This document shows, piece by piece, positions 1-50,050 of a DNA stretch of 50,050 nt (within the stretch, counting starts at the first letter, position 1; the number at the start of each line of letters is the position of its first letter). The notes under the pieces are model-generated. The model saw nothing but the letters and a program-made list of their open reading frames with translations. It made no database searches and was not told where the DNA came from. The position numbers and the translations under genes are program-made. The stretch covers positions 1-50,050 of the forward strand of contig JAKAPQ010000002.1 of the NCBI GenBank assembly GCA_021806945.1, written 5' to 3'. This stretch comes from a bacterium. GTDB taxonomy: Bacteria > Vulcanimicrobiota > Vulcanimicrobiia > Vulcanimicrobiales > Vulcanimicrobiaceae.

Positions 1-29
1 GTCGGCGCGCCGCCGGGGGCCTTATTCAT
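1..29 (-). CDS. secE: Start of a secE-like gene (partial)
   Basis: A minus-strand ATG at 29 opens a frame (Met-Asn-Lys-Ala-Pro...) that leaves the left edge of the window. A TAGGAG Shine-Dalgarno core lies about 11 bases upstream. Only nine codons are visible, so the identity rests on context: tRNA-Trp and rpmG immediately upstream on the same strand is the common bacterial order rpmG - tRNA-Trp - secE - nusG. SecE would be a subunit of the SecYEG translocon. An unrelated gene cannot be excluded. Confidence 0.4.
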
Positions 30-54
30 TGCTACGTCATCTCCTACAAGACTC

Positions 55-130
55 TGGCAGGGCGGACAGGACTCGAACCTGCAACCGACGGTTTTGGAGA
101 CCGCAACTCTACCAATTGAGCTACCGCCCT
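55..130 (-). tRNA. tRNA-Trp (CCA)
   Basis: The reverse strand folds as a cloverleaf with acceptor stem AGGGCGG/CCGCCCT, a D-arm, the anticodon loop CTCCAAA giving anticodon CCA, and a GGTTCGAGTCC T-arm. A genomic CCA tail follows the discriminator G (55-57). It lies between rpmG and the secE-like start, the usual place for tRNA-Trp. Confidence 0.96.
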
Positions 131-140
131 ATACGCCCCA

Positions 141-305
141 CTATTTCGATTCGCGATGGGCCTTATGGCCGCGACAGAACCGGCAGTACTTATTGAGTTC
201 TAAGCGGCCCGACGTTTTCTGCTTGTTCTTCTGTGTGTTGTAATTGCGTCGCTTGCACTCCGTACAAGCCATCACAACCATAACGCGATTCTCTTTTTTG
301 GCCAC
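141..305 (-). CDS. rpmG: 50S ribosomal protein L33
   Basis: This 54-residue basic protein starts [17 protein letters not shown] and has two zinc-type knuckles, CTEC near residues 14-17 and CRFC near 41-44, as in the Cys-containing (zinc) form of L33. The length is typical. The start is GTG at 305. It is a structural protein of the large ribosomal subunit. The gene is followed by tRNA-Trp and the secE-like start on the same strand, so the three are probably co-transcribed. A Cys-containing L33 implies zinc use rather than the zinc-free paralog. Confidence 0.95.
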
Positions 306-340
306 GCTCTGTCACCTGAGCCCCGGTCGAGGGCCGACAT

Positions 341-365
341 TAAATAAACGGACCCGAGGTCCGTT
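341..365 (-). terminator. Rho-independent terminator-like hairpin before rpmG
   Basis: An 8-bp perfect inverted repeat, AACGGACC (347-354) and GGTCCGTT (358-365), has a 3-base loop. On the minus strand it is followed by a T-rich tract (TTTATTT). It would end minus-strand transcription coming from tRNA-Arg, or act as a leader hairpin for rpmG. The plus strand has no T tract after the stem. Confidence 0.6.
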
Positions 366-374
366 CGACACCCA

Positions 375-403
375 ATCTTAGCATACGGGGGCCTTCGCGA
401 CAA
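375..403 (-). promoter_or_regulatory. Possible sigma70-type promoter toward rpmG
   Basis: On the minus strand, TTGTCG (398-403) and TAAGAT (375-380) are separated by exactly 17 bases; each hexamer matches four of six consensus positions. A start near 368 would place the 347-365 hairpin at the very beginning of the transcript. This is a prediction from spacing only. Confidence 0.35.
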
Positions 404-440
404 GTGTTTCCGCTGTAAAAAGGGCGCCCCTCTTTTTTTC

Positions 441-517
441 TGGTGCGCCCGACTGGAATCGAACCAGCAACCTTGGGCTTAGGAGTCCCCTGCTCTATCC
501 GGTTGAGCTACGGGCGC
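441..517 (-). tRNA. tRNA-Arg (CCT)
   Basis: The reverse strand shows acceptor GCGCCCG/CGGGCGC, discriminator A and a genomic CCA. The D-arm is GCTC...GAGC, the loop CTCCTAA gives anticodon CCT, and the T-arm is GCTGG/CCAGT. The anticodon stem reads GGGGA/GCCCA, so the first and last positions are G-A and A-G mismatches and only three central G-C pairs remain. The rest of the molecule is orthodox. Confidence 0.9.
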
Positions 518-582
518 ACGGACCGCTCCCGTTGCTTACGGCCGTGCGGCGATCAGCCCTCCAAGAGTAACCCATCGCGTTC

Positions 583-1551
583 GTGGGAAAGAAACCGTCC
601 AAGGGAGCATTCGAAGTGGGAACCGCGCGTGAGATCGATGCCGTCGACTACCGGACGCTGGAGCGCCAGGTTTCGTCGCTGCTCGAAGACGAGAACGACT
701 TCATCGCCAATACGGCAAACTTCGCCGCCTTTGTCTTCCACGAAATACCCGCCGTAAATTGGGCGGGCTTCTACTTTCCCGAGGCCGGCGGACTGGTCTT
801 GGGGCCGTTCGGTGGGAGACCGGCGTGCACGCGCCTGCCGCGCGGCCGAGGAGTATGCAATGCAGCCTTCGGCTCCGGGCGAACCGTAATCGTGGACGAC
901 GTACTCGCCTGCGCGGATCACATCGCGTGCGACTCCTCCTCGCGCTCCGAGATCGCCGTTCCGCTCATGCTCGATCGAACGGCTATCGGCGTCTTCGACG
1001 TCGACAGCCCCATCGCGTCGCGCTTCACGCAGCGCGACGCGCGTGGGCTCGAGCGCCTAGTCGAGCGGCTGCTCGAGCGGACGCCGTTCCCGGACCGCTA
1101 TAAAGTATCTCGCGGCGAAGCGACGCACATTAAGGAGCGCATCGACATACACACGTGCCGCAACCACCACGTCGTACTTCGTTACCTGGTCGACGAGATT
1201 GCGAAGGCAGCGAGCGATCCGGCGTCGATCGCCGCCTATCTGACCCGCCTGCGATCCATACTGCTGGCTCACCTCAACATCGAGGACAACTGGCTCTACC
1301 CGCAGCTGGCGCGCAGTCCGAATTCGACCGTACGGCACAAGGCCGAGCGCTACACGCGCGAAATGGGCGGGCTGCGGGACGTCTTTGCGGCGCTCTGGGA
1401 GCGCTGGGGAGATCCCGGCGCGATCGAGGGTGCCCCCGAGGCTTGGCAGTGGGACTGGCAACCGTTCGAACGCGCGCTGTCGGCTCGGATGGATGCGGAA
1501 GACAACGATCTCTACGCCGCAGCCGAGGCCGCGACCGCCGAGACGACGTGA
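583..1551 (+). CDS. Free methionine-(R)-sulfoxide reductase (GAF) fused to hemerythrin HHE domain
   Basis: Residues about 20-165 match the fRMsr/YebR GAF family. The substrate-pocket motifs NWAGFY and LVLGPF are present, as are the three conserved catalytic cysteines (C82, C92, C116). Such enzymes reduce free Met-R-sulfoxide in the cytoplasm. Residues about 176-322 form a second, helical domain with HTCRNHH, HLNIEDNWLYP and DAEDNDLY, the His/Glu/Asp pattern of hemerythrin HHE metal-binding domains. Stand-alone fRMsr is about 160 residues, so the C-terminal half is a true extension. The 583 GTG may be early; GTG at 616 is closer to the family start. An oxygen- or nitric-oxide-sensing role for the diiron domain is inference. 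Confidence 0.88.
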   Translation: MGKKPSKGAFEVGTAREIDAVDYRTLERQVSSLLEDENDFIANTANFAAFVFHEIPAVNWAGFYFPEAGGLVLGPFGGRPACTRLPRGRGVCNAAFGSGRTVIVDDVLACADHIACDSSSRSEIAVPLMLDRTAIGVFDVDSPIASRFTQRDARGLERLVERLLERTPFPDRYKVSRGEATHIKERIDIHTCRNHHVVLRYLVDEIAKAASDPASIAAYLTRLRSILLAHLNIEDNWLYPQLARSPNSTVRHKAERYTREMGGLRDVFAALWERWGDPGAIEGAPEAWQWDWQPFERALSARMDAEDNDLYAAAEAATAETT

Positions 1552-1579
1552 GGGCCCGCACGAGGCCCTCACAATCTTT

Positions 1580-1651
1580 AGCCGTTGATGGGGATTGAAC
1601 CCATGGCCTCGTCCTTACCAAGGACGTGCTCTACCACTGAGCTACAACGGC
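1580..1651 (-). tRNA. tRNA-Thr (GGT)
   Basis: The cloverleaf on the reverse strand has acceptor GCCGTTG/CAACGGC, anticodon stem CGTCC/GGACG with loop TTGGTAA (anticodon GGT), and T-arm TGGGTTCAATCCCCA. No genomic CCA is present. Confidence 0.95.
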
Positions 1652-1671
1652 GTCCGCACAGCCCGCGATGG

Positions 1672-1742
1672 AGCGGGCGGCGGGAATCGAACCCGCGACT
1701 TCTGCTTGGAAGGCAGAGGCATTACCACTATGCAACGCCCGC
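1672..1742 (-). tRNA. tRNA-Gly (TCC)
   Basis: The cloverleaf on the reverse strand has acceptor GCGGGCG/CGCCCGC, anticodon stem TCTGC/GCAGA with loop CTTCCAA (anticodon TCC), and T-arm GCGGGTTCGATTCCCGC. No CCA is encoded. It lies 20 bases upstream of tRNA-Thr on the same strand, a common Gly-Thr tandem. Confidence 0.95.
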
Positions 1743-1804
1743 ACGGGCCTCCGTCAAATTCTTACCGGCGGAGGGACTTCCTGTAGGGCGCCGGCAGGGC
1801 AGGA

Positions 1805-2986
1805 TTAGCCGGCGGCCGCCATCGGAGCGACCTCGGCATCGGTCAGGTAGCAGCCCGGATCCGAGGCCCACAAGTCGCCCGTCACGTTATAGGCACGTGC
1901 TCGAAAGTTTCCGCCGCAGATTGCCAGGAAGCGGCAGTCGGCGCACCGGCCGTGCAGCTTCGTCGTGCGGCTGCGCAGAGCGGCCAGGACCTGATTGCCG
2001 GCGTCGGTCCAGATCTCGCTGAAGCGCCGCTCCTTTACGTTGCCGAGAACGACGCTCTGAAAAAACTGGTCCGGATGGACGTTGCCTTGGGTATCGATAT
2101 CGCCAATGCCGATACCCGACGAATTCTTGCCGCCGCCGTTCCAGAGCAGCAACTCGTATGCGCGCTCGGCTGCGGCGGGATCTTCTCGGAGAAGGCTCAT
2201 ATAGAGGTACGCCGCATCGGCGTGGTTGTCGACGGTGAGAATCTCACGCGGCGTACCCTTCGCAGCGAACTCGCGCGTTCGCCGGAATATCGTCTCAAGC
2301 GCGGCACGCGTCTCTTCCGGAGTCAATCCCTCGGTCGCACGGCCGCGGCCCGTCGGCACCAAGTGATAAAAACAGGCGCGCTCGATATCTTCGGCGTCGA
2401 TGAAATCGAAGATCTTGTCGAGATCGGCGACGGTCTGCGAGGTCAGCGTTAACCGCAAACCGACTTTTTGCCCCACGGCCTTGCAGTTGCGGATGCCGCG
2501 TACGGCTCGGTCGAAAGCTCCGACGACGCCGCGGAACAAATCATTGGTCGGGCCGATGCCGTCGAGCGAGATGCCGACGTACGAAAAACCGATCTCGCGG
2601 ATGCGGCGTGCGGTTTTCTCGTCGATCAGCGTGCCGTTGGTCGAGAGGGTGAACTTGAGGCCGAGCGAGCGGCCGTATGAGGAAAGTTCCAGGATGTCGC
2701 GCCGCGCGAGGGGTTCGCCGCCCGAAAGCAGCACGGCCGGCACGCCGAATGCCGCGAGATCGTCCAGCAGCGCCTTGCCCTGCTCGAACGTAAGCTCTCC
2801 GTCGTATCGCTGCGCCGCCGAATCACTATAGCAATGGACGCAGCGCAGATTGCACGTGCGCGAGACGTTCCAGACCACGACGGGCTTGCGGTCGCCGGCG
2901 CTTCGTGGCGCACCGGAACCGCGTCCGTAGCGCAGGCTGTCCATAGGCTGTTCGAGATCGCAGAGCAACCGCGTTACGTTAAGCAC
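1805..2986 (-). CDS. ahbC: AhbC-like radical SAM/SPASM enzyme (12,18-didecarboxysiroheme deacetylase family)
   Basis: The 393-residue protein has the radical SAM cluster motif CNLRCVHC (C45, C49, C52), the SAM-site LSGGEPL and a C-terminal SPASM-type cysteine set (GRCADCRFLAICGGN). Family-specific runs include the N-terminal DSLRYGR, KPVVVWN, SYVGISLDG, LTVDNHAD, HPDQF and the ending GDLWASDPGCYL, as I recall for AhbC of the siroheme-dependent heme pathway. AhbC removes acetate side chains from didecarboxysiroheme in the cytoplasm. The start overlaps the end of the upstream TIGR04053-like gene by 8 bases, so the two are translationally coupled. A related NirJ-type heme d1 role is the main alternative. 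Confidence 0.82.
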   Translation of the reverse strand: MLNVTRLLCDLEQPMDSLRYGRGSGAPRSAGDRKPVVVWNVSRTCNLRCVHCYSDSAAQRYDGELTFEQGKALLDDLAAFGVPAVLLSGGEPLARRDILELSSYGRSLGLKFTLSTNGTLIDEKTARRIREIGFSYVGISLDGIGPTNDLFRGVVGAFDRAVRGIRNCKAVGQKVGLRLTLTSQTVADLDKIFDFIDAEDIERACFYHLVPTGRGRATEGLTPEETRAALETIFRRTREFAAKGTPREILTVDNHADAAYLYMSLLREDPAAAERAYELLLWNGGGKNSSGIGIGDIDTQGNVHPDQFFQSVVLGNVKERRFSEIWTDAGNQVLAALRSRTTKLHGRCADCRFLAICGGNFRARAYNVTGDLWASDPGCYLTDAEVAPMAAAG

Positions 2987-4067
2987 TCAAAACCTCTCTT
3001 GTCGTAGCCGCCGGACGGTAACTGCAGGACGGCTCTTCCGCAAACGCATCTCCGGTGAACCCGTATGCGCGAGCGCGCGAACCGCCGCACATGTACCGGA
3101 ACTCGCAGAGCCCGCATTTGCCGCCGAAGTCGTCGGGGCGGCGCAGCCTCTGCATGACCGGATCGTTACGATAGATCTCGACCAAGCGGGCGTCCCGCAC
3201 GTTGCCGGCCTCGTAGGGCAAGAACCCGCTCGGGTAGACGTCGCCGGTATGCGAGATGAAGACGAATCCGCGTCCGTCGCCGATGGCGCCGAAGCGCAAG
3301 GGCGCCGCGGCGTTCTCCGGGCGTTCGCGAGGCGGCATCTGCGCTTCGCGCTGCGCGACGAAGCGGCGGTAATGCGGCGCCTCGGTGGTCTTCACGGCGA
3401 AAGGCGCTCCGGTCGCGACGCGGTAGAGTTTCCCGAAGGCCGCCTCGGTCTCGCGGGCATCCAAACATTCCGACTGTTGCGCGCGCCCCACCGGCACGAG
3501 GAAGAATACGCTCCAAAGAGCGATCCCGAGCGGCTTCATCAACTCGCCCATCTCTTCGATGCGCGCGTGGTTGAAACGCGATATGGTCGTATTGATCTGC
3601 ACTTGGATTCCGGCCCGCTGCGCCATGCCTATTCCTTCGATCGTTCGCTTATACGACCCGCGAACGCCGCGAAACGCATCGTGCGCTTGCGCGTCGGGGG
3701 CGTCGATGCTGAGCGAGATGCGGCGGCAGCCCGCCTGCGCGAGCCGGTCGAGCGCGTTTTGAGTTAGACGGCCGGTCGCACTCGGCGAAACGGCAACGCG
3801 CAAACCCTTACTCGTACCGTACTCGACGATCTTGTAGATGTCGTCGCGCATGAGCGGATCGCCGCCCGTAAGAACGAACAGGGGCTTCCCGCATTCGGTC
3901 ACCGCATCGACCAGCGCGAACGCCTCAGTCGTCGTCAACTCCCGCGGGTTCCGGTAGGGGCTCGCTTCGGCACGGCAATGACGGCAGGCAAGCGCGCAGG
4001 CGCGGGTAAGTTCCCAGATGACGATGCGCGGAGCATCGTCATACGTTGAGGTAACAGGCATCTGCAT
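2979..4067 (-). CDS. TIGR04053-like radical SAM/SPASM protein (AhbD relative)
   Basis: Radical SAM motif CALACRHC (C24, C28, C31 from the start chosen), GGDPL, then FFLVPVGR, VKTTEAPHYRR, FISHTGDVYPSGFLP and SPASM cysteines in GKCGLCEFRYMCGGSRARAY. These runs match the TIGR04053 family as I know it, a sister of AhbD (Fe-coproporphyrin III decarboxylase). The frame is open to 4142, but conservation begins around MQMPVTST, so ATG at 4067 was chosen; no strong Shine-Dalgarno is visible. It is the first gene of a two-gene unit with the AhbC-like enzyme, so a late step of heme or a heme-like cofactor is the natural inference. The reaction itself is not shown by the sequence. Confidence 0.8.
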   Translation of the reverse strand: MQMPVTSTYDDAPRIVIWELTRACALACRHCRAEASPYRNPRELTTTEAFALVDAVTECGKPLFVLTGGDPLMRDDIYKIVEYGTSKGLRVAVSPSATGRLTQNALDRLAQAGCRRISLSIDAPDAQAHDAFRGVRGSYKRTIEGIGMAQRAGIQVQINTTISRFNHARIEEMGELMKPLGIALWSVFFLVPVGRAQQSECLDARETEAAFGKLYRVATGAPFAVKTTEAPHYRRFVAQREAQMPPRERPENAAAPLRFGAIGDGRGFVFISHTGDVYPSGFLPYEAGNVRDARLVEIYRNDPVMQRLRRPDDFGGKCGLCEFRYMCGGSRARAYGFTGDAFAEEPSCSYRPAATTREVLSA

Positions 4068-4112
4068 CAGGACCAGGATAGCATTGCGACGTAGTGCGAT
4101 TGTGAAGAAATC

Positions 4113-5246
4113 GTGAACGGGCGCCCAAAAACGGTACCCCATCCCGCCATACCGCTTTCGTTCTTCGCGGCCGGGCTAGCCGCCATCGGCGGCGTCATCC
4201 TATGGCCCATCTTCCAGGAGCCCTCACGGCTGGCGCTGCTTCACCTGCTCGTCGTCGGCGGCTATGCGACGATCGCGATGGGCGCGCTCTACCAGTTCGT
4301 TCCCGTCGTCGGGATGTCGAAGCTGCGCGGGGCACCTTTCGCGTTCGTCCATCTCGTGCTCGCGGTGGCTGGGACGTGCCTCATCGTGAGCGGATTCGCT
4401 CTCTCTCGGCCCGCGTTGCTGCTAGCGGGCGGCGAGTTACAGATCGGCGGAATAGTGATCCAGGTCGCCGTCTTGGGCGCAACCCTATGGCGGGGACCGC
4501 GTGCCGTCCCGGCGCGCGGCGCATCGTTGGCGCTCGGCTGGTTCGCCGCCACGGCCGTGGCCGGGAGCCTGCTCGCGGACCGGCTGCAGCACGGACTCCC
4601 CGTCGGACGCTTGGCCGGCGTTCACGCCCTGCTCGGGCTCGCTGGTTTTTTTGGAACCCTGATTGCCACGGTGTCGTTCAGGCTGCTCCGAATGTTCGAG
4701 CGCTACGACCTCGAATCGCGCACCGCGCTACGCGCCATCTCGGTTGGCGCAGCAGCCGCGCTCGCGATCTTTTTCGGACGCATCGGCACGATTGCCCTGA
4801 TCGCGGTGGCGCTTCTTCTGGCGGCCGACCTCATCGACGTCCTACGGCATCGCAACCCGGCCTACCAGCGTGAGACGATGCTCTATACGATCGCGTCGAG
4901 TGCCGGAGCCGTCGGCGCTACCATCGCGGCATTCGCAGGGTGGTGGTATGGTGCGGTCGTGCTGGCGGCGTGGTTTTTCGTCGGGTGTGCCGTCGTCGGC
5001 TACATCCAGCGCATCGTTCCATTCATTTGGTGGATCCAGCGCGCCCGTCGCGAAGGCGTCAAACATATTCCGTCCCTCGGCCGCATGAACCAGAGCCGGC
5101 TCGGCCACGCGATCCTAGCGCTGTGGGTCGTCGCAGGAGTGTGGATGCTTTCCGAACCGCTGAGCCGAGGTCCGGCATTCGTGGCGCTGGCAGCCTGGAT
5201 CGCATTGCTTGCGCAGCTCTCCCGCCCCTTCGTTCTTCGGCGCTGA
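4113..5246 (+). CDS. Polytopic membrane protein, NnrS/heme-copper-oxidase-like
   Basis: The 377-residue, almost entirely hydrophobic protein has about ten to eleven predicted membrane helices. Histidines occur inside or at the edges of helices (LALLHLLVVGG near 44, FVHLVL near 95, GVHALLG near 170), followed by GALYQFVPVV near 58. This spacing resembles NnrS and subunit-I-like heme proteins, where helix histidines hold heme, but I cannot name the family securely. It is divergent from the heme radical-SAM pair with a short shared promoter region (4068-4112). A role in handling heme or heme-based respiration or NO stress is inference from that position. The start is GTG at 4113. Confidence 0.6.
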   Translation: MNGRPKTVPHPAIPLSFFAAGLAAIGGVILWPIFQEPSRLALLHLLVVGGYATIAMGALYQFVPVVGMSKLRGAPFAFVHLVLAVAGTCLIVSGFALSRPALLLAGGELQIGGIVIQVAVLGATLWRGPRAVPARGASLALGWFAATAVAGSLLADRLQHGLPVGRLAGVHALLGLAGFFGTLIATVSFRLLRMFERYDLESRTALRAISVGAAAALAIFFGRIGTIALIAVALLLAADLIDVLRHRNPAYQRETMLYTIASSAGAVGATIAAFAGWWYGAVVLAAWFFVGCAVVGYIQRIVPFIWWIQRARREGVKHIPSLGRMNQSRLGHAILALWVVAGVWMLSEPLSRGPAFVALAAWIALLAQLSRPFVLRR

Positions 5247-5329
5247 CGCATCGGCTGGATGTGATTCGTTAGCGGAAAAACGGGGTACACGAGCGGCGTT
5301 ACCTCGGATTTGCGCAGAAAGGGCACTCC

Positions 5330-6139
5330 ATGCAACTGCCGGTTCCGCTTCCACTACTCATCCTGTACGTGGTCGTATTTTTGTTGCTGACGTCCTCCGT
5401 AAAAATCATGCGGCAGTACGAGCGTGCCGTCCTGTTCCAGCTCGGGCGCTTCCGCGTCGTCAAGGGTCCGGGCCTCATCATCGTGGTACCTTTCATCCAG
5501 CAAATCGTGCGCGTGGATCTGCGCGTCGTCGTGATGGAGGTCCCCAGTCAGGACGTGATCTCCCGCGATAACGTCTCAATGAAAGTTGACGCGGTGCTCT
5601 ATTTCCGCGTCGTCGACGCGGAAAAAGCCGTCATTCAAATCGAAAATTACATACCCGCGACGAACATGCTCGCTCAAACGACCCTGCGCTCGGTCGTGGG
5701 CGAGCACGAGCTCGACGAAATGCTCTCGGAACGAAACAAACTCAACGCCGACGTTCAGAACATCTTGGACGCGCGCACGGAAGCCTGGGGCATCAAAGTA
5801 AGCCACGTCGAGATCAGGACCGTGGAACTCACGGAGAACATGATCCGAGCTATCGCCAAACAGGCCGAGGCGGAACGAGACCGGCGCGCCAAGATCATCC
5901 ACGCGGATGCAGAGTTTCAGGCCGCCCAAAAGTTGCTCGATGCCGCACGAATTCTCGAGACCATCCCCGCAGCCATGCAGTTACGCTACCTGCAAACGCT
6001 GATCGAGATCGGGGCCGAGCACAATTCCACCATCGTGTTCCCCATGCCCATCGAAATTATCAAACCGTTCCTGCAGATTCTCGAGAGGAACAGCAAAGAA
6101 CCCGGCGCGGCGGGCGAGATTCGGGGCTCTACGGGATGA
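5330..6139 (+). CDS. Slipin (SPFH/stomatin-family membrane protein)
   Basis: One N-terminal membrane helix (residues about 7-25) is followed by a canonical SPFH domain: [27 protein letters not shown] and the oligomerisation-prone helix [22 protein letters not shown] near 185-205. The length (269 residues) fits bacterial slipins, which scaffold membrane microdomains. A GAAAGG ribosome site precedes ATG 5330. Slipins often neighbour an NfeD-type protease gene; none is present here. Confidence 0.92.
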
Positions 6140-6180
6140 ACGCAACGGTGCGACGACCGTCGATCGTCGCACCGGATCTC

Positions 6181-6265
6181 TGGGCAGGGCTGGATTCGAA
6201 CCAGCGTACCGCTTTCGCAGAGCAGATTTACAGTCTGCCGCCTTTAACCACTCGGCCACCTACCC
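6181..6265 (-). tRNA. tRNA-Tyr (GTA)
   Basis: This 85-base class II cloverleaf on the reverse strand has acceptor GGGTAGG/CCTGCCC, anticodon loop with GTA, a long variable arm (CTCTGCGAAAGCGG) and T-arm CTGGTTCGAATCCAG. No CCA is encoded. Confidence 0.95.
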
Positions 6266-6361
6266 GCGTAACGCGGCTGGACTGGGTACGATGCATCGTA
6301 GATGGAGTCCTTCGCCGCCGGAGGCGTACGCAAGCGGAATGCACCCGGATTTTAACAAAAA

Positions 6362-6438
6362 TGGCGACGCTGATGGGGCTCGAACCCACGACCTCCGCCG
6401 TGACAGGGCGGCGCTCTAACCAACTGAGCTACAGCGCC
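6362..6438 (-). tRNA. tRNA-Asp (GTC)
   Basis: The reverse strand gives acceptor GGCGCTG/CAGCGTC, anticodon stem CCGCC/GGCGG with loop CTGTCAC (anticodon GTC), T-arm GTGGGTTCGAGCCCCAT, discriminator G and a genomic CCA (6362-6364). Confidence 0.95.
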
Positions 6439-6492
6439 ATCGCCATGGACCGGCGACCATTATTATGAGTGAGCCGCCTCTGGACCTGCAGG

Positions 6493-6541
6493 GGGATGGT
6501 GGGCACGGTTGGGATCGAACCAACGACCCTCCGCGTGTGAA
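6493..6541 (-). repeat. Left attachment repeat (3' half of tRNA-Val)
   Basis: Forty-nine bases are identical to 20019-20067. They hold the CCA end, acceptor 3' strand, T-arm, variable region and anticodon-loop half of tRNA-Val(CAC). The match stops inside the anticodon loop, where the sequence continues into unrelated island DNA, so this is a tRNA fragment and not a functional gene. It marks the far junction left by integrase-mediated strand exchange. Confidence 0.92.
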
Positions 6542-6561
6542 CCGGCACGTCGCGCTCTTTC

Positions 6562-6645
6562 GCCTGATTTTTCAATAACGTTTGTTGAGATTCAAGGGTA
6601 TCCCCGCACCTCGTTTCCGCCTAATGGGGGTAAACCCTGGGGGTA
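6562..6645. promoter_or_regulatory. Candidate integrase arm-type sites, left end
   Basis: The 14-mer GCCTGATTTTTCAA (6562-6575) recurs at 19989-20002 just inside the right end. Two GGGGGTA words (6626-6632, 6639-6645) are matched by two at the right end (19925-19931, 19936-19942). In a circularised element these would flank the core on both sides, as integrase or excisionase arm sites do. This is inference from repeat symmetry. Confidence 0.45.
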
Positions 6646-6771
6646 GTAACGACGCCTGTCGCTCCTCAACATGATTGGATATTCGCTCGCCGCCAGCCAT
6701 ACTTCCGCCCTGCCCGGCAGTCACAGGCCCAGCCATCAAGAAACCTCCGAGAACATGGACCTGCCACACCT

Positions 6772-6867
6772 CGCCGCATTCGTCACGAAACATTCGCCAG
6801 CGTGCCCGATCTTGAGCGCACGATCAAGCACTACGTCGCACATCACAATCTCCACTCGAAGCCGTTC
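6772..6867 (+). pseudogene. IS630-type transposase C-terminal fragment
   Basis: The open frame reads RHETFASVPDLERTIKHY followed by VAHHN and KPF. This matches the tail of IS630/Tc1-mariner-like transposases, where a segment of the form R.GSFRSV..L...I..Y...HN.KPF follows the last catalytic residue. No catalytic residues are present. The reading is cut at about 6868, where a duplicated HEPN-gene fragment begins on the other strand. Confidence 0.6.
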
Positions 6868-6869
6868 GT

Positions 6870-7049
6870 AAGGTTTCTGATCGGTTCATTGAGGCGTAAC
6901 CGATTCGGATTCGGGATAGAAGTGCAATACGAGATCGCGCATCTGCCGAAGGTGGCGCAGAGCCTGATGCGGGTGGGTGAGGTGCTGCATCTCGGGATGC
7001 GAAACACTATTCCGAATCTTGTACATCGCCCGCCAGCGCTTATCCAGAT
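6870..7049 (-). pseudogene. Truncated duplicate of the HEPN-motif gene (3' end)
   Basis: These 180 bases align without gaps to 8479-8658, the 3' end and downstream flank of the HEPN-motif gene, and differ at only scattered positions. The minus-strand frame keeps WRAMYKIRNSVSHPEMQH, so the RNSVSH motif survives. Upstream of 7049 homology stops; the frame continues into RVKDGNRRYRCHRCF (about 7160-7233), which looks like a zinc-finger piece of an IS1-type transposase. I read this as a broken copy fused to transposon debris, not a working gene. Confidence 0.6.
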
Positions 7050-7318
7050 TCGAGTTGGATACCGCGACAAACGATCGCCTCTTGGCAGAACATTTTTTAT
7101 TGCCGAGTATATGCGTCGTCCCAGAAACTCGCTCGAGATCTTCTTGCGGCAGGCTCCCTTGGGGTGGTTTACCCGAGCGTGCGAAACAGCGGTGGCACCT
7201 GTATCGCCTGTTTCCGTCCTTCACTCGTCGCAAATGTGCGAAAAGAGGCTACATATACATTTGCGTGGAGTGGGCTACCTGAACCAGAAATCACGCTTCA
7301 GTTATGACTGACGGTCAT

Positions 7319-7418
7319 GCTCGTAGCGGTGGCGCTGGAGCGTCATTTTTCGATCGTGACGCGTAATACGCGAGACTTTGACGGACCCGGCGCCTCGATC
7401 GTCAATCCCTGGAGTTAA
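7319..7418 (+). pseudogene. VapC-type PIN toxin remnant (C-terminal end)
   Basis: A short frame reads VALERHFSIV then TRNTRDFDGPGASIVNPW and stops at TAA 7416-7418. This is the characteristic C-terminus of VapC PIN-domain ribonucleases, including the late acidic motif TRN..DF and the ending NPW. The N-terminal two thirds and the partner antitoxin are missing. It is a toxin-antitoxin remnant just upstream of an intact mazEF pair. Confidence 0.7.
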
Positions 7419-7587
7419 CCATAATCCACCTACGTTTGTAGCAGGCGCGAACTACGAGGCATTTTGCGCTCCGGCTGCACGATGCCGGCGGACGATTCTG
7501 GGCCAGGCCGGTGAGCACAACGTCACCGCGGGGCCGACCGGACAGCGCATATTTCCGTTCGGGGTCGGAGTATGGTAGTATGCGTAT

Positions 7588-7833
7588 ATGGCAACGCGCA
7601 AGATGACGTTTACGCTCCCCGAGCCGCTGGCCGCCCGCTTTGCAAAGCACGTGGCCGCCCGTGACCGCTCGCGGTATGTCGCGGAAGCCGTCGCTGAGCG
7701 ATTGGCTGAGCGTGAACGCCGATTGATTCGCTCCTGCAACGTCGCTAACGACACCGCTGAGGTCGCGGAAATCGAGCGCGAGTTCGATGCCCTACCGGAT
7801 GTCGTGAGCGAGCCGTGGACCCGTGCCCGCTAG
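7588..7833 (+). CDS. mazE: Ribbon-helix-helix antitoxin (MazE-like)
   Basis: This 81-residue protein begins MATRKMTFTLPEPLAARFAKHV, a ribbon-helix-helix DNA-binding start (beta strand KMTFTLPE, then two helices), and ends in an acidic, extended tail (EIEREFDALPD) of the kind that wraps the toxin. It overlaps the toxin gene by 11 bases, the coupling normal for toxin-antitoxin pairs. A TATA-rich stretch just upstream (TATGGTAGTATGCGTATATG) probably holds the autoregulated promoter; the start codon is the last ATG of it. Confidence 0.85.
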   Translation: MATRKMTFTLPEPLAARFAKHVAARDRSRYVAEAVAERLAERERRLIRSCNVANDTAEVAEIEREFDALPDVVSEPWTRAR

Positions 7834-8155
7834 CCCGCGACGCGGCGAGGTCTGGTGGGTCCAGCTCGATCCGGCGCAGGGCTCCGAGATCCAAAAAACG
7901 CGGCCGTGCGTCGTCCTGACCAGCGACGTCCTCAACGCGCATCGGCGCACGGTGGTGGTCGTTCCCCTCTCCACGGCGCCGCGCGAAAGCCCACCGTTGT
8001 TGATCGGCTTGCGCTCGGTGGGCAAGCCGGCGGTGGCGGTGCTCGACCAACTACGCGCCGTAACGAAGGAGCGTCTCCAGGAAAAGATGGGAGCATTAGC
8101 ATCCACGGAATTGCGTGCCATTGAAGACGGCCTTCGCGAAATCTTGGAACTCTGA
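7823..8155 (+). CDS. mazF: MazF/PemK-type endoribonuclease toxin
   Basis: This 110-residue protein carries the MazF pattern: RRGEVWWVQLDPAQGSE near the N-terminus (the loop R before EVWWV and the conserved GSE.QK.RP), VVVVPLST near residue 46, and VAVLDQLRAV with the late Q/R motif. Such toxins cleave mRNA at short sequences in the cytoplasm. It starts at GTG inside the antitoxin gene. No key residue appears lost. Confidence 0.93.
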   Translation: MPASPRRGEVWWVQLDPAQGSEIQKTRPCVVLTSDVLNAHRRTVVVVPLSTAPRESPPLLIGLRSVGKPAVAVLDQLRAVTKERLQEKMGALASTELRAIEDGLREILEL

Positions 8156-8478
8156 CCGCCACCGGCGCAAGGGGCAACTCATGCCCCGGCTTTGTCCGGA
8201 AGCCACGGGCCCAGCCGGATGGCCCGACCCATGGAATTCAAAAATCCGTTCCACCCCGTACATCTGAGCAACAGAATCGTCTACGGCGCGCTTCGGCCAC
8301 CTCGATGTCTCCGTCTCCTCGTCTCTCTGCCCGTTCTTCGTTCGACCTCCTTCACCGAGATGATCAGGATATCGAGTGGGCACACGATCAGCGTGTCAGT
8401 AAGTTCCTTTTATTCGGGCGCAGCGGGCTCGGGTACGTCCACAATGCCAGGGACGTGGACTGCGCCAAATCGTGGACG
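8156..8478. other. No supported gene between mazF and the HEPN gene
   Basis: Open frames exist on both strands, but none shows a ribosome site, a recognisable motif or sensible composition. The stretch separates two divergently acquired modules inside the island and is probably debris. Confidence 0.4.
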
Positions 8479-8494
8479 AAGGTTTCTGGTCGGT

Positions 8495-9106
8495 TCATTG
8501 AGGCGCAGCCGATTCAGATTCGGGATAGAAGTACAATACGAGATCGCGCATCTGCCGAAGGTGGCGCAGAGCCTGATGCGGGTCGGTGATGTGCTGCATC
8601 TCGGGATGCGAAACACTGTTCCGAATCTTGTACATCGCCCGCCAGCGGATATCCAGATCATCCGGAAAATGCTTGTGCTTGATCAACCACTCCACCATGG
8701 CGTGGAAATTGCTCGCCTTCTTCTTGCTCAACGCCCCGTAGCGGTCCAAGACCATCCACTCAAAGAGGCGCGACAAGTGATCCTCTCCTAGCGTGAACAT
8801 CGGATAGAACCACAGGCCGTAGCACATTGCGCCTTTCGCGATCTCGAACATCCGCCATGCGGTCTCAGGTATGCTTGTCCGCAGCGTCAACGACGTAAAC
8901 ATCTCGATCCGTTCGCGTACGGCTTCCTTGCTCGGAACCTCCGGCCCAAGGGTGCTCAATCCGCCGCCGGGGATGAACAGGAACGCCCCGATCTCCGGGG
9001 TCAGGACGTTGTCATAGCTCAGGCGCTTAATGCCGTGAGCGCAATCGACGTCCTCCACGATCTGGAAGTCGGCCTCCCATCCCTTCTGCGTGTGCGTTTC
9101 CACCAA
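8495..9106 (-). CDS. HEPN-motif protein of unknown function
   Basis: This is a predicted soluble protein of 203 residues that I do not recognise as a named family. Its C-terminal part is helical and contains KIRNSVSHPE, an R-x4-H signature (R162, H167) in the sequence style of HEPN nuclease or HEPN-like domains, preceded by a WRAMY helix. The N-terminal part has FLFIPGGG near 43. GTG at 9103 is better placed than the TTG at 9106 relative to GGAGGG. No MNT nucleotidyltransferase partner is adjacent, so a classical HEPN-MNT pair is unlikely. A 180-bp duplicate of its 3' end lies at 6870-7049. Confidence 0.6.
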   Translation of the reverse strand: MVETHTQKGWEADFQIVEDVDCAHGIKRLSYDNVLTPEIGAFLFIPGGGLSTLGPEVPSKEAVRERIEMFTSLTLRTSIPETAWRMFEIAKGAMCYGLWFYPMFTLGEDHLSRLFEWMVLDRYGALSKKKASNFHAMVEWLIKHKHFPDDLDIRWRAMYKIRNSVSHPEMQHITDPHQALRHLRQMRDLVLYFYPESESAAPQ

Positions 9107-9170
9107 CGAACCCTCCGTGTCGATGCCTCTCTCTCTTAAAACCGCTTCGTGTCGCTAATGGTGGCCGGCT

Positions 9171-9265
9171 TCCGCGCTCGACTACCGAAACGGAGTCAAA
9201 CAGAAGATCCACGCATACCACGTCTTCATCCAGGCGGGTGTTGTTTGTCAGGGTTTGCTTCAGTA
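9171..9265 (+). pseudogene. Fragment of a transposase related to the one at 10093
   Basis: The frame reads LDYRNGVKQKIHAYHVFIQA then GVVCQGLLQY, nearly the same as residues EYRDAIRRKVHAYHVFIQAG...CQGLLQY of the full transposase. It stops exactly where the left terminal inverted repeat of the three-gene element begins (9266). The element therefore sits in, or was joined to, a diverged copy of its own transposase gene. Confidence 0.75.
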
Positions 9266-9288
9266 CTCACGAGTGACGAGTTCTCGCG
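9266..9288 (+). repeat. Left terminal inverted repeat
   Basis: CTCACGAGTGACGAGTTCTC opens the element and pairs imperfectly with the right end. The stop codon and last residues (ARTRHS) of the 139-residue passenger gene are encoded within it. Confidence 0.7.
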
Positions 9289-9686
9289 TGTTCCTGCGGT
9301 CTGAGTTGCCGCCGTTGATGCTCGTCCGCCCAGTCTTGAGTTAGTTCGTCGAATCGGTCGAGTTGCTCGTCGGAGTAGTTCTTCGGAACGAACTCCATTG
9401 TAAGCCAATCGATCACGATTTCGTCGATCAGATCTGGCGGAAGCTTCGGGTTGCGAGCGTGAATGCGATGGACCGTCTCGGTGATGGAGAGCCGTTGTCC
9501 ATCTGCCCAAACAATCTTTCGATTGTCGGCGTCGACATCAGCCTTTTTCAGCTGACGCGCAACGATGCTAGAGATTTTGAAAGAAAGCCGGCCTTCAGGA
9601 GAATCGATCCAGGCCGCGATCTCCTCAAAATCGCCAGGACCGATGAGCCCTTCCGGTAAGAGCGGTTCGGCGCGCCATGTACCCAT
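9267..9686 (-). CDS. Passenger protein of the three-gene element, unknown
   Basis: I do not recognise this 139-residue soluble protein. It contains SFKISSIVARQLKKADVDAD, a helix-rich middle (TETVHRIHARNPKLPPDLID) and an acidic, Gln/Arg-rich tail (DELTQDWADEHQRRQ). The last six codons and TGA lie inside the left terminal repeat, so the gene ends at the element boundary. It is only 4 bases downstream of the DUF6788-like gene and surely co-transcribed with it. The context suggests a regulatory or target-choice accessory to the transposase; this is inference. Confidence 0.65.
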   Translation of the reverse strand: MGTWRAEPLLPEGLIGPGDFEEIAAWIDSPEGRLSFKISSIVARQLKKADVDADNRKIVWADGQRLSITETVHRIHARNPKLPPDLIDEIVIDWLTMEFVPKNYSDEQLDRFDELTQDWADEHQRRQLRPQEHARTRHS

Positions 9687-9690
9687 GAGA

Positions 9691-10026
9691 TTATCCTATC
9701 ATGGACGATTGTTCACGCGCTAACTGCGCCTTTAGGCGGCCCTGCTCGATGCTCAGGTCAACCCACTGCGTGGTCAAGGCTTTGAACCGTTTGTAGTTGC
9801 CAATCTGCCGGCGCACGTCGGGAAGCGACTCGCGTGCGACGTACTCGGTTCGGCTCTTCATCTGATGCGTATAACTGAGCTGATAGTACGCCCCGCTTTT
9901 GCTTTTGCGATCCTTGTATTGACGGGTCAGCGTTCCTGGCCGCATCTCGCCGATTACGGCGAGTTCCACTTTGATCCGCTCAATGTGCTTGTGAATCTGC
10001 GCGAGTCTTTTCGTTGCTTGCATCAT
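9691..10026 (-). CDS. DUF6788-like small protein
   Basis: The protein is 111 residues and basic, with the run GTLTRQYKDRKSKSGAYYQL then SYTHQMKSRTEYV and VRRQIGNYKRF. This matches the DUF6788 pattern as I know it (GSL.EQY..R...G.YY..SY...GK.RT.YV....V..VR.QI..YKRF). Coiled-coil-like helices flank the core. Function is unknown; homologs are often met next to transposases. The start ATG 10026 lies about 7 bases after a minus-strand TATACT box, so the message may be leaderless. Confidence 0.7.
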   Translation of the reverse strand: MMQATKRLAQIHKHIERIKVELAVIGEMRPGTLTRQYKDRKSKSGAYYQLSYTHQMKSRTEYVARESLPDVRRQIGNYKRFKALTTQWVDLSIEQGRLKAQLAREQSSMIG

Positions 10027-10032
10027 GGTGGG

Positions 10033-10066
10033 AGTATAGCATATATATGCTTTGATATGCTATACT
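10033..10066. promoter_or_regulatory. Palindromic divergent promoter/operator
   Basis: AGTATAGCATAT (10033-10044) and ATATGCTATACT (10055-10066) form a perfect 12-bp inverted repeat with a 10-base spacer. Each outer arm ends in TATACT, a good -10 box, one on each strand. The minus box lies 7 bases before ATG 10026; the plus box is followed by GGAGGTGAT and GTG 10093. Binding of one protein dimer could control both directions. Confidence 0.65.
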
Positions 10067-10092
10067 AAGAGCAAGAGAAATGGAGGTGATCG

Positions 10093-11493
10093 GTGGCGCT
10101 ATGGAAGCCTTGGTGGAACGCGATCCGGTTGTTGCGCCCGGCGTTCTCGCGCACGCAAACGTTCCTGTGGTTCGCTGCAGCCGTAGCCGGTATGGCGGTG
10201 CGCACGGACCATTTGGGCGTGACTAGCATTATGCGAGCGCTCAGGCTGCGACCCGGCGTTTACAACAGTCTGTGCCGCTGCTTTCATAGCCCAGGTGTTC
10301 GTATCGATCAACTTACAGCACTGTGGACACAGGTGGTTTTGCGGCTTTTCCCTGAACCGCTCCGCATCAATGGTCGCCGCGTTCTGGTCGGCGACGGCAT
10401 CAAGATTCCCAAGTGCGGGAAGAAAATGCCCGCAGTGAAGCTGCTCCATCAGCAGTCAAACAACAACAGTAAACCCACCTACATTATGGGGCACTCCGTG
10501 CAGGCTGTCGGCGTGCTCGTGCATGCCGCCAGGAACGTGTTCGCGGTACCGCTGGCCGCGCGCATTCACGAAGGGCTGGTCTGGTCCAACCGTGACCGCC
10601 GAACGTTACTTGACAAAATGCTCGCGTTGCTGGGGCTGCTGGCCATGAACGACCCGTTCTACTTCGTGGCCGATGCGTTCTACGCAGCTCGCAAGATCGC
10701 CGGCGGGCTGCTCGCCCGCGATAACCATTTGGTAACCCGCGTAAAATCCAATGCGGTCGCATACACGGCGCACGCCCACCAAGGTCCCAAGAAACGTGGA
10801 CGACCGCGGGTCTACGGCACGAAGGTTCAGCTCAAATCCTTGCTCGCGGAAGACACCGGCCTGCGGTCCGCTCCCAGTCCGGTCTACGGAGAACAGCACG
10901 TCACGATCCACTTTCACGTTCGCGATTTGCTCTGGCGCCCCGTCGGCCGGCTCGTGCGCTTCGTGGCCGTCATCCATCCGCGCCGAGGCTCGTGCCTGCT
11001 CATATGCACCGACATCTCCCTGGACGCCGTCGACATCATTCGCATCTACGGACTCCGCTTCAAAATCGAACACGGGTTTAAGCAGGCGGTACGAGTAATC
11101 GGTACTTTCGGCTACCATTTCTGGATGCAAGACATGAAACCGCTTCGCCACCGCAGCGGCGATCAATACATGCATCACCAGTCACTTGAGTATCGCGACG
11201 CAATTCGCCGTAAGGTGCATGCCTACCACGTGTTCATTCAGGCCGGCGTCATCTGTCAAGGATTACTTCAGTACCTGAGCGCTGCGTTTCCACAACTCGT
11301 CTGGAACGCATTTGGCTCGTGGTTGCGCACCATTCGCCCGGGAACCCCGCCATCTGAATTGGTGGTCGCCAACGCATTACGCCAACGCTTGCCCGAATTT
11401 CTCTTGAGTTCCACCGAAAACCGTTGCCTCGAAAAATTCATCCTCGAACGGCAAGACCTCGATACCTACGAACCATTTCTCCTGGCCTCATGA
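10093..11493 (+). CDS. DDE transposase (IS4-like)
   Basis: The 466-residue protein has a likely RNase H-fold catalytic triad: D101 in LVGDGIKIPK, D194 in FVADAFYAAR, and E326 in LRFKIEHGFKQAV, which resembles the Y-(2)-R-(3)-E-(6)-K region of IS4-type enzymes. Asn/His-rich SNNNSKPTYIMGHS follows the first Asp. It starts at GTG with the strong ribosome site GGAGGTGAT six bases upstream. The gene is intact with no frameshift, so the element may still be functional. It lies divergent from the two passenger genes. Confidence 0.85.
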   Translation: MALWKPWWNAIRLLRPAFSRTQTFLWFAAAVAGMAVRTDHLGVTSIMRALRLRPGVYNSLCRCFHSPGVRIDQLTALWTQVVLRLFPEPLRINGRRVLVGDGIKIPKCGKKMPAVKLLHQQSNNNSKPTYIMGHSVQAVGVLVHAARNVFAVPLAARIHEGLVWSNRDRRTLLDKMLALLGLLAMNDPFYFVADAFYAARKIAGGLLARDNHLVTRVKSNAVAYTAHAHQGPKKRGRPRVYGTKVQLKSLLAEDTGLRSAPSPVYGEQHVTIHFHVRDLLWRPVGRLVRFVAVIHPRRGSCLLICTDISLDAVDIIRIYGLRFKIEHGFKQAVRVIGTFGYHFWMQDMKPLRHRSGDQYMHHQSLEYRDAIRRKVHAYHVFIQAGVICQGLLQYLSAAFPQLVWNAFGSWLRTIRPGTPPSELVVANALRQRLPEFLLSSTENRCLEKFILERQDLDTYEPFLLAS

Positions 11494-11562
11494 AAACATC
11501 ACGAGTGAAAAGTCGTCACTCTTGAGTGAAAACATCACGAGTGAAAAGTCGTCACTCTTGAG
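11491..11562. repeat. Two tandem copies of the 36-base right terminus
   Basis: Positions 11491-11526 and 11527-11562 are identical 36-mers beginning TGAAAACATCACGAGTGAAA and ending CGTCACTCTTGAG. Each contains the right terminal inverted repeat of the three-gene element. The first copy also supplies the transposase stop codon. The doubling may come from slippage or from an abortive one-ended event. Confidence 0.85.
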
Positions 11563-11564
11563 TT

Positions 11565-11750
11565 ATGTTTTACTCCGATCGCATGGAAACCGTATCGGGC
11601 GTGATCACCCGCTACAACAAGAAAACCGTGACCGTCATCACCGACGACGGACGGCGATGGAACGTATCCCCAGGACTCCTGAGCAAGGTGACCTCCGGAC
11701 GTTCACAAGCAAGCGTGGGGACCATCACCCCTATTGCATCCAAGCGTTGA
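11565..11750 (+). CDS. Small conserved-looking protein or truncated remnant
   Basis: The frame encodes about 55-61 residues: METVSGVITRYNKKTVTVIT then DDGRRWNVSPGLLSKV. The pattern G.V.RYNKKTVTV.TDDG..W.V.P is a short beta-barrel-like module that I have seen at the end of larger phage or plasmid proteins. The neighbouring element's right end lies directly upstream (11562), so the N-terminal part may have been removed on insertion. ATG 11583 is the better start if the piece is expressed. Confidence 0.4.
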   Translation: MFYSDRMETVSGVITRYNKKTVTVITDDGRRWNVSPGLLSKVTSGRSQASVGTITPIASKR

Positions 11751-11825
11751 GGGCCTTGCTCGGACCCGCTACACGAGATATTCCGCCGAATATGCGCCTT
11801 TTTAGGCCGCCGCTAACAGGAGGCG

Positions 11826-11933
11826 GTGCTCGCGCTGATTGCCGGCAAAAAGAGCGTCGACGTGCTTGGCAAGCAGTTCGGTGTGAGTGCAGCGACCATC
11901 GAATCCTGGCGTCGCGCTCTCGACGGTGGATGA
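11826..11933 (+). CDS. Mini helix-turn-helix protein (35 residues) or remnant
   Basis: A frame after an in-frame TAA encodes LALIAGKKSVDVLGKQFGVS then AATIESWRRALDGG. This is a good helix-turn-helix of the transposase-OrfA/Cro type (KSVDVLGKQFGVSAATIESW). AGGAGG precedes GTG 11826, but very closely. The stop overlaps the start of the zinc-ribbon gene by 8 bases, so the two are translationally linked. It may be the tail of a longer lost gene. Confidence 0.4.
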   Translation: MLALIAGKKSVDVLGKQFGVSAATIESWRRALDGG

Positions 11934-12438
11934 GCCGTGCGTCCGCTGCAAGCGGCGCGGGCGCCCGATCGGCAAGATCACGCCCTATGGCCCCGCCTGC
12001 AATAGCTGCGCGAAGTACTTCCGCACCCCGCAACAGGCTGGCGCCTCGCAAGAGAGAGCGAACACCCTCGGCGACGAGCGCGCTCGGACGCAGCCCAATC
12101 ACGGGACGTGCTCGCTGTGCAGACGCCACCGCCGACTGAGCGCCGGCACCGACGGAACGATGCTGTGCGGGCGGTGCCTTCGTTCGGGAATGGTCGCGTG
12201 CCCGCAATGTCGGGGCGCGATGCCAGCTGGGCACGGCACGCGTTGCGAGTCGTGCTATTGGATCGAGACGTTCGAACGCCGGCTTGTGGCTGGTTCCGGT
12301 CCCCGTCGTGGACGGAACCAGCCACAAGCCGGCGTTGCCAATCGCTGCAAAATTCTTGCGACACGCCTCTTGTCAGATAGAGCATACGACGTGAGAGAGA
12401 CAGCAGCGCATATACTTGGAGTAGAGATCCCAGCGTAG
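11926..12438 (+). CDS. Cysteine-rich multi-zinc-ribbon protein
   Basis: From GTG 11926 the protein has about 170 residues and at least five CxxC knuckles in order (CVRC, CNSC, CSLC, CGRC, CPQC, CESC). This suggests two or three zinc ribbons for DNA, RNA or protein binding. The last third changes character: after CESCYWIETFERR a 62-bp perfect inverted repeat (12275-12336) is translated in frame, followed by a short helical tail. The family is unknown to me. Similar Cys-rich proteins occur near integrases in soil bacteria. The C-terminal part may have been altered by insertion of the palindrome. Confidence 0.5.
   Translation: MDEPCVRCKRRGRPIGKITPYGPACNSCAKYFRTPQQAGASQERANTLGDERARTQPNHGTCSLCRRHRRLSAGTDGTMLCGRCLRSGMVACPQCRGAMPAGHGTRCESCYWIETFERRLVAGSGPRRGRNQPQAGVANRCKILATRLLSDRAYDVRETAAHILGVEIPA
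12275..12336. repeat. Perfect 24-bp inverted repeat with 14-base loop
   Basis: AACGCCGGCTTGTGGCTGGT plus four bases (12275-12298) is exactly complementary to 12313-12336, separated by 14 bases (12299-12312). It would form a very stable hairpin in RNA or a cruciform in DNA. It lies inside the zinc-ribbon reading frame without breaking it. There is no following T tract, so it is not a typical terminator; an inserted palindromic element is more likely. Confidence 0.85.
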
Positions 12439-12493
12439 AACTTGCGCGCAATCCAAAACGGACGCGAACAATGCACGAAGGACTTCCTGTGAA

Positions 12494-12865
12494 ATGATGC
12501 ATCTCAAGATAAACCCTATCTGGACCAATAAGACCGAAGCGCCTCACCGCATCGGGACGTTCCGGCTTTACCAAATCCATCAGATCGATTGCGTCAAAGC
12601 GATGCGGTGTCTGCCGGATGCGAGCATTGATGTTGCCATTGCAGATCCACCTTACAATGCCAGTAAGGGCAATGTTTGGAAGTGGGACAACTCGGTAAAT
12701 CTTCCTGGTTTCGGCGGAAACTGGTCGAAGGTAATGTCGGATTGGGACGATATGCCGCTTGCCGAGTATTTCGCCTTCACGCTCGCTTGGCTTACGGAAT
12801 TGAAGAGGGTCGTGCGACCGAGCGGCTCGCTGTGGATTCATGGAACTTACCACGTTAGCGGGATT
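12494..12865 (+). pseudogene. Truncated DNA methyltransferase (N6-adenine/N4-cytosine type)
   Basis: The N-terminal part shows the catalytic motif IADPPYN (DPPY, with DVAIADPPYN near residues 46-55) in a fold order where the DPPY precedes the SAM-binding part. It is followed by LTELKRVVRPSGSLWIHGTY. Homology ends at about HGTYHVSGI (near 12865). The frame then runs to 13003 through unrelated sequence, and the FxGxG region and target recognition part are missing. The methyltransferase is therefore inactive. Confidence 0.7.
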
Positions 12866-13077
12866 AGCCCGCGATCGGGACGCGAATCCTCACCTTTAGG
12901 CTTGAAACCGGCTATCCAAACGATCATTAAAGGGCGCTCATTTTTCGCAACCACAGGGAGAAAGTCAGCCGAATGGCGCCCGAGAAGTCGTTTGATTCCT
13001 TGAGCAAGTTTGCTACGACAATCAGCGGGGATCAGACAAATTGGGAGGTCTGCCGCGCCAGGTGGTAATGGCTGCAT
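12847..13077 (-). pseudogene. Antisense gene fragment, unidentified
   Basis: The minus frame includes SADFLPVVAKNERPLMIVWI then AGFKPKGEDSRPDRGL. It looks like protein-coding sequence (a strand-rich core followed by a conserved-looking KPKGEDSRPDRG loop) and resembles parts of restriction-system proteins, but I cannot name it. It begins at the point where the methyltransferase homology stops, so it is probably a rearranged piece. Confidence 0.3.
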
Positions 13078-13367
13078 TGCGCGGACTTCAAGGAGAAACA
13101 GGCGTCGCTCCCGGCGAGCAGCGGCATTAACAGGGTGCCTTCAGTCAGTCTTAGCCCCGATCAGATCAAGGCCGGCAGGAGGTCGTGAAGGCCAAGGAGC
13201 ACCAGTGATTGCGGGAGAACACCTGTTCGACGCAAAATCTTGTATTGCGACCCGCGGAGTCTCCCTTGGGTACGGCGAACCGGCCCCCCAAGACGTGACA
13301 GGATTCGCGCGTGCAACTCGAGCGCAAGTCACGGCCGCAGGCCGGAAAGACCTAAGCGAGGAACCTG
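13078..13367. other. No intact gene before the C5 methyltransferase
   Basis: A long plus frame covers this stretch and joins the methyltransferase frame, but its predicted residues (Arg/Pro/Ala-rich) do not resemble a methyltransferase N-terminus. I treat it as debris plus promoter region. Confidence 0.4.
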
Positions 13368-13377
13368 CAGACTATAG
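13368..13377 (+). promoter_or_regulatory. Controller-box candidate before the methyltransferase
   Basis: CAGACTATAG lies one base before ATG 13379. The same word occurs one base before vsr (15540-15549), and CAGACAATAG occurs immediately before the controller gene (15502-15511). The core GACTATAG resembles the published GACT...AGTC boxes of restriction-modification controller proteins. TATAGT could also be the -10 box of a message beginning near the second ATG (13388). Confidence 0.6.
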
Positions 13378-13378
13378 T

Positions 13379-14503
13379 ATGAAAAAAATGGAGAACTTGT
13401 CCGCCATTGATCTGTTCTGCGGTTGTGGTGGCATCTCGTCAGGCTTAAGGCGCGCAGGGCTCGACGTTATCGCCGGTCTCGACATGTGGGAAGACGCGCT
13501 GGAGACCTACGCTAATAATTTTCGAAAGTCGCTAACAATCAAAGCGGATCTCGCTCAGCTAAGCACGCGAGCGTTCATGCGGGAGGTTGGTTTGCGAAAA
13601 GGTGAATTGTTCCTATTAGCGGGCGGACCGCCGTGCCAAGGGTTCTCAAAAAATGTACCGCGCAAGAACCGGTTTCTAGAAGACCCGCGCAATCTTCTCG
13701 TCAACTCGTTCTTGGACTACGCGGAGGCTTTAAGGCCTCAAGTTGTTCTGATGGAGAACGTCGCAGAGTTTAAGAACGGGTTCGATCAAGCCTTCACCGA
13801 GGAGATCGAAAACCGGCTCGGTGGCCTCGGGTACCACGTCCACCACGCTGTATTGACCGCTCACGAATACGGCGTACCGCAGCGGCGCCGGAGAGCGTTC
13901 TTCCTCGCGACAAAAGAGAAAATTACTCAGCCTTTTCCTCGGGCCACGCACGGTGATGCCGCGGCCGCACCTTCACTATTCCCGCTCGCCCCGTTCGTCA
14001 CGGTCTGGAATGCGATCGGCGACCTCCCAAGCCTCAAACACGGCGAATCATACGAAAACAAGCCGTATAGGAGGAAGGCATTTTCGGAGTTCCAGACGCG
14101 CGTTCGCGGCTCGAATGACCTAATCATGAACCACGTCGCCCGAAAGCTGCAAGCAACCCAGTACGCCAGATTGTCGTCGATCGAGCCGGGTCAGGGCATC
14201 AAGAATCTTCCGCACCATTTGCGACCGAAGGGCGGTTACAGCGGCGCCTACGGCCGCCTGACGAAGGAGATGATTGCGCCGACAATAACGCGATGGGTTT
14301 TTCACCCTGGGTCAGGCCGTTACGGGCACCCTGTGGACCTGCGACTGATAACGATGCGAGAGGCGGCAAGACTGCAAGGCTTTCCCGACGATTTTGTGTT
14401 CGCCGGGACGTACATCCAACAGGCTCATCAGATCGGCAATGCCGTGCCTCCGCTCCTTGTCGAAGTGATCACTGGTCATCTCCTGCGCCAGATGCGCTCG
14501 TAG
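13379..14503 (+). CDS. DNA (cytosine-5) methyltransferase
   Basis: The 374-residue enzyme has the ordered C5 motifs: I IDLFCGCGGISSG (10-22), IV GGPPCQGFS with catalytic Cys86, VI MENV (125-128), VIII QRRRRAFF (169-176), a variable target-recognition region (about 210-310), IX LRLITMREAARLQGFP and X QIGNAVPP. It transfers a methyl group from SAM to C5 of cytosine in a specific DNA site. ATG 13379 was chosen; ATG 13388 is also possible. It converges on, and overlaps by 35 bases, the putative nuclease gene. With the controller and Vsr genes it forms a type II restriction-modification cassette. The target sequence cannot be read from the protein. Confidence 0.95.
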   Translation: MKKMENLSAIDLFCGCGGISSGLRRAGLDVIAGLDMWEDALETYANNFRKSLTIKADLAQLSTRAFMREVGLRKGELFLLAGGPPCQGFSKNVPRKNRFLEDPRNLLVNSFLDYAEALRPQVVLMENVAEFKNGFDQAFTEEIENRLGGLGYHVHHAVLTAHEYGVPQRRRRAFFLATKEKITQPFPRATHGDAAAAPSLFPLAPFVTVWNAIGDLPSLKHGESYENKPYRRKAFSEFQTRVRGSNDLIMNHVARKLQATQYARLSSIEPGQGIKNLPHHLRPKGGYSGAYGRLTKEMIAPTITRWVFHPGSGRYGHPVDLRLITMREAARLQGFPDDFVFAGTYIQQAHQIGNAVPPLLVEVITGHLLRQMRS

Positions 14504-15257
14504 GTCCGGCGGTCGTGATAGCGGTGTCGTCCAAACTCTCAAGCCATCCCATCAGTTCCTCCAACTTGATCTTGGTGGTCGGCAGGTTGAAATCGATTCT
14601 ATTTGGATCGCCAAGGGCCGGCCACCAAGCCTTCTCATTATTGAAGTGAAGTTGATTCTCCGAATACCATGAAAACCAGCGAACTCTTTTTTGATCGTAA
14701 GCAGCTAGCGAAGGTTGTTGATCCTTGTTAGCGTTTGTTCTTGCTTCGGACCATTCCCACGTGAAATTCTCTGGGTGGAAGAGCACTAGCGAAGCCATTG
14801 TGACTAAGGGGCGCTCGAAATACGTCGCGGTGTTATTGGGATTAACAACCAGGCGAGCATAGCCTATCTCGTTTAAGTCGTATCGATCGAGACTCTCCCT
14901 CGCGTGTTTGTTGCAGAACGCAATGATCTCGTTGCCAACCTCTTGGGCAGCGGCCGGGGATTTTCTAGCGTCCGTTCTTTTCTGCCCGGCGTTTTCGATC
15001 TTAGCGCGTTTCCAGGTTACCGGCGTAGCCAGCTTTGTACTCTTGACCTGCCAACCGAAGTGGTTCTTCCTGTCGATAACGTCCACAAAGTCGTACGTCC
15101 GGAGGACCTCCGCCTCGGGTCCACGCGCTATCCCAAGAGTCGCCTCCATCACCGAGCCGGGGATGCTGTTCGCAGGACTAAATGGAAGTTGATGGTAGCG
15201 CGTAATCAACTCGGCTATTCGTTTAAGCGTGGCGACATCGGAGATAAGGCTAGCCAC
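14469..15257 (-). CDS. Putative type II restriction endonuclease
   Basis: The 262-residue protein has no family I can name. A PD-(D/E)XK-like core is visible as TYDFVDVID followed by FGWQVKST (D59 ... Q70-V-K72), the variant in which the second acidic residue is Gln, with E38 upstream as a possible extra ligand. The gene lies between the C5 methyltransferase and the controller HTH gene. It overlaps the controller stop by 8 bases and starts at GTG within it, the usual C-then-R arrangement of controlled type II systems. Cleavage of the unmethylated cognate site is the inferred role. Confidence 0.7.
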   Translation of the reverse strand: MASLISDVATLKRIAELITRYHQLPFSPANSIPGSVMEATLGIARGPEAEVLRTYDFVDVIDRKNHFGWQVKSTKLATPVTWKRAKIENAGQKRTDARKSPAAAQEVGNEIIAFCNKHARESLDRYDLNEIGYARLVVNPNNTATYFERPLVTMASLVLFHPENFTWEWSEARTNANKDQQPSLAAYDQKRVRWFSWYSENQLHFNNEKAWWPALGDPNRIDFNLPTTKIKLEELMGWLESLDDTAITTAGPTSASGAGDDQ

Positions 15258-15501
15258 GTGCGATTTCCTCGGCTTCGCACAGGAGCACGGATGGCGAGAC
15301 TTTTAGCGCTTTCGCGAGCGCGGCGATGGCCTTCAGGGACGCGGATTTTCGCCCACGCTCCAGGTCGCTAACGTAGGTTCGATGAAGGCCGCTTAGGTGG
15401 GCAAGTTCTTCCTGAGAGAGCGCGCGAACTTGCCGGCGACGGCGCACGACCTCTCCCAGCGCGATCTGAAGCGGATCATCCCGGCTTCCCTCGGCTTTCA
15501 T
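15250..15501 (-). CDS. Controller (C) protein of the restriction-modification system
   Basis: From ATG 15501 this is an 83-residue, all-helical Cro/CI-type HTH protein: LGEVVRRRRQVRALSQEELA then HLSGLHRTYVSDLERGRKSA and LKAIAALAKALKVSPSVLL. The length and the phrase LSGLHRTYVSDLERGRKS are typical of C proteins such as C.AhdI, which activate the nuclease gene after a delay and repress the methyltransferase. The longer frame to 15540 would run over the proposed operators and is less likely. A minus-strand TATTGT just before the ATG suggests a leaderless message, common for C genes. Confidence 0.85.
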   Translation of the reverse strand: MKAEGSRDDPLQIALGEVVRRRRQVRALSQEELAHLSGLHRTYVSDLERGRKSASLKAIAALAKALKVSPSVLLCEAEEIARG

Positions 15502-15549
15502 CAGACAATAGAGTACGTGAGGGCCAACACGGCCGTCCACAGACTATAG
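15502..15549. promoter_or_regulatory. Controller-vsr intergenic region with two box candidates
   Basis: CAGACAATAG (15502-15511) directly abuts the controller ATG and CAGACTATAG (15540-15549) lies one base before the vsr ATG. The starts of the two words are 38 bases apart. The region is the only space between the divergent genes, so both promoters must lie here. Together with the copy at 13368, three boxes in one cassette make a regulatory role probable. Confidence 0.6.
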
Positions 15550-15550
15550 C

Positions 15551-15991
15551 ATGAGCAATACAAGCGAGAAGAGATCGAAGGTCATGCGCTCCATTAAGCG
15601 ATCCGGGACGAAGCTGGAGTCGCAGTTCGAATGCGTCCTTCGCGCAGTGTGCCTTGCAGACTTTGAGCGACAAGTTAGATCTTTGCCCGGGACGCCGGAT
15701 TTTGTTTTTCGCGACCTTCAGGTCGCGCTTTTCATCGACAGTTGCTATTGGCACGCCTGCCCTGAGCACTTACGGATGCCGGCAACCAACCAAGAATATT
15801 GGGCAGAAAAAATGCGACGCAACGCCGAGCGGGACGCCCGCCAAGCAACCGAGTTGGCTGCACTCGGCTGGCGCGTGGCGCGCGTTTGGGAGCACGAACT
15901 GAAGAGCGAGGAGGTCCTGAAGAAAAGGCTTTCCGGCGTCCTTGCTACTCGTGCGCCGCAAAGGAGTAGCCAACCCCGGCCTCAGTCTTGA
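15551..15991 (+). CDS. vsr: Very short patch repair endonuclease (Vsr)
   Basis: The 146-residue protein matches Vsr: KRSKVMRSIKRSGTKLE at the start, GTPDFVF (D50), VALFIDSCYWHACPEH (D63, zinc and catalytic His/Cys region), EYWAEKMRRNAERD and the ending ALGWRVARVWEHEL. Vsr nicks 5' of the T in T:G mismatches created by deamination of 5-methylcytosine at the cognate methylated site. Its presence fits the neighbouring C5 methyltransferase. It starts one base after a controller-box candidate. The last 47 bases overlap the convergent winged-helix gene. Confidence 0.93.
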   Translation: MSNTSEKRSKVMRSIKRSGTKLESQFECVLRAVCLADFERQVRSLPGTPDFVFRDLQVALFIDSCYWHACPEHLRMPATNQEYWAEKMRRNAERDARQATELAALGWRVARVWEHELKSEEVLKKRLSGVLATRAPQRSSQPRPQS

Positions 15992-16370
15992 TAGTCCAAT
16001 TGTGCTGTCCCGATTCCGACAGCTTCCGCCGGATGTTCTTTATATGCGTATAGAGCGTCCGAGGGGCCTGTCCTGGAACCGCCGCCCTCAACGTCTCGCG
16101 TGGCACCACGGTGTTGGGCGTGGAAGCCAGTCGCCCGAAGATCGCCTTCTCCTGGGGCGTCATTCTGGCCTTTGACGCGAGGGCGTCAATCTGGTCTTGT
16201 GGCAACTTCAACGTCCTGTCTCCGGCTGGGATTGTGATTCCAAGGGGGTTTCGGCACCTTGCCTGGCTGGCCTCGGTTCCTCTAAATCTGAGGTTATGAA
16301 ACTCCGTATGGGACGTCGGGTGGGGCCAGGTGGGGCCGAAAGAAGTGGGGCCGAAAGAAGGCTTCGGCAT
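15945..16370 (-). CDS. Stand-alone OmpR/PhoB-type winged-helix DNA-binding protein
   Basis: From ATG 16370 (GAGGA site just upstream) it has about 141 residues. The C-terminal 90 residues have the winged-helix pattern of response-regulator effector domains: LTPQEKAIF-like MTPQEKAIFGRLASTPNTVV, then RTLYTHIKNIRRKLSE and IKTEAGVGYSF. No receiver domain is present, so it is not phosphorylation-controlled in the usual way. It converges on and overlaps vsr. It may regulate island genes; targets are unknown. Confidence 0.75.
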   Translation of the reverse strand: MPKPSFGPTSFGPTWPHPTSHTEFHNLRFRGTEASQARCRNPLGITIPAGDRTLKLPQDQIDALASKARMTPQEKAIFGRLASTPNTVVPRETLRAAVPGQAPRTLYTHIKNIRRKLSESGQHNWTIKTEAGVGYSFAAHE

Positions 16371-16612
16371 CGGATCCTCGGCGATCACGCCGGAATGGCG
16401 GTATGGTAACGGCGAGATTATCTTGACCCCGCCGGCACGATTAAACTGACCGTGCGCCGGGAGACCGGCAAGGAAGATGGAGTGAAAGTCTCTGACGATA
16501 AAGACATAGATTACATTCCGCACGTCGCGCGCGCAATATACTCGCATTTCCATAATCCACCGCCGGACGTGGGCGGCGGCGCGGCGGGGCTGATTTTACT
16601 CGCTTTGCGGCC

Positions 16613-16700
16613 TCGGTGGCCACCCAAAATGTACCACCCATGGCCAGTTGAAAGTGTGCCAGGGGTCGGTGGCCACTTTTCGGCCTGAAAATGTACCACC
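16613..16700. repeat. IS21-type terminal repeats, left end
   Basis: TCGGTGGCCAC (16613-16623; 16666-16676) and AAAATGTACCACC (16626-16638; 16688-16700) each occur twice in direct order upstream of istA. IS21 ends commonly carry such repeated transposase-binding units. Confidence 0.7.
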
Positions 16701-16721
16701 GATGAGTTGACCAGCCCGGGC

Positions 16722-17588
16722 ATGCCAGGGCGGCGTCGCAAGATGCCGTTTATGAACCGACTGAGCATGGACGAACGACAATCGATCATCGGGCTGCTGC
16801 GCCTGAAATGGCCAGAGCGGCGGATCGCGCGGGAAACCGGCTTTCACCGGGCGACGATCCGGCGCATCGCGGCCGGGCTGGCCGCCGAGTCCTCAAAACG
16901 TACCAGCCCCAGCGAAGTGGCCACCGACCCAAACCCCGCCAGGATGCTGGCCAGGGTCGTCGTCGCCGAGCACCCCGATCCAAAAGATACCCTGGCTCCC
17001 GAAGTGCCCGCCGGCTCGCCGCGATCGCGCAGCGCCTGCGAGCCGTATCGCAGATTCATCGAGGCAGAGGCCGCCAAGGGCCGTAACGCGGTGGCGATCT
17101 ACCAGGATCTGGTCGAGCACCACGGCTACCACGGCGCCTACAACGCGGTCAAACGTTTCGTCGGCAAACTGCGGCCGCGCGATCCGAAGATCAGTTGCCG
17201 GTCCGAAACCGGGCCGGGGCAAGAAGCGCAGGTCGACTACGGCGAAGGCGCGCTAACTCGTCACCCGCAAACCGGAAAATACCGCCGGCCGCGGCTGTTC
17301 GTCATGAAGTTGGGCAACAGTCGCCGCGCGTTTCGCAAGGTTGTCTGGAACTCGTCGACCGAGGTGTGGTGCAGACTGCACGAAGAGGCCTTTGCGAAGC
17401 TCGGCGGCCCGCCGCACACGATTCGCCTCGACAACCTCAAAGAAGGCGTGATCAAGCCCGACATCTACGATCCACAGCTCAACCCGCTGTACGTCAAGAT
17501 GCTGGAGCACTACGGCGTGATCGCGCTGCCATGCCGCCCGTATGCGCCCGATCTCAAGGGCGTGCCGGCCAGTATGTTCTCGGGATAA
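16722..17588 (+). pseudogene. istA: IS21 transposase IstA, C-terminally truncated
   Basis: An N-terminal HTH (LSMDERQSIIGLLRLKWPER then RRIARETGFHRATIRRI) precedes the catalytic region with the first Asp in EAQVDYGEG and the second in TIRLDNLKEGV, then CRPYAPDLKG. IstA normally continues past this with the catalytic Glu and about 200 more residues; here homology ends at DLKG (about 17567) and the frame closes at 17588. The enzyme is therefore inactive, and its IstB partner is missing. The start is uncertain; ATG 16722 was chosen over the upstream TTG. Confidence 0.8.
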
Positions 17589-17625
17589 AGCCGTGCGCGA
17601 CAGCGAACTCGTTGTACTTCTCGCT

Positions 17626-18237
17626 CTAGACGGCGGTTTTGCCGGCGCGTGAGACGACGGCCGTTTTGAGATTGTCAACGAGCACCTCGCCGGGCACGCC
17701 GCCGAAGAAGGCAAACGCACGCCGATGGCAGTCCAGCCAGGTCAGCATCTGCATGTCGGTGGTAAAGCGCACGAAGAGCGCGCGCGACCGCGCCATCACG
17801 GCGACGAAGACGTAGAGATTGACGCGATGGCCGCCCCGGTCGACGGCGCCCAGATCGCCCCAATCGACCTGCATCTGCTGGCCGGGACGCACGAAGAACC
17901 GCCGTTCGGCCGGTTGCGGTTTGCGGCGCAGCGGCTGGAGGTACTCCTTGAGCACGGTTCGGCCGCCGCCGTAGCCGAGGAGCTGCAGTTCATCGAAAAT
18001 CCGCTCGCCGGTCCAGAGCGACTTGACCGGATCGGCCAGCCAGGCGGCGATCGTATCGGCGTAGGGGCCGAGTTTGAGGTCCTTGGGGCGGCGGCGCTTG
18101 CCGGTGGGGGCCGTGGGGCTGCGCAACGCGCGGCGGACGGCGTTGCGCCTGACGCCGCGCAGGACGGCGATCTTGCGGATGCTCAGGCCCTGCATCCGTA
18201 GGGTATGAACGTCCCTCCAGCGCTCCGAACGGGTGAT
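17626..18237 (-). pseudogene. istA: Second IS21-type IstA, truncated, different subgroup
   Basis: The protein shows MQGLSIRKIAVLRGVRRNAV (N-terminal HTH), then QQMQVDWGDLGAV (first Asp) and GEVLVDNLKTAVVSR (second Asp). It ends just after this, before the catalytic Glu. The normal start appears to be at 18235-18237, where AAGGAAGGAG precedes ITRSERWRDVHTLRMQGLSI in frame, but the codon there is ATC. Sequence identity to the plus-strand IstA is low, so two different IS21 elements met here. Confidence 0.75.
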
Positions 18238-18323
18238 GGCGAGCTCCTTCCTTGGCGGTGCTATTCACATCAGCCCGTATTCGGGGGATCTCGTCCCCCT
18301 CGGGCAACCGGCTCGGCTCGGAG

Positions 18324-18372
18324 GTGGGTCCGCCTTATCCCGGCGGAAGTGGGTTCACCTTAACGCGGCGGC
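18324..18372. repeat. IS21-type terminal repeats, right end
   Basis: Two adjacent 24-base direct repeats (18324-18347, 18349-18372), both of the form GTGGGT.C.CCTTA..CGGCGG, lie outside the minus-strand istA and mark the outer end of the second IS21 remnant. Confidence 0.65.
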
Positions 18373-18428
18373 GACACCTAAACTGCAGCCTTAGAAGGTC
18401 AACGATTTCATCGCCGAACTGGAAGGCG

Positions 18429-19139
18429 ATGGCGGTGCCCCACAAACCCGGTAGCGGCTTTTCATTGCTGCGCGCTGGAGAAAGCGCGAGAGAGTTGCTC
18501 ATTGGCGTCGGAGCTGGCTTGATCGCGACGGCCCTTTGGCCGGCCGCGCCTCGCGTGTTCGGTGCGATCAATCCGGCGCTTGCGGCCATGGTGGAACCGA
18601 TCGTGGCGGTGCCATGGTGGCTCTCACTGCCAGCGTTGTTCTTCGCCGTCTTCGGCGTCGTGAGTTTGGTACAAAAAGGCCGCGGAGCGATAATCTCGGC
18701 GCGCGTGGCACAAACCGTTGAGCCCGCGAACGACGGAATGCTTGAAGTGGATCTGCGTAGCGCCGGTGGGGTGGCCTTAATGAAGAGCATGATGTCGCCG
18801 CAACTGTGGGTGTATCCGCGCATCACTAGCTTTGCACCGTATCCGCTGCGCGTAACGCACCTCACGGCAAAGCTGTCCTTCGGACAGCTGAGCCTAAAAC
18901 TCATGCTGGACCAGCCCTTTACGATCGAGCCTCGCTCAACGAGGAACGACGTCTGTTTATCTGATACGCCCGACACCGACAAAGTCGCGAAAATCGTGGA
19001 TTTTATCGACGGGCCAAATGCCGCCGGAAAAATTCTGTACGTGTACATCGCGATCACGTGCGAGTCTCTGGGTGGCACGATCGATACGTCCATCGCAGTC
19101 GAGCGCGGAGAGCCCGAGATCAGAACCATAATCCGTTAG
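18429..19139 (+). CDS. Hypothetical protein with two membrane helices
   Basis: GGAAGG precedes ATG 18429. The 236-residue product has two hydrophobic segments (about 20-45, LLIGVGAGLIATALW, and 60-80, WLSLPALFFAVFGVVSLV), then a soluble C-terminal domain rich in beta strands. I do not recognise it. It lies between the IS21 remnants and the integrase and may be a cargo gene of the island. The two-helix-plus-soluble-domain layout is reminiscent of small defence-associated membrane proteins, but no specific motif supports that. Confidence 0.55.
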   Translation: MAVPHKPGSGFSLLRAGESARELLIGVGAGLIATALWPAAPRVFGAINPALAAMVEPIVAVPWWLSLPALFFAVFGVVSLVQKGRGAIISARVAQTVEPANDGMLEVDLRSAGGVALMKSMMSPQLWVYPRITSFAPYPLRVTHLTAKLSFGQLSLKLMLDQPFTIEPRSTRNDVCLSDTPDTDKVAKIVDFIDGPNAAGKILYVYIAITCESLGGTIDTSIAVERGEPEIRTIIR

Positions 19140-19201
19140 CTTGCCCGGGCCCGCAAGTTGGAGCGATTCGCGCGTAAGGGAGACGAGCGCACGCGGAAAC
19201 G

Positions 19202-19540
19202 TCACGGGACCTTTCCCCACGTAACCACGTTCCCTTCATAGCTAATCAGCACCGCGCGATACGGCGCGATATCGGGCGTCATTTGCCCTAGAGCGTTCAT
19301 GCTGGCAGTAAACGAGCCGCGCGCGTCGGTTATTGCGAGAATAAGAAGGTCCGGCATAACCGGGTATGTCAACGCCTTCTGCTTCTTCCGGTACAGAACA
19401 GTCGATACGATCGGGAGCATGCCCAAAGGATCGAACCACCCGGCGTCGGTGCGAATCTCAACGAGGCCGCCAGCCAGATCGGCGACGTAAACTTTCGCCC
19501 CATGCGCCGTGAGGATTGGGAGCCGGGCGTCCTTCAGATG
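19202..19540 (-). pseudogene. Gene remnant, C-terminal part of an unknown protein
   Basis: An open minus frame reads LTAHGAKVYVADLAGGLVEI, then WFDPLGMLPIVSTVLYRKKQ and ends VLISYEGNVVTWGKVP. The composition is that of a real protein, but no proper start is present and the frame runs into the remains of the integrase near 19540. It is probably the 3' end of a cargo gene cut by a deletion that also removed the N-terminal half of the integrase. Confidence 0.4.
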
Positions 19541-19942
19541 AATCAGTCGATATCGCGCCCGACGTCATCGCCGTCCTCAAAACGCAACGCGTGACGCTCA
19601 ACGCCAGGCGCTACCGTGAGCCGCTCGTGTGGCCCAATCTCCAGGGGCAGCCACTGTGGCCTTCTGGCTTCTATCGGCGCTCGTTCCTCCCGGCGCAAAA
19701 GGCCGCCGGAATCCACCCGCCGGTGACCTTCCACGACCTCCGTCACACCCACCACATCTCCTGTTGCATGGCGTCAACATCAAAGTCGTGAGCGAGCGAC
19801 TGGGGCACGCCGGGGTTGCGATCAAGCTCCAAATCTACGCGCACGTCCTGCCCTCCATACAGCAGGAGGTCGCGAGCGTGATAGGACGGGTGCTCACGCA
19901 TGCTCCGGATCAGGCGGCGCTCGCGGGGGTATTACGGGGGTA
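19540..19942 (+). pseudogene. int: Tyrosine recombinase/integrase, truncated and frameshifted
   Basis: One frame carries VDIAPDVIAVLKTQRVTLNA, PLVWPNLQGQPLWP and FHDLRHTHH (the catalytic HxLR). A second frame, after a one-base loss near 19752-19760, carries LLLHGVNIKVVSERLGHAGV then the Tyr region QIYAHVLPS. Both belong to the catalytic C-terminal domain of phage-type integrases. The N-terminal and core-binding domains are missing. It lies beside tRNA-Val(CAC), which fits an integrase that used this tRNA as attB. Confidence 0.85.
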
Positions 19943-20002
19943 AAGAAAAAAACGAACCGCCGGGCGCCGGGACAAGATCGTCGGGAAAGCCTGATTTTTC
20001 AA
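19925..20002. promoter_or_regulatory. Candidate integrase arm-type sites, right end
   Basis: GGGGGTA occurs at 19925-19931 and 19936-19942 and GCCTGATTTTTCAA at 19989-20002. All are repeated just inside the left end of the island in mirrored order around the att core, as arm-type sites of a tyrosine recombinase would be. Confidence 0.45.
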
Positions 20003-20018
20003 GGGTTTTCACCTGGGA

Positions 20019-20067
20019 GGGATGGTGGGCACGGTTGGGATCGAACCAACGACCCTCCGCGTGTGAA
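20019..20067 (-). repeat. Right attachment repeat
   Basis: These 49 bases are identical to 6493-6541. They comprise the 3' half of the intact tRNA-Val(CAC) up to the anticodon loop. The match ends exactly where the island junction occurs on the left. Confidence 0.92.
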
Positions 20068-20097
20068 GCGGATGCTCTCCCACTGAGCTACGCGCCC
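20023..20097 (-). tRNA. tRNA-Val (CAC)
   Basis: The reverse strand gives acceptor GGGCGCG/CGTGCCC, anticodon stem TCCGC/GCGGA with loop TTCACAC (anticodon CAC), T-arm TTGGTTCGATCCCAA, discriminator A and genomic CCA. This is the integration site of the 13.6-kb island; the gene stays intact because the island end restores its 3' half. Confidence 0.95.
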
Positions 20098-20191
20098 ACG
20101 ACCATCGGCCCAGCTCGCCGATACGAGGTCGGCGAGTCCGCCCATTTTACCTTACTAGGCGCCAGCTGTCCAGCCGCGAATATCTCGACCC

Positions 20192-20623
20192 ATGCTGGAA
20201 GGATTCCCGTTGACGACCCGCTTTTCGATCCCGTTTGCCGACATCGACATGATGCAGCACGTGAACAACGTTGCATATATTCGATGGGCCGAAACTATGC
20301 GCGCGGAATACCACGCCCAAGTCATGAAAACTCCGATAAACGGCGATCGCGGCATGATCCAGGCGACGATAAACTTCACCTACGAGCGGCAACTCGTCTA
20401 CCGCGAAAGCGTCGCCATCGGCATAAGAATCCCGCGGGTCGGCAACAAGTCCTTTGATTTTTACTACGAGATTTGGAGCGTAACGCACGGCTATCGGGCC
20501 GCGCACGGCATAACGACGATGGTCGCATACGACTTTGTCCATCGGCGCACGACAGAGATTCTCCCCGATTGGCGCACCGCAATCGCCGCGTACGAGGCCG
20601 GCCCTGCGCACGAGTATATCTAG
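20192..20623 (+). CDS. Hotdog-fold acyl-CoA thioesterase (4HBT family)
   Basis: The 143-residue hotdog protein has FADIDMMQHVNNVAYIRWAE, the 4-hydroxybenzoyl-CoA thioesterase motif in which the Asp of F.D.D..QHVNN is catalytic, followed by a central helix and VYRESVAIGIRI. It would hydrolyse an acyl-CoA in the cytoplasm; the chain type is not evident. GGAAGGA lies after ATG 20192 and six bases before an in-frame TTG (20210), which may be the true start. Confidence 0.85.
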   Translation: MLEGFPLTTRFSIPFADIDMMQHVNNVAYIRWAETMRAEYHAQVMKTPINGDRGMIQATINFTYERQLVYRESVAIGIRIPRVGNKSFDFYYEIWSVTHGYRAAHGITTMVAYDFVHRRTTEILPDWRTAIAAYEAGPAHEYI

Positions 20624-20663
20624 CAGGGTTGCGCCGAACCGGCATACGGAGTACAACAGAGCC

Positions 20664-21290
20664 ATGATCGTCTGCATCTCGCGCCTGCTCGGCGCCGGAG
20701 GCCTGACCGTCGGCGAGGCCCTGGCAGCAGATCTGGACGCGGCACTACTCGACGAGCGAACGATCGTTCGGACGCTGGCCGAACGCGGTGGGTTCTCCGC
20801 CGAATACCTCTCGGCGATCGACGAACGCCCACCTTCGCTCGCCACTTCCTTCATCGCCGACTTCGCACGCGCCACGGCGCTCGTACAGGCGTTGGAGTGG
20901 CGCACGACCGAGCAGGCGATTCTCGACGGAATACGCGATCTCGTGTTGGAGCGTGCTGCCGACGGCAACGTCGTGCTGATCGGTCACGGCGGCACGAAAC
21001 TTCTCGCAGAGCACCGAAACACCCATGACATTTTCTCGCTGTTGCTCGTAGCCGGGCGCGCGTGGCGCACCGAGCAGGTGGCCCGGCGCTTCAACATCCC
21101 CCACGAAGAGGCTGCGGAGCGCGTACGAAAAACCGACGATCTCCGCCGGCGGTTTCTACAGCACTTCTTCGCCACCGACATGTACGATTGCAGAGATTAC
21201 GATCTCGCGATCGACACCGAACGCCTCGGTCTCAGCACCGCCGTGGAGATCGCAAATAAAGCGGTCCGCGCGCTACTCCCTACAGCGTAA
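20664..21290 (+). CDS. Cytidylate-kinase-like family protein
   Basis: The 208-residue P-loop protein matches the cytidylate-kinase-like family: MIVCISRLLGAGGLTVGEAL at the N-terminus (a degenerate Walker A, where GAGG replaces the GKS), VLIGHGG near 113, ARRF, and KTDDLRRRFLQHFF. Members lack the full GxGKS loop, so nucleotide kinase activity is uncertain. It begins 40 bases after the thioesterase gene and is likely co-transcribed. Confidence 0.75.
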   Translation: MIVCISRLLGAGGLTVGEALAADLDAALLDERTIVRTLAERGGFSAEYLSAIDERPPSLATSFIADFARATALVQALEWRTTEQAILDGIRDLVLERAADGNVVLIGHGGTKLLAEHRNTHDIFSLLLVAGRAWRTEQVARRFNIPHEEAAERVRKTDDLRRRFLQHFFATDMYDCRDYDLAIDTERLGLSTAVEIANKAVRALLPTA

Positions 21291-21936
21291 ACGCAACGAT
21301 AGCGTTTTCTTTGAAGTCGTTGGTCCAGAAATGCGTGCCGTCGTGCGTCAGCGAGATGCCGGAAAACGGGACGTTCGCTATCGGCGTTACCGTCGAGCCC
21401 TCGGCCCGATCCACTCGCGCGATGCGGCATATCCGCTCGTCCCGATACCAGAGCGAAAGATAGAGAGCATCGCCGACCCAAACGATGCCGACGATCTCGG
21501 CGAGGGCGATTTCAAGCGTGCGCTTCACCGCGTACGATGCGTCCAATTCGAGCACGCGCCGGTTGTGCCGCTGGCTGAGCCACAGGTGCGACCCGTCGAA
21601 GGCGAGGAACGAACCCGTATCGTCGGGGCACGGTACGACATCGCGATCCTTGAAGCCGTGTCCCGGAAGAAAGCGGCGGATAAATCGGTTGTTCGCTTCC
21701 CCGTTTTCGCGAAGCACGAAGCGCAGCTCGTCGCCGACCGCCACGCCGCCGACCGGTTGCCCCGGCGCATTCGCCTCCTCGAAAACCGTACCGTGCCGCG
21801 GGTCGATCCCGTATATGCGGCGAGTCTCCCACGAACCGAGCCACAGATGCTCGCCGTCATGCGCGAGCGCTTGAGGCTGCGGCGCCGGAGAAGGTAAGCG
21901 CAGCACCTCGTGTATCGATGTTTCCAGAACGTCCAT
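21280..21936 (-). CDS. Beta-propeller protein, glutamine-cyclotransferase/YncE-like
   Basis: From Met at 21936 (MDVLETSIHEVL) the 218-residue protein has repeated blades: LAHDGEHLWLGSWETRRIYG, LAFDGSHLWLSQRHNRRVLE, IVWVGDALYLSLWYRDERIC and LTHDGTHFWTNDF. Each has the form DG.HLW......I. There is no signal peptide, so it is probably cytoplasmic. Function is unknown. It overlaps the convergent kinase-like gene by 11 bases. Confidence 0.65.
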   Translation of the reverse strand: MDVLETSIHEVLRLPSPAPQPQALAHDGEHLWLGSWETRRIYGIDPRHGTVFEEANAPGQPVGGVAVGDELRFVLRENGEANNRFIRRFLPGHGFKDRDVVPCPDDTGSFLAFDGSHLWLSQRHNRRVLELDASYAVKRTLEIALAEIVGIVWVGDALYLSLWYRDERICRIARVDRAEGSTVTPIANVPFSGISLTHDGTHFWTNDFKENAIVAFTL

Positions 21937-22068
21937 CGCGGGGGCTTCGGCCTCGCGAGCCCCAACTCCCCGCGGCCGCGGAAGCACGCGCGAGCGTGAA
22001 ATGTCGCACGATCGATCGGAGGATTGCTTTCGCCGGCGCCCAACCTTTGGGTCCTCGGGTTCTGGTGC

Positions 22069-22143
22069 GGGCGGTTAGCTCAGTGGGAGAGCGCTTCCTT
22101 GACACGGAAGAGGTCAGAAGTTCAATCCTTCTACCGCCCACCA
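22069..22143 (+). tRNA. tRNA-Val (GAC)
   Basis: The plus-strand cloverleaf has acceptor GGGCGGT/ACCGCCC, anticodon stem CTTCC/GGAAG with loop TTGACAC (anticodon GAC), T-arm AGAAGTTCAATCCTTCT and genomic CCA. A second valine isoacceptor, GAC, therefore lies 2 kb from the CAC gene used by the island. Confidence 0.95.
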
Positions 22144-22203
22144 CTACGCGCGAAAGGACGCTGCGGAGGCATTCCGCCGCCGCTCGTCGCATCCGTCAAT
22201 AAC

Positions 22204-23730
22204 ATGGATGTTGCGCCCTCGGGGCACGCGAAAGAACATCGAGAGCCCGGGCCCCTTTCGGCCCTCGCGAGATTACCGTCGTATCCCTGGCTCGTGGTCG
22301 GCACCGTATGCATCGGCGCCTTCATGGGTCAGCTCGACGCGAGTATCGCGCAGCTCGTTTTGCCAACGCTCCAAGCCACCTTCAAGTCTTCGCTCGCCAA
22401 CGTCAGTTGGATCGCGCTGGGCTACCTGTTGGTACTCGCGGCGACGCTGCCGATCTTCGGCCGCCTGGCGGATATCTTCGGCCGCAAGATCCTTTACACC
22501 GGCGGTTTCCTGATCTTCATCCTCGGTTCGGCGTTGTGCGGTTTTGCGCCGTCGCTCGCCTTCTTGATCGGCGCTCGCGTCCTGCAAGCTCTCGGTGCGG
22601 GGTTGCTGCAGGCCAACAGCGTCGCCATAATTACCGCAGCGGCGGGTCCCGAACGACGCGGGCGCGCCATCGGCGTGCAGGGTGCGGCACAAGCGATCGG
22701 ACTCTCCTTGGGACCGGCGCTCGGCGGACTCCTCATTCAGGCCATCGGGTGGCGCTGGGTCTTCTGGATCAACGTTCCAGCCGGAATCGTCGGAACGATC
22801 CTCGGCTGGTTCGTCCTTCCCCGCACGCAAGGACTGCGCCACAACGAACGCGGTTTCGACTGGTGGGGCGCGACCCTTCTCACGCCGACGCTCGCGCTCA
22901 TCCTCTTGGCGCTGAGCGAAATCTCGAGTTGGGGCGCCACGTCGCCGGCGTTCGTCGTATCGATCCTAGGCGGGTTCGCATTGCTCGCCACGTTCATTTG
23001 GCACGAACGGCACGCGAAGCCGCCGCTCGTCGATCTCGACCTGTTCCGTTCGCACGCATTCAGCGCTGGAAACGCGGCCGGTTTGATCTCCTACGGCCTG
23101 CTCTTCGGCGTCTTCCTGCTGTTGCCGTTCGCACTCGAGCGCGGGTACTCGGATTCGCCGTTCGCCGCAGGGTTGCGGCTTACGGCGATTCCGCTCGCAC
23201 TCGGCATCGCCGCACCGCTGAGCGGCGCATTCTCCGATCGCCTCGGGCCGCGCCCGTTGACGTTCGCCGGCATGATGCTCGCGGCGGTCTCGCTCGCCGT
23301 CCTCGCGTTTTCGCTAGACGGCAGGGCGCAGACGCTGCCGCTCCTCACGGCGATGCTGATCCTCTTCGGCATCGGACAAGGCCTATTCACCGCTCCCAAC
23401 AACAGCGCGATCATGGGCGCGGCTCCCGGCCATCGTTTGGGGGCCGCCGGCGGGGTCCTCAACGTCACGCGCACGCTCGGCACGAGCCTTGGCGTCGCCA
23501 TCGCTTCGGCGCTGCTGGCATGGCGAATCGATGAGTTCACCGGCATTGAACGCACGACGCTGAGCGCTCCGCCGCACGAAGTGCTCGCCGGGATTCGCGA
23601 CGTGCTCTACCTCTTCGCCTTCCTCGCGGTGGCGGCAGCCGTCATATCGTTACTGCGCGGCAAACCACCGAGGATAGATCCCCGGCACCGCGAGCAGATT
23701 GAAGCGTACGAACCGATCGGCGGCGTGTGA
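22204..23730 (+). CDS. MFS drug exporter, DHA2 (EmrB/QacA) family
   Basis: The 508-residue protein has about 14 membrane helices. Signature elements are the helix-1 MGQLDASIAQLVLPTLQATF (motif D1), GYLLVLAATLPIFGRLADIF then GRK (motif A), RVLQALGAG (motif B) and GPALGGLLIQAIGWRWVFWI then NVP (motif C). These identify a proton-coupled multidrug exporter of the inner membrane. ATG 22204 lies shortly after tRNA-Val(GAC). No regulator gene is adjacent, so the substrate is unknown. Confidence 0.93.
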   Translation: MDVAPSGHAKEHREPGPLSALARLPSYPWLVVGTVCIGAFMGQLDASIAQLVLPTLQATFKSSLANVSWIALGYLLVLAATLPIFGRLADIFGRKILYTGGFLIFILGSALCGFAPSLAFLIGARVLQALGAGLLQANSVAIITAAAGPERRGRAIGVQGAAQAIGLSLGPALGGLLIQAIGWRWVFWINVPAGIVGTILGWFVLPRTQGLRHNERGFDWWGATLLTPTLALILLALSEISSWGATSPAFVVSILGGFALLATFIWHERHAKPPLVDLDLFRSHAFSAGNAAGLISYGLLFGVFLLLPFALERGYSDSPFAAGLRLTAIPLALGIAAPLSGAFSDRLGPRPLTFAGMMLAAVSLAVLAFSLDGRAQTLPLLTAMLILFGIGQGLFTAPNNSAIMGAAPGHRLGAAGGVLNVTRTLGTSLGVAIASALLAWRIDEFTGIERTTLSAPPHEVLAGIRDVLYLFAFLAVAAAVISLLRGKPPRIDPRHREQIEAYEPIGGV

Positions 23731-23757
23731 GCGCCGGAGCGCCGCGTTAACTTCGCA

Positions 23758-25176
23758 TCATTTGCCGAGCAGATGCGCTATCACGTCCGCCGCGCTGTAC
23801 TGCGAGCCGCCGGCCGGGAAAAAGCGCCCGATGCCGGCTAGATCGAAGCCGGAGGTTACCAAGCCGCTCTCGACGCGCTTCCCCTTGCGAACCTGCGGGT
23901 GGCCGATCGTCGCGAGCAGCGAGTTACACAAGCATCGCTTTCCAGCCGTGTTCTCGCGCTTTCCGCCCTTGGCTACGTAGAGCGAAACGGGCTCGGCCGG
24001 ACAACGGTAGCCGATCTCGCCGCCGGCGGTCCTATAGGCTTCGCGCAAGTAGCCCAGATCGCAGATGCGCGGTCTGCTACGATACACCTCGGCTTCAGAC
24101 GTCGTGCCTTCCAGCTCGGCAATCTTGAACGGAAAGCTCGTGGGGGAAGCGCGCACGTCGCTGCGCACGCGCACCGATCCCGAGGCTACCTTCTCGAGCA
24201 ACAAGCGCTTGTAGTCTTCGCGCAGTCCCGATTCGACGCAGTACGCGAACGCCGTGCCGACCTGAATCCCCGCCGCGCCCGCGGCCAGAGCTTCGCGGAA
24301 TTTTTCCCGCGAACCGTAGCCGCCCGCGAGCCAGAAGGGCAGCCCGAGTTCGCGTATCTTGGCAAGGTCGACCACGTCGCGCTCGCCATAACTCGCCTCA
24401 CCTGCCGCATCGAGCTCGAGTTTCCCGCGCGGCGGCGCGTTATGCCCCCCCGCCGAATGCCCTTCGATCACGAACCCGTCGACTCGCCCGTTCGCCTTCT
24501 TCTGCATCGTCACCGCCAACGTGTTTGAAGAGACGATCGCGAGGAACTTCGGCCGCGTCAGCGGCGCGACATCGCGTTCCATGAACTCGCGCGGATCGAA
24601 CGCCGTACGGTCGTCGTCGCTCGGCACGCCCGTAACGTGCAACGGATAGGCTGCGGACCGGTGCTCCGCGAGCAGATCGAGCGCGCCCGGTATCCTGAGG
24701 GGAACGCCCGCACCCATCAACACGTAGCCGACCCCGGCCAGCATCGCACCGTAGATCGAAGGCAGATGCGGAAGATGAATCTTCTCTAGATAGTTGATGC
24801 CGACCGGCTGCCCGTGTCCTTCGCGTGCTAGCCCCACTTCAACGAAATTGGCGACGATGCACAACTCCTCGAGCTCCCGCACTCGCTCTTTGACATGCAT
24901 TGGAACCGCCACGTATGGTTCGTCTTCTCGCTTGCCGCCCGCCCGGTAATACGCCTTCCATACGCGCTCCCCCATCTCGCGGAACGGAAAGCGGAGCAAC
25001 CCACGCCACATGTGACCGCCCGGATCCCCATCTTGCAGGCGCCGCGCGAAGATCTGGTCGAGGGCCGTGCCCGAGACCACGCCGAGCTGCCCTAGCGCCG
25101 AGACCGCTCGCGCGAGCCGCCACGACGAAACCCCCGCACCCATGCCGCCTTGAATGATTGCCGGATTCGCGTTCAT
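23758..25176 (-). CDS. Nitronate monooxygenase family FMN protein
   Basis: The 472-residue TIM-barrel protein begins IIQGGMGAGVSSWRLARAVS, the FMN-binding start of 2-nitropropane dioxygenase/FabK-like proteins, and contains GFVIEGHSAGGHNAPPRGKL with the expected catalytic His. FWLAGGYGSREKFREALAAG and GIQVGTAFAYC bind the FMN phosphate. Length and the C-terminal Cys-rich region (YRCPAEP, GKRCLCN) place it nearer to the longer nitronate monooxygenase-like family than to the 350-residue enzymes. The substrate is unknown; oxidation of nitronates or enoyl-ACP reduction are the family options. Confidence 0.85.
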   Translation of the reverse strand: MNANPAIIQGGMGAGVSSWRLARAVSALGQLGVVSGTALDQIFARRLQDGDPGGHMWRGLLRFPFREMGERVWKAYYRAGGKREDEPYVAVPMHVKERVRELEELCIVANFVEVGLAREGHGQPVGINYLEKIHLPHLPSIYGAMLAGVGYVLMGAGVPLRIPGALDLLAEHRSAAYPLHVTGVPSDDDRTAFDPREFMERDVAPLTRPKFLAIVSSNTLAVTMQKKANGRVDGFVIEGHSAGGHNAPPRGKLELDAAGEASYGERDVVDLAKIRELGLPFWLAGGYGSREKFREALAAGAAGIQVGTAFAYCVESGLREDYKRLLLEKVASGSVRVRSDVRASPTSFPFKIAELEGTTSEAEVYRSRPRICDLGYLREAYRTAGGEIGYRCPAEPVSLYVAKGGKRENTAGKRCLCNSLLATIGHPQVRKGKRVESGLVTSGFDLAGIGRFFPAGGSQYSAADVIAHLLGK

Positions 25177-25331
25177 CGCGGCATTATCTCACGACTGGGC
25201 CGCCGCGACCAAGCTATTCGGTACAGATCCAGGCAAGAATATGGCATAGCCCCGCGCCGGGGAGATCGACATCGCTCGCGCGAAGCCCACGCAGTCGCTT
25301 TTTTCCGGTACGTTTACGTTGAGGTATCGTC

Positions 25332-28010
25332 ATGCGCGCAGCACCGTCAGCATCCTGGACCGTCATCGCACTCGTACTAGCCCTCCCTTCGACAAGCGGT
25401 GCGGCGGTCTCCAATGCCGCCGCACTCGAAGCTCCGGTCACGATTCGAGCGACCAATCGTGCGGCCTACACGCACAAGCTGCCGACCGGGCGGCAGGTTG
25501 CGCCCGTCGGCACGATCGCCGCCACGTCGAACTTCCCCAGTGCCGTCGCGCGCGTTGGAAAGTTCGTCGCCGTGCTCGCCGACGGATCGACGCGCACACA
25601 GACCCTCACGCTCTACGACGCAGCGACGCTCGCGCGGCGCGGCGCAGTCGTCGCGTATCCGCGGCAGTCGCGCGGAGGCACGGAGACGGGGAGTTTGATA
25701 CTCGACCACCAGGACTTCTTCCAAGGACTTGCGGCGAGCCGTAACGGTACGCTCTACGCTGCGGGCGGCAACGCGGACGACGTGCTCGCAATCGCTACCG
25801 CAGGCGGAAAACCAAAGCTCCTGCGCCGCTACGCGCTCGCGGCGCAGCGCTTCCCGCACGCGCAATACCCATATATGTATGCCGGTAAGCGCGGCCGCGG
25901 CAAACGCCTCTTCTACCCCGACGCCCTCGCGCTCGGACCGCACGAACGGCACCTGTATGCGGCTGGATTGCTCGCCAATGCCGTAGCCCGCATCAACCTC
26001 GCGACCGGCGCGGTACGCTATCTGAGCGTCGGTTCCTATCCGAACGCGCTCGCGCTCTCCGATCGCGGGCGAGTGCTCGTCGTCTCGCTCTGGGGCGAGA
26101 ATGCCGTCGCGCTGGTCGACGCATCCACGTTTCGAACGTCCGGCCGCATCTCGCTCGGACCCCGTACCGGCCGTAGCGACACCGCGCCCGGCATTCATCC
26201 GATCGCAGTGCTCGGCAATCCGCGCTCTGCGCGGGCCTTCGTGGCCCTCGCGAATGCCGATCGCGTCGCCGAAGTCGATGTCGCTACGCGCCGCGTCATT
26301 GGCACGTTCGAGGTCGCGCCGTATCCCGGCGCGCGGCCCGGATCCAATCCGAATGCGCTCGCACTCGAGCGCGGTCGCCTCTACGTGGCCGACGCCGGCA
26401 ACGACGACGTGGCCGTCTTCGACGCGCGCACCGGTGCACTGCTGGGCCGCATTCCCACGGGTTGGTATCCCACCGCACTCGCCGCCGCGCCGAACGCACT
26501 CTATGCCGTCGCCGCCAAGGGCCTCGGTGCCGGTCCGAACCTGCGCCACCAATGGATCGGCGACATGATGGGCGGCCTCGTGCAGCGTATCGCGCTGCCT
26601 ATCGCACGCGCTCGTCTCGCTCGCTTCACCCGCGATGCGCTCGCGCAGAACCGCTTTTTGCCCGCGCAGCGCGCCGCGCTCGCGGCTCGAAACGCCAAGC
26701 TGGCGGCAGCGTTGCGCCGCAACGTCCACACGGTCGTGCTGATCCTGCGCGAAAACAAGACCTTCGACGAAGAGTTCGGTGCCTATCCCGGACTCGGGCA
26801 CTGGGCCGACCCGCATCTCGCGCTCTACGGCGCACGCGAGCTGCCGAATCTCTACACACTCACACGGCACGGAGCACTCTTCACGAACTACGACGCCGAC
26901 GGCGAAGTGACGGCGCAGGGCCACCAGTGGACCACGGCGGCCTCCGATTCCGATTTCGTGCAGCGCACCTGGCAAGCGAACTACTCGGGGCGAGGATTGG
27001 TCGCGAATCCCGGGTGGACCGACCCGCTCGAGCCGGCCAAACCCGGCGCCGATCCGGACAATCCCTATGCCGACGCGCAGAACCTCTCCACGCTCGGCGC
27101 TTGGTCGAATCCGTGGATATCCTATCCCGCCGGACGTTTTCTCTTCGACGACCTCGCCGCGCATCGGGTGAGTTTTGAGAACTTCGGAGAGTTTATCTCG
27201 CGCGACGAAAGCGGAGATCTCGTACCCGATCTCTCGAAGAACACGCTCGAGCCCTTCCCAGGCTGGGATCGCATGCTGCTCGATACCGGCCGCGCGCGCA
27301 TCGCCGATGCCTGGATCGCGGCGCACGCGAAGCATCTGCCGCATTTCATCTACATCTGGCTTCCCGACGATCACACCGCCGGCCGCAGCCCCTGCTATTA
27401 CACGCCCGACGCCTACGTTGCAAACAACGACGCTGCGACCGGGGAAGTGATCGCCACGCTCTCGCGTACGCCCGCCTGGCGGCACATGGCGGTCTTCATC
27501 ACCGAAGACGACGCGCAATCCGGAGCCGACCACATCGACGCGCACCGTACCTTCGCCGTCGCCGCCGGACCGTGGGTCAAGCCGGGAACGCTGCAATCTT
27601 CACCCTATTCGCAAGTCGACGTGATCCGCACGATGGAGGCAATCCTCGGCGTCCCGCCGCTCTCGCAGTGGGATCAGAACGCGCGCGTGATCGGTTCCAT
27701 CTGGCGCACGACGCCCGACGACGCGCCCTTCACCGCGCGCAAGACGCTGACGCCGCTCGCGGTCAATCCCGGCACCTGCCCGGTCACGACACGCTTGCGC
27801 CGCGAAGCGGGCGAGCACGGCCGGCTTCTCGCGCCAACCGATGCATTTACGCCGACCTCGCTGCTCAAAGTCTCCGGGGCGGAGCAGCTGCGCCAAGAAT
27901 GGATCGCCACGCGCGGCCGCGCAAGTTACGCTCGCCTGCAGGCGTATCTGCGCCATCTCGCCGCGAGCCATCGCGCGCCGTTACGAGCGTTTACGTCGGC
28001 GGGAGAGTGA
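25332..28010 (+). CDS. Secreted YncE-like propeller fused to alkaline-phosphatase-superfamily phosphoesterase
   Basis: The first about 25 residues form a signal peptide (WTVIALVLALPSTSGAA). Residues about 55-430 are a YncE-type beta-propeller with blades such as GRLYVADAGNDDVAVFDART then GWYPTALAA. Residues about 470-850 are a phosphoesterase domain with VVLILRENKTFDEEFGAYPG (metal/nucleophile region), YIWLPDDHT and VFITEDDAQSGADHIDAHRT (metal ligands). This bifunctional architecture is known for secreted phosphatases. GAGGT precedes ATG. It likely acts outside the cytoplasm to release phosphate from esters. Confidence 0.88.
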   Translation: MRAAPSASWTVIALVLALPSTSGAAVSNAAALEAPVTIRATNRAAYTHKLPTGRQVAPVGTIAATSNFPSAVARVGKFVAVLADGSTRTQTLTLYDAATLARRGAVVAYPRQSRGGTETGSLILDHQDFFQGLAASRNGTLYAAGGNADDVLAIATAGGKPKLLRRYALAAQRFPHAQYPYMYAGKRGRGKRLFYPDALALGPHERHLYAAGLLANAVARINLATGAVRYLSVGSYPNALALSDRGRVLVVSLWGENAVALVDASTFRTSGRISLGPRTGRSDTAPGIHPIAVLGNPRSARAFVALANADRVAEVDVATRRVIGTFEVAPYPGARPGSNPNALALERGRLYVADAGNDDVAVFDARTGALLGRIPTGWYPTALAAAPNALYAVAAKGLGAGPNLRHQWIGDMMGGLVQRIALPIARARLARFTRDALAQNRFLPAQRAALAARNAKLAAALRRNVHTVVLILRENKTFDEEFGAYPGLGHWADPHLALYGARELPNLYTLTRHGALFTNYDADGEVTAQGHQWTTAASDSDFVQRTWQANYSGRGLVANPGWTDPLEPAKPGADPDNPYADAQNLSTLGAWSNPWISYPAGRFLFDDLAAHRVSFENFGEFISRDESGDLVPDLSKNTLEPFPGWDRMLLDTGRARIADAWIAAHAKHLPHFIYIWLPDDHTAGRSPCYYTPDAYVANNDAATGEVIATLSRTPAWRHMAVFITEDDAQSGADHIDAHRTFAVAAGPWVKPGTLQSSPYSQVDVIRTMEAILGVPPLSQWDQNARVIGSIWRTTPDDAPFTARKTLTPLAVNPGTCPVTTRLRREAGEHGRLLAPTDAFTPTSLLKVSGAEQLRQEWIATRGRASYARLQAYLRHLAASHRAPLRAFTSAGE

Positions 28011-28025
28011 AGACCGGCGCCATCG

Positions 28026-28325
28026 TCAAGACAGAGGAAGGTTCCTCGAACGTTCGCGACCGGCCATCGCATTGTAGACGATGGCGACAAGGGCCCCCGC
28101 GATGGCACCGATGACGACCACCCAAACGAGCATTGCGAATCCCCAGCCGTAGCCCACCGCGTAACCCATACCGTAGCGGCGATCGCCCATCATGCCCCAC
28201 GCGCCATGCATGCCGAACAGGTGCAGCGCGGCCGGCACGACGGACGCAAGGCTCATAATCAGTCCGGTTACCGCAAAGCTGACGGCCAATGCGAGCGGGT
28301 TGAGCAAACCATAACGAGATCCCAT
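28026..28325 (-). CDS. Small membrane protein, DUF5676-like
   Basis: From Met 28325 (MGSRYGLLNPLALAVSFAVT) about 99 residues with two to three hydrophobic helices and a His/Met/Gly-rich loop between them (LHLFGMHGAWGMMGDRRYGM). The LNPLALA start and layout resemble the DUF5676 family; the loop could bind a metal. It follows the convergent propeller-phosphatase gene by 15 bases. Function is unknown. Confidence 0.6.
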   Translation of the reverse strand: MGSRYGLLNPLALAVSFAVTGLIMSLASVVPAALHLFGMHGAWGMMGDRRYGMGYAVGYGWGFAMLVWVVVIGAIAGALVAIVYNAMAGRERSRNLPLS

Positions 28326-28367
28326 ATCGACCTCCGTCTGTGAGTGAAGCACGGCGCCCGGCGAAAG

Positions 28368-29768
28368 TCAACGCCGGATCGGCCGTACGAGCGTCGTCTT
28401 CGGCGAGAGCGGTAGAATCATCGGCGGACGAGGCGCTTGCGAGAAGTCGAAATCCTTCCTCAGATCGCCGAGCTGCGGCATATTTTCGCGAACGTCGGGA
28501 CGCGCATCCGGGCGACCGTCGGTCTTCGGATTCAGCCGCTGACCGCGCAGGAAATCGTCTTCGATGAATTTCGCGTACGCATCGAAGCTCAGCACTTGAT
28601 GGTCGACGTACCCACGCTTCGCATACGGGCTAATCACGATACCCGGGACACGTAAACCGTAGCCTTCGGCGTCCACCTTCGGCGGCTGCACGTTATCGTA
28701 GAAGCCGCCCCAGTCATCCCACGTCAGGAAAATTGCCGTACTCTTCCAATCCGGGCTGCGCATGACCGAATCAACGATCGACGTCACGTAATGTTGCCCG
28801 CGGCTCACCAAGTTCGGCGGATGTTCGCTGTCTTTGCCGTCGGGCAGAATCCACGACACCGCGGGCAACCTTCCAGCCTCTGCGGCGATGTAGAACTGGC
28901 GCAAACTCTTGATATTTGCGGTCTGCCGGTCTTGGTGCAGATCGACAAACCCCGGCAGCACGTTCCAGATCTTCGGGACGCCGCGATGCCGAAGCGCCGG
29001 CCCAGGCCCGTTGCCGGCTCCGCCGTCGAGGTACCACGCCCAGCTGACGCCGTCTTTATGCAAGAGATACGTAAGGTCAGTCCATCCGAAAGGCGTGGGA
29101 TCCGCCGGCCCGCGGTTACGCGTCTTATCGAGCGTGCTGCGGCAGCTCATCGGATTCTCCGGATCGCTGCACGTCGCCGACCACTCCGAGATCAGCGCCA
29201 GGTGCGACGGAAAACTCCAGGAGATCACGGGCTCGAACATATGGTCTTGCAGCACGAAGTTACGCGCCAGGGACCAATAGTTCGGAATGTCGCTCTCCAC
29301 GTGATAGCCCATCACATCGGTGCCGCGCCGAATGCCCCTGTGGGTGCATCTGGGATCGTTCGGATCCTTGCAGCCGCGCCGGCCGCGCTCCGCCGTGGCG
29401 ATAAAACCGTTCATCTTACCGCCGTTCGCGTCGGCGAGGGCGCTGGTCTCTTGATGCGGCCCGCCGGTGTTGAGATCGTGGTGGTCGACGTACGGGGCAA
29501 CGCACCGGTTGGTGCGCGGGTCCGGCGCGCACACAGTCGGTTTGCCGTCACCCATCGGGATGCCGTCCGCCCCGGGAAACGTTCCGAAGTACGAATCGAA
29601 AGAACGGTTCTCTTGCATGATGATGATGACGTGCTTGATGAGATGAATGCTGCCGGCAGCGTGCCGGCCGCTCGCGGCCCGTGCGTAGCCGGAGCCTGCA
29701 GCGGTCAGCATAACGGCAGCGGCGGTGATAGCGGCGGTAAGTCTGCGGGTCTGCGTGAATCGAAGCAT
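28368..29768 (-). CDS. Secreted phospholipase-C/acid-phosphatase-type phosphoesterase
   Basis: From ATG 29768 (TAGGAGCG eight bases upstream) the 466-residue protein has a signal segment ([20 protein letters not shown]) and the phosphoesterase family signature [20 protein letters not shown] then FPGADG, later [35 protein letters not shown] and [20 protein letters not shown]. It is most like bacterial phospholipase C/acid phosphatase AcpA-type enzymes, which cleave phosphodiesters or monoesters outside the cell. It is a close paralog of the gene at 30583-32118. Confidence 0.88.
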
Positions 29769-29902
29769 GCGGGCGCTCCTACAGAAAGGCACTTCAGAGC
29801 TTCTCCGTACCCATGTCATCGAGCACTTCGATTAGGCTATGATTAGAATGGGAACGATGGTCGAGCCGGTGACCTAAGAGCACCAACGGAGGAACCTACG
29901 CC

Positions 29903-30523
29903 ATGCGGTGTGCCCGAATCGTTTCGCAGTACGCCACGCTGCTGCTAGCGCTCGTCATGGTAACGGCTTGTGCGTCGCACGCCCCACGCGCCATACGGCC
30001 GGCGGCCGTCGTGCCGGTGACCTCCGCCTCACTCTTCGCCCAGGTGCGTGCGCTCGAGCGACACGGAACGATTCTGCCGGGAAGCCGCCTTTACATGTAC
30101 GGCGCGCGCATGGCGGACTATTATACGATCGACCGCGCCAACGCGGCGACCGTCAACGTGGTTTCCACGGCGAAGAATGGCGTCGCAGGCGTGCAGCGCT
30201 TCCCGAACGGCAGTCTGCTCATCAAAGAGAATTTCGACGTCCACAAACACCTAAAGACGATCACTGCGATGCTCAAAGAGCCGGGATTCGATGCACTTGA
30301 CCGAAACTGGGTGATGGCTGCCTATAAACCGGACGGCGCTGCAATCGCGTTCGGAAAGGTTACTTCGTGCATCCAATGTCATGCCATGGTGCGTACTTCC
30401 GACTTCGTGTTCCCACCACTGCGGCATCTTCCGGTTTCGGTCGTGAAAACGTTCTTCCCCGGTCAAACGATCTCGCCGAAATACCTCGAACTGCGCAAGG
30501 CGAACAAACCACCATCCCGATAA
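29903..30523 (+). CDS. Lipoprotein with a single heme-c motif, cytochrome P460-like
   Basis: The 206-residue protein starts with a lipoprotein signal (LLLALVMVTAC, lipobox Cys about 24). A P460-type beta fold follows: RLYMYGARMADYYTIDRANA, FPNGSLLIKENFD and WVMAAYKPDGAAIAFGK. Near residue 155 is CIQCH, a heme-c attachment site, with KVTSCIQCHAMVR around it. P460-like proteins oxidise hydroxylamine or NO-related compounds or simply carry electrons. It is divergent from one phosphoesterase gene and convergent with the next, a probable regulon rather than an operon. Confidence 0.8.
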   Translation: MRCARIVSQYATLLLALVMVTACASHAPRAIRPAAVVPVTSASLFAQVRALERHGTILPGSRLYMYGARMADYYTIDRANAATVNVVSTAKNGVAGVQRFPNGSLLIKENFDVHKHLKTITAMLKEPGFDALDRNWVMAAYKPDGAAIAFGKVTSCIQCHAMVRTSDFVFPPLRHLPVSVVKTFFPGQTISPKYLELRKANKPPSR

Positions 30524-30582
30524 GCCAAAAACCGTCGCACGAACATGATGCCGCGATCTCTATCGGCTCATAAAGACTACCT

Positions 30583-32118
30583 TCAATGGAACGTTATCGT
30601 GGTTTTCAAGTCGGTCTTCGGGTGCGCAGGCAGCAGCATCGGAGGAAGCGGCTTCTGCTTGAAATTGAAATCACGGACCAGGTTGCCGAGCTGCGGCATA
30701 TTCTCGCGAACGTCGGGGCGGCGATCCGGGCGGCCATCGGTCTTCGGATCGATGCGCTCGCCATTGAGAAAGTCGTCTTCGATGAAGCGCAGGTACGCAT
30801 CGAAGCTCAATGTCTGATGATCGATATACCCCCGGCGCGCATACGGGCTGATGACCATCGCCGGAACGCGAATGCCGTAGCCGTTTTCGTCGACGCGCGG
30901 CGGAGGAACGTGATCGTAGAAACCGCCCCAATCGTCCCAGGCGAGGAAGATGGCCGTCGATTTCCAGTCCGGTCCGCTCATGATGGCGTTGATGACGCGC
31001 GTTACGTGCGTCTGGCCCATGCTGACGAGCGCCGGCGGATGTTCGCTCTCCAAACCTCCCGGCGTTACCCACGACACCGCCGGAAGCGTGCCGGCGCGCG
31101 CGGCAGCGTAGAAGTGGTCGATGGTCTGGATATTGCCGATCTGCCGGTCCTCCCGAACGTCGGTGGCCGTAAGGAGCGGGTTCCAGATGTATGGTGTCGT
31201 CTTCAGATTCGTTTGCGCGTTCATGCAGGCTTCGACCTGGGCGAGCGTCTTGCAGCCCGTCGAGGTCTCGTTCGCAACGTAATACCTCCAACTGACGCCG
31301 CGTTTCGCCAGCAAGTACGTGAGGTCGGTCCACGCCACGACGTGCACCATGCTTGCGGAGTTGCGAACTTCGTCCTCGGGCCCGGTGCTTTTCCGGCCCG
31401 CCGCCCCGCTCTTGGCCGACTTGGGAGCGAGTGCGATGGCGAAATCGTTCCGGCATGACATTGGATTGACGTTGAAAATTGCGTTCAGGTTCGGCAGCGG
31501 CGATGGAGCCGGGCACGCCGCCGACCACGCAGAGACTTCGTAATAGTGCGCCGGCAGACTCCACGAGCGCACCGGCTCGAACATGTGGTCTTGGAGGACG
31601 AAGTTCTTCGCGTACGCCCAATAGTTCGGGATGTCGCGGCCGTCATGATAGCCCATGACGTCCGGCACCGCCGCTTTCGCGCACTTGGGGTCGTTGTAAT
31701 ACCACATGCAGCCGCGCTCCGACGCTTCGGCTGCCCGGACGAAGCCGTCCATCTTGCCGCCGTCAACGTCCATGGTGGACTGCTGGGCGAGGTGCTGTCC
31801 GCCCGCATTGTCGTTGGACCTGTCGTGGTAGGGCCTCTGGCACGAGCCCTCGCGTGGGTCGGGGATACAAACGGTGAAGTGGCCGCGCGCATCTCGCGGA
31901 AGCCCATCGGCTCCCGGATAGGTGCCAAAATAGGAATCAAACGAACGATTCTCTTGCATGATGATCACGACGTGACGGATCCGGTGAATCCCGGCCAGCG
32001 AGGTATCGCTAACGCCGCGCGCCGCGCTGCTTCGCGCCGCGATAGTAACAAGCGCTATAACGAGCGTTATAACGACGACGGCGAACGCACCTAACCAAGC
32101 CTGCCTACGATGGAACAT
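30583..32118 (-). CDS. Second secreted phospholipase-C-type phosphoesterase
   Basis: From ATG 32118 (GGGGAGGA site seven bases upstream) the 511-residue paralog has a membrane-anchor or signal segment ([20 protein letters not shown]), then [56 protein letters not shown] and the same [20 protein letters not shown] block and ending. Compared with the 28368 gene it has an insert of about 40 residues ([20 protein letters not shown] then [12 protein letters not shown]). It is probably an exported phosphoesterase. The two paralogs flank the P460-like gene and share its strand context. Confidence 0.88.
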
Positions 32119-32216
32119 CGCGATCCTCCCCAAATCTAAGGCCACGGCTTTTCGGTAACGGGCCAACGCTTCCCGCTAACGCGGCAGGAGTACGCGACCG
32201 GTCCCGCAATCGCAGC

Positions 32217-35200
32217 GTGGTGGAGACGCCTTTCGCCGTTAGCGTATTGGGCGGTTTCGACGTTTGCGACCGGCTCGACCGCGCGTTGGACGGGCGCGCG
32301 TTGCGCCGTGGAAGCCCCGTTTTGAAGTATCTCCTCGCCGTTCCCGATCACGAAGCGGAGCGAGCGCGCATCGCAGCGGCGCTCTGGCCGGTCTCGCCTC
32401 CGGCTGCGGCGGCCACGAATCTTCGCGTCGGCCTCCATGCCCTGAAGATGGCACTCGCGGGCCTCCCCGCCATCGAAGCCCGCGGCGGTAACGTGCGGTT
32501 GCTGCCGGATCACTGGAAGATCGACGCGGACGTTTTCGAACGGAACGCCGCTAGTGCATTGCAAGCACAATACGCGGAAGAGGGCGACCTTCTCCAACTC
32601 CTCAAGCACTACCGCGGACCGTTCCTTGGGCAAGACCCCGAGACGCATTGGATCGCACCCCGCCGCCTTCACCTGGAATCACTCTACCGCAGCCTGCTGC
32701 TCCGTTACGCGCAATTGCCGCACGCACAATATGAATTCAGCCTCGAGGCACAACTGCGCCACTTTCTTGACGGCCACCCCGAAGATTGCGAAGTAACGTC
32801 CGCTCTTGCGGAGATCCTCGCGGCACATGGACAGCCTAGCGAAGCCTCGCACGTACGATCGCTGCATCGCTCGGCCACCTCCGGCACGACATGCTGTCGC
32901 GAACATGCCCCTGCGATAGCGTTTGCCGCAACGACGGCGAGCTCCATTTGCTCCGAACCGCCGGTCCTGTGGTTTCGTAACGAGTCGCCTCGATTTGTCG
33001 GGCGCGCCGCAGAGGTCGCGCGTTTGGGCGATCTCCTCGACGACGCATTCGACGCACTCGGCCGTACGGTACTGCTCGTCGGCGCTCCCGGCATCGGCAA
33101 GACGCGCTTGGCCGGAGAGACCATGGCCGAAGCGCAAGACCGTGGAGCGCTGGTGCTCGACGCGACCTGCGAGCGCTCGGGCGGAACGACGTTGCGGCCC
33201 TTCGTTCGCGCGATCGAAACCGTCGTAGAGGCGCTCTCCGATACCGTTCTAGCAACGGTGTTGCGAGCGCACGGCCCTACGCTCGCGCGCGTTTCGCGAA
33301 CGCTGCGCACGCGCATCGGACTGCGGGACGACGATTACGCCGAACGCGTTACGGACGTCAGCCGCGTCATACCGGCGATCGTCGCTTTTTTCGAAGAACT
33401 CACGCATCTGTGGCCGGTCGTGCTGCTCGTCGAAGATCTGCACGCCGCCGATCCGGCATCGGTAGCAGCTTTCTCCGCGCTCGTGGTGGCCGTCCCGTCG
33501 ATGCGCTTCCTGCTCGCCGGTACGGCTAGGGACGCGGAGTTCCGCGACTGCCTGGCGGCCGATATGCTCGACGCCGCCCGCTGCGACGTATCGTTGTTAC
33601 GCATCGGTCCCCTCAGCGGCCCGGAATCGCTGGCATTGGCGCGGGACTTTTGCGATTCGCCGCTCGAACCACACGTGATCGCGCGCCGCGCGCAAGGTAA
33701 TCCCTTTGCCGTGTTGGAGCTTTCAAAGGGAGCGGACGGAATCCGGCACATCGCGGGTGCCGTCATGACGCGGATCGAACGGCTGCCGGCGATCGAACGC
33801 AAAGTAATCGACATACTCGCGCTAGCCGATCCAATCGCTCTCCCGGAGCCGTCGCTCGCACGAACGATCGGACAGCCCGTATCCGAAGCGATCGAACGGT
33901 TATGGGGTTCCGGGCTGCTGCGCCGGCAACCCGACGGATACACCTTGGCTCACGGCATTTTCGTCGAGGTCATAGAGCGCCTCCTCGACGAGCGGGATCG
34001 TATGCACGTCCACGCCGAACTCGCCGCGCTTCCCGAAGTACAACGCCACGCCGACGCGACGGCCGTGCACTTCCTGCACGCGGGACCACGGTACGAACTC
34101 CAAGCGGTTAGTTGGAGCATCCGCGCGCTCGACGAGGCGATCGCGGTGCGCGACACCGGCAGCGTGCTCGGCATCGTGCAGGCGGCGTACGCGCTTGTCG
34201 TAGAGGGAAACCCGCACCGATACAAACTCGCGATCGGCCTGGGACTAGCGGAAACGTACGCCGGAAGTGCCGAGCGCGCGCAAGACACCCTGCAACACGC
34301 ATTGCTCCTTGCGGCAAACGATACCGAACGCGCAGCCGCCTACGTCGCGCTCATCGAGCTCGCGGAAACCGACATGCGCGTGGAAGAAGGCCTCAATCTC
34401 TGCGCGGAAGCCGAGAGCGTCTGCCGCACGTGCTCGCCGGGCGATACGAGGACGATTCGCTCGCGGCGTGCGTTCCTGCTGCTTCTCTCGGGACGTTTCG
34501 AAGAGGCGCTTTCCACTGCATCCACCTTGCTCGACGCGGGCGATCCGATCTCGTCGGTACGGGCCGGCATCGTCACCGCGATCGCCTACGCATACCGCGG
34601 AAGACGCGCGGAAGCGATCGAATGGTTCGAGCGCGCCGGCGACCAGGCGCAACGCATTGGGGCGGACCGGGAAGCGGCGCTCGTCAAGCTCAATCTAGCG
34701 TCCATCCATTTCCACTGCGGTAAGTTGCAGTCCGCACGCGCGGAGTACCGCCGCGCGGCGGACTACGCGCTCTCGCACGGCCGGCTTGCAAGCTCGTCCA
34801 TCAGCATCCGCAACGCGGGAGAGTGCGCACGCTATCTCGGGAATTTTTCGGAAGCGCGGGCGTGCGCCGACGTCGCCGAGCGCCGGGCCGCCCGCAGCGG
34901 TCGTCCGGTGCTCGTCGCCGAAGCTCAGATGCTGCGCGGCACGATCTTATGCGACGAAGACGCTTTCGAGGCCGGATTCGAAGCACTCGGCCGCGCCGCC
35001 GAGACGTTCGCGAAGAACGCGGATGCACGGCTTCTCACCGACGCGTCGGCGCACGCGCTGATCGCCTGCTGGCGAAGCGCCAACCGCGCGCGCCCCTTGA
35101 AATGGATCGAGATGGGCAGCGCGGCTGCCGAGCGTTGCGCCGACCTCGATACGCGCGCCTTTTTTTGCGCCGCAGCATCGCTCGCGTATCTGCTTCTTCG

Positions 35201-35411
35201 CGATGAAGACGCAGCGCGCGCGCGGCTCTCTCTCGCCTCGAGTGATTTGAAAGCGATCGGAGCGGTGCCTCGAAAGATTGAAGTGGCCGTTTGGTGCCGC
35301 GAGGCGGCCGCCGCACTCGGCGACCCGGCGGTCCAAAAAAGCGCCTTAGCGCAAGCGCGTGCCTTGCGCACCGCTATCGACGCCCCCGTACCGCTGCTGC
35401 AGCGCCTGTAA
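32217..35411 (+). CDS. BTAD-type AAA transcriptional regulator (large)
   Basis: The 1064-residue protein has an N-terminal winged-helix plus BTAD region (residues 1-220: FAVSVLGGFDV, ARIAAALWP, NLRVGLHALK, HYRGPFLG), then an AAA/STAND ATPase with FVGRAAEVARL and Walker A GAPGIGKTRL (289-298), Walker B VVLLVEDLHAADPASVAAFS, and a long TPR-like C-terminal half. It is a SARP-like, signal-gated regulator; ligand and targets are unknown. It is divergent from the phosphoesterase gene (98-base gap), so autoregulation or control of that gene is plausible. Confidence 0.85.
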   Translation: MVETPFAVSVLGGFDVCDRLDRALDGRALRRGSPVLKYLLAVPDHEAERARIAAALWPVSPPAAAATNLRVGLHALKMALAGLPAIEARGGNVRLLPDHWKIDADVFERNAASALQAQYAEEGDLLQLLKHYRGPFLGQDPETHWIAPRRLHLESLYRSLLLRYAQLPHAQYEFSLEAQLRHFLDGHPEDCEVTSALAEILAAHGQPSEASHVRSLHRSATSGTTCCREHAPAIAFAATTASSICSEPPVLWFRNESPRFVGRAAEVARLGDLLDDAFDALGRTVLLVGAPGIGKTRLAGETMAEAQDRGALVLDATCERSGGTTLRPFVRAIETVVEALSDTVLATVLRAHGPTLARVSRTLRTRIGLRDDDYAERVTDVSRVIPAIVAFFEELTHLWPVVLLVEDLHAADPASVAAFSALVVAVPSMRFLLAGTARDAEFRDCLAADMLDAARCDVSLLRIGPLSGPESLALARDFCDSPLEPHVIARRAQGNPFAVLELSKGADGIRHIAGAVMTRIERLPAIERKVIDILALADPIALPEPSLARTIGQPVSEAIERLWGSGLLRRQPDGYTLAHGIFVEVIERLLDERDRMHVHAELAALPEVQRHADATAVHFLHAGPRYELQAVSWSIRALDEAIAVRDTGSVLGIVQAAYALVVEGNPHRYKLAIGLGLAETYAGSAERAQDTLQHALLLAANDTERAAAYVALIELAETDMRVEEGLNLCAEAESVCRTCSPGDTRTIRSRRAFLLLLSGRFEEALSTASTLLDAGDPISSVRAGIVTAIAYAYRGRRAEAIEWFERAGDQAQRIGADREAALVKLNLASIHFHCGKLQSARAEYRRAADYALSHGRLASSSISIRNAGECARYLGNFSEARACADVAERRAARSGRPVLVAEAQMLRGTILCDEDAFEAGFEALGRAAETFAKNADARLLTDASAHALIACWRSANRARPLKWIEMGSAAAERCADLDTRAFFCAAASLAYLLLRDEDAARARLSLASSDLKAIGAVPRKIEVAVWCREAAAALGDPAVQKSALAQARALRTAIDAPVPLLQRL

Positions 35412-35430
35412 CCTCCTCCGGCCGCCGAAG

Positions 35431-37317
35431 CTACTGCCATTGCAGCCGCTGGCGAAATGCGCGTTCGCGGCTTTCCCCAATGGCGGAACGCACGATCGTT
35501 ACGACTGCGCCGGGCAGGACGAGCGACCCGCCGTCGCACAGAACGAGGTTTGCTTTAACGAGCCGCTCGAGCGCGTGCTCGACTTCCGTCTCGTTCCCCT
35601 TCAGAAGCCGCGCCACGGCCGGCGGCGAAAAATCCGAATCGAGAAATGCCATGGCCTTGAGAACGTCCAAATCGGGCGCGCCGAGCGACTCCATACGCCG
35701 CGCAATCGTTGCGGCCAGGGTCTCGGGGAGGAACAACTCTGCGGGTATCTCCGTCGCCATCTCCCAGGCCTCCCCCGCCGCGCTAGAGCAATGAGGCCGC
35801 GCTCGCTCTGCGGCGGCCAGCATTACCGCGACGTCCCCGGGCCACAGGTCTGCCAGCCGCGACGCCATTTGCGCGTCTACCGGCCCTCCGAAATAGCGCT
35901 CCAAGATCGTTCTGCAGTCCGCAAGCGGGAGCGGCAAGAGTTCCAGGTCGCGCAACCACGCGCGCCTGCGTCCCGCCGGCAGCGGCACGCACCGTTGGAC
36001 GAATATCCAAAGCAAGGGCAGGTGTCCGGTCGAGCCAACGAGCTGTGCCGCGCTCGCCGAGAAAGCCCGCTCGTCGAGGTCTGCGTCGTCGATCGCGAGG
36101 ATGGAGGGCCGAGCCGCAACGATAGCGTCGAGCGTCCGGGATAAGAGTCCGTAGATCTCGTCACGACTGGCCATCTGGGCGCTGCGTTCGAAGAATTCGG
36201 CAGCGGCGTCCTCGAGCCACTCGCGGGACGATACGCCGTCACCTTGCCGCGACGCCGTCTCCAGCATCGATCGGAGCAGTCGCTCCACCGCGCCGGCCAG
36301 CGGATTTGAAGCCATCCCGGCGCTGGGGGCGCGATAGCAGCGCACCAAGCCGATTGCCGTTCCGCGCGCGCGAGCCGAACGCAGCACCTCTGCAAGCAAT
36401 CGGGACTTCCCCACCCCTTGAGATCCGGTTACGCTGACGGCACACCCCCCACCGGCCATCGCATCCCTCGCCAGCGATTCGAGGACTTCACGTTCGCGCG
36501 CTCGGCCGACGAGCGAATCCCTCTCGGGAAGCCGGCTCGCTTCAACCGCACCGGCATCGTTGAACACGACCGCACGCATGCGCTGCGACGGGCGCAGCGC
36601 CGTCGCACGAAACAATGCGCCTGCGTGCGCCGAAAACACCTCTCGCGCGCGATCTCGGCGCCCGAGAAGCGTCAGTCGAACGACGAGCTCCTCTGCGATC
36701 GCCTCATCGTACGGGTATCGTTCGAATGCGCCGCTCAGGAGATCCAGGGCCGCGGCGGCCTTGCCGTCGGCAGATAACGCGCGAGCGCAGCGCAGGAGGA
36801 GCGCGCGATGCAGCCGTGCTAGCCGCTCCCGAATTGAAACGGTCTGCTCGTCCCGATCCCCCTCGAGATACGCACCGCCGTAGGATTGCAGCAACGCAGC
36901 CGCCTTGCCGGCAAACTCCGCGTTGGACGCGCCGAGATCGAGCAGCGCCAGGGCTTCTCGTTCGAATTCGATTGCATCGACGACCGGCCCGTAGGCCGGA
37001 TCGATGAACAACATCCCGGACTCTAGGCGAATCGGTTCGGGCAGTTTGTCTTGCACCATCGTACGGCGGAAGACCGCACGCAATTCGTGCAGACGCACCC
37101 GCACGTTCGTGCGGGCGGCTTTACCGGCGGAGTCCGGCCAGAACTCGTCGGCAAGCGACTCGGCCGAGCACCGGAATCCAGGCCTTCGCAACAGGGCTTT
37201 GAAGAGCGCCGTCGCCCGCCGGTCGGCGGCCGTCCGATCCAGGACGGTACGCCCGCCCCAAAGAACGGCAAAGTCGCCGAGCGTCCGAACCTCGATGATG
37301 TCGGCCATCCGTAACAT
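35431..37317 (-). CDS. BTAD-type AAA transcriptional regulator
   Basis: The 628-residue protein starts MADIIEVRTLGDFAVLWGGR (winged helix), continues with the BTAD helices (NVRVRLHELRAVFRRTM, ALLQSYGGAYLEGDRDEQTV) and an AAA module with VGRAREREVLESLARDA, Walker A TGSQGVGKSR (297-306) and ILAIDDADLDE (Walker B). It lacks the long TPR tail of its neighbour. It converges on the 32217 regulator with a 19-base gap. The divergent secreted-protein gene at 37482 shares its promoter region and is a possible target. Confidence 0.85.
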   Translation of the reverse strand: MLRMADIIEVRTLGDFAVLWGGRTVLDRTAADRRATALFKALLRRPGFRCSAESLADEFWPDSAGKAARTNVRVRLHELRAVFRRTMVQDKLPEPIRLESGMLFIDPAYGPVVDAIEFEREALALLDLGASNAEFAGKAAALLQSYGGAYLEGDRDEQTVSIRERLARLHRALLLRCARALSADGKAAAALDLLSGAFERYPYDEAIAEELVVRLTLLGRRDRAREVFSAHAGALFRATALRPSQRMRAVVFNDAGAVEASRLPERDSLVGRAREREVLESLARDAMAGGGCAVSVTGSQGVGKSRLLAEVLRSARARGTAIGLVRCYRAPSAGMASNPLAGAVERLLRSMLETASRQGDGVSSREWLEDAAAEFFERSAQMASRDEIYGLLSRTLDAIVAARPSILAIDDADLDERAFSASAAQLVGSTGHLPLLWIFVQRCVPLPAGRRRAWLRDLELLPLPLADCRTILERYFGGPVDAQMASRLADLWPGDVAVMLAAAERARPHCSSAAGEAWEMATEIPAELFLPETLAATIARRMESLGAPDLDVLKAMAFLDSDFSPPAVARLLKGNETEVEHALERLVKANLVLCDGGSLVLPGAVVTIVRSAIGESRERAFRQRLQWQ

Positions 37318-37481
37318 TGTACGCCCCCGGCGTTACCGAAGCGTTGCCTCCTCGCAGGGCGCCGATCCGTCGCTTCCGGACCGTAACGCTTTTGTAACAC
37401 TCCTCCGCCTATACTCCTCCCATAGCCCCGGAGACGGCTCGCAGGTCCCGGGCCGCGAAATGGAAAGGTGAGGTATACATT

Positions 37482-37979
37482 GTGAAGATGCGATCTCTAG
37501 CCATTGCCGCAGCGCTATTTGCGTACGGCGCGGCCACGGTCCATGCCGCCCCACCGGGCATGAATCCCTGCGGTGTGGTCACGCGCTCCGACGCCTCCGC
37601 TGCGCTCGGAGTGCAGGCGTTCCCAGGGTTCGCCATCGGGGCAAACCGCACGAACGTCAGCCTCGGCGGCCGGATTACCGGCCCGAAGATCTCCTGCCGG
37701 TATCGCTCGCCGGTCGGCGAGGTCTTCGTTACCGTACACGCCTACGGCGATCCGAAAACGGCGTACGCGGCGTACGAACGAGACCGGAAGAATTGGTGGC
37801 CGCGCGAGGACCTTTCCGGAATCGGCGATGCGGCCTTCTACAATCGTGGGGGCCAGATATACGCTCGCAAAGGCGGAGACGAACTCTTCGTTTCGCTAAC
37901 GTTCAAGAAGAGCATCAGCCCGCTCAGCGCCGACCCGCGCTTGATCGCGCTCGCAAAGAAAGCCGCATCGCGGCTTTGA
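37482..37979 (+). CDS. Secreted protein, DUF3558-like
   Basis: A signal peptide (RSLAIAAALFAYGAATVHAA) is followed by a 140-residue mature part with paired cysteines (CGVVTRSDASAALG, ISCRYRS), the layout of DUF3558-type small exported proteins with SDASAALG and GDAAFYNRGGQIYARKGGDE. It starts at GTG 37482 or, in frame, ATG 37488, after GGTGAGG. It lies 34 bases before a second secreted protein and is divergent from the BTAD regulator. Function is unknown. Confidence 0.65.
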   Translation: MKMRSLAIAAALFAYGAATVHAAPPGMNPCGVVTRSDASAALGVQAFPGFAIGANRTNVSLGGRITGPKISCRYRSPVGEVFVTVHAYGDPKTAYAAYERDRKNWWPREDLSGIGDAAFYNRGGQIYARKGGDELFVSLTFKKSISPLSADPRLIALAKKAASRL

Positions 37980-38013
37980 CGGGACCGCAATACACAATTG
38001 AAGGGAGTACCAT

Positions 38014-38544
38014 ATGACATCTTCGTTTAAGCGTGCCGCCCTCGCGCTGGCAGTAGCGTGCATCCTTCCCACCCCGAGTTTTGCGGCCATCAAGAACGCG
38101 CCGCTGCATAAGTATTTCATGGCCGGCGCGGTCCGGCTGCGCATCGACAAGATCGAAACGTACCCCGCATCCGGCGTAACGAACGTGCCGGTGCTCGAGG
38201 GACAAGGATTGAGCGGCCCAGGCTTTGTCGTCGTCACGGCGACGGCCCAGAATCCCAGCAGCACCGAAGAGACGGGCATCCCCCATATGGAGGTCGGCTT
38301 CGAACTCAAGGACGGTTCGCAAATGAGCGAATACACGCCCGATGCGATGAACTTGCCGAGAAGTAAAGTAGCCGCGCCGACCAGCCTCCATCCCAAGCAG
38401 CACGTGCAGTTCAGTTGGGTGATCAGCAGTTGGACGGGCTCGCCTCCCACCAAAATGTTTCTGAAGGTATGGGACCAATCCGGCTATCCGGGCTATTGGT
38501 TTCGCGTACAGCTGCCGCCGAAGGCCGTCATCAACCACACCTAA
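38014..38544 (+). CDS. Secreted beta-sandwich protein, unknown
   Basis: A clear signal peptide (FKRAALALAVACILPTPSFA) precedes a mature beta-rich domain of about 150 residues (GFVVVTATAQNPSSTEET, PHMEVGFELKDGS, HVQFSWVISSW). The pattern resembles exported DUF4352/immunoglobulin-like proteins. AAGGGAG lies before ATG. It is co-oriented with the preceding secreted protein, so the two are probably one operon. Confidence 0.6.
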   Translation: MTSSFKRAALALAVACILPTPSFAAIKNAPLHKYFMAGAVRLRIDKIETYPASGVTNVPVLEGQGLSGPGFVVVTATAQNPSSTEETGIPHMEVGFELKDGSQMSEYTPDAMNLPRSKVAAPTSLHPKQHVQFSWVISSWTGSPPTKMFLKVWDQSGYPGYWFRVQLPPKAVINHT

Positions 38545-38805
38545 CCCGGCAGAGCCGGAACCAAATAGGCTTGATCTGCGAGCCGTGGTTACGCACGGTC
38601 CCGCCTCTGCCGAAAGCGCTGGCACCAAGAAAGTCGGCCGCTCAAACGTGACTCGCAGGAATTCTACTCGACCGCCAACAGAATTTTCTTGCCGGAAAAG
38701 CGAGAATTTCACGCTCAGGGCTCCGGAACTACCGTTTAGCGGTCGCGTTAGACGAGTTCCGAAAACGCTACTTTACCAGGGCGTAGAAACCGCGCAAAGT
38801 ACACC

Positions 38806-39150
38806 TTAGAGTCCGATCAGCGCACCAAGTTTTAGGCGAACTGCTTCGAGCAACTTGGTTGGAATCGCAGCTTCGAACTGCGCATTGCGAACCCGCCAAT
38901 CGAGCGACTTGGCGTGGTCGGAAAGGACGGCTCCGCTGATGTGCGGCACGCCTTCGATGAGAACCTCGAACGGATAAGCCTTGACGCTGCTGGTTATCGG
39001 GCATAGGACGGCAAGCGATGTTTTTGCATTGTACGCAACTGGAGATAGCACGAGCGCTGGACGGCGCCCGCGTTGCTCGCGTCCTGCTTGCCGGTCGAAG
39101 TCGATCCAAACAATGTGCCCCACGTCGGGGACGTATTCGCTACTCACCAA
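38806..39150 (-). CDS. mazF: MazF-type endoribonuclease toxin
   Basis: The 114-residue protein has VPDVGHIVWIDFDRQAGREQ then RGRRPALVLSP, the MazF N-terminal fold, VLCPITSSVKAYPFEV in the middle (the strand that binds RNA) and VLSDHAKSLDWRVRNAQFE near the C-terminus. It starts at GTG overlapping the antitoxin stop by 7 bases. It is chromosomal, outside the island, and only distantly like the island MazF. Confidence 0.92.
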   Translation of the reverse strand: MVSSEYVPDVGHIVWIDFDRQAGREQRGRRPALVLSPVAYNAKTSLAVLCPITSSVKAYPFEVLIEGVPHISGAVLSDHAKSLDWRVRNAQFEAAIPTKLLEAVRLKLGALIGL

Positions 39151-39380
39151 ACCTCGTTGCCAACGGCGACTCCGGTCGAGAGGTCCCCGTGGAGATTTTC
39201 AGGCGTTATCGCGGCGACAAGGTCGTCAAGAGCGGACAGATCTGCGGGGCGCAGGAGCAAGCCGTGCTCCGTCGACTCGATCGAAAGGATGTCGCCTTCG
39301 TGGAGATCGGCGCGCTCCAGGGCTTCCTTTGGAAGCCTAATGCCGAGGCTGTTGCCCCACCGTGAAATCGTCGTCGCCAT
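39144..39380 (-). CDS. mazE: MazE-type AbrB-fold antitoxin
   Basis: From ATG 39380 the 78-residue protein begins MATTISRWGNSLGIRLPKEA, the swapped-hairpin AbrB start of MazE (R.GNS.GIRIPK), and continues with DLHEGDILSIESTEHGLLLR and an acidic C-tail. It neutralises the following toxin and represses the pair. A perfect palindrome GGTATATACC (39408-39417) lies 28 bases upstream and overlaps the expected promoter. A longer frame to 39644 is not supported. Confidence 0.93.
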   Translation of the reverse strand: MATTISRWGNSLGIRLPKEALERADLHEGDILSIESTEHGLLLRPADLSALDDLVAAITPENLHGDLSTGVAVGNEVW

Positions 39381-39407
39381 CGTTGTACTCCTCTGTTGTA
39401 TATCCGG

Positions 39408-39417
39408 GGTATATACC
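39408..39417. promoter_or_regulatory. Palindromic operator candidate for mazEF
   Basis: The 10-bp perfect palindrome GGTATATACC sits 28 bases upstream of the mazE ATG, with GAGGAGT between. Autoregulated toxin-antitoxin pairs usually bind such palindromes over the -10 region; TATACC/GTATAT supplies a plausible -10. Confidence 0.5.
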
Positions 39418-39492
39418 ACAATGGAGTACAGCGCAAAGGGTCGCATGATGCGCCCAAGGCGCTGCCGAATCCGCGATGTTTCGCCGCGCTGA

Positions 39493-39654
39493 TCACGGCG
39501 TGATCTTGATGACGAAGACCGCCGTGCCGGTGCCCTTCGACGCCTTGGCCGGCGCCGTCGGCAGCACCGGGGAGCCGCGCGATCCGCCGGCGCAGCCTGC
39601 GAGTAACGCCGCGGCGGCCAGTACGACCAGAAACCGAAGCCCATGCAAAGTCAT
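39493..39654 (-). pseudogene. Remnant N-terminus of a third NHL-propeller lipoprotein
   Basis: ATG 39654 opens MTLHGLRFLVVLAAAALLAG then CAGGSRGSPVLPTAP and stops at 39493 after 53 residues. This is the lipoprotein signal plus linker of the two complete paralogs (at 41447 and 43249), with the propeller missing. It is the truncated end of the tandem array. Confidence 0.85.
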
Positions 39655-39670
39655 ATCTTCTGCCCCTTTG

Positions 39671-39757
39671 TCACTGAATGCCGACGCTCGTGCTCGTGAC
39701 CGTCACGCCGACGGTCGCGGTCTTGCCGCTGCCGCCGGTGATGGTGACCTGAGGCAT
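39671..39757 (-). pseudogene. 28-residue remnant of the Ig-like lipoprotein C-terminus
   Basis: ATG 39757 encodes MPQVTITGGSGKTATVGVTV then TSTSVGIQ, the same C-terminal peptide that ends the 218-residue protein at 43266. It sits 1 base after the stop of the second NHL gene. It marks a recombination joint of the tandem duplication and is probably not functional. Confidence 0.75.
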
Positions 39758-39758
39758 G

Positions 39759-41447
39759 TCATGGCTGCTTCAGTATCGCCAGACCAAAGGGAGTGTTCAC
39801 GGAGTTCGAGATGGTCGCCGTAGGCGCGCCGGTGTAGGGCGGCGCGTACTCCGTCACGTCGTGGTTGTTGTAGTTCGCGACGAAGAGATTGCCGGAGGAG
39901 TCGAGTGCCAGACCCCAGGGCTGGCTCACGCCGCTCGAGATGGTCGCCGTCGGCGCGGCGTTGCTTGTGTCGGGCAATGCGTACTCCGTCACGTTGGTGT
40001 TGGCCCAGTTCGCGACGAAGAGATTGCCGGAGGAGTCGAGTGCCAGACCAGTGGGCTGGCTCACGGAGTTTGAGATGGTCGCTATCGGCGCGCCGGTGTA
40101 GGGCGATGCGTACTCCGTCACGTTGTTGTTGATGAGGTTCGCGACGAAGAGATTGCCGGAGGAGTTGAGTGCCAGACCAGTGGGCTGGCTCACGCCGCTC
40201 GAGATGGTCGCTATCGGCGCGCCGGTGTAGGGCGGCGCGTACTCCGTCACGGTGCCGCTGCCGTAGTTCGCGACGAAGAGATTGCCGGAGGAGTCGAGTG
40301 CCAGACCTTGGGGACCGCCCACGGAGTTTGAGATGGTCGCCGCCGGCGCGCCGGTGTAGGGCGGCGCGTACTCCGTCACGGTGTTGTTGCCGTAGTTCGC
40401 GACGAAGAGATCGCCGGAGGAATCGAATACCAGACCTTTGGGATTGCTCACGGAGTTCGAGATGGTCGCTATCGGCGCGGCGTTGCTTGTGTCGGGCAAT
40501 GCGTACTCCGTCACGTTGTTGCTGGCGTTGTTCGCGACGAAGAGCGCCAGAGCCAGATACTTCATGTCCACGGTGACCGTCACCGCCGCGCAGTTCGCGC
40601 CGGTCTGCGTGCAGCCGTTCGTCGCCTGACCGGTGAAGGTCGGCGTCACGGTGAACGATGCGGTGGTGCTCTGGAACGTCGCCGGCGGCGTCACGGTGAA
40701 CGAGTTCGGCGCCGATGCGCCCGTCGTCGAGCCGCTCGATGGCGAGGTGGTTACGGGCGAAAGCGAGCCGGAAACGGGACCGATGCTGAACAGCGGCGCG
40801 CCGATGCCGGCGATGATGTCGCCGTCGGCATCGAGCGACTCGACGATGAACTTGTGCGCGCCCTGGCCGATGAGATTGTAGCCGCCGCTGCCGTTCGCGG
40901 AGGTGTTTGAGTCCGCCGGAACGACGAGCGTGCTCGCTGGAACGCCCGAGAGGGCGATGTTGATGGTGTTGCTCTGCCCGGCGGTAATCGTGAACGCGAT
41001 CGCCTGCGCCGTGGAGAGGACGTTGCCAGTGCCGCCCGTCTGATCGTAGGTCGTCAAGGTCGCGGTATAGTTGCCGGCCTGAAGCCCCGGAACCGTCAGC
41101 GTACAGACGGTCAAGGCGAGCGTGCTGGTGCAACCGCTGCTGTTCACGGTGAGGTTCGCCGTCTGGTTGACGGTCGTCGGGCCGGAGATCGCGATGACGA
41201 TCGACTGCGTCGCGGTCGAGAGGTACTGCGGCCGCACCCCCTTCGTCCGCACGCTCGTGGCGGAGCGGGATGCCGCCGACGCGCTCTGCTGCGGAACGTT
41301 CATGACGAAGACGGCCGTGCCGGTGCCCTTCCCGTTGGTCGTTGGGCTCGTCGGCAGCATCGAGGAGCCGTGCGATCCGCCGGCGCAGCCTGCGAGTAAC
41401 GCTGCGGCGACCAGTGCGCGGATAAACCGAAGTCCGTGCGAAATCAT
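39759..41447 (-). CDS. NHL-propeller lipoprotein (copy 2)
   Basis: The 562-residue protein has a lipoprotein signal (RFIRALVAAALLAGCAGGSH), a Ser/Thr-rich segment with SVRTKGVRPQYLSTATQSIV, two Ig-like stretches, and from about 325 onward a beta-propeller of repeats of the form SGNLFVANYGNNTVTEYAPP then TISNSV.P.GLALDS. It is predicted to sit on the cell surface or in the envelope. DNA repeats within the propeller produce a strongly periodic sequence. It is a recent duplicate of the gene at 43249; the two share nearly identical N-terminal halves. Function is unknown. Confidence 0.8.
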   Translation of the reverse strand: MISHGLRFIRALVAAALLAGCAGGSHGSSMLPTSPTTNGKGTGTAVFVMNVPQQSASAASRSATSVRTKGVRPQYLSTATQSIVIAISGPTTVNQTANLTVNSSGCTSTLALTVCTLTVPGLQAGNYTATLTTYDQTGGTGNVLSTAQAIAFTITAGQSNTINIALSGVPASTLVVPADSNTSANGSGGYNLIGQGAHKFIVESLDADGDIIAGIGAPLFSIGPVSGSLSPVTTSPSSGSTTGASAPNSFTVTPPATFQSTTASFTVTPTFTGQATNGCTQTGANCAAVTVTVDMKYLALALFVANNASNNVTEYALPDTSNAAPIATISNSVSNPKGLVFDSSGDLFVANYGNNTVTEYAPPYTGAPAATISNSVGGPQGLALDSSGNLFVANYGSGTVTEYAPPYTGAPIATISSGVSQPTGLALNSSGNLFVANLINNNVTEYASPYTGAPIATISNSVSQPTGLALDSSGNLFVANWANTNVTEYALPDTSNAAPTATISSGVSQPWGLALDSSGNLFVANYNNHDVTEYAPPYTGAPTATISNSVNTPFGLAILKQP

Positions 41448-41463
41448 ATCCTCTTCTCCTTTG

Positions 41464-41553
41464 TTACTGAATGCCGCCGATGGTCGTGCTCGTGACCGTG
41501 ACGCCCACGATCGCGGTTTTGCCGCTACCGCCGGTTATGATAATCCGAGGCAT
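41464..41553 (-). pseudogene. 29-residue remnant of the Ig-like lipoprotein C-terminus
   Basis: ATG 41553 encodes MPRIIITGGSGKTAIVGVTV then TSTTIGGIQ. It lies 1 base after the stop of the first NHL gene and is the counterpart of the remnant at 39671. This proves that the repeat unit includes the 3' end of the upstream lipoprotein gene. Confidence 0.75.
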
Positions 41554-41554
41554 A

Positions 41555-43249
41555 TCATGGCTGCTCCAGTATCGCCAGGCCCCAGGGATTGCTCACCGCG
41601 TTCGAGATGGTCGCCGTCGGCGCGCCGGTGTAGGGCGGCGCGTACTCCGTCACGGCAGCAGACCAGTTCGCGACGAAGAGATTGCCGGAAGAATCGAATG
41701 TCAGACCTTGGGGAGTGCCCACGGAGTTCGAGATGGCCGCGATCGGCGTGCCGGTGTAGGGCGGCGCGTACTCCTTCACGTTGCCCCAGTCGTCCGAAAC
41801 GAAGAGATGGTCGGAGGAGTCGAATGCCAGACAGTTGGCGTGGGTCAGGCCGCTTAAGGAGACCGTCGTCGGCGTGCCGGTGTAGGGCGGCGCGTACTCC
41901 GTCACCTTGCCGCTGCCATAGTTCGCGACGAAGAGATCGCCGGAGGAATCGAATGCCAGACCAGTGGGAGTGGTCACGTTCGAGATGGTCATCTTCGGCG
42001 CGGCGTTGTTGGTGTCGGGCAATGCGTACTCCGTCACCGTGTTGTTGCCATTGTTCGCGACGAAGAGATCGCCGGAGGAGTCGGATGCTAGACCAGCGGG
42101 AGAGTTCACGGAGTTCGAGATGGTCGCCGTCGGCGCGCCGGTGTAGGGCGGCGCGTACTCCGTCACCGTAGCGATGCCGTGGTTCGCGACGAAGAGATTG
42201 CCGGAGGAGTCGAATGCCAGACCAAGGGGACCGCTCACGGAGTTCGAGATGGTCGCTATCGGCGCGGCGTTGCTTGTGTAGGGCAGCGCGTACTCCTTCA
42301 CGGTGTTGCTTCCATTGTTCGCGACGAAGAGCCCCTGCGTCAGATACTTCATGTCGACCGTTACGGTCACCGGGGCGCAGTTTGCGCCGGTTTGCGTGCA
42401 GCCGTCCGTCGCCTGACCGGTGAAGGTCGGCGTCACCGCGAACGACGCGGTCGTGCTCGCGAACGTCGTCGGCGGCGTTACCGTGAACGAGTTCGGCGCC
42501 GATGCGCTCGTCGTCGAGCCGCTCGACGGCGAGGTGGTGACGGGCGAAAGCGAGCCGGAAACGGCACCGATGCTAAACAGCGGCGCGCCAACGCCGGCGA
42601 TGATGTTGCCGTCGGCGTCGAGCGACTCGACCACGAACGCGTGCGCGCCCTGACCATACAGATCGTAACCGCCGCTGCCGTTGCCTACGGTGATGACGCC
42701 GGCCGGGATGACGACCGTGCTTACCGGAACGCCCGAGAGGGCGATGTTGATGGTGTTGCTCTGCCCGGCGGTAATCGTGAAGGCGATCGCCTGCGCCGCG
42801 GAGAGGACGTTGCCGGTCGCGGTGTTGGTTCCGGATGTATAGCCGTCGTAGGTCGTCAGGGTCGCGGTGTAGCTGCCGGCCTGAAGCCCCGGAACCGTCA
42901 GCGTACAGATCGTCGAGGCGAGCGTACTGGTGCAGCCGCTACTGTTGACGGTGAGGCCGGCCGTCTCGTTGACGGTCGTCGGGCCGGAGATCGCGATGAC
43001 GATCGACTGCGTCGCGGTCGAGAGGTACTGCGGCCGCACCCCCTTCGTCCGCACGCTCGTGGCGGAGCGGGATGCCGCCGACGCGCTCTGCGGCGGAACG
43101 TTGATGACGAAGACGGCCGTGCCGGTGCCCTTTCCGTTGGTCGTTGGGCTCGTCGGCAGCACCGAGGAGCCGCGCGATCCGCCGGCGCAGCCTGCGAGTA
43201 ACGCTGCGGCCGCCAGTGCGCCGAGAAACCGAAGCCCATGCGAAGTCAT
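41555..43249 (-). CDS. NHL-propeller lipoprotein (copy 1)
   Basis: The 564-residue paralog of the 39759 gene has signal GLRFLGALAAAALLAGCAGG, the same VRPQYLSTATQSIV linker, DGCTQTGANC, and a propeller of about eight repeats (SSGNLFVANHGIATVTEYAP, SGDLFVANNGNNTVTEYALP). An extra Thr-rich insert (DGYTSGTNTATGNVLSAAQA) and different blade number or order separate it from copy 2. AAAGGAG precedes ATG. It starts 16 bases after the 218-residue lipoprotein gene. Confidence 0.8.
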   Translation of the reverse strand: MTSHGLRFLGALAAAALLAGCAGGSRGSSVLPTSPTTNGKGTGTAVFVINVPPQSASAASRSATSVRTKGVRPQYLSTATQSIVIAISGPTTVNETAGLTVNSSGCTSTLASTICTLTVPGLQAGSYTATLTTYDGYTSGTNTATGNVLSAAQAIAFTITAGQSNTINIALSGVPVSTVVIPAGVITVGNGSGGYDLYGQGAHAFVVESLDADGNIIAGVGAPLFSIGAVSGSLSPVTTSPSSGSTTSASAPNSFTVTPPTTFASTTASFAVTPTFTGQATDGCTQTGANCAPVTVTVDMKYLTQGLFVANNGSNTVKEYALPYTSNAAPIATISNSVSGPLGLAFDSSGNLFVANHGIATVTEYAPPYTGAPTATISNSVNSPAGLASDSSGDLFVANNGNNTVTEYALPDTNNAAPKMTISNVTTPTGLAFDSSGDLFVANYGSGKVTEYAPPYTGTPTTVSLSGLTHANCLAFDSSDHLFVSDDWGNVKEYAPPYTGTPIAAISNSVGTPQGLTFDSSGNLFVANWSAAVTEYAPPYTGAPTATISNAVSNPWGLAILEQP

Positions 43250-43265
43250 ATCCTCTGCTCCTTTG

Positions 43266-43922
43266 TTACTGAATGCCGACGCTCGTGCTCGTGACCGTCA
43301 CGCCCACGGTCGCGGTTTTGCCGCTGCCGCCGGTGACGGTGATCTGACAGGTGCCGACGCCAGCCGGCGTGACCTCGTAGACCGCGGTGCCGCCGGAGTT
43401 GCTCGTCACGCTGACCGTAACGACTCCCGTGCAACTGTCGCTCTCGCTGTAGGCGCCGGTATAGTTCGACTGCGAGACGTTGAGGTTTTGGAAGTAGCTC
43501 GCGCCGATCTGGAGGAAGCTCAACGACGACGGGTTGACGGTGACGCCGCCGCCACCGACGTTCGGCGCCGAGGTGATCGTCAGGACCGCCGACTCGTTTG
43601 CGGCACCGGTGAAGGTTGCGGTGCAGCCGCCCGCGCCGATCGGCGTGACCGAGTATGTGACGGTGCCCAGAGCGACGCGGCTCGTCTGCGCGATCGTCGC
43701 AACACCCTTGCAGGTGTCGCTCTCCGTGTAGGCGGTCGTGAGCGTCGACTGCCAAACGGTCACGGTCTGCGCGGCGCTCGCGCCGAGCGCCGTGAACTTC
43801 ATGGTGCTTGTCGAGAGCCTAACGGGTTGCGGTGGCGGCGCTGGTATGGTACCGCCGCCCCCGCAACCGAAGAGCAGCGCCGCGAGTGTCGAGGCGATCG
43901 CGGCCCCAAGAAACCGACGCAT
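43266..43922 (-). CDS. Lipoprotein with two Ig/BACON-like repeats
   Basis: The 218-residue protein starts with a lipobox (IASTLAALLFGCGGGG) and a Pro linker. It has two tandem beta domains, each with a form ...YTESDTCKGVATI...GAGGCTATFTGAANESAVLTIT and ...YSESDSCTGVVTV...GVGTCQITVTGGSGKTATVG, that is, a paired Cys per repeat. It is probably a surface protein. The ATG overlaps the stop of the upstream 421-residue gene (TAATG). Its last 28 codons recur downstream of both NHL genes. Confidence 0.7.
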   Translation of the reverse strand: MRRFLGAAIASTLAALLFGCGGGGTIPAPPPQPVRLSTSTMKFTALGASAAQTVTVWQSTLTTAYTESDTCKGVATIAQTSRVALGTVTYSVTPIGAGGCTATFTGAANESAVLTITSAPNVGGGGVTVNPSSLSFLQIGASYFQNLNVSQSNYTGAYSESDSCTGVVTVSVTSNSGGTAVYEVTPAGVGTCQITVTGGSGKTATVGVTVTSTSVGIQ

Positions 43923-45163
43923 TAGTGTACGATGACGCTCGTATAGGTGTATGACGCATTCGCGGTTACGGTCTGCGCCAAGCTTGCGCTATCCTCGAAC
44001 GAGACGCTGCACGTTCCCGGGTTGTTGCCCGTGTTTGCCGTCAGCGTCCAGGTCGGCGTACTGCCCGTCATCGTGGAACCGGCGGTCCCGCCGGTGCAGG
44101 TGTTCGCAGATTGGGTGAAGGCCTGGCTGTAGGGGGCGTCCGTCCAGCCCGGCTCCGAGGGCACGAGCGTCGCGGTGTCGCCGCCGGTAACGAGCGATAT
44201 TGACGCCGGCGTGCCGGTCGTTCCGTTCGAGCACAGGTCCGAGGAGTTCGCGCAGGTTGCGGTGAGCACGGGAGCACCGAGAACCGCCGGCTCCGAGACG
44301 GAGGTGCTGTTCGTCGCCTGGATCGTGGCGCTGTCGTTCACGTAGAAGGTCGTCGCCGGAACGGAGAGCCCGCCGTATGCGACGGTGATGACGTTCGAGG
44401 GCGTCGCACTTGCAGGTGCGCTCGCGCTGCCTCCGGTGAAGGAGAGCGCGTACGACTGGCTCGTCGTCGTGAACGGTGCGCTGTTCGGCAGATTGTCGGA
44501 GAGACTGAAGGTGACCGGCGAGCCTGCGGAGGTTTCGTAGCTTCCCGGCCCGATGATGGTGGCAGCGCTGGGGTCCTTGACCGTAAGGACGATGGTGCCG
44601 CTGCTGCTGCTGTCGGCCGTGAAGCTCGGCGCGGCGCTCCACGCTACCGAGTACGAATGGACGACCGGGTTGAGCGTGTACGGTCCGAGATTGTTCGCTA
44701 CGCCTGCCGCGATCGTGATGGGGGTCTCTGTGTCCAGGGAGAGCGGCGTTCCCGTTTCGTTCGTCGTGGAGTACAGCGCGAACGCCCATGTCTCGCCGGT
44801 GCCCACAGGCGCCGCCACGGTGATCGTGCACAGCGTCGCGGAGCCGGTGCCGCTGCACCCGGGCGACGTATTCGTTAGGCCGAAGTCCTGCGGCGTGCCG
44901 CCATCGATCGCGATCGACATCGATTGCGTGTTCGTCGAGATATAGTCCGGGCGAACGCTCGCGGTGCCGCGGCTGTTCGACGAACTGGTGCCGGTGCCGC
45001 TACGGCGCGGGATCGTAATCGTCAGCGTCGCGTTCGCCTTCCCGTGGTCGGTGATGCCGGTCGGGGGCATCGTGCCGCCGGGGTTAGCGCCTCCCGAACA
45101 CGCAACGAATGCGAGCATGAAAGTACCCGCCAAGAGAAGGTGCCCACGTAGGTTCGCGTTCAT
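43922..45163 (-). CDS. Ser/Thr-rich surface lipoprotein
   Basis: From ATG 45163 (AAGGAGA site) the 413-residue protein has lipobox FMLAFVACSGG, the linker SVRPDYISTNTQSMSIAID, which is similar to the NHL proteins (VRPQYLSTATQSIVIAIS), and several Ser/Thr-rich beta domains with single paired cysteines (CSGTGSATLC, CTGGTAGSTM). There is no propeller. It is the first gene of the lipoprotein operon and shares its N-terminal architecture with the propeller proteins, so the family is related. Function is unknown. Confidence 0.7.
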   Translation of the reverse strand: MNANLRGHLLLAGTFMLAFVACSGGANPGGTMPPTGITDHGKANATLTITIPRRSGTGTSSSNSRGTASVRPDYISTNTQSMSIAIDGGTPQDFGLTNTSPGCSGTGSATLCTITVAAPVGTGETWAFALYSTTNETGTPLSLDTETPITIAAGVANNLGPYTLNPVVHSYSVAWSAAPSFTADSSSSGTIVLTVKDPSAATIIGPGSYETSAGSPVTFSLSDNLPNSAPFTTTSQSYALSFTGGSASAPASATPSNVITVAYGGLSVPATTFYVNDSATIQATNSTSVSEPAVLGAPVLTATCANSSDLCSNGTTGTPASISLVTGGDTATLVPSEPGWTDAPYSQAFTQSANTCTGGTAGSTMTGSTPTWTLTANTGNNPGTCSVSFEDSASLAQTVTANASYTYTSVIVH

Positions 45164-45327
45164 GCTGAATCTCCTTCGAACAGCCAAGCATCGTTATAGA
45201 GAGAGTCACCTTACACGGTGGCTCGGCGTTCTCGTCGCGCGGACCAAAGAGTCAAGATGCCCGAGGTAGAGAGCACGTGCGAGCAGATTAGCAGATCGAG
45301 CGTCCGATTACCGTCCGAAGGAAACGG

Positions 45328-45756
45328 TTATGCGCCGAGGGGCTCGGAGACGGCGTCGGCGATCTCGGTCAAGAGCTGGCGGCGGGGAGTAGAAGCACCT
45401 TGCGAGAGCAGATTCTCGAAGCGCTCGGTTCCCAGCGAGGCCGAAATGCGGGCCAACATGGCGGCCCATTCCGGGGTTGCGACCGGATCCATCAGCGCCA
45501 GGAATTCGCCGCGAACCGTGCGGGCTGCGTCGGCGCCGCGCTCCGCGGTTGCGTGGTCGCCTGCCTCCGCGCAGCTCTGCGCCGTATCTTCCAAGACGCC
45601 CGCTATCAGATACGACTCTTCGATGGCCGAGAGCACACGCAGGGCCTCGCTGTGTTTCGCCAGCGCTTCCGCAAGGAGCCCCCGCATGCGCAGAATGCCG
45701 CCGTGCCCGTTCACCGCGTCGACGTCAGTAATTACGTCCGGTCGGATAATCTCAGG
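45328..45756 (-). pseudogene. TPR remnant of a BTAD/LuxR-type regulator
   Basis: The frame (Met at 45714 or open to 45756) encodes helical repeats: LLAEALAKHSEALRVLSAIE, AGVLEDTAQSCAEAGDHATA, AARISASLGTERFENLLSQG. This is the C-terminal TPR tail of large regulators, in line with the neighbouring gene, but no DNA-binding or ATPase part precedes it. It lies directly after the stop of the 45757 regulator. It is most likely a leftover of a lost paralog. Confidence 0.5.
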
Positions 45757-48696
45757 TTATATTGACACCGAGGGGGCCGGCCGTTCTGCAGACTGCTCAG
45801 CTGCGTGAGCAATCTGGTTTATGGTCAGCGACTTGCCGTATGCCCATGCGACTTCGAATTGGCGCTCCCCGAGCAGCGCCTTTACCTTGTCCGTCGTTTC
45901 GCAGAAGAATACGTGGTTTTCTTCTTGTAGGCTCAGGTGTTTGGCTTCTCGCAGAGTCCAGGCTTTGGCGAAGGTCCGAGCCGCTTCGAGGTGATCTCCG
46001 GCACGAAACGAGGCGAGCCCGTAGCCGAACAGCGAGAGCATCGTGAAAATCGGATGCTCGACTTGCGAAAGAATGTGGAGGGCTCGTGCGTAAAGGGCAA
46101 TCGCCCGCCGCTGATCGCCCATCATAGAAAGGAGATTGGACAAGGTCTGCAAACCGTCCGCGAGACGAGCCTGTTCGCCAAGTCGTTCGTACGTAGCGAT
46201 GCATTCGTTACCGTAGGTAATCCCTTGATCGTATCTCCCCAACATCTCGCAACAAAGCGTGAGGGAGCGCAGCGCATAGGCTACGCCACGCTCGTTGCCG
46301 GTGGCCCGAAACGCGTCCAAGACCCGCTCGAATAGTCCAAATGCCCTTTCATATTGGTTGGTACTTTGGGCGACTGCGCCCAAATTTGCGATCGTCTCGG
46401 CTGCGGCCCATGCGTCTCCCTTGCGCTCTTGCATCTCCAGGCACGTTTCGTACAGGCTGCCGGCTCTTGCCGGATCTCCGTGGTTGAACTCTAGGATCGC
46501 AAGCGCATTAAGGACCTCGAGCTCTTGCACCTCAAGGTTACCGGCGCGGCACTGTTGAAGCGCAAGTTCGAAATACGTTCTGGCTGCCGCTGCATCGGCT
46601 TTCTCCTTTTCGAACATGCCTGCGGCTTGGAAAGCGCGCGCCCGAAGTTCAACGGGTTCGTATTCGAATATCGGCGAATCCAAGAGCGCATGCAGCACTG
46701 CCTGCGCTTCATCGAACGTCCAGCGGAAAATCCAGTAGCGCCAGAGTGATGTAATGAGTCGAAGAGCCATCGAGTGATTGGCATTCGCACTCCACCGGAG
46801 CGCCGCCGCGAAGTTACTTGCATCGAGGTCGCAGCACCGGTAGGCTTCCAGCTCTTGCTCGCTTACGAACTCCGCTGCGTGGCGTTGAGCAAACTCGGAA
46901 TAGTGCATGGCGTGCGCAGTTTGCGCGATACCCAGGTCTGCGGACTCTCGTAGGCGCTCGGCTGCAAAGGCCCGAACGGTCTCGAGTAGGACAAAGCGGG
47001 GCTCGCTTTCGGCGAAGCGCGTCTGTACCAGCGAACTCTCCACGAGTTCCGAAAACGCCGGCAGTACGTCCGCGAAGAGATCTCCGCACACGCTCTGCGC
47101 GGCTTCCATCGTGAAACTTCCGGCAAATACCGAGAGTCGTGCAAACACCTGCTGCTCCGGACGAGAGAGAAGCGCATAGCTCCATTGCAGCGAAGCTTCG
47201 ACTGTCGAATGCCGTATCGTCACCTGGCGCGCGCCGTGGCTGCGATTTGAAAAAACCGTCGACCGATCGGCGAGCCGCTTGAGAATGCCTTCCAGCGTGA
47301 GAAGGTTGGCTCGCGCGGCAACCAACTCGATAGCCAGCGGCAGACCGTCGATGCGCGCAAGAATGTCGCCCACGTTTCGCGCATTCTCCGCCGTAAGCCG
47401 AAGCCACGGTGCGACGGTCGCGGCCCGTTCCAAGAACAGGCGAGCGGCGGGGTACCGCATTACCTCTTCGGCGTTGTGGTGCGTCGCCTCCGGTGGAACG
47501 GGCAGCGGCTGGAGATGCAATACCGATTCGTCGCTCGCCTTTAGCCGATGGCGACTCGTCGCGAGCACGCTGGCCTTGCTTCCCGCGAAGAGCGCCGCGG
47601 CGAACTCGCCCGCGTCGATGCACACCTGCTCGCAGTTGTCCAGCACCAGCAGCGCCGGTTGTGCGTCCAGCGCATGCAGGATTGCCGGCATGGGAGATGC
47701 GGTAGGGGTGATCTCTCTTCTCAGTACCTGCGCGACGCTGCGCTCGATATCCACGCGGCTGGAGGACTGTGCGAGATCGACGAACCAGACGCCGCCGGGA
47801 AACCGCTCTAACTGGTTGAACGCGCTTCGGCGCGCCAGCCTGGTCTTGCCGATTCCGGCGGGGCCGAGAATCGTTACGAGGCGGTGGTCGGCAAGCCGCG
47901 TGCCGACCTCTTCCAACTCCGCTTCACGGCCGACGAACGAGTTCGTCTCCCCAGTCAAATTATGCGGGGTCGAGCCGGCCTCCGAGGCGTAAAGGATTTC
48001 CTGGAAGAGCTGTGTCGTCTCACGTTCGGGTTCGACGTCGAGCTCGGTCCGCAAGCGCGCCGCGAGGACGTTGTATTCGCGCAACGCCCCGGCGCGATCG
48101 CCGGTCTCCCTGCGTAGCGACATCAAGGCGCGCACGTGGCCCTCGTCCAGCGGGTCGGCGGCGACGAGCCGCTCCAAATAGAGCCGGGCGTCAGGGTGCC
48201 GGCCGGTCTTGTAGGACGCATACGCCAAGTCCGTGAGCATCGCGACATACCGCTCGTCAAGGGCCTGGCGCTCCGGTTCCAGCGCGTCGTCGTGAACGCC
48301 CACGCAGAGTTCGCCCTGGCGAAGCGCCACCGCTTTTTCGAATGTCCGCGGATCCGAGGAGAGGCGCAAGAAATCGACGACGTCGCAGCCGAGCTGCTCG
48401 CCGTTCCAACAGGCGCCGTTCTTGGTCAGAGCGAGTGCATTCGACGGCAGCGTCTTGACGAGCAGGTGCAGGTGGCGCCGAAGGTTCGCGCGCGCTTCAT
48501 CGTCCGTCGTCTCGGGCCAAAGAATCTCTGCGAGCCGAGAGCGCAGCTGAGGGGTTTCGAAATGAACGACCAAGATGGCTAGTAGCGCCACCGCTTTGGC
48601 CGGCACGGCAAGGCGCGTCGCCACGCCACCGGCACAAAGCGCCGGCGTACCGAAGAGTTGAAGGCGAAACGGCGCCGACTCGTCGGGTACGGGCAT
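45757..48696 (-). CDS. BTAD-type AAA transcriptional regulator with TPR tail
   Basis: From ATG 48696 the 979-residue protein has a winged helix (FRLQLFGTPALCAGGVATRL, LAEILWPETTDDEARANLRR), BTAD helices, an AAA/NB-ARC ATPase with FVGREAELEEVGTRLADHRL, Walker A LGPAGIGKTRL (277-287), Walker B LLVLDNCEQVC, and a long helical TPR region after residue 600 (NALAILEFNHGDPARAGSLY, GVAYALRSLTLCCEMLGRYD). It resembles AfsR-type regulators that integrate phosphorylation or ligand signals. The frame is open upstream to 49398 but the extra residues look like noise. Confidence 0.87.
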   Translation of the reverse strand: MPVPDESAPFRLQLFGTPALCAGGVATRLAVPAKAVALLAILVVHFETPQLRSRLAEILWPETTDDEARANLRRHLHLLVKTLPSNALALTKNGACWNGEQLGCDVVDFLRLSSDPRTFEKAVALRQGELCVGVHDDALEPERQALDERYVAMLTDLAYASYKTGRHPDARLYLERLVAADPLDEGHVRALMSLRRETGDRAGALREYNVLAARLRTELDVEPERETTQLFQEILYASEAGSTPHNLTGETNSFVGREAELEEVGTRLADHRLVTILGPAGIGKTRLARRSAFNQLERFPGGVWFVDLAQSSSRVDIERSVAQVLRREITPTASPMPAILHALDAQPALLVLDNCEQVCIDAGEFAAALFAGSKASVLATSRHRLKASDESVLHLQPLPVPPEATHHNAEEVMRYPAARLFLERAATVAPWLRLTAENARNVGDILARIDGLPLAIELVAARANLLTLEGILKRLADRSTVFSNRSHGARQVTIRHSTVEASLQWSYALLSRPEQQVFARLSVFAGSFTMEAAQSVCGDLFADVLPAFSELVESSLVQTRFAESEPRFVLLETVRAFAAERLRESADLGIAQTAHAMHYSEFAQRHAAEFVSEQELEAYRCCDLDASNFAAALRWSANANHSMALRLITSLWRYWIFRWTFDEAQAVLHALLDSPIFEYEPVELRARAFQAAGMFEKEKADAAAARTYFELALQQCRAGNLEVQELEVLNALAILEFNHGDPARAGSLYETCLEMQERKGDAWAAAETIANLGAVAQSTNQYERAFGLFERVLDAFRATGNERGVAYALRSLTLCCEMLGRYDQGITYGNECIATYERLGEQARLADGLQTLSNLLSMMGDQRRAIALYARALHILSQVEHPIFTMLSLFGYGLASFRAGDHLEAARTFAKAWTLREAKHLSLQEENHVFFCETTDKVKALLGERQFEVAWAYGKSLTINQIAHAAEQSAERPAPSVSI

Positions 48697-48782
48697 CCGT
48701 CCGATACTTAGCGTCCGAGCCGCCACCCTTCCTTGTCTTCCTGCCTTTGGGGGGCCAAAAGATCGTCCGGCCATCGTCCGGC

Positions 48783-49049
48783 CTATGAAAGCGTTTTTAA
48801 CCTGCCGCGTTCGTGCGAGAGGACGAGAAGCGCCAGTTGCGCTCGCGTACCGATCTCCATCTTCTGAAAGATGGACTGCAAGCGCTGCTCGACGGTCCGG
48901 AGGCTGACGCCGAGTGCCGCGGCGATTTCGGAGTTCGACTTCCCGGCGGCCACCATGCGAGCGATCTCGAGTTCTCGGCGCGTGAGTTCCATGCCGACCA
49001 GCGTATAGCGCCCGCCGTCCGATTTGCGTCCGGCGGTCTTGGCGGCCAC
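48783..49049 (-). CDS. LuxR-type HTH protein (stand-alone or split tail)
   Basis: From GTG 49049 (GGGGAGGGG site) 88 residues. The C-terminal part is a LuxR HTH: LTRRELEIARMVAAGKSNSE then IAAALGVSLRTVEQRLQSIF and QKMEIGTRAQLALLVLS. There is no receiver or ligand domain. BTAD/AAA regulators of this kind often end in a LuxR domain, so the gene could be the detached DNA-binding part of a former regulator, or act with the neighbouring one. Confidence 0.75.
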   Translation of the reverse strand: MAAKTAGRKSDGGRYTLVGMELTRRELEIARMVAAGKSNSEIAAALGVSLRTVEQRLQSIFQKMEIGTRAQLALLVLSHERGRLKTLS

Positions 49050-49118
49050 GAAATCGCCCCTCCCCACTGTCCGGGGCCTCGTAAAACTGCCGGCGCCGCT
49101 GGCTTACTGCCTTGTGGC

Positions 49119-50050
49119 CTACCTGCTGCCGACTATCACCTTCGGTAGCACCGGCGGAGTGCCGAATGCCACGATAAGACGCGAACCGCTCCAGCGGTAT
49201 ATATACGTGTCGCGCCCGGCGTCGCCGTTGTCGGCACAATCCGTGTTCTTCGCAGCGCTTACTGCATAGGTTACGGCAAACCTTGCGGGACCTGCGGCAC
49301 GAACGCCGATGACCCCGCCGATACTCTTCGGCGGAAGTTGGCTCGTATTGCCCAGCAGATGCTCGCCCTCGAAGAAGTACGCGATTCCTCGATAGCATTC
49401 GTCTCCCGTCTCGGCTCTCAAGAGGATCACGTACAGGCGGCGCCCACTCCCATCGGGCGTCCTTACTGCAGAGAGCGGACAGCCGTCGGGCGAGAAGGCG
49501 GCGCAGCTCCGATAGATCGCGCTGACGGTCGCTTCGTCGTGGATGGATTCGGTACCGTTCCGAATAGAACTCACGCGCGGGCCGACCTCGATCAAACTCT
49601 TATGGAGCGTCGGGCCGAGGAACTCGCCGGCAGCCCATACCGTACGCGCCCCTTCGGCAACGCCGTTAAAGACATCGCTGCAGGCGCAACCGGCGATCCG
49701 CTCGCTCGGGACGATGCGCCATCTGGTTCCGTTCCAATGCTCTGCCAGGGGATCGCCAACGCGGCCGCCGTGGCGGCCGACCGCCCATATGTCGTTTCCT
49801 CGCGAAACGATGCCAAAGAGCTGGTTGTCTTGCCCGGCAACGTCCGCGCTCGAAACGACCCGCCACAGATGCCCATCCCAGTGCACGACGAGCGTTTGGT
49901 ATCGTGCTCCAGGTCTTGGCCGGTACGTTCCGGCCGCCCAAACGTCACGCTGCGAAACCGCCGTCACCGCATAGAGCACGTTCTCGGCGCGGCTTGCATT
50001 CGGAACGGCCACGCGGCGCCAAGCGCGGCCGTTCCAGTGCAGCGCCAGGG
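49119..50050 (-). CDS. Propeller-repeat protein (partial, runs off the right edge)
   Basis: The C-terminal 310 residues are visible; the gene starts beyond 50050. Repeats have the form W..G......LV.HW.G..WR.V (LVVHWDGHLWRVVSS, LAEHWNGTRWRIVPS, and LALHWNGRAWRRVAVP at the edge), spaced by about 50 residues, giving a propeller of Kelch- or WD-like type. The middle has several cysteines (CACSDVFNG, CAAFSPDGC). No other domain is visible. It is probably an exported or cell-surface protein; function is unknown. Confidence 0.6.
   Translation of the reverse strand, partial: LALHWNGRAWRRVAVPNASRAENVLYAVTAVSQRDVWAAGTYRPRPGARYQTLVVHWDGHLWRVVSSADVAGQDNQLFGIVSRGNDIWAVGRHGGRVGDPLAEHWNGTRWRIVPSERIAGCACSDVFNGVAEGARTVWAAGEFLGPTLHKSLIEVGPRVSSIRNGTESIHDEATVSAIYRSCAAFSPDGCPLSAVRTPDGSGRRLYVILLRAETGDECYRGIAYFFEGEHLLGNTSQLPPKSIGGVIGVRAAGPARFAVTYAVSAAKNTDCADNGDAGRDTYIYRWSGSRLIVAFGTPPVLPKVIVGSR

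Follow-up and report, generated by a model that had tools for sequence, protein, structure and literature searches.

A probable C-protein circuit with a C-box between the controller and vsr genes of a C5 restriction-modification cassette

Organization of the cassette

The 50,050-nucleotide stretch analysed here (the window) contains a compact restriction-modification cassette comprising genes for a C5-cytosine DNA methyltransferase (M), a putative restriction endonuclease, a controller (C) protein and a very-short-patch-repair endonuclease (vsr), arranged as shown in Table 1. The vsr and C genes are divergent, with start codons 49 bp apart, and the putative nuclease reading frame follows directly after the C gene and overlaps its 3′ end. 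The methyltransferase reading frame contains a second in-frame ATG at 13388 (giving MENLSAIDLF...), and there is no Shine-Dalgarno sequence within the 20 bases upstream of M (read from 13388), C or vsr; when M is read from 13379, the Shine-Dalgarno match is only 4 bases.

Table 1. Genes and predicted regulatory sites of the cassette (window positions)
Feature	Position	Strand	Basis and remarks
C5-cytosine DNA methyltransferase (M)	13379..14503	+	374 aa; PF00145 (1.1e-57), TIGR00675 (1.2e-46), PADLOC MTase_II (9.8e-98)
Putative restriction endonuclease	14469..15257	-	262 aa, GTG start; position and motif FVDVIDRKNHFGWQVKSTK, by eye
Controller (C) protein gene	15250..15501	-	83 aa, without Shine-Dalgarno; PADLOC and PDB matches
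vsr (very-short-patch-repair endonuclease)	15551..15991	+	146 aa; TIGR00632 (5.6e-36, 123.4 bits against a cut-off of 97.85), PF03852 (1.9e-15, 56.9 bits against a cut-off of 27), PHROG 13076 (5.7e-38)
Predicted O_M-like operator CAGACTATAGTATG	13368..13381	+	13/14 of CAGACTATAGTCTG; covers ATG 13379 and -10-like TATAGT (13373-13378)
Predicted C-box of C gene, CATGCTATAGTCTGTGGACGGCCGTGTTGG (minus-strand reading)	15524..15553	-	Foreign C-box matrix, distance to C
Third box CAGACAATAG	15502..15511	+	One mismatch to CAGACTATAG; abuts C start codon

The C gene encodes a small HTH_3 protein whose top PADLOC family is Control_protein (2.4e-16) and whose closest solved structures in the PDB are C.AhdI (6.5e-11) and C.BclI (1.7e-10), in agreement with the C-protein-like helix-turn-helix gene noted in the initial annotation. 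Alignment by eye places its R41, T42 and Y43 at the positions of R35, T36 and Y37 of C.Esp1396I, all three being conserved, and K52 at the position of R46; the DNA-contact roles of these four C.Esp1396I residues are described in PMC4041747.

No homologue of the 262-aa protein was found in plasmids, phages, viral contigs, genome contigs or 117 genomes of its class, and nothing significant in Pfam, NCBIfam, PHROGs or PDB sequences; PADLOC gives UzuA only, at 0.005, and a single-sequence fold is unusable (pLDDT 32). The slot after the C gene, overlapping its end, is nevertheless the usual place of the nuclease. This position, together with the PD-(D/E/Q)XK-like motif listed in Table 1, suggests that the protein is the nuclease of the system.

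The surroundings contain several transposase/integrase reading frames flanking the cassette (10093-11493, 16707-17588 and 17626-18195; DDE_5/DDE_Tnp_1, rve), in keeping with a mobile island. Upstream of the cassette, at 12494-13003 (+), lies a CcrM-like adenine methyltransferase reading frame of which only residues 26-120 match; it looks like a broken orphan methyltransferase.

Repeated boxes at the gene starts

A short repeated sequence lies at three of the start codons in the cassette. The 10-mer CAGACTATAG is present at 13368-13377 (+), 1 base ahead of the methyltransferase ATG at 13379, and again at 15540-15549 (+), 1 base ahead of the vsr ATG at 15551, and the near-identical third box touches the C start codon (minus-strand ATG 15501-15499). 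These are the three boxes of the initial annotation, and the genome-wide motif search that it suggested finds them confined to the cassette: CAGACWATAG has exactly three copies in the 2,364,345-base genome assembly, 3/3 of them in the cassette, and the reversed control pattern has none. Base composition predicts about 3.9 sites scattered over the genome; the non-random feature is the clustering at three start codons within 2.2 kb, not the copy number.

Alignment extends the repeat unit to a 14-bp palindrome, CAGACTATAGTCTG, which is matched at 13 of 14 positions by the methyltransferase site and at 12 of 14 by the vsr site (CAGACTATAGCATG). A scan of the whole genome permitting up to two mismatches returns these two sites only, and the C-start site fails. 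Because the M and vsr start codons belong to the palindrome, the spacing of a single base between box and ATG is no independent signal; CAT(A/G)CTATAGTCTG is operator sequence.

The third box has no counterpart in either of two related loci, L123 and L113, and with its failure to match the palindrome at two mismatches this tells against the earlier proposal that it is the operator of the controller gene. Its role as an operator is doubtful; it is perhaps an auxiliary site or promoter sequence.

The C-box in the C/vsr gap

For comparison we collected 80 C-protein genes from other genomes, most of which have the known C-box upstream, with the consensus ATGnTACTcATAGTCTGTAGACTcATaGTCtgCA. A weight matrix of the C-box centre, built solely from 43 C-boxes of other genomes, has its best site in the window at 15535-15548 (minus strand), scoring 20.1 of 25.6 bits; the next site reaches 9.8. 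In the GACT class, a GT-centred linker is flanked by two pseudo-palindromes. The C-box so located consists of a strong left half (O_L), CATGCTATAGTC(TG), the linker TGTG and a degenerate right half, GACGGCCGT, and the vsr start codon is complementary to its outer CAT. A matrix of the full 34-bp C-box misses the site because the right half is degenerate, and a matrix of the left half plus linker detects it; right halves are similarly degenerate in some relatives (L010, GTGTAGATGGCCGCG; L036). From the linker centre, the LSQE codon of the C gene is 119 bp away; in 48 canonical loci this distance has a median of 113 bp and quartiles of 104-117.

The core TATAGTCTGTRGAC is common to the window box and the canonical boxes. 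The half-site has a two-base centre, ACTATAGT, rather than the three-base centre typical of the class, and is thus one base shorter (GACT-AT-AGT as against the classical GACT-TAT-AGTC); the same two-base-centre core lies upstream of the related C genes of L113, L121, L123 and L035. The window C-box is best described as a variant of the GACT class. Its top matrix score and its canonical distance identify the box at 15540-15549, initially assigned to vsr as an operator of its own, as the predicted left half of the C-box that belongs to the C gene, in the normal place.

The methyltransferase operator

At the methyltransferase start there is a single palindrome, with a counterpart at 6295 in L123, and it is also the third-best site of the centre matrix in the window (13363-13376, minus strand, 9.05 bits). 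We predict that it is a single operator, like O_M of Esp1396I. The TATAGT within it is a good -10 sequence a few bases ahead of the in-frame ATG at 13388, which suggests that the methyltransferase mRNA may be near-leaderless and that its promoter would be occluded by bound C protein. Scans for sigma-70 promoters give no consensus pair at either the methyltransferase box or the box in the C/vsr gap.

Related cassettes

A strong C protein is present beside vsr in three distinct cassettes among 108 vsr loci: that of the window and two unrelated ones, in a deltaproteobacterial MAG (L079) and in a viral contig (L123; L173 and L253 are the same contig and are not counted separately). The loci were gathered with either the C protein or vsr as query, and the three cassettes are a small sample rather than an unbiased census. 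All three share the same gene order, with vsr and C divergent, a nuclease or C-nuclease-like fusion, and M convergent, and 3/3 have a C-box in the vsr/C gap.

The viral cassette is a cassette-level counterpart. It contains ACTATAGT exactly twice, once in the gap between C and vsr and once immediately ahead of the M start, and these two copies share 16 identical bases, CATACTATAGTTAGCA. Its vsr gene has a perfect TATAAT, and the corresponding -35 position falls within the operator (a sigma-70 scan of this locus found no promoter pair). Its nuclease is a different, ICEA-like protein, so that a change of nuclease has left the operator plan and the gene order intact. The conservation of boxes in homologous cassettes, which the initial annotation named as a check, thus extends to two of the three boxes in L123; the C-start box is the one missing. 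In the deltaproteobacterial cassette some 115 bp separate the C-box from the start of vsr, which makes control of vsr less obvious there, and no methyltransferase operator was found in that locus. Its nuclease position (4977-5840, with vsr divergent) is occupied by a 287-aa protein that begins as a C protein and continues into a long C-terminal part, a probable C-nuclease fusion.

Several other loci bear on the distribution of these elements. Luteimonas salinisoli (L035, 4929-5219) has an orphan C protein, with no C5 methyltransferase or vsr within 5 kb, and its box, CTCATACTATAGTCTGTCGACGG, is nearly that of the window. Two Streptomyces-type C loci (L021, 2957-3010; L027, 2937-2990) have another C-box half-site about 1.9 kb away from the C gene, where a further gene begins whose product has a nuclease-like look (YEIKTVARMNF). 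The vsr genes of L101 and L103 lie beside HTH genes that were judged, from their sequences and the lack of a C-box, to be generic regulators, and these loci were set aside; several viral vsr loci have only weak or methyltransferase-fused HTH matches. In a genome of the same family (L099, 1-270), a C-like HTH gene and a methyltransferase-vsr operon point away from each other; the palindrome immediately ahead of this methyltransferase, GAGAATATATTCTC, is perfect but differs from that of the window, and the locus was rejected as an instance of the same arrangement. This layout is possibly another way for vsr to come under a C-like regulator. Single-sequence queries of viral contigs with the window vsr and methyltransferase gave nothing useful.

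Comparison with known C-protein systems

The cassette most resembles, in its plan, the Esp1396I system, in which C.Esp1396I binds O_M at the M gene and O_L plus O_R at C/R with strong cooperativity, contacting GAC/GTC around a central TATA spacer (PMC3758141). The two share the C-protein family, a C gene preceding R (in the window, the putative nuclease gene), a single M operator together with a two-half C-box at C/R (in the window, one predicted from its left half and linker), GAC/GTC around a TATA centre, and the conserved R-T-Y of the recognition helix. They differ in that the window has a vsr gene divergent from C across the C-box, a C5 methyltransferase, an operator centre one base shorter, a lysine at the R46 position, and M and vsr start codons inside the operators. 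The GACT C-boxes of C.AhdI, C.BclI and C.PvuII are similar in the linker TGTRGAC and the distance from box to gene, and C.AhdI and C.BclI are the closest structures; the window box departs from them in its very degenerate right half and its two-base centre.

As in dcm-vsr and other pairs of C5 methyltransferase and vsr, the repair gene accompanies a C5 methyltransferase, but here it is not in the M operon and is instead divergent from the controller gene. An operator at or inside a gene start is also known from Kpn2I, where the C protein at the gene start acts as a roadblock; its operator is of a different sequence class, and most C proteins are only distant relatives of C.Kpn2I (PMC6237814). 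In other systems C proteins activate C-R transcription at low concentration and repress it at high concentration, some also repress the methyltransferase (PMC12707154), and C operons and transcripts are often leaderless (PMC4824078).

Control of vsr and alternative explanations

Sequence and layout together make control of vsr by the C protein likely. Since the vsr start codon lies within the left half of the C-box, the C protein should block vsr, a dimer over the start codon acting as a hindrance. More broadly, a single bidirectional C-box running both the C-nuclease operon and the divergent vsr may be a recurrent design, timing the repair of deaminated 5-methylcytosine with M and the nuclease; in the window the M and vsr start codons would be part of the operator itself. 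We regard the chances of this as evenly balanced. Alternatively, the box in the gap could serve the C gene alone, with vsr independent and its contact with the box explained by a gap of only 49 bp. The box is located exactly where the C gene's own C-box belongs, the same CATACTATAGTCTG is present at the orphan C gene of L035 with neither vsr nor any long gene at that ATG, and no clear vsr promoter was found in the window. Nonetheless, in 3/3 cassettes with a true C protein near vsr the two genes are divergent with a C-box between them, the L123 operator covers the -35 position of a vsr promoter that has TATAAT, and the dimer site of the window extends over the vsr start codon, such that bound C must meet RNA polymerase entering vsr. 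We consider an independent vsr rather unlikely.

The initial annotation favored one operator type with three separate operators at the start codons of the genes that they control, the C-start box included. Three near-identical 10-mers do mark three start codons and are absent from the rest of the genome, and a one-mismatch copy within a 49-bp gap is improbable by chance (a rough estimate gives an order of 0.002). The idea of a common operator type holds insofar as the boxes at M and in the C/vsr gap are operator-like and kept in L123, but the C-start copy misfits the palindrome at two mismatches and is missing in L123 and L113, a C-box at the canonical distance is already predicted for the C gene, and the box at vsr belongs to that C-box; three separate operators are thus improbable. 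Nor are the boxes likely to be promoter -10 elements (TATAGT/TATAGC) or translation signals instead of protein operators, an explanation to which we give very little credence. It is true that TATAGT is a good -10, from which a near-leaderless methyltransferase mRNA would begin a few bases ahead of ATG 13388. The boxes, however, are palindromic, match foreign C-boxes including the linker TGTGGAC and are confined to the cassette in 2.36 Mb, and a vsr -10 at TATAGC would place the transcript start inside vsr; at the methyltransferase, moreover, the operator and -10 roles are compatible.

Proposed regulatory circuit

We think it probable that a C protein of the AhdI/PvuII/Esp1396I kind controls this type II C5 restriction-modification cassette through a C-box in the C/vsr gap and a single operator at M, with vsr blocked as well. 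We infer binding and the direction of each effect from the operators, their positions and the conserved layout. The C dimer would bind the two-half C-box in the 49-bp gap, with CATGCTATAGTC on the vsr side and GACGGCCGT on the C side. One dimer on the left half would activate the C-nuclease operon, and filling of the right half would repress it. The same dimer on the left half, covering the vsr start codon, would also block vsr, and C protein on the single palindrome over TATAGT and the M start codon would shut down the methyltransferase. On entry into a naive cell, M and vsr would then be made first, and both would be turned down as C and the nuclease rise.

The system is probably a known type of C-protein circuit in which vsr is the one additional gene. 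A search that fell short of some key primary papers yielded no published account of vsr being controlled by a C protein, and the novelty of this point is accordingly moderate. C-protein circuits are the best-studied timers for the safe entry of restriction-modification systems into a new host, and in published accounts the genes under their control are those of the nuclease and sometimes of the methyltransferase. Should vsr belong to the circuit, the repair of mutations caused by C5 methylation would be part of the timed programme, and the same would then hold for several cassettes that share the gene order.
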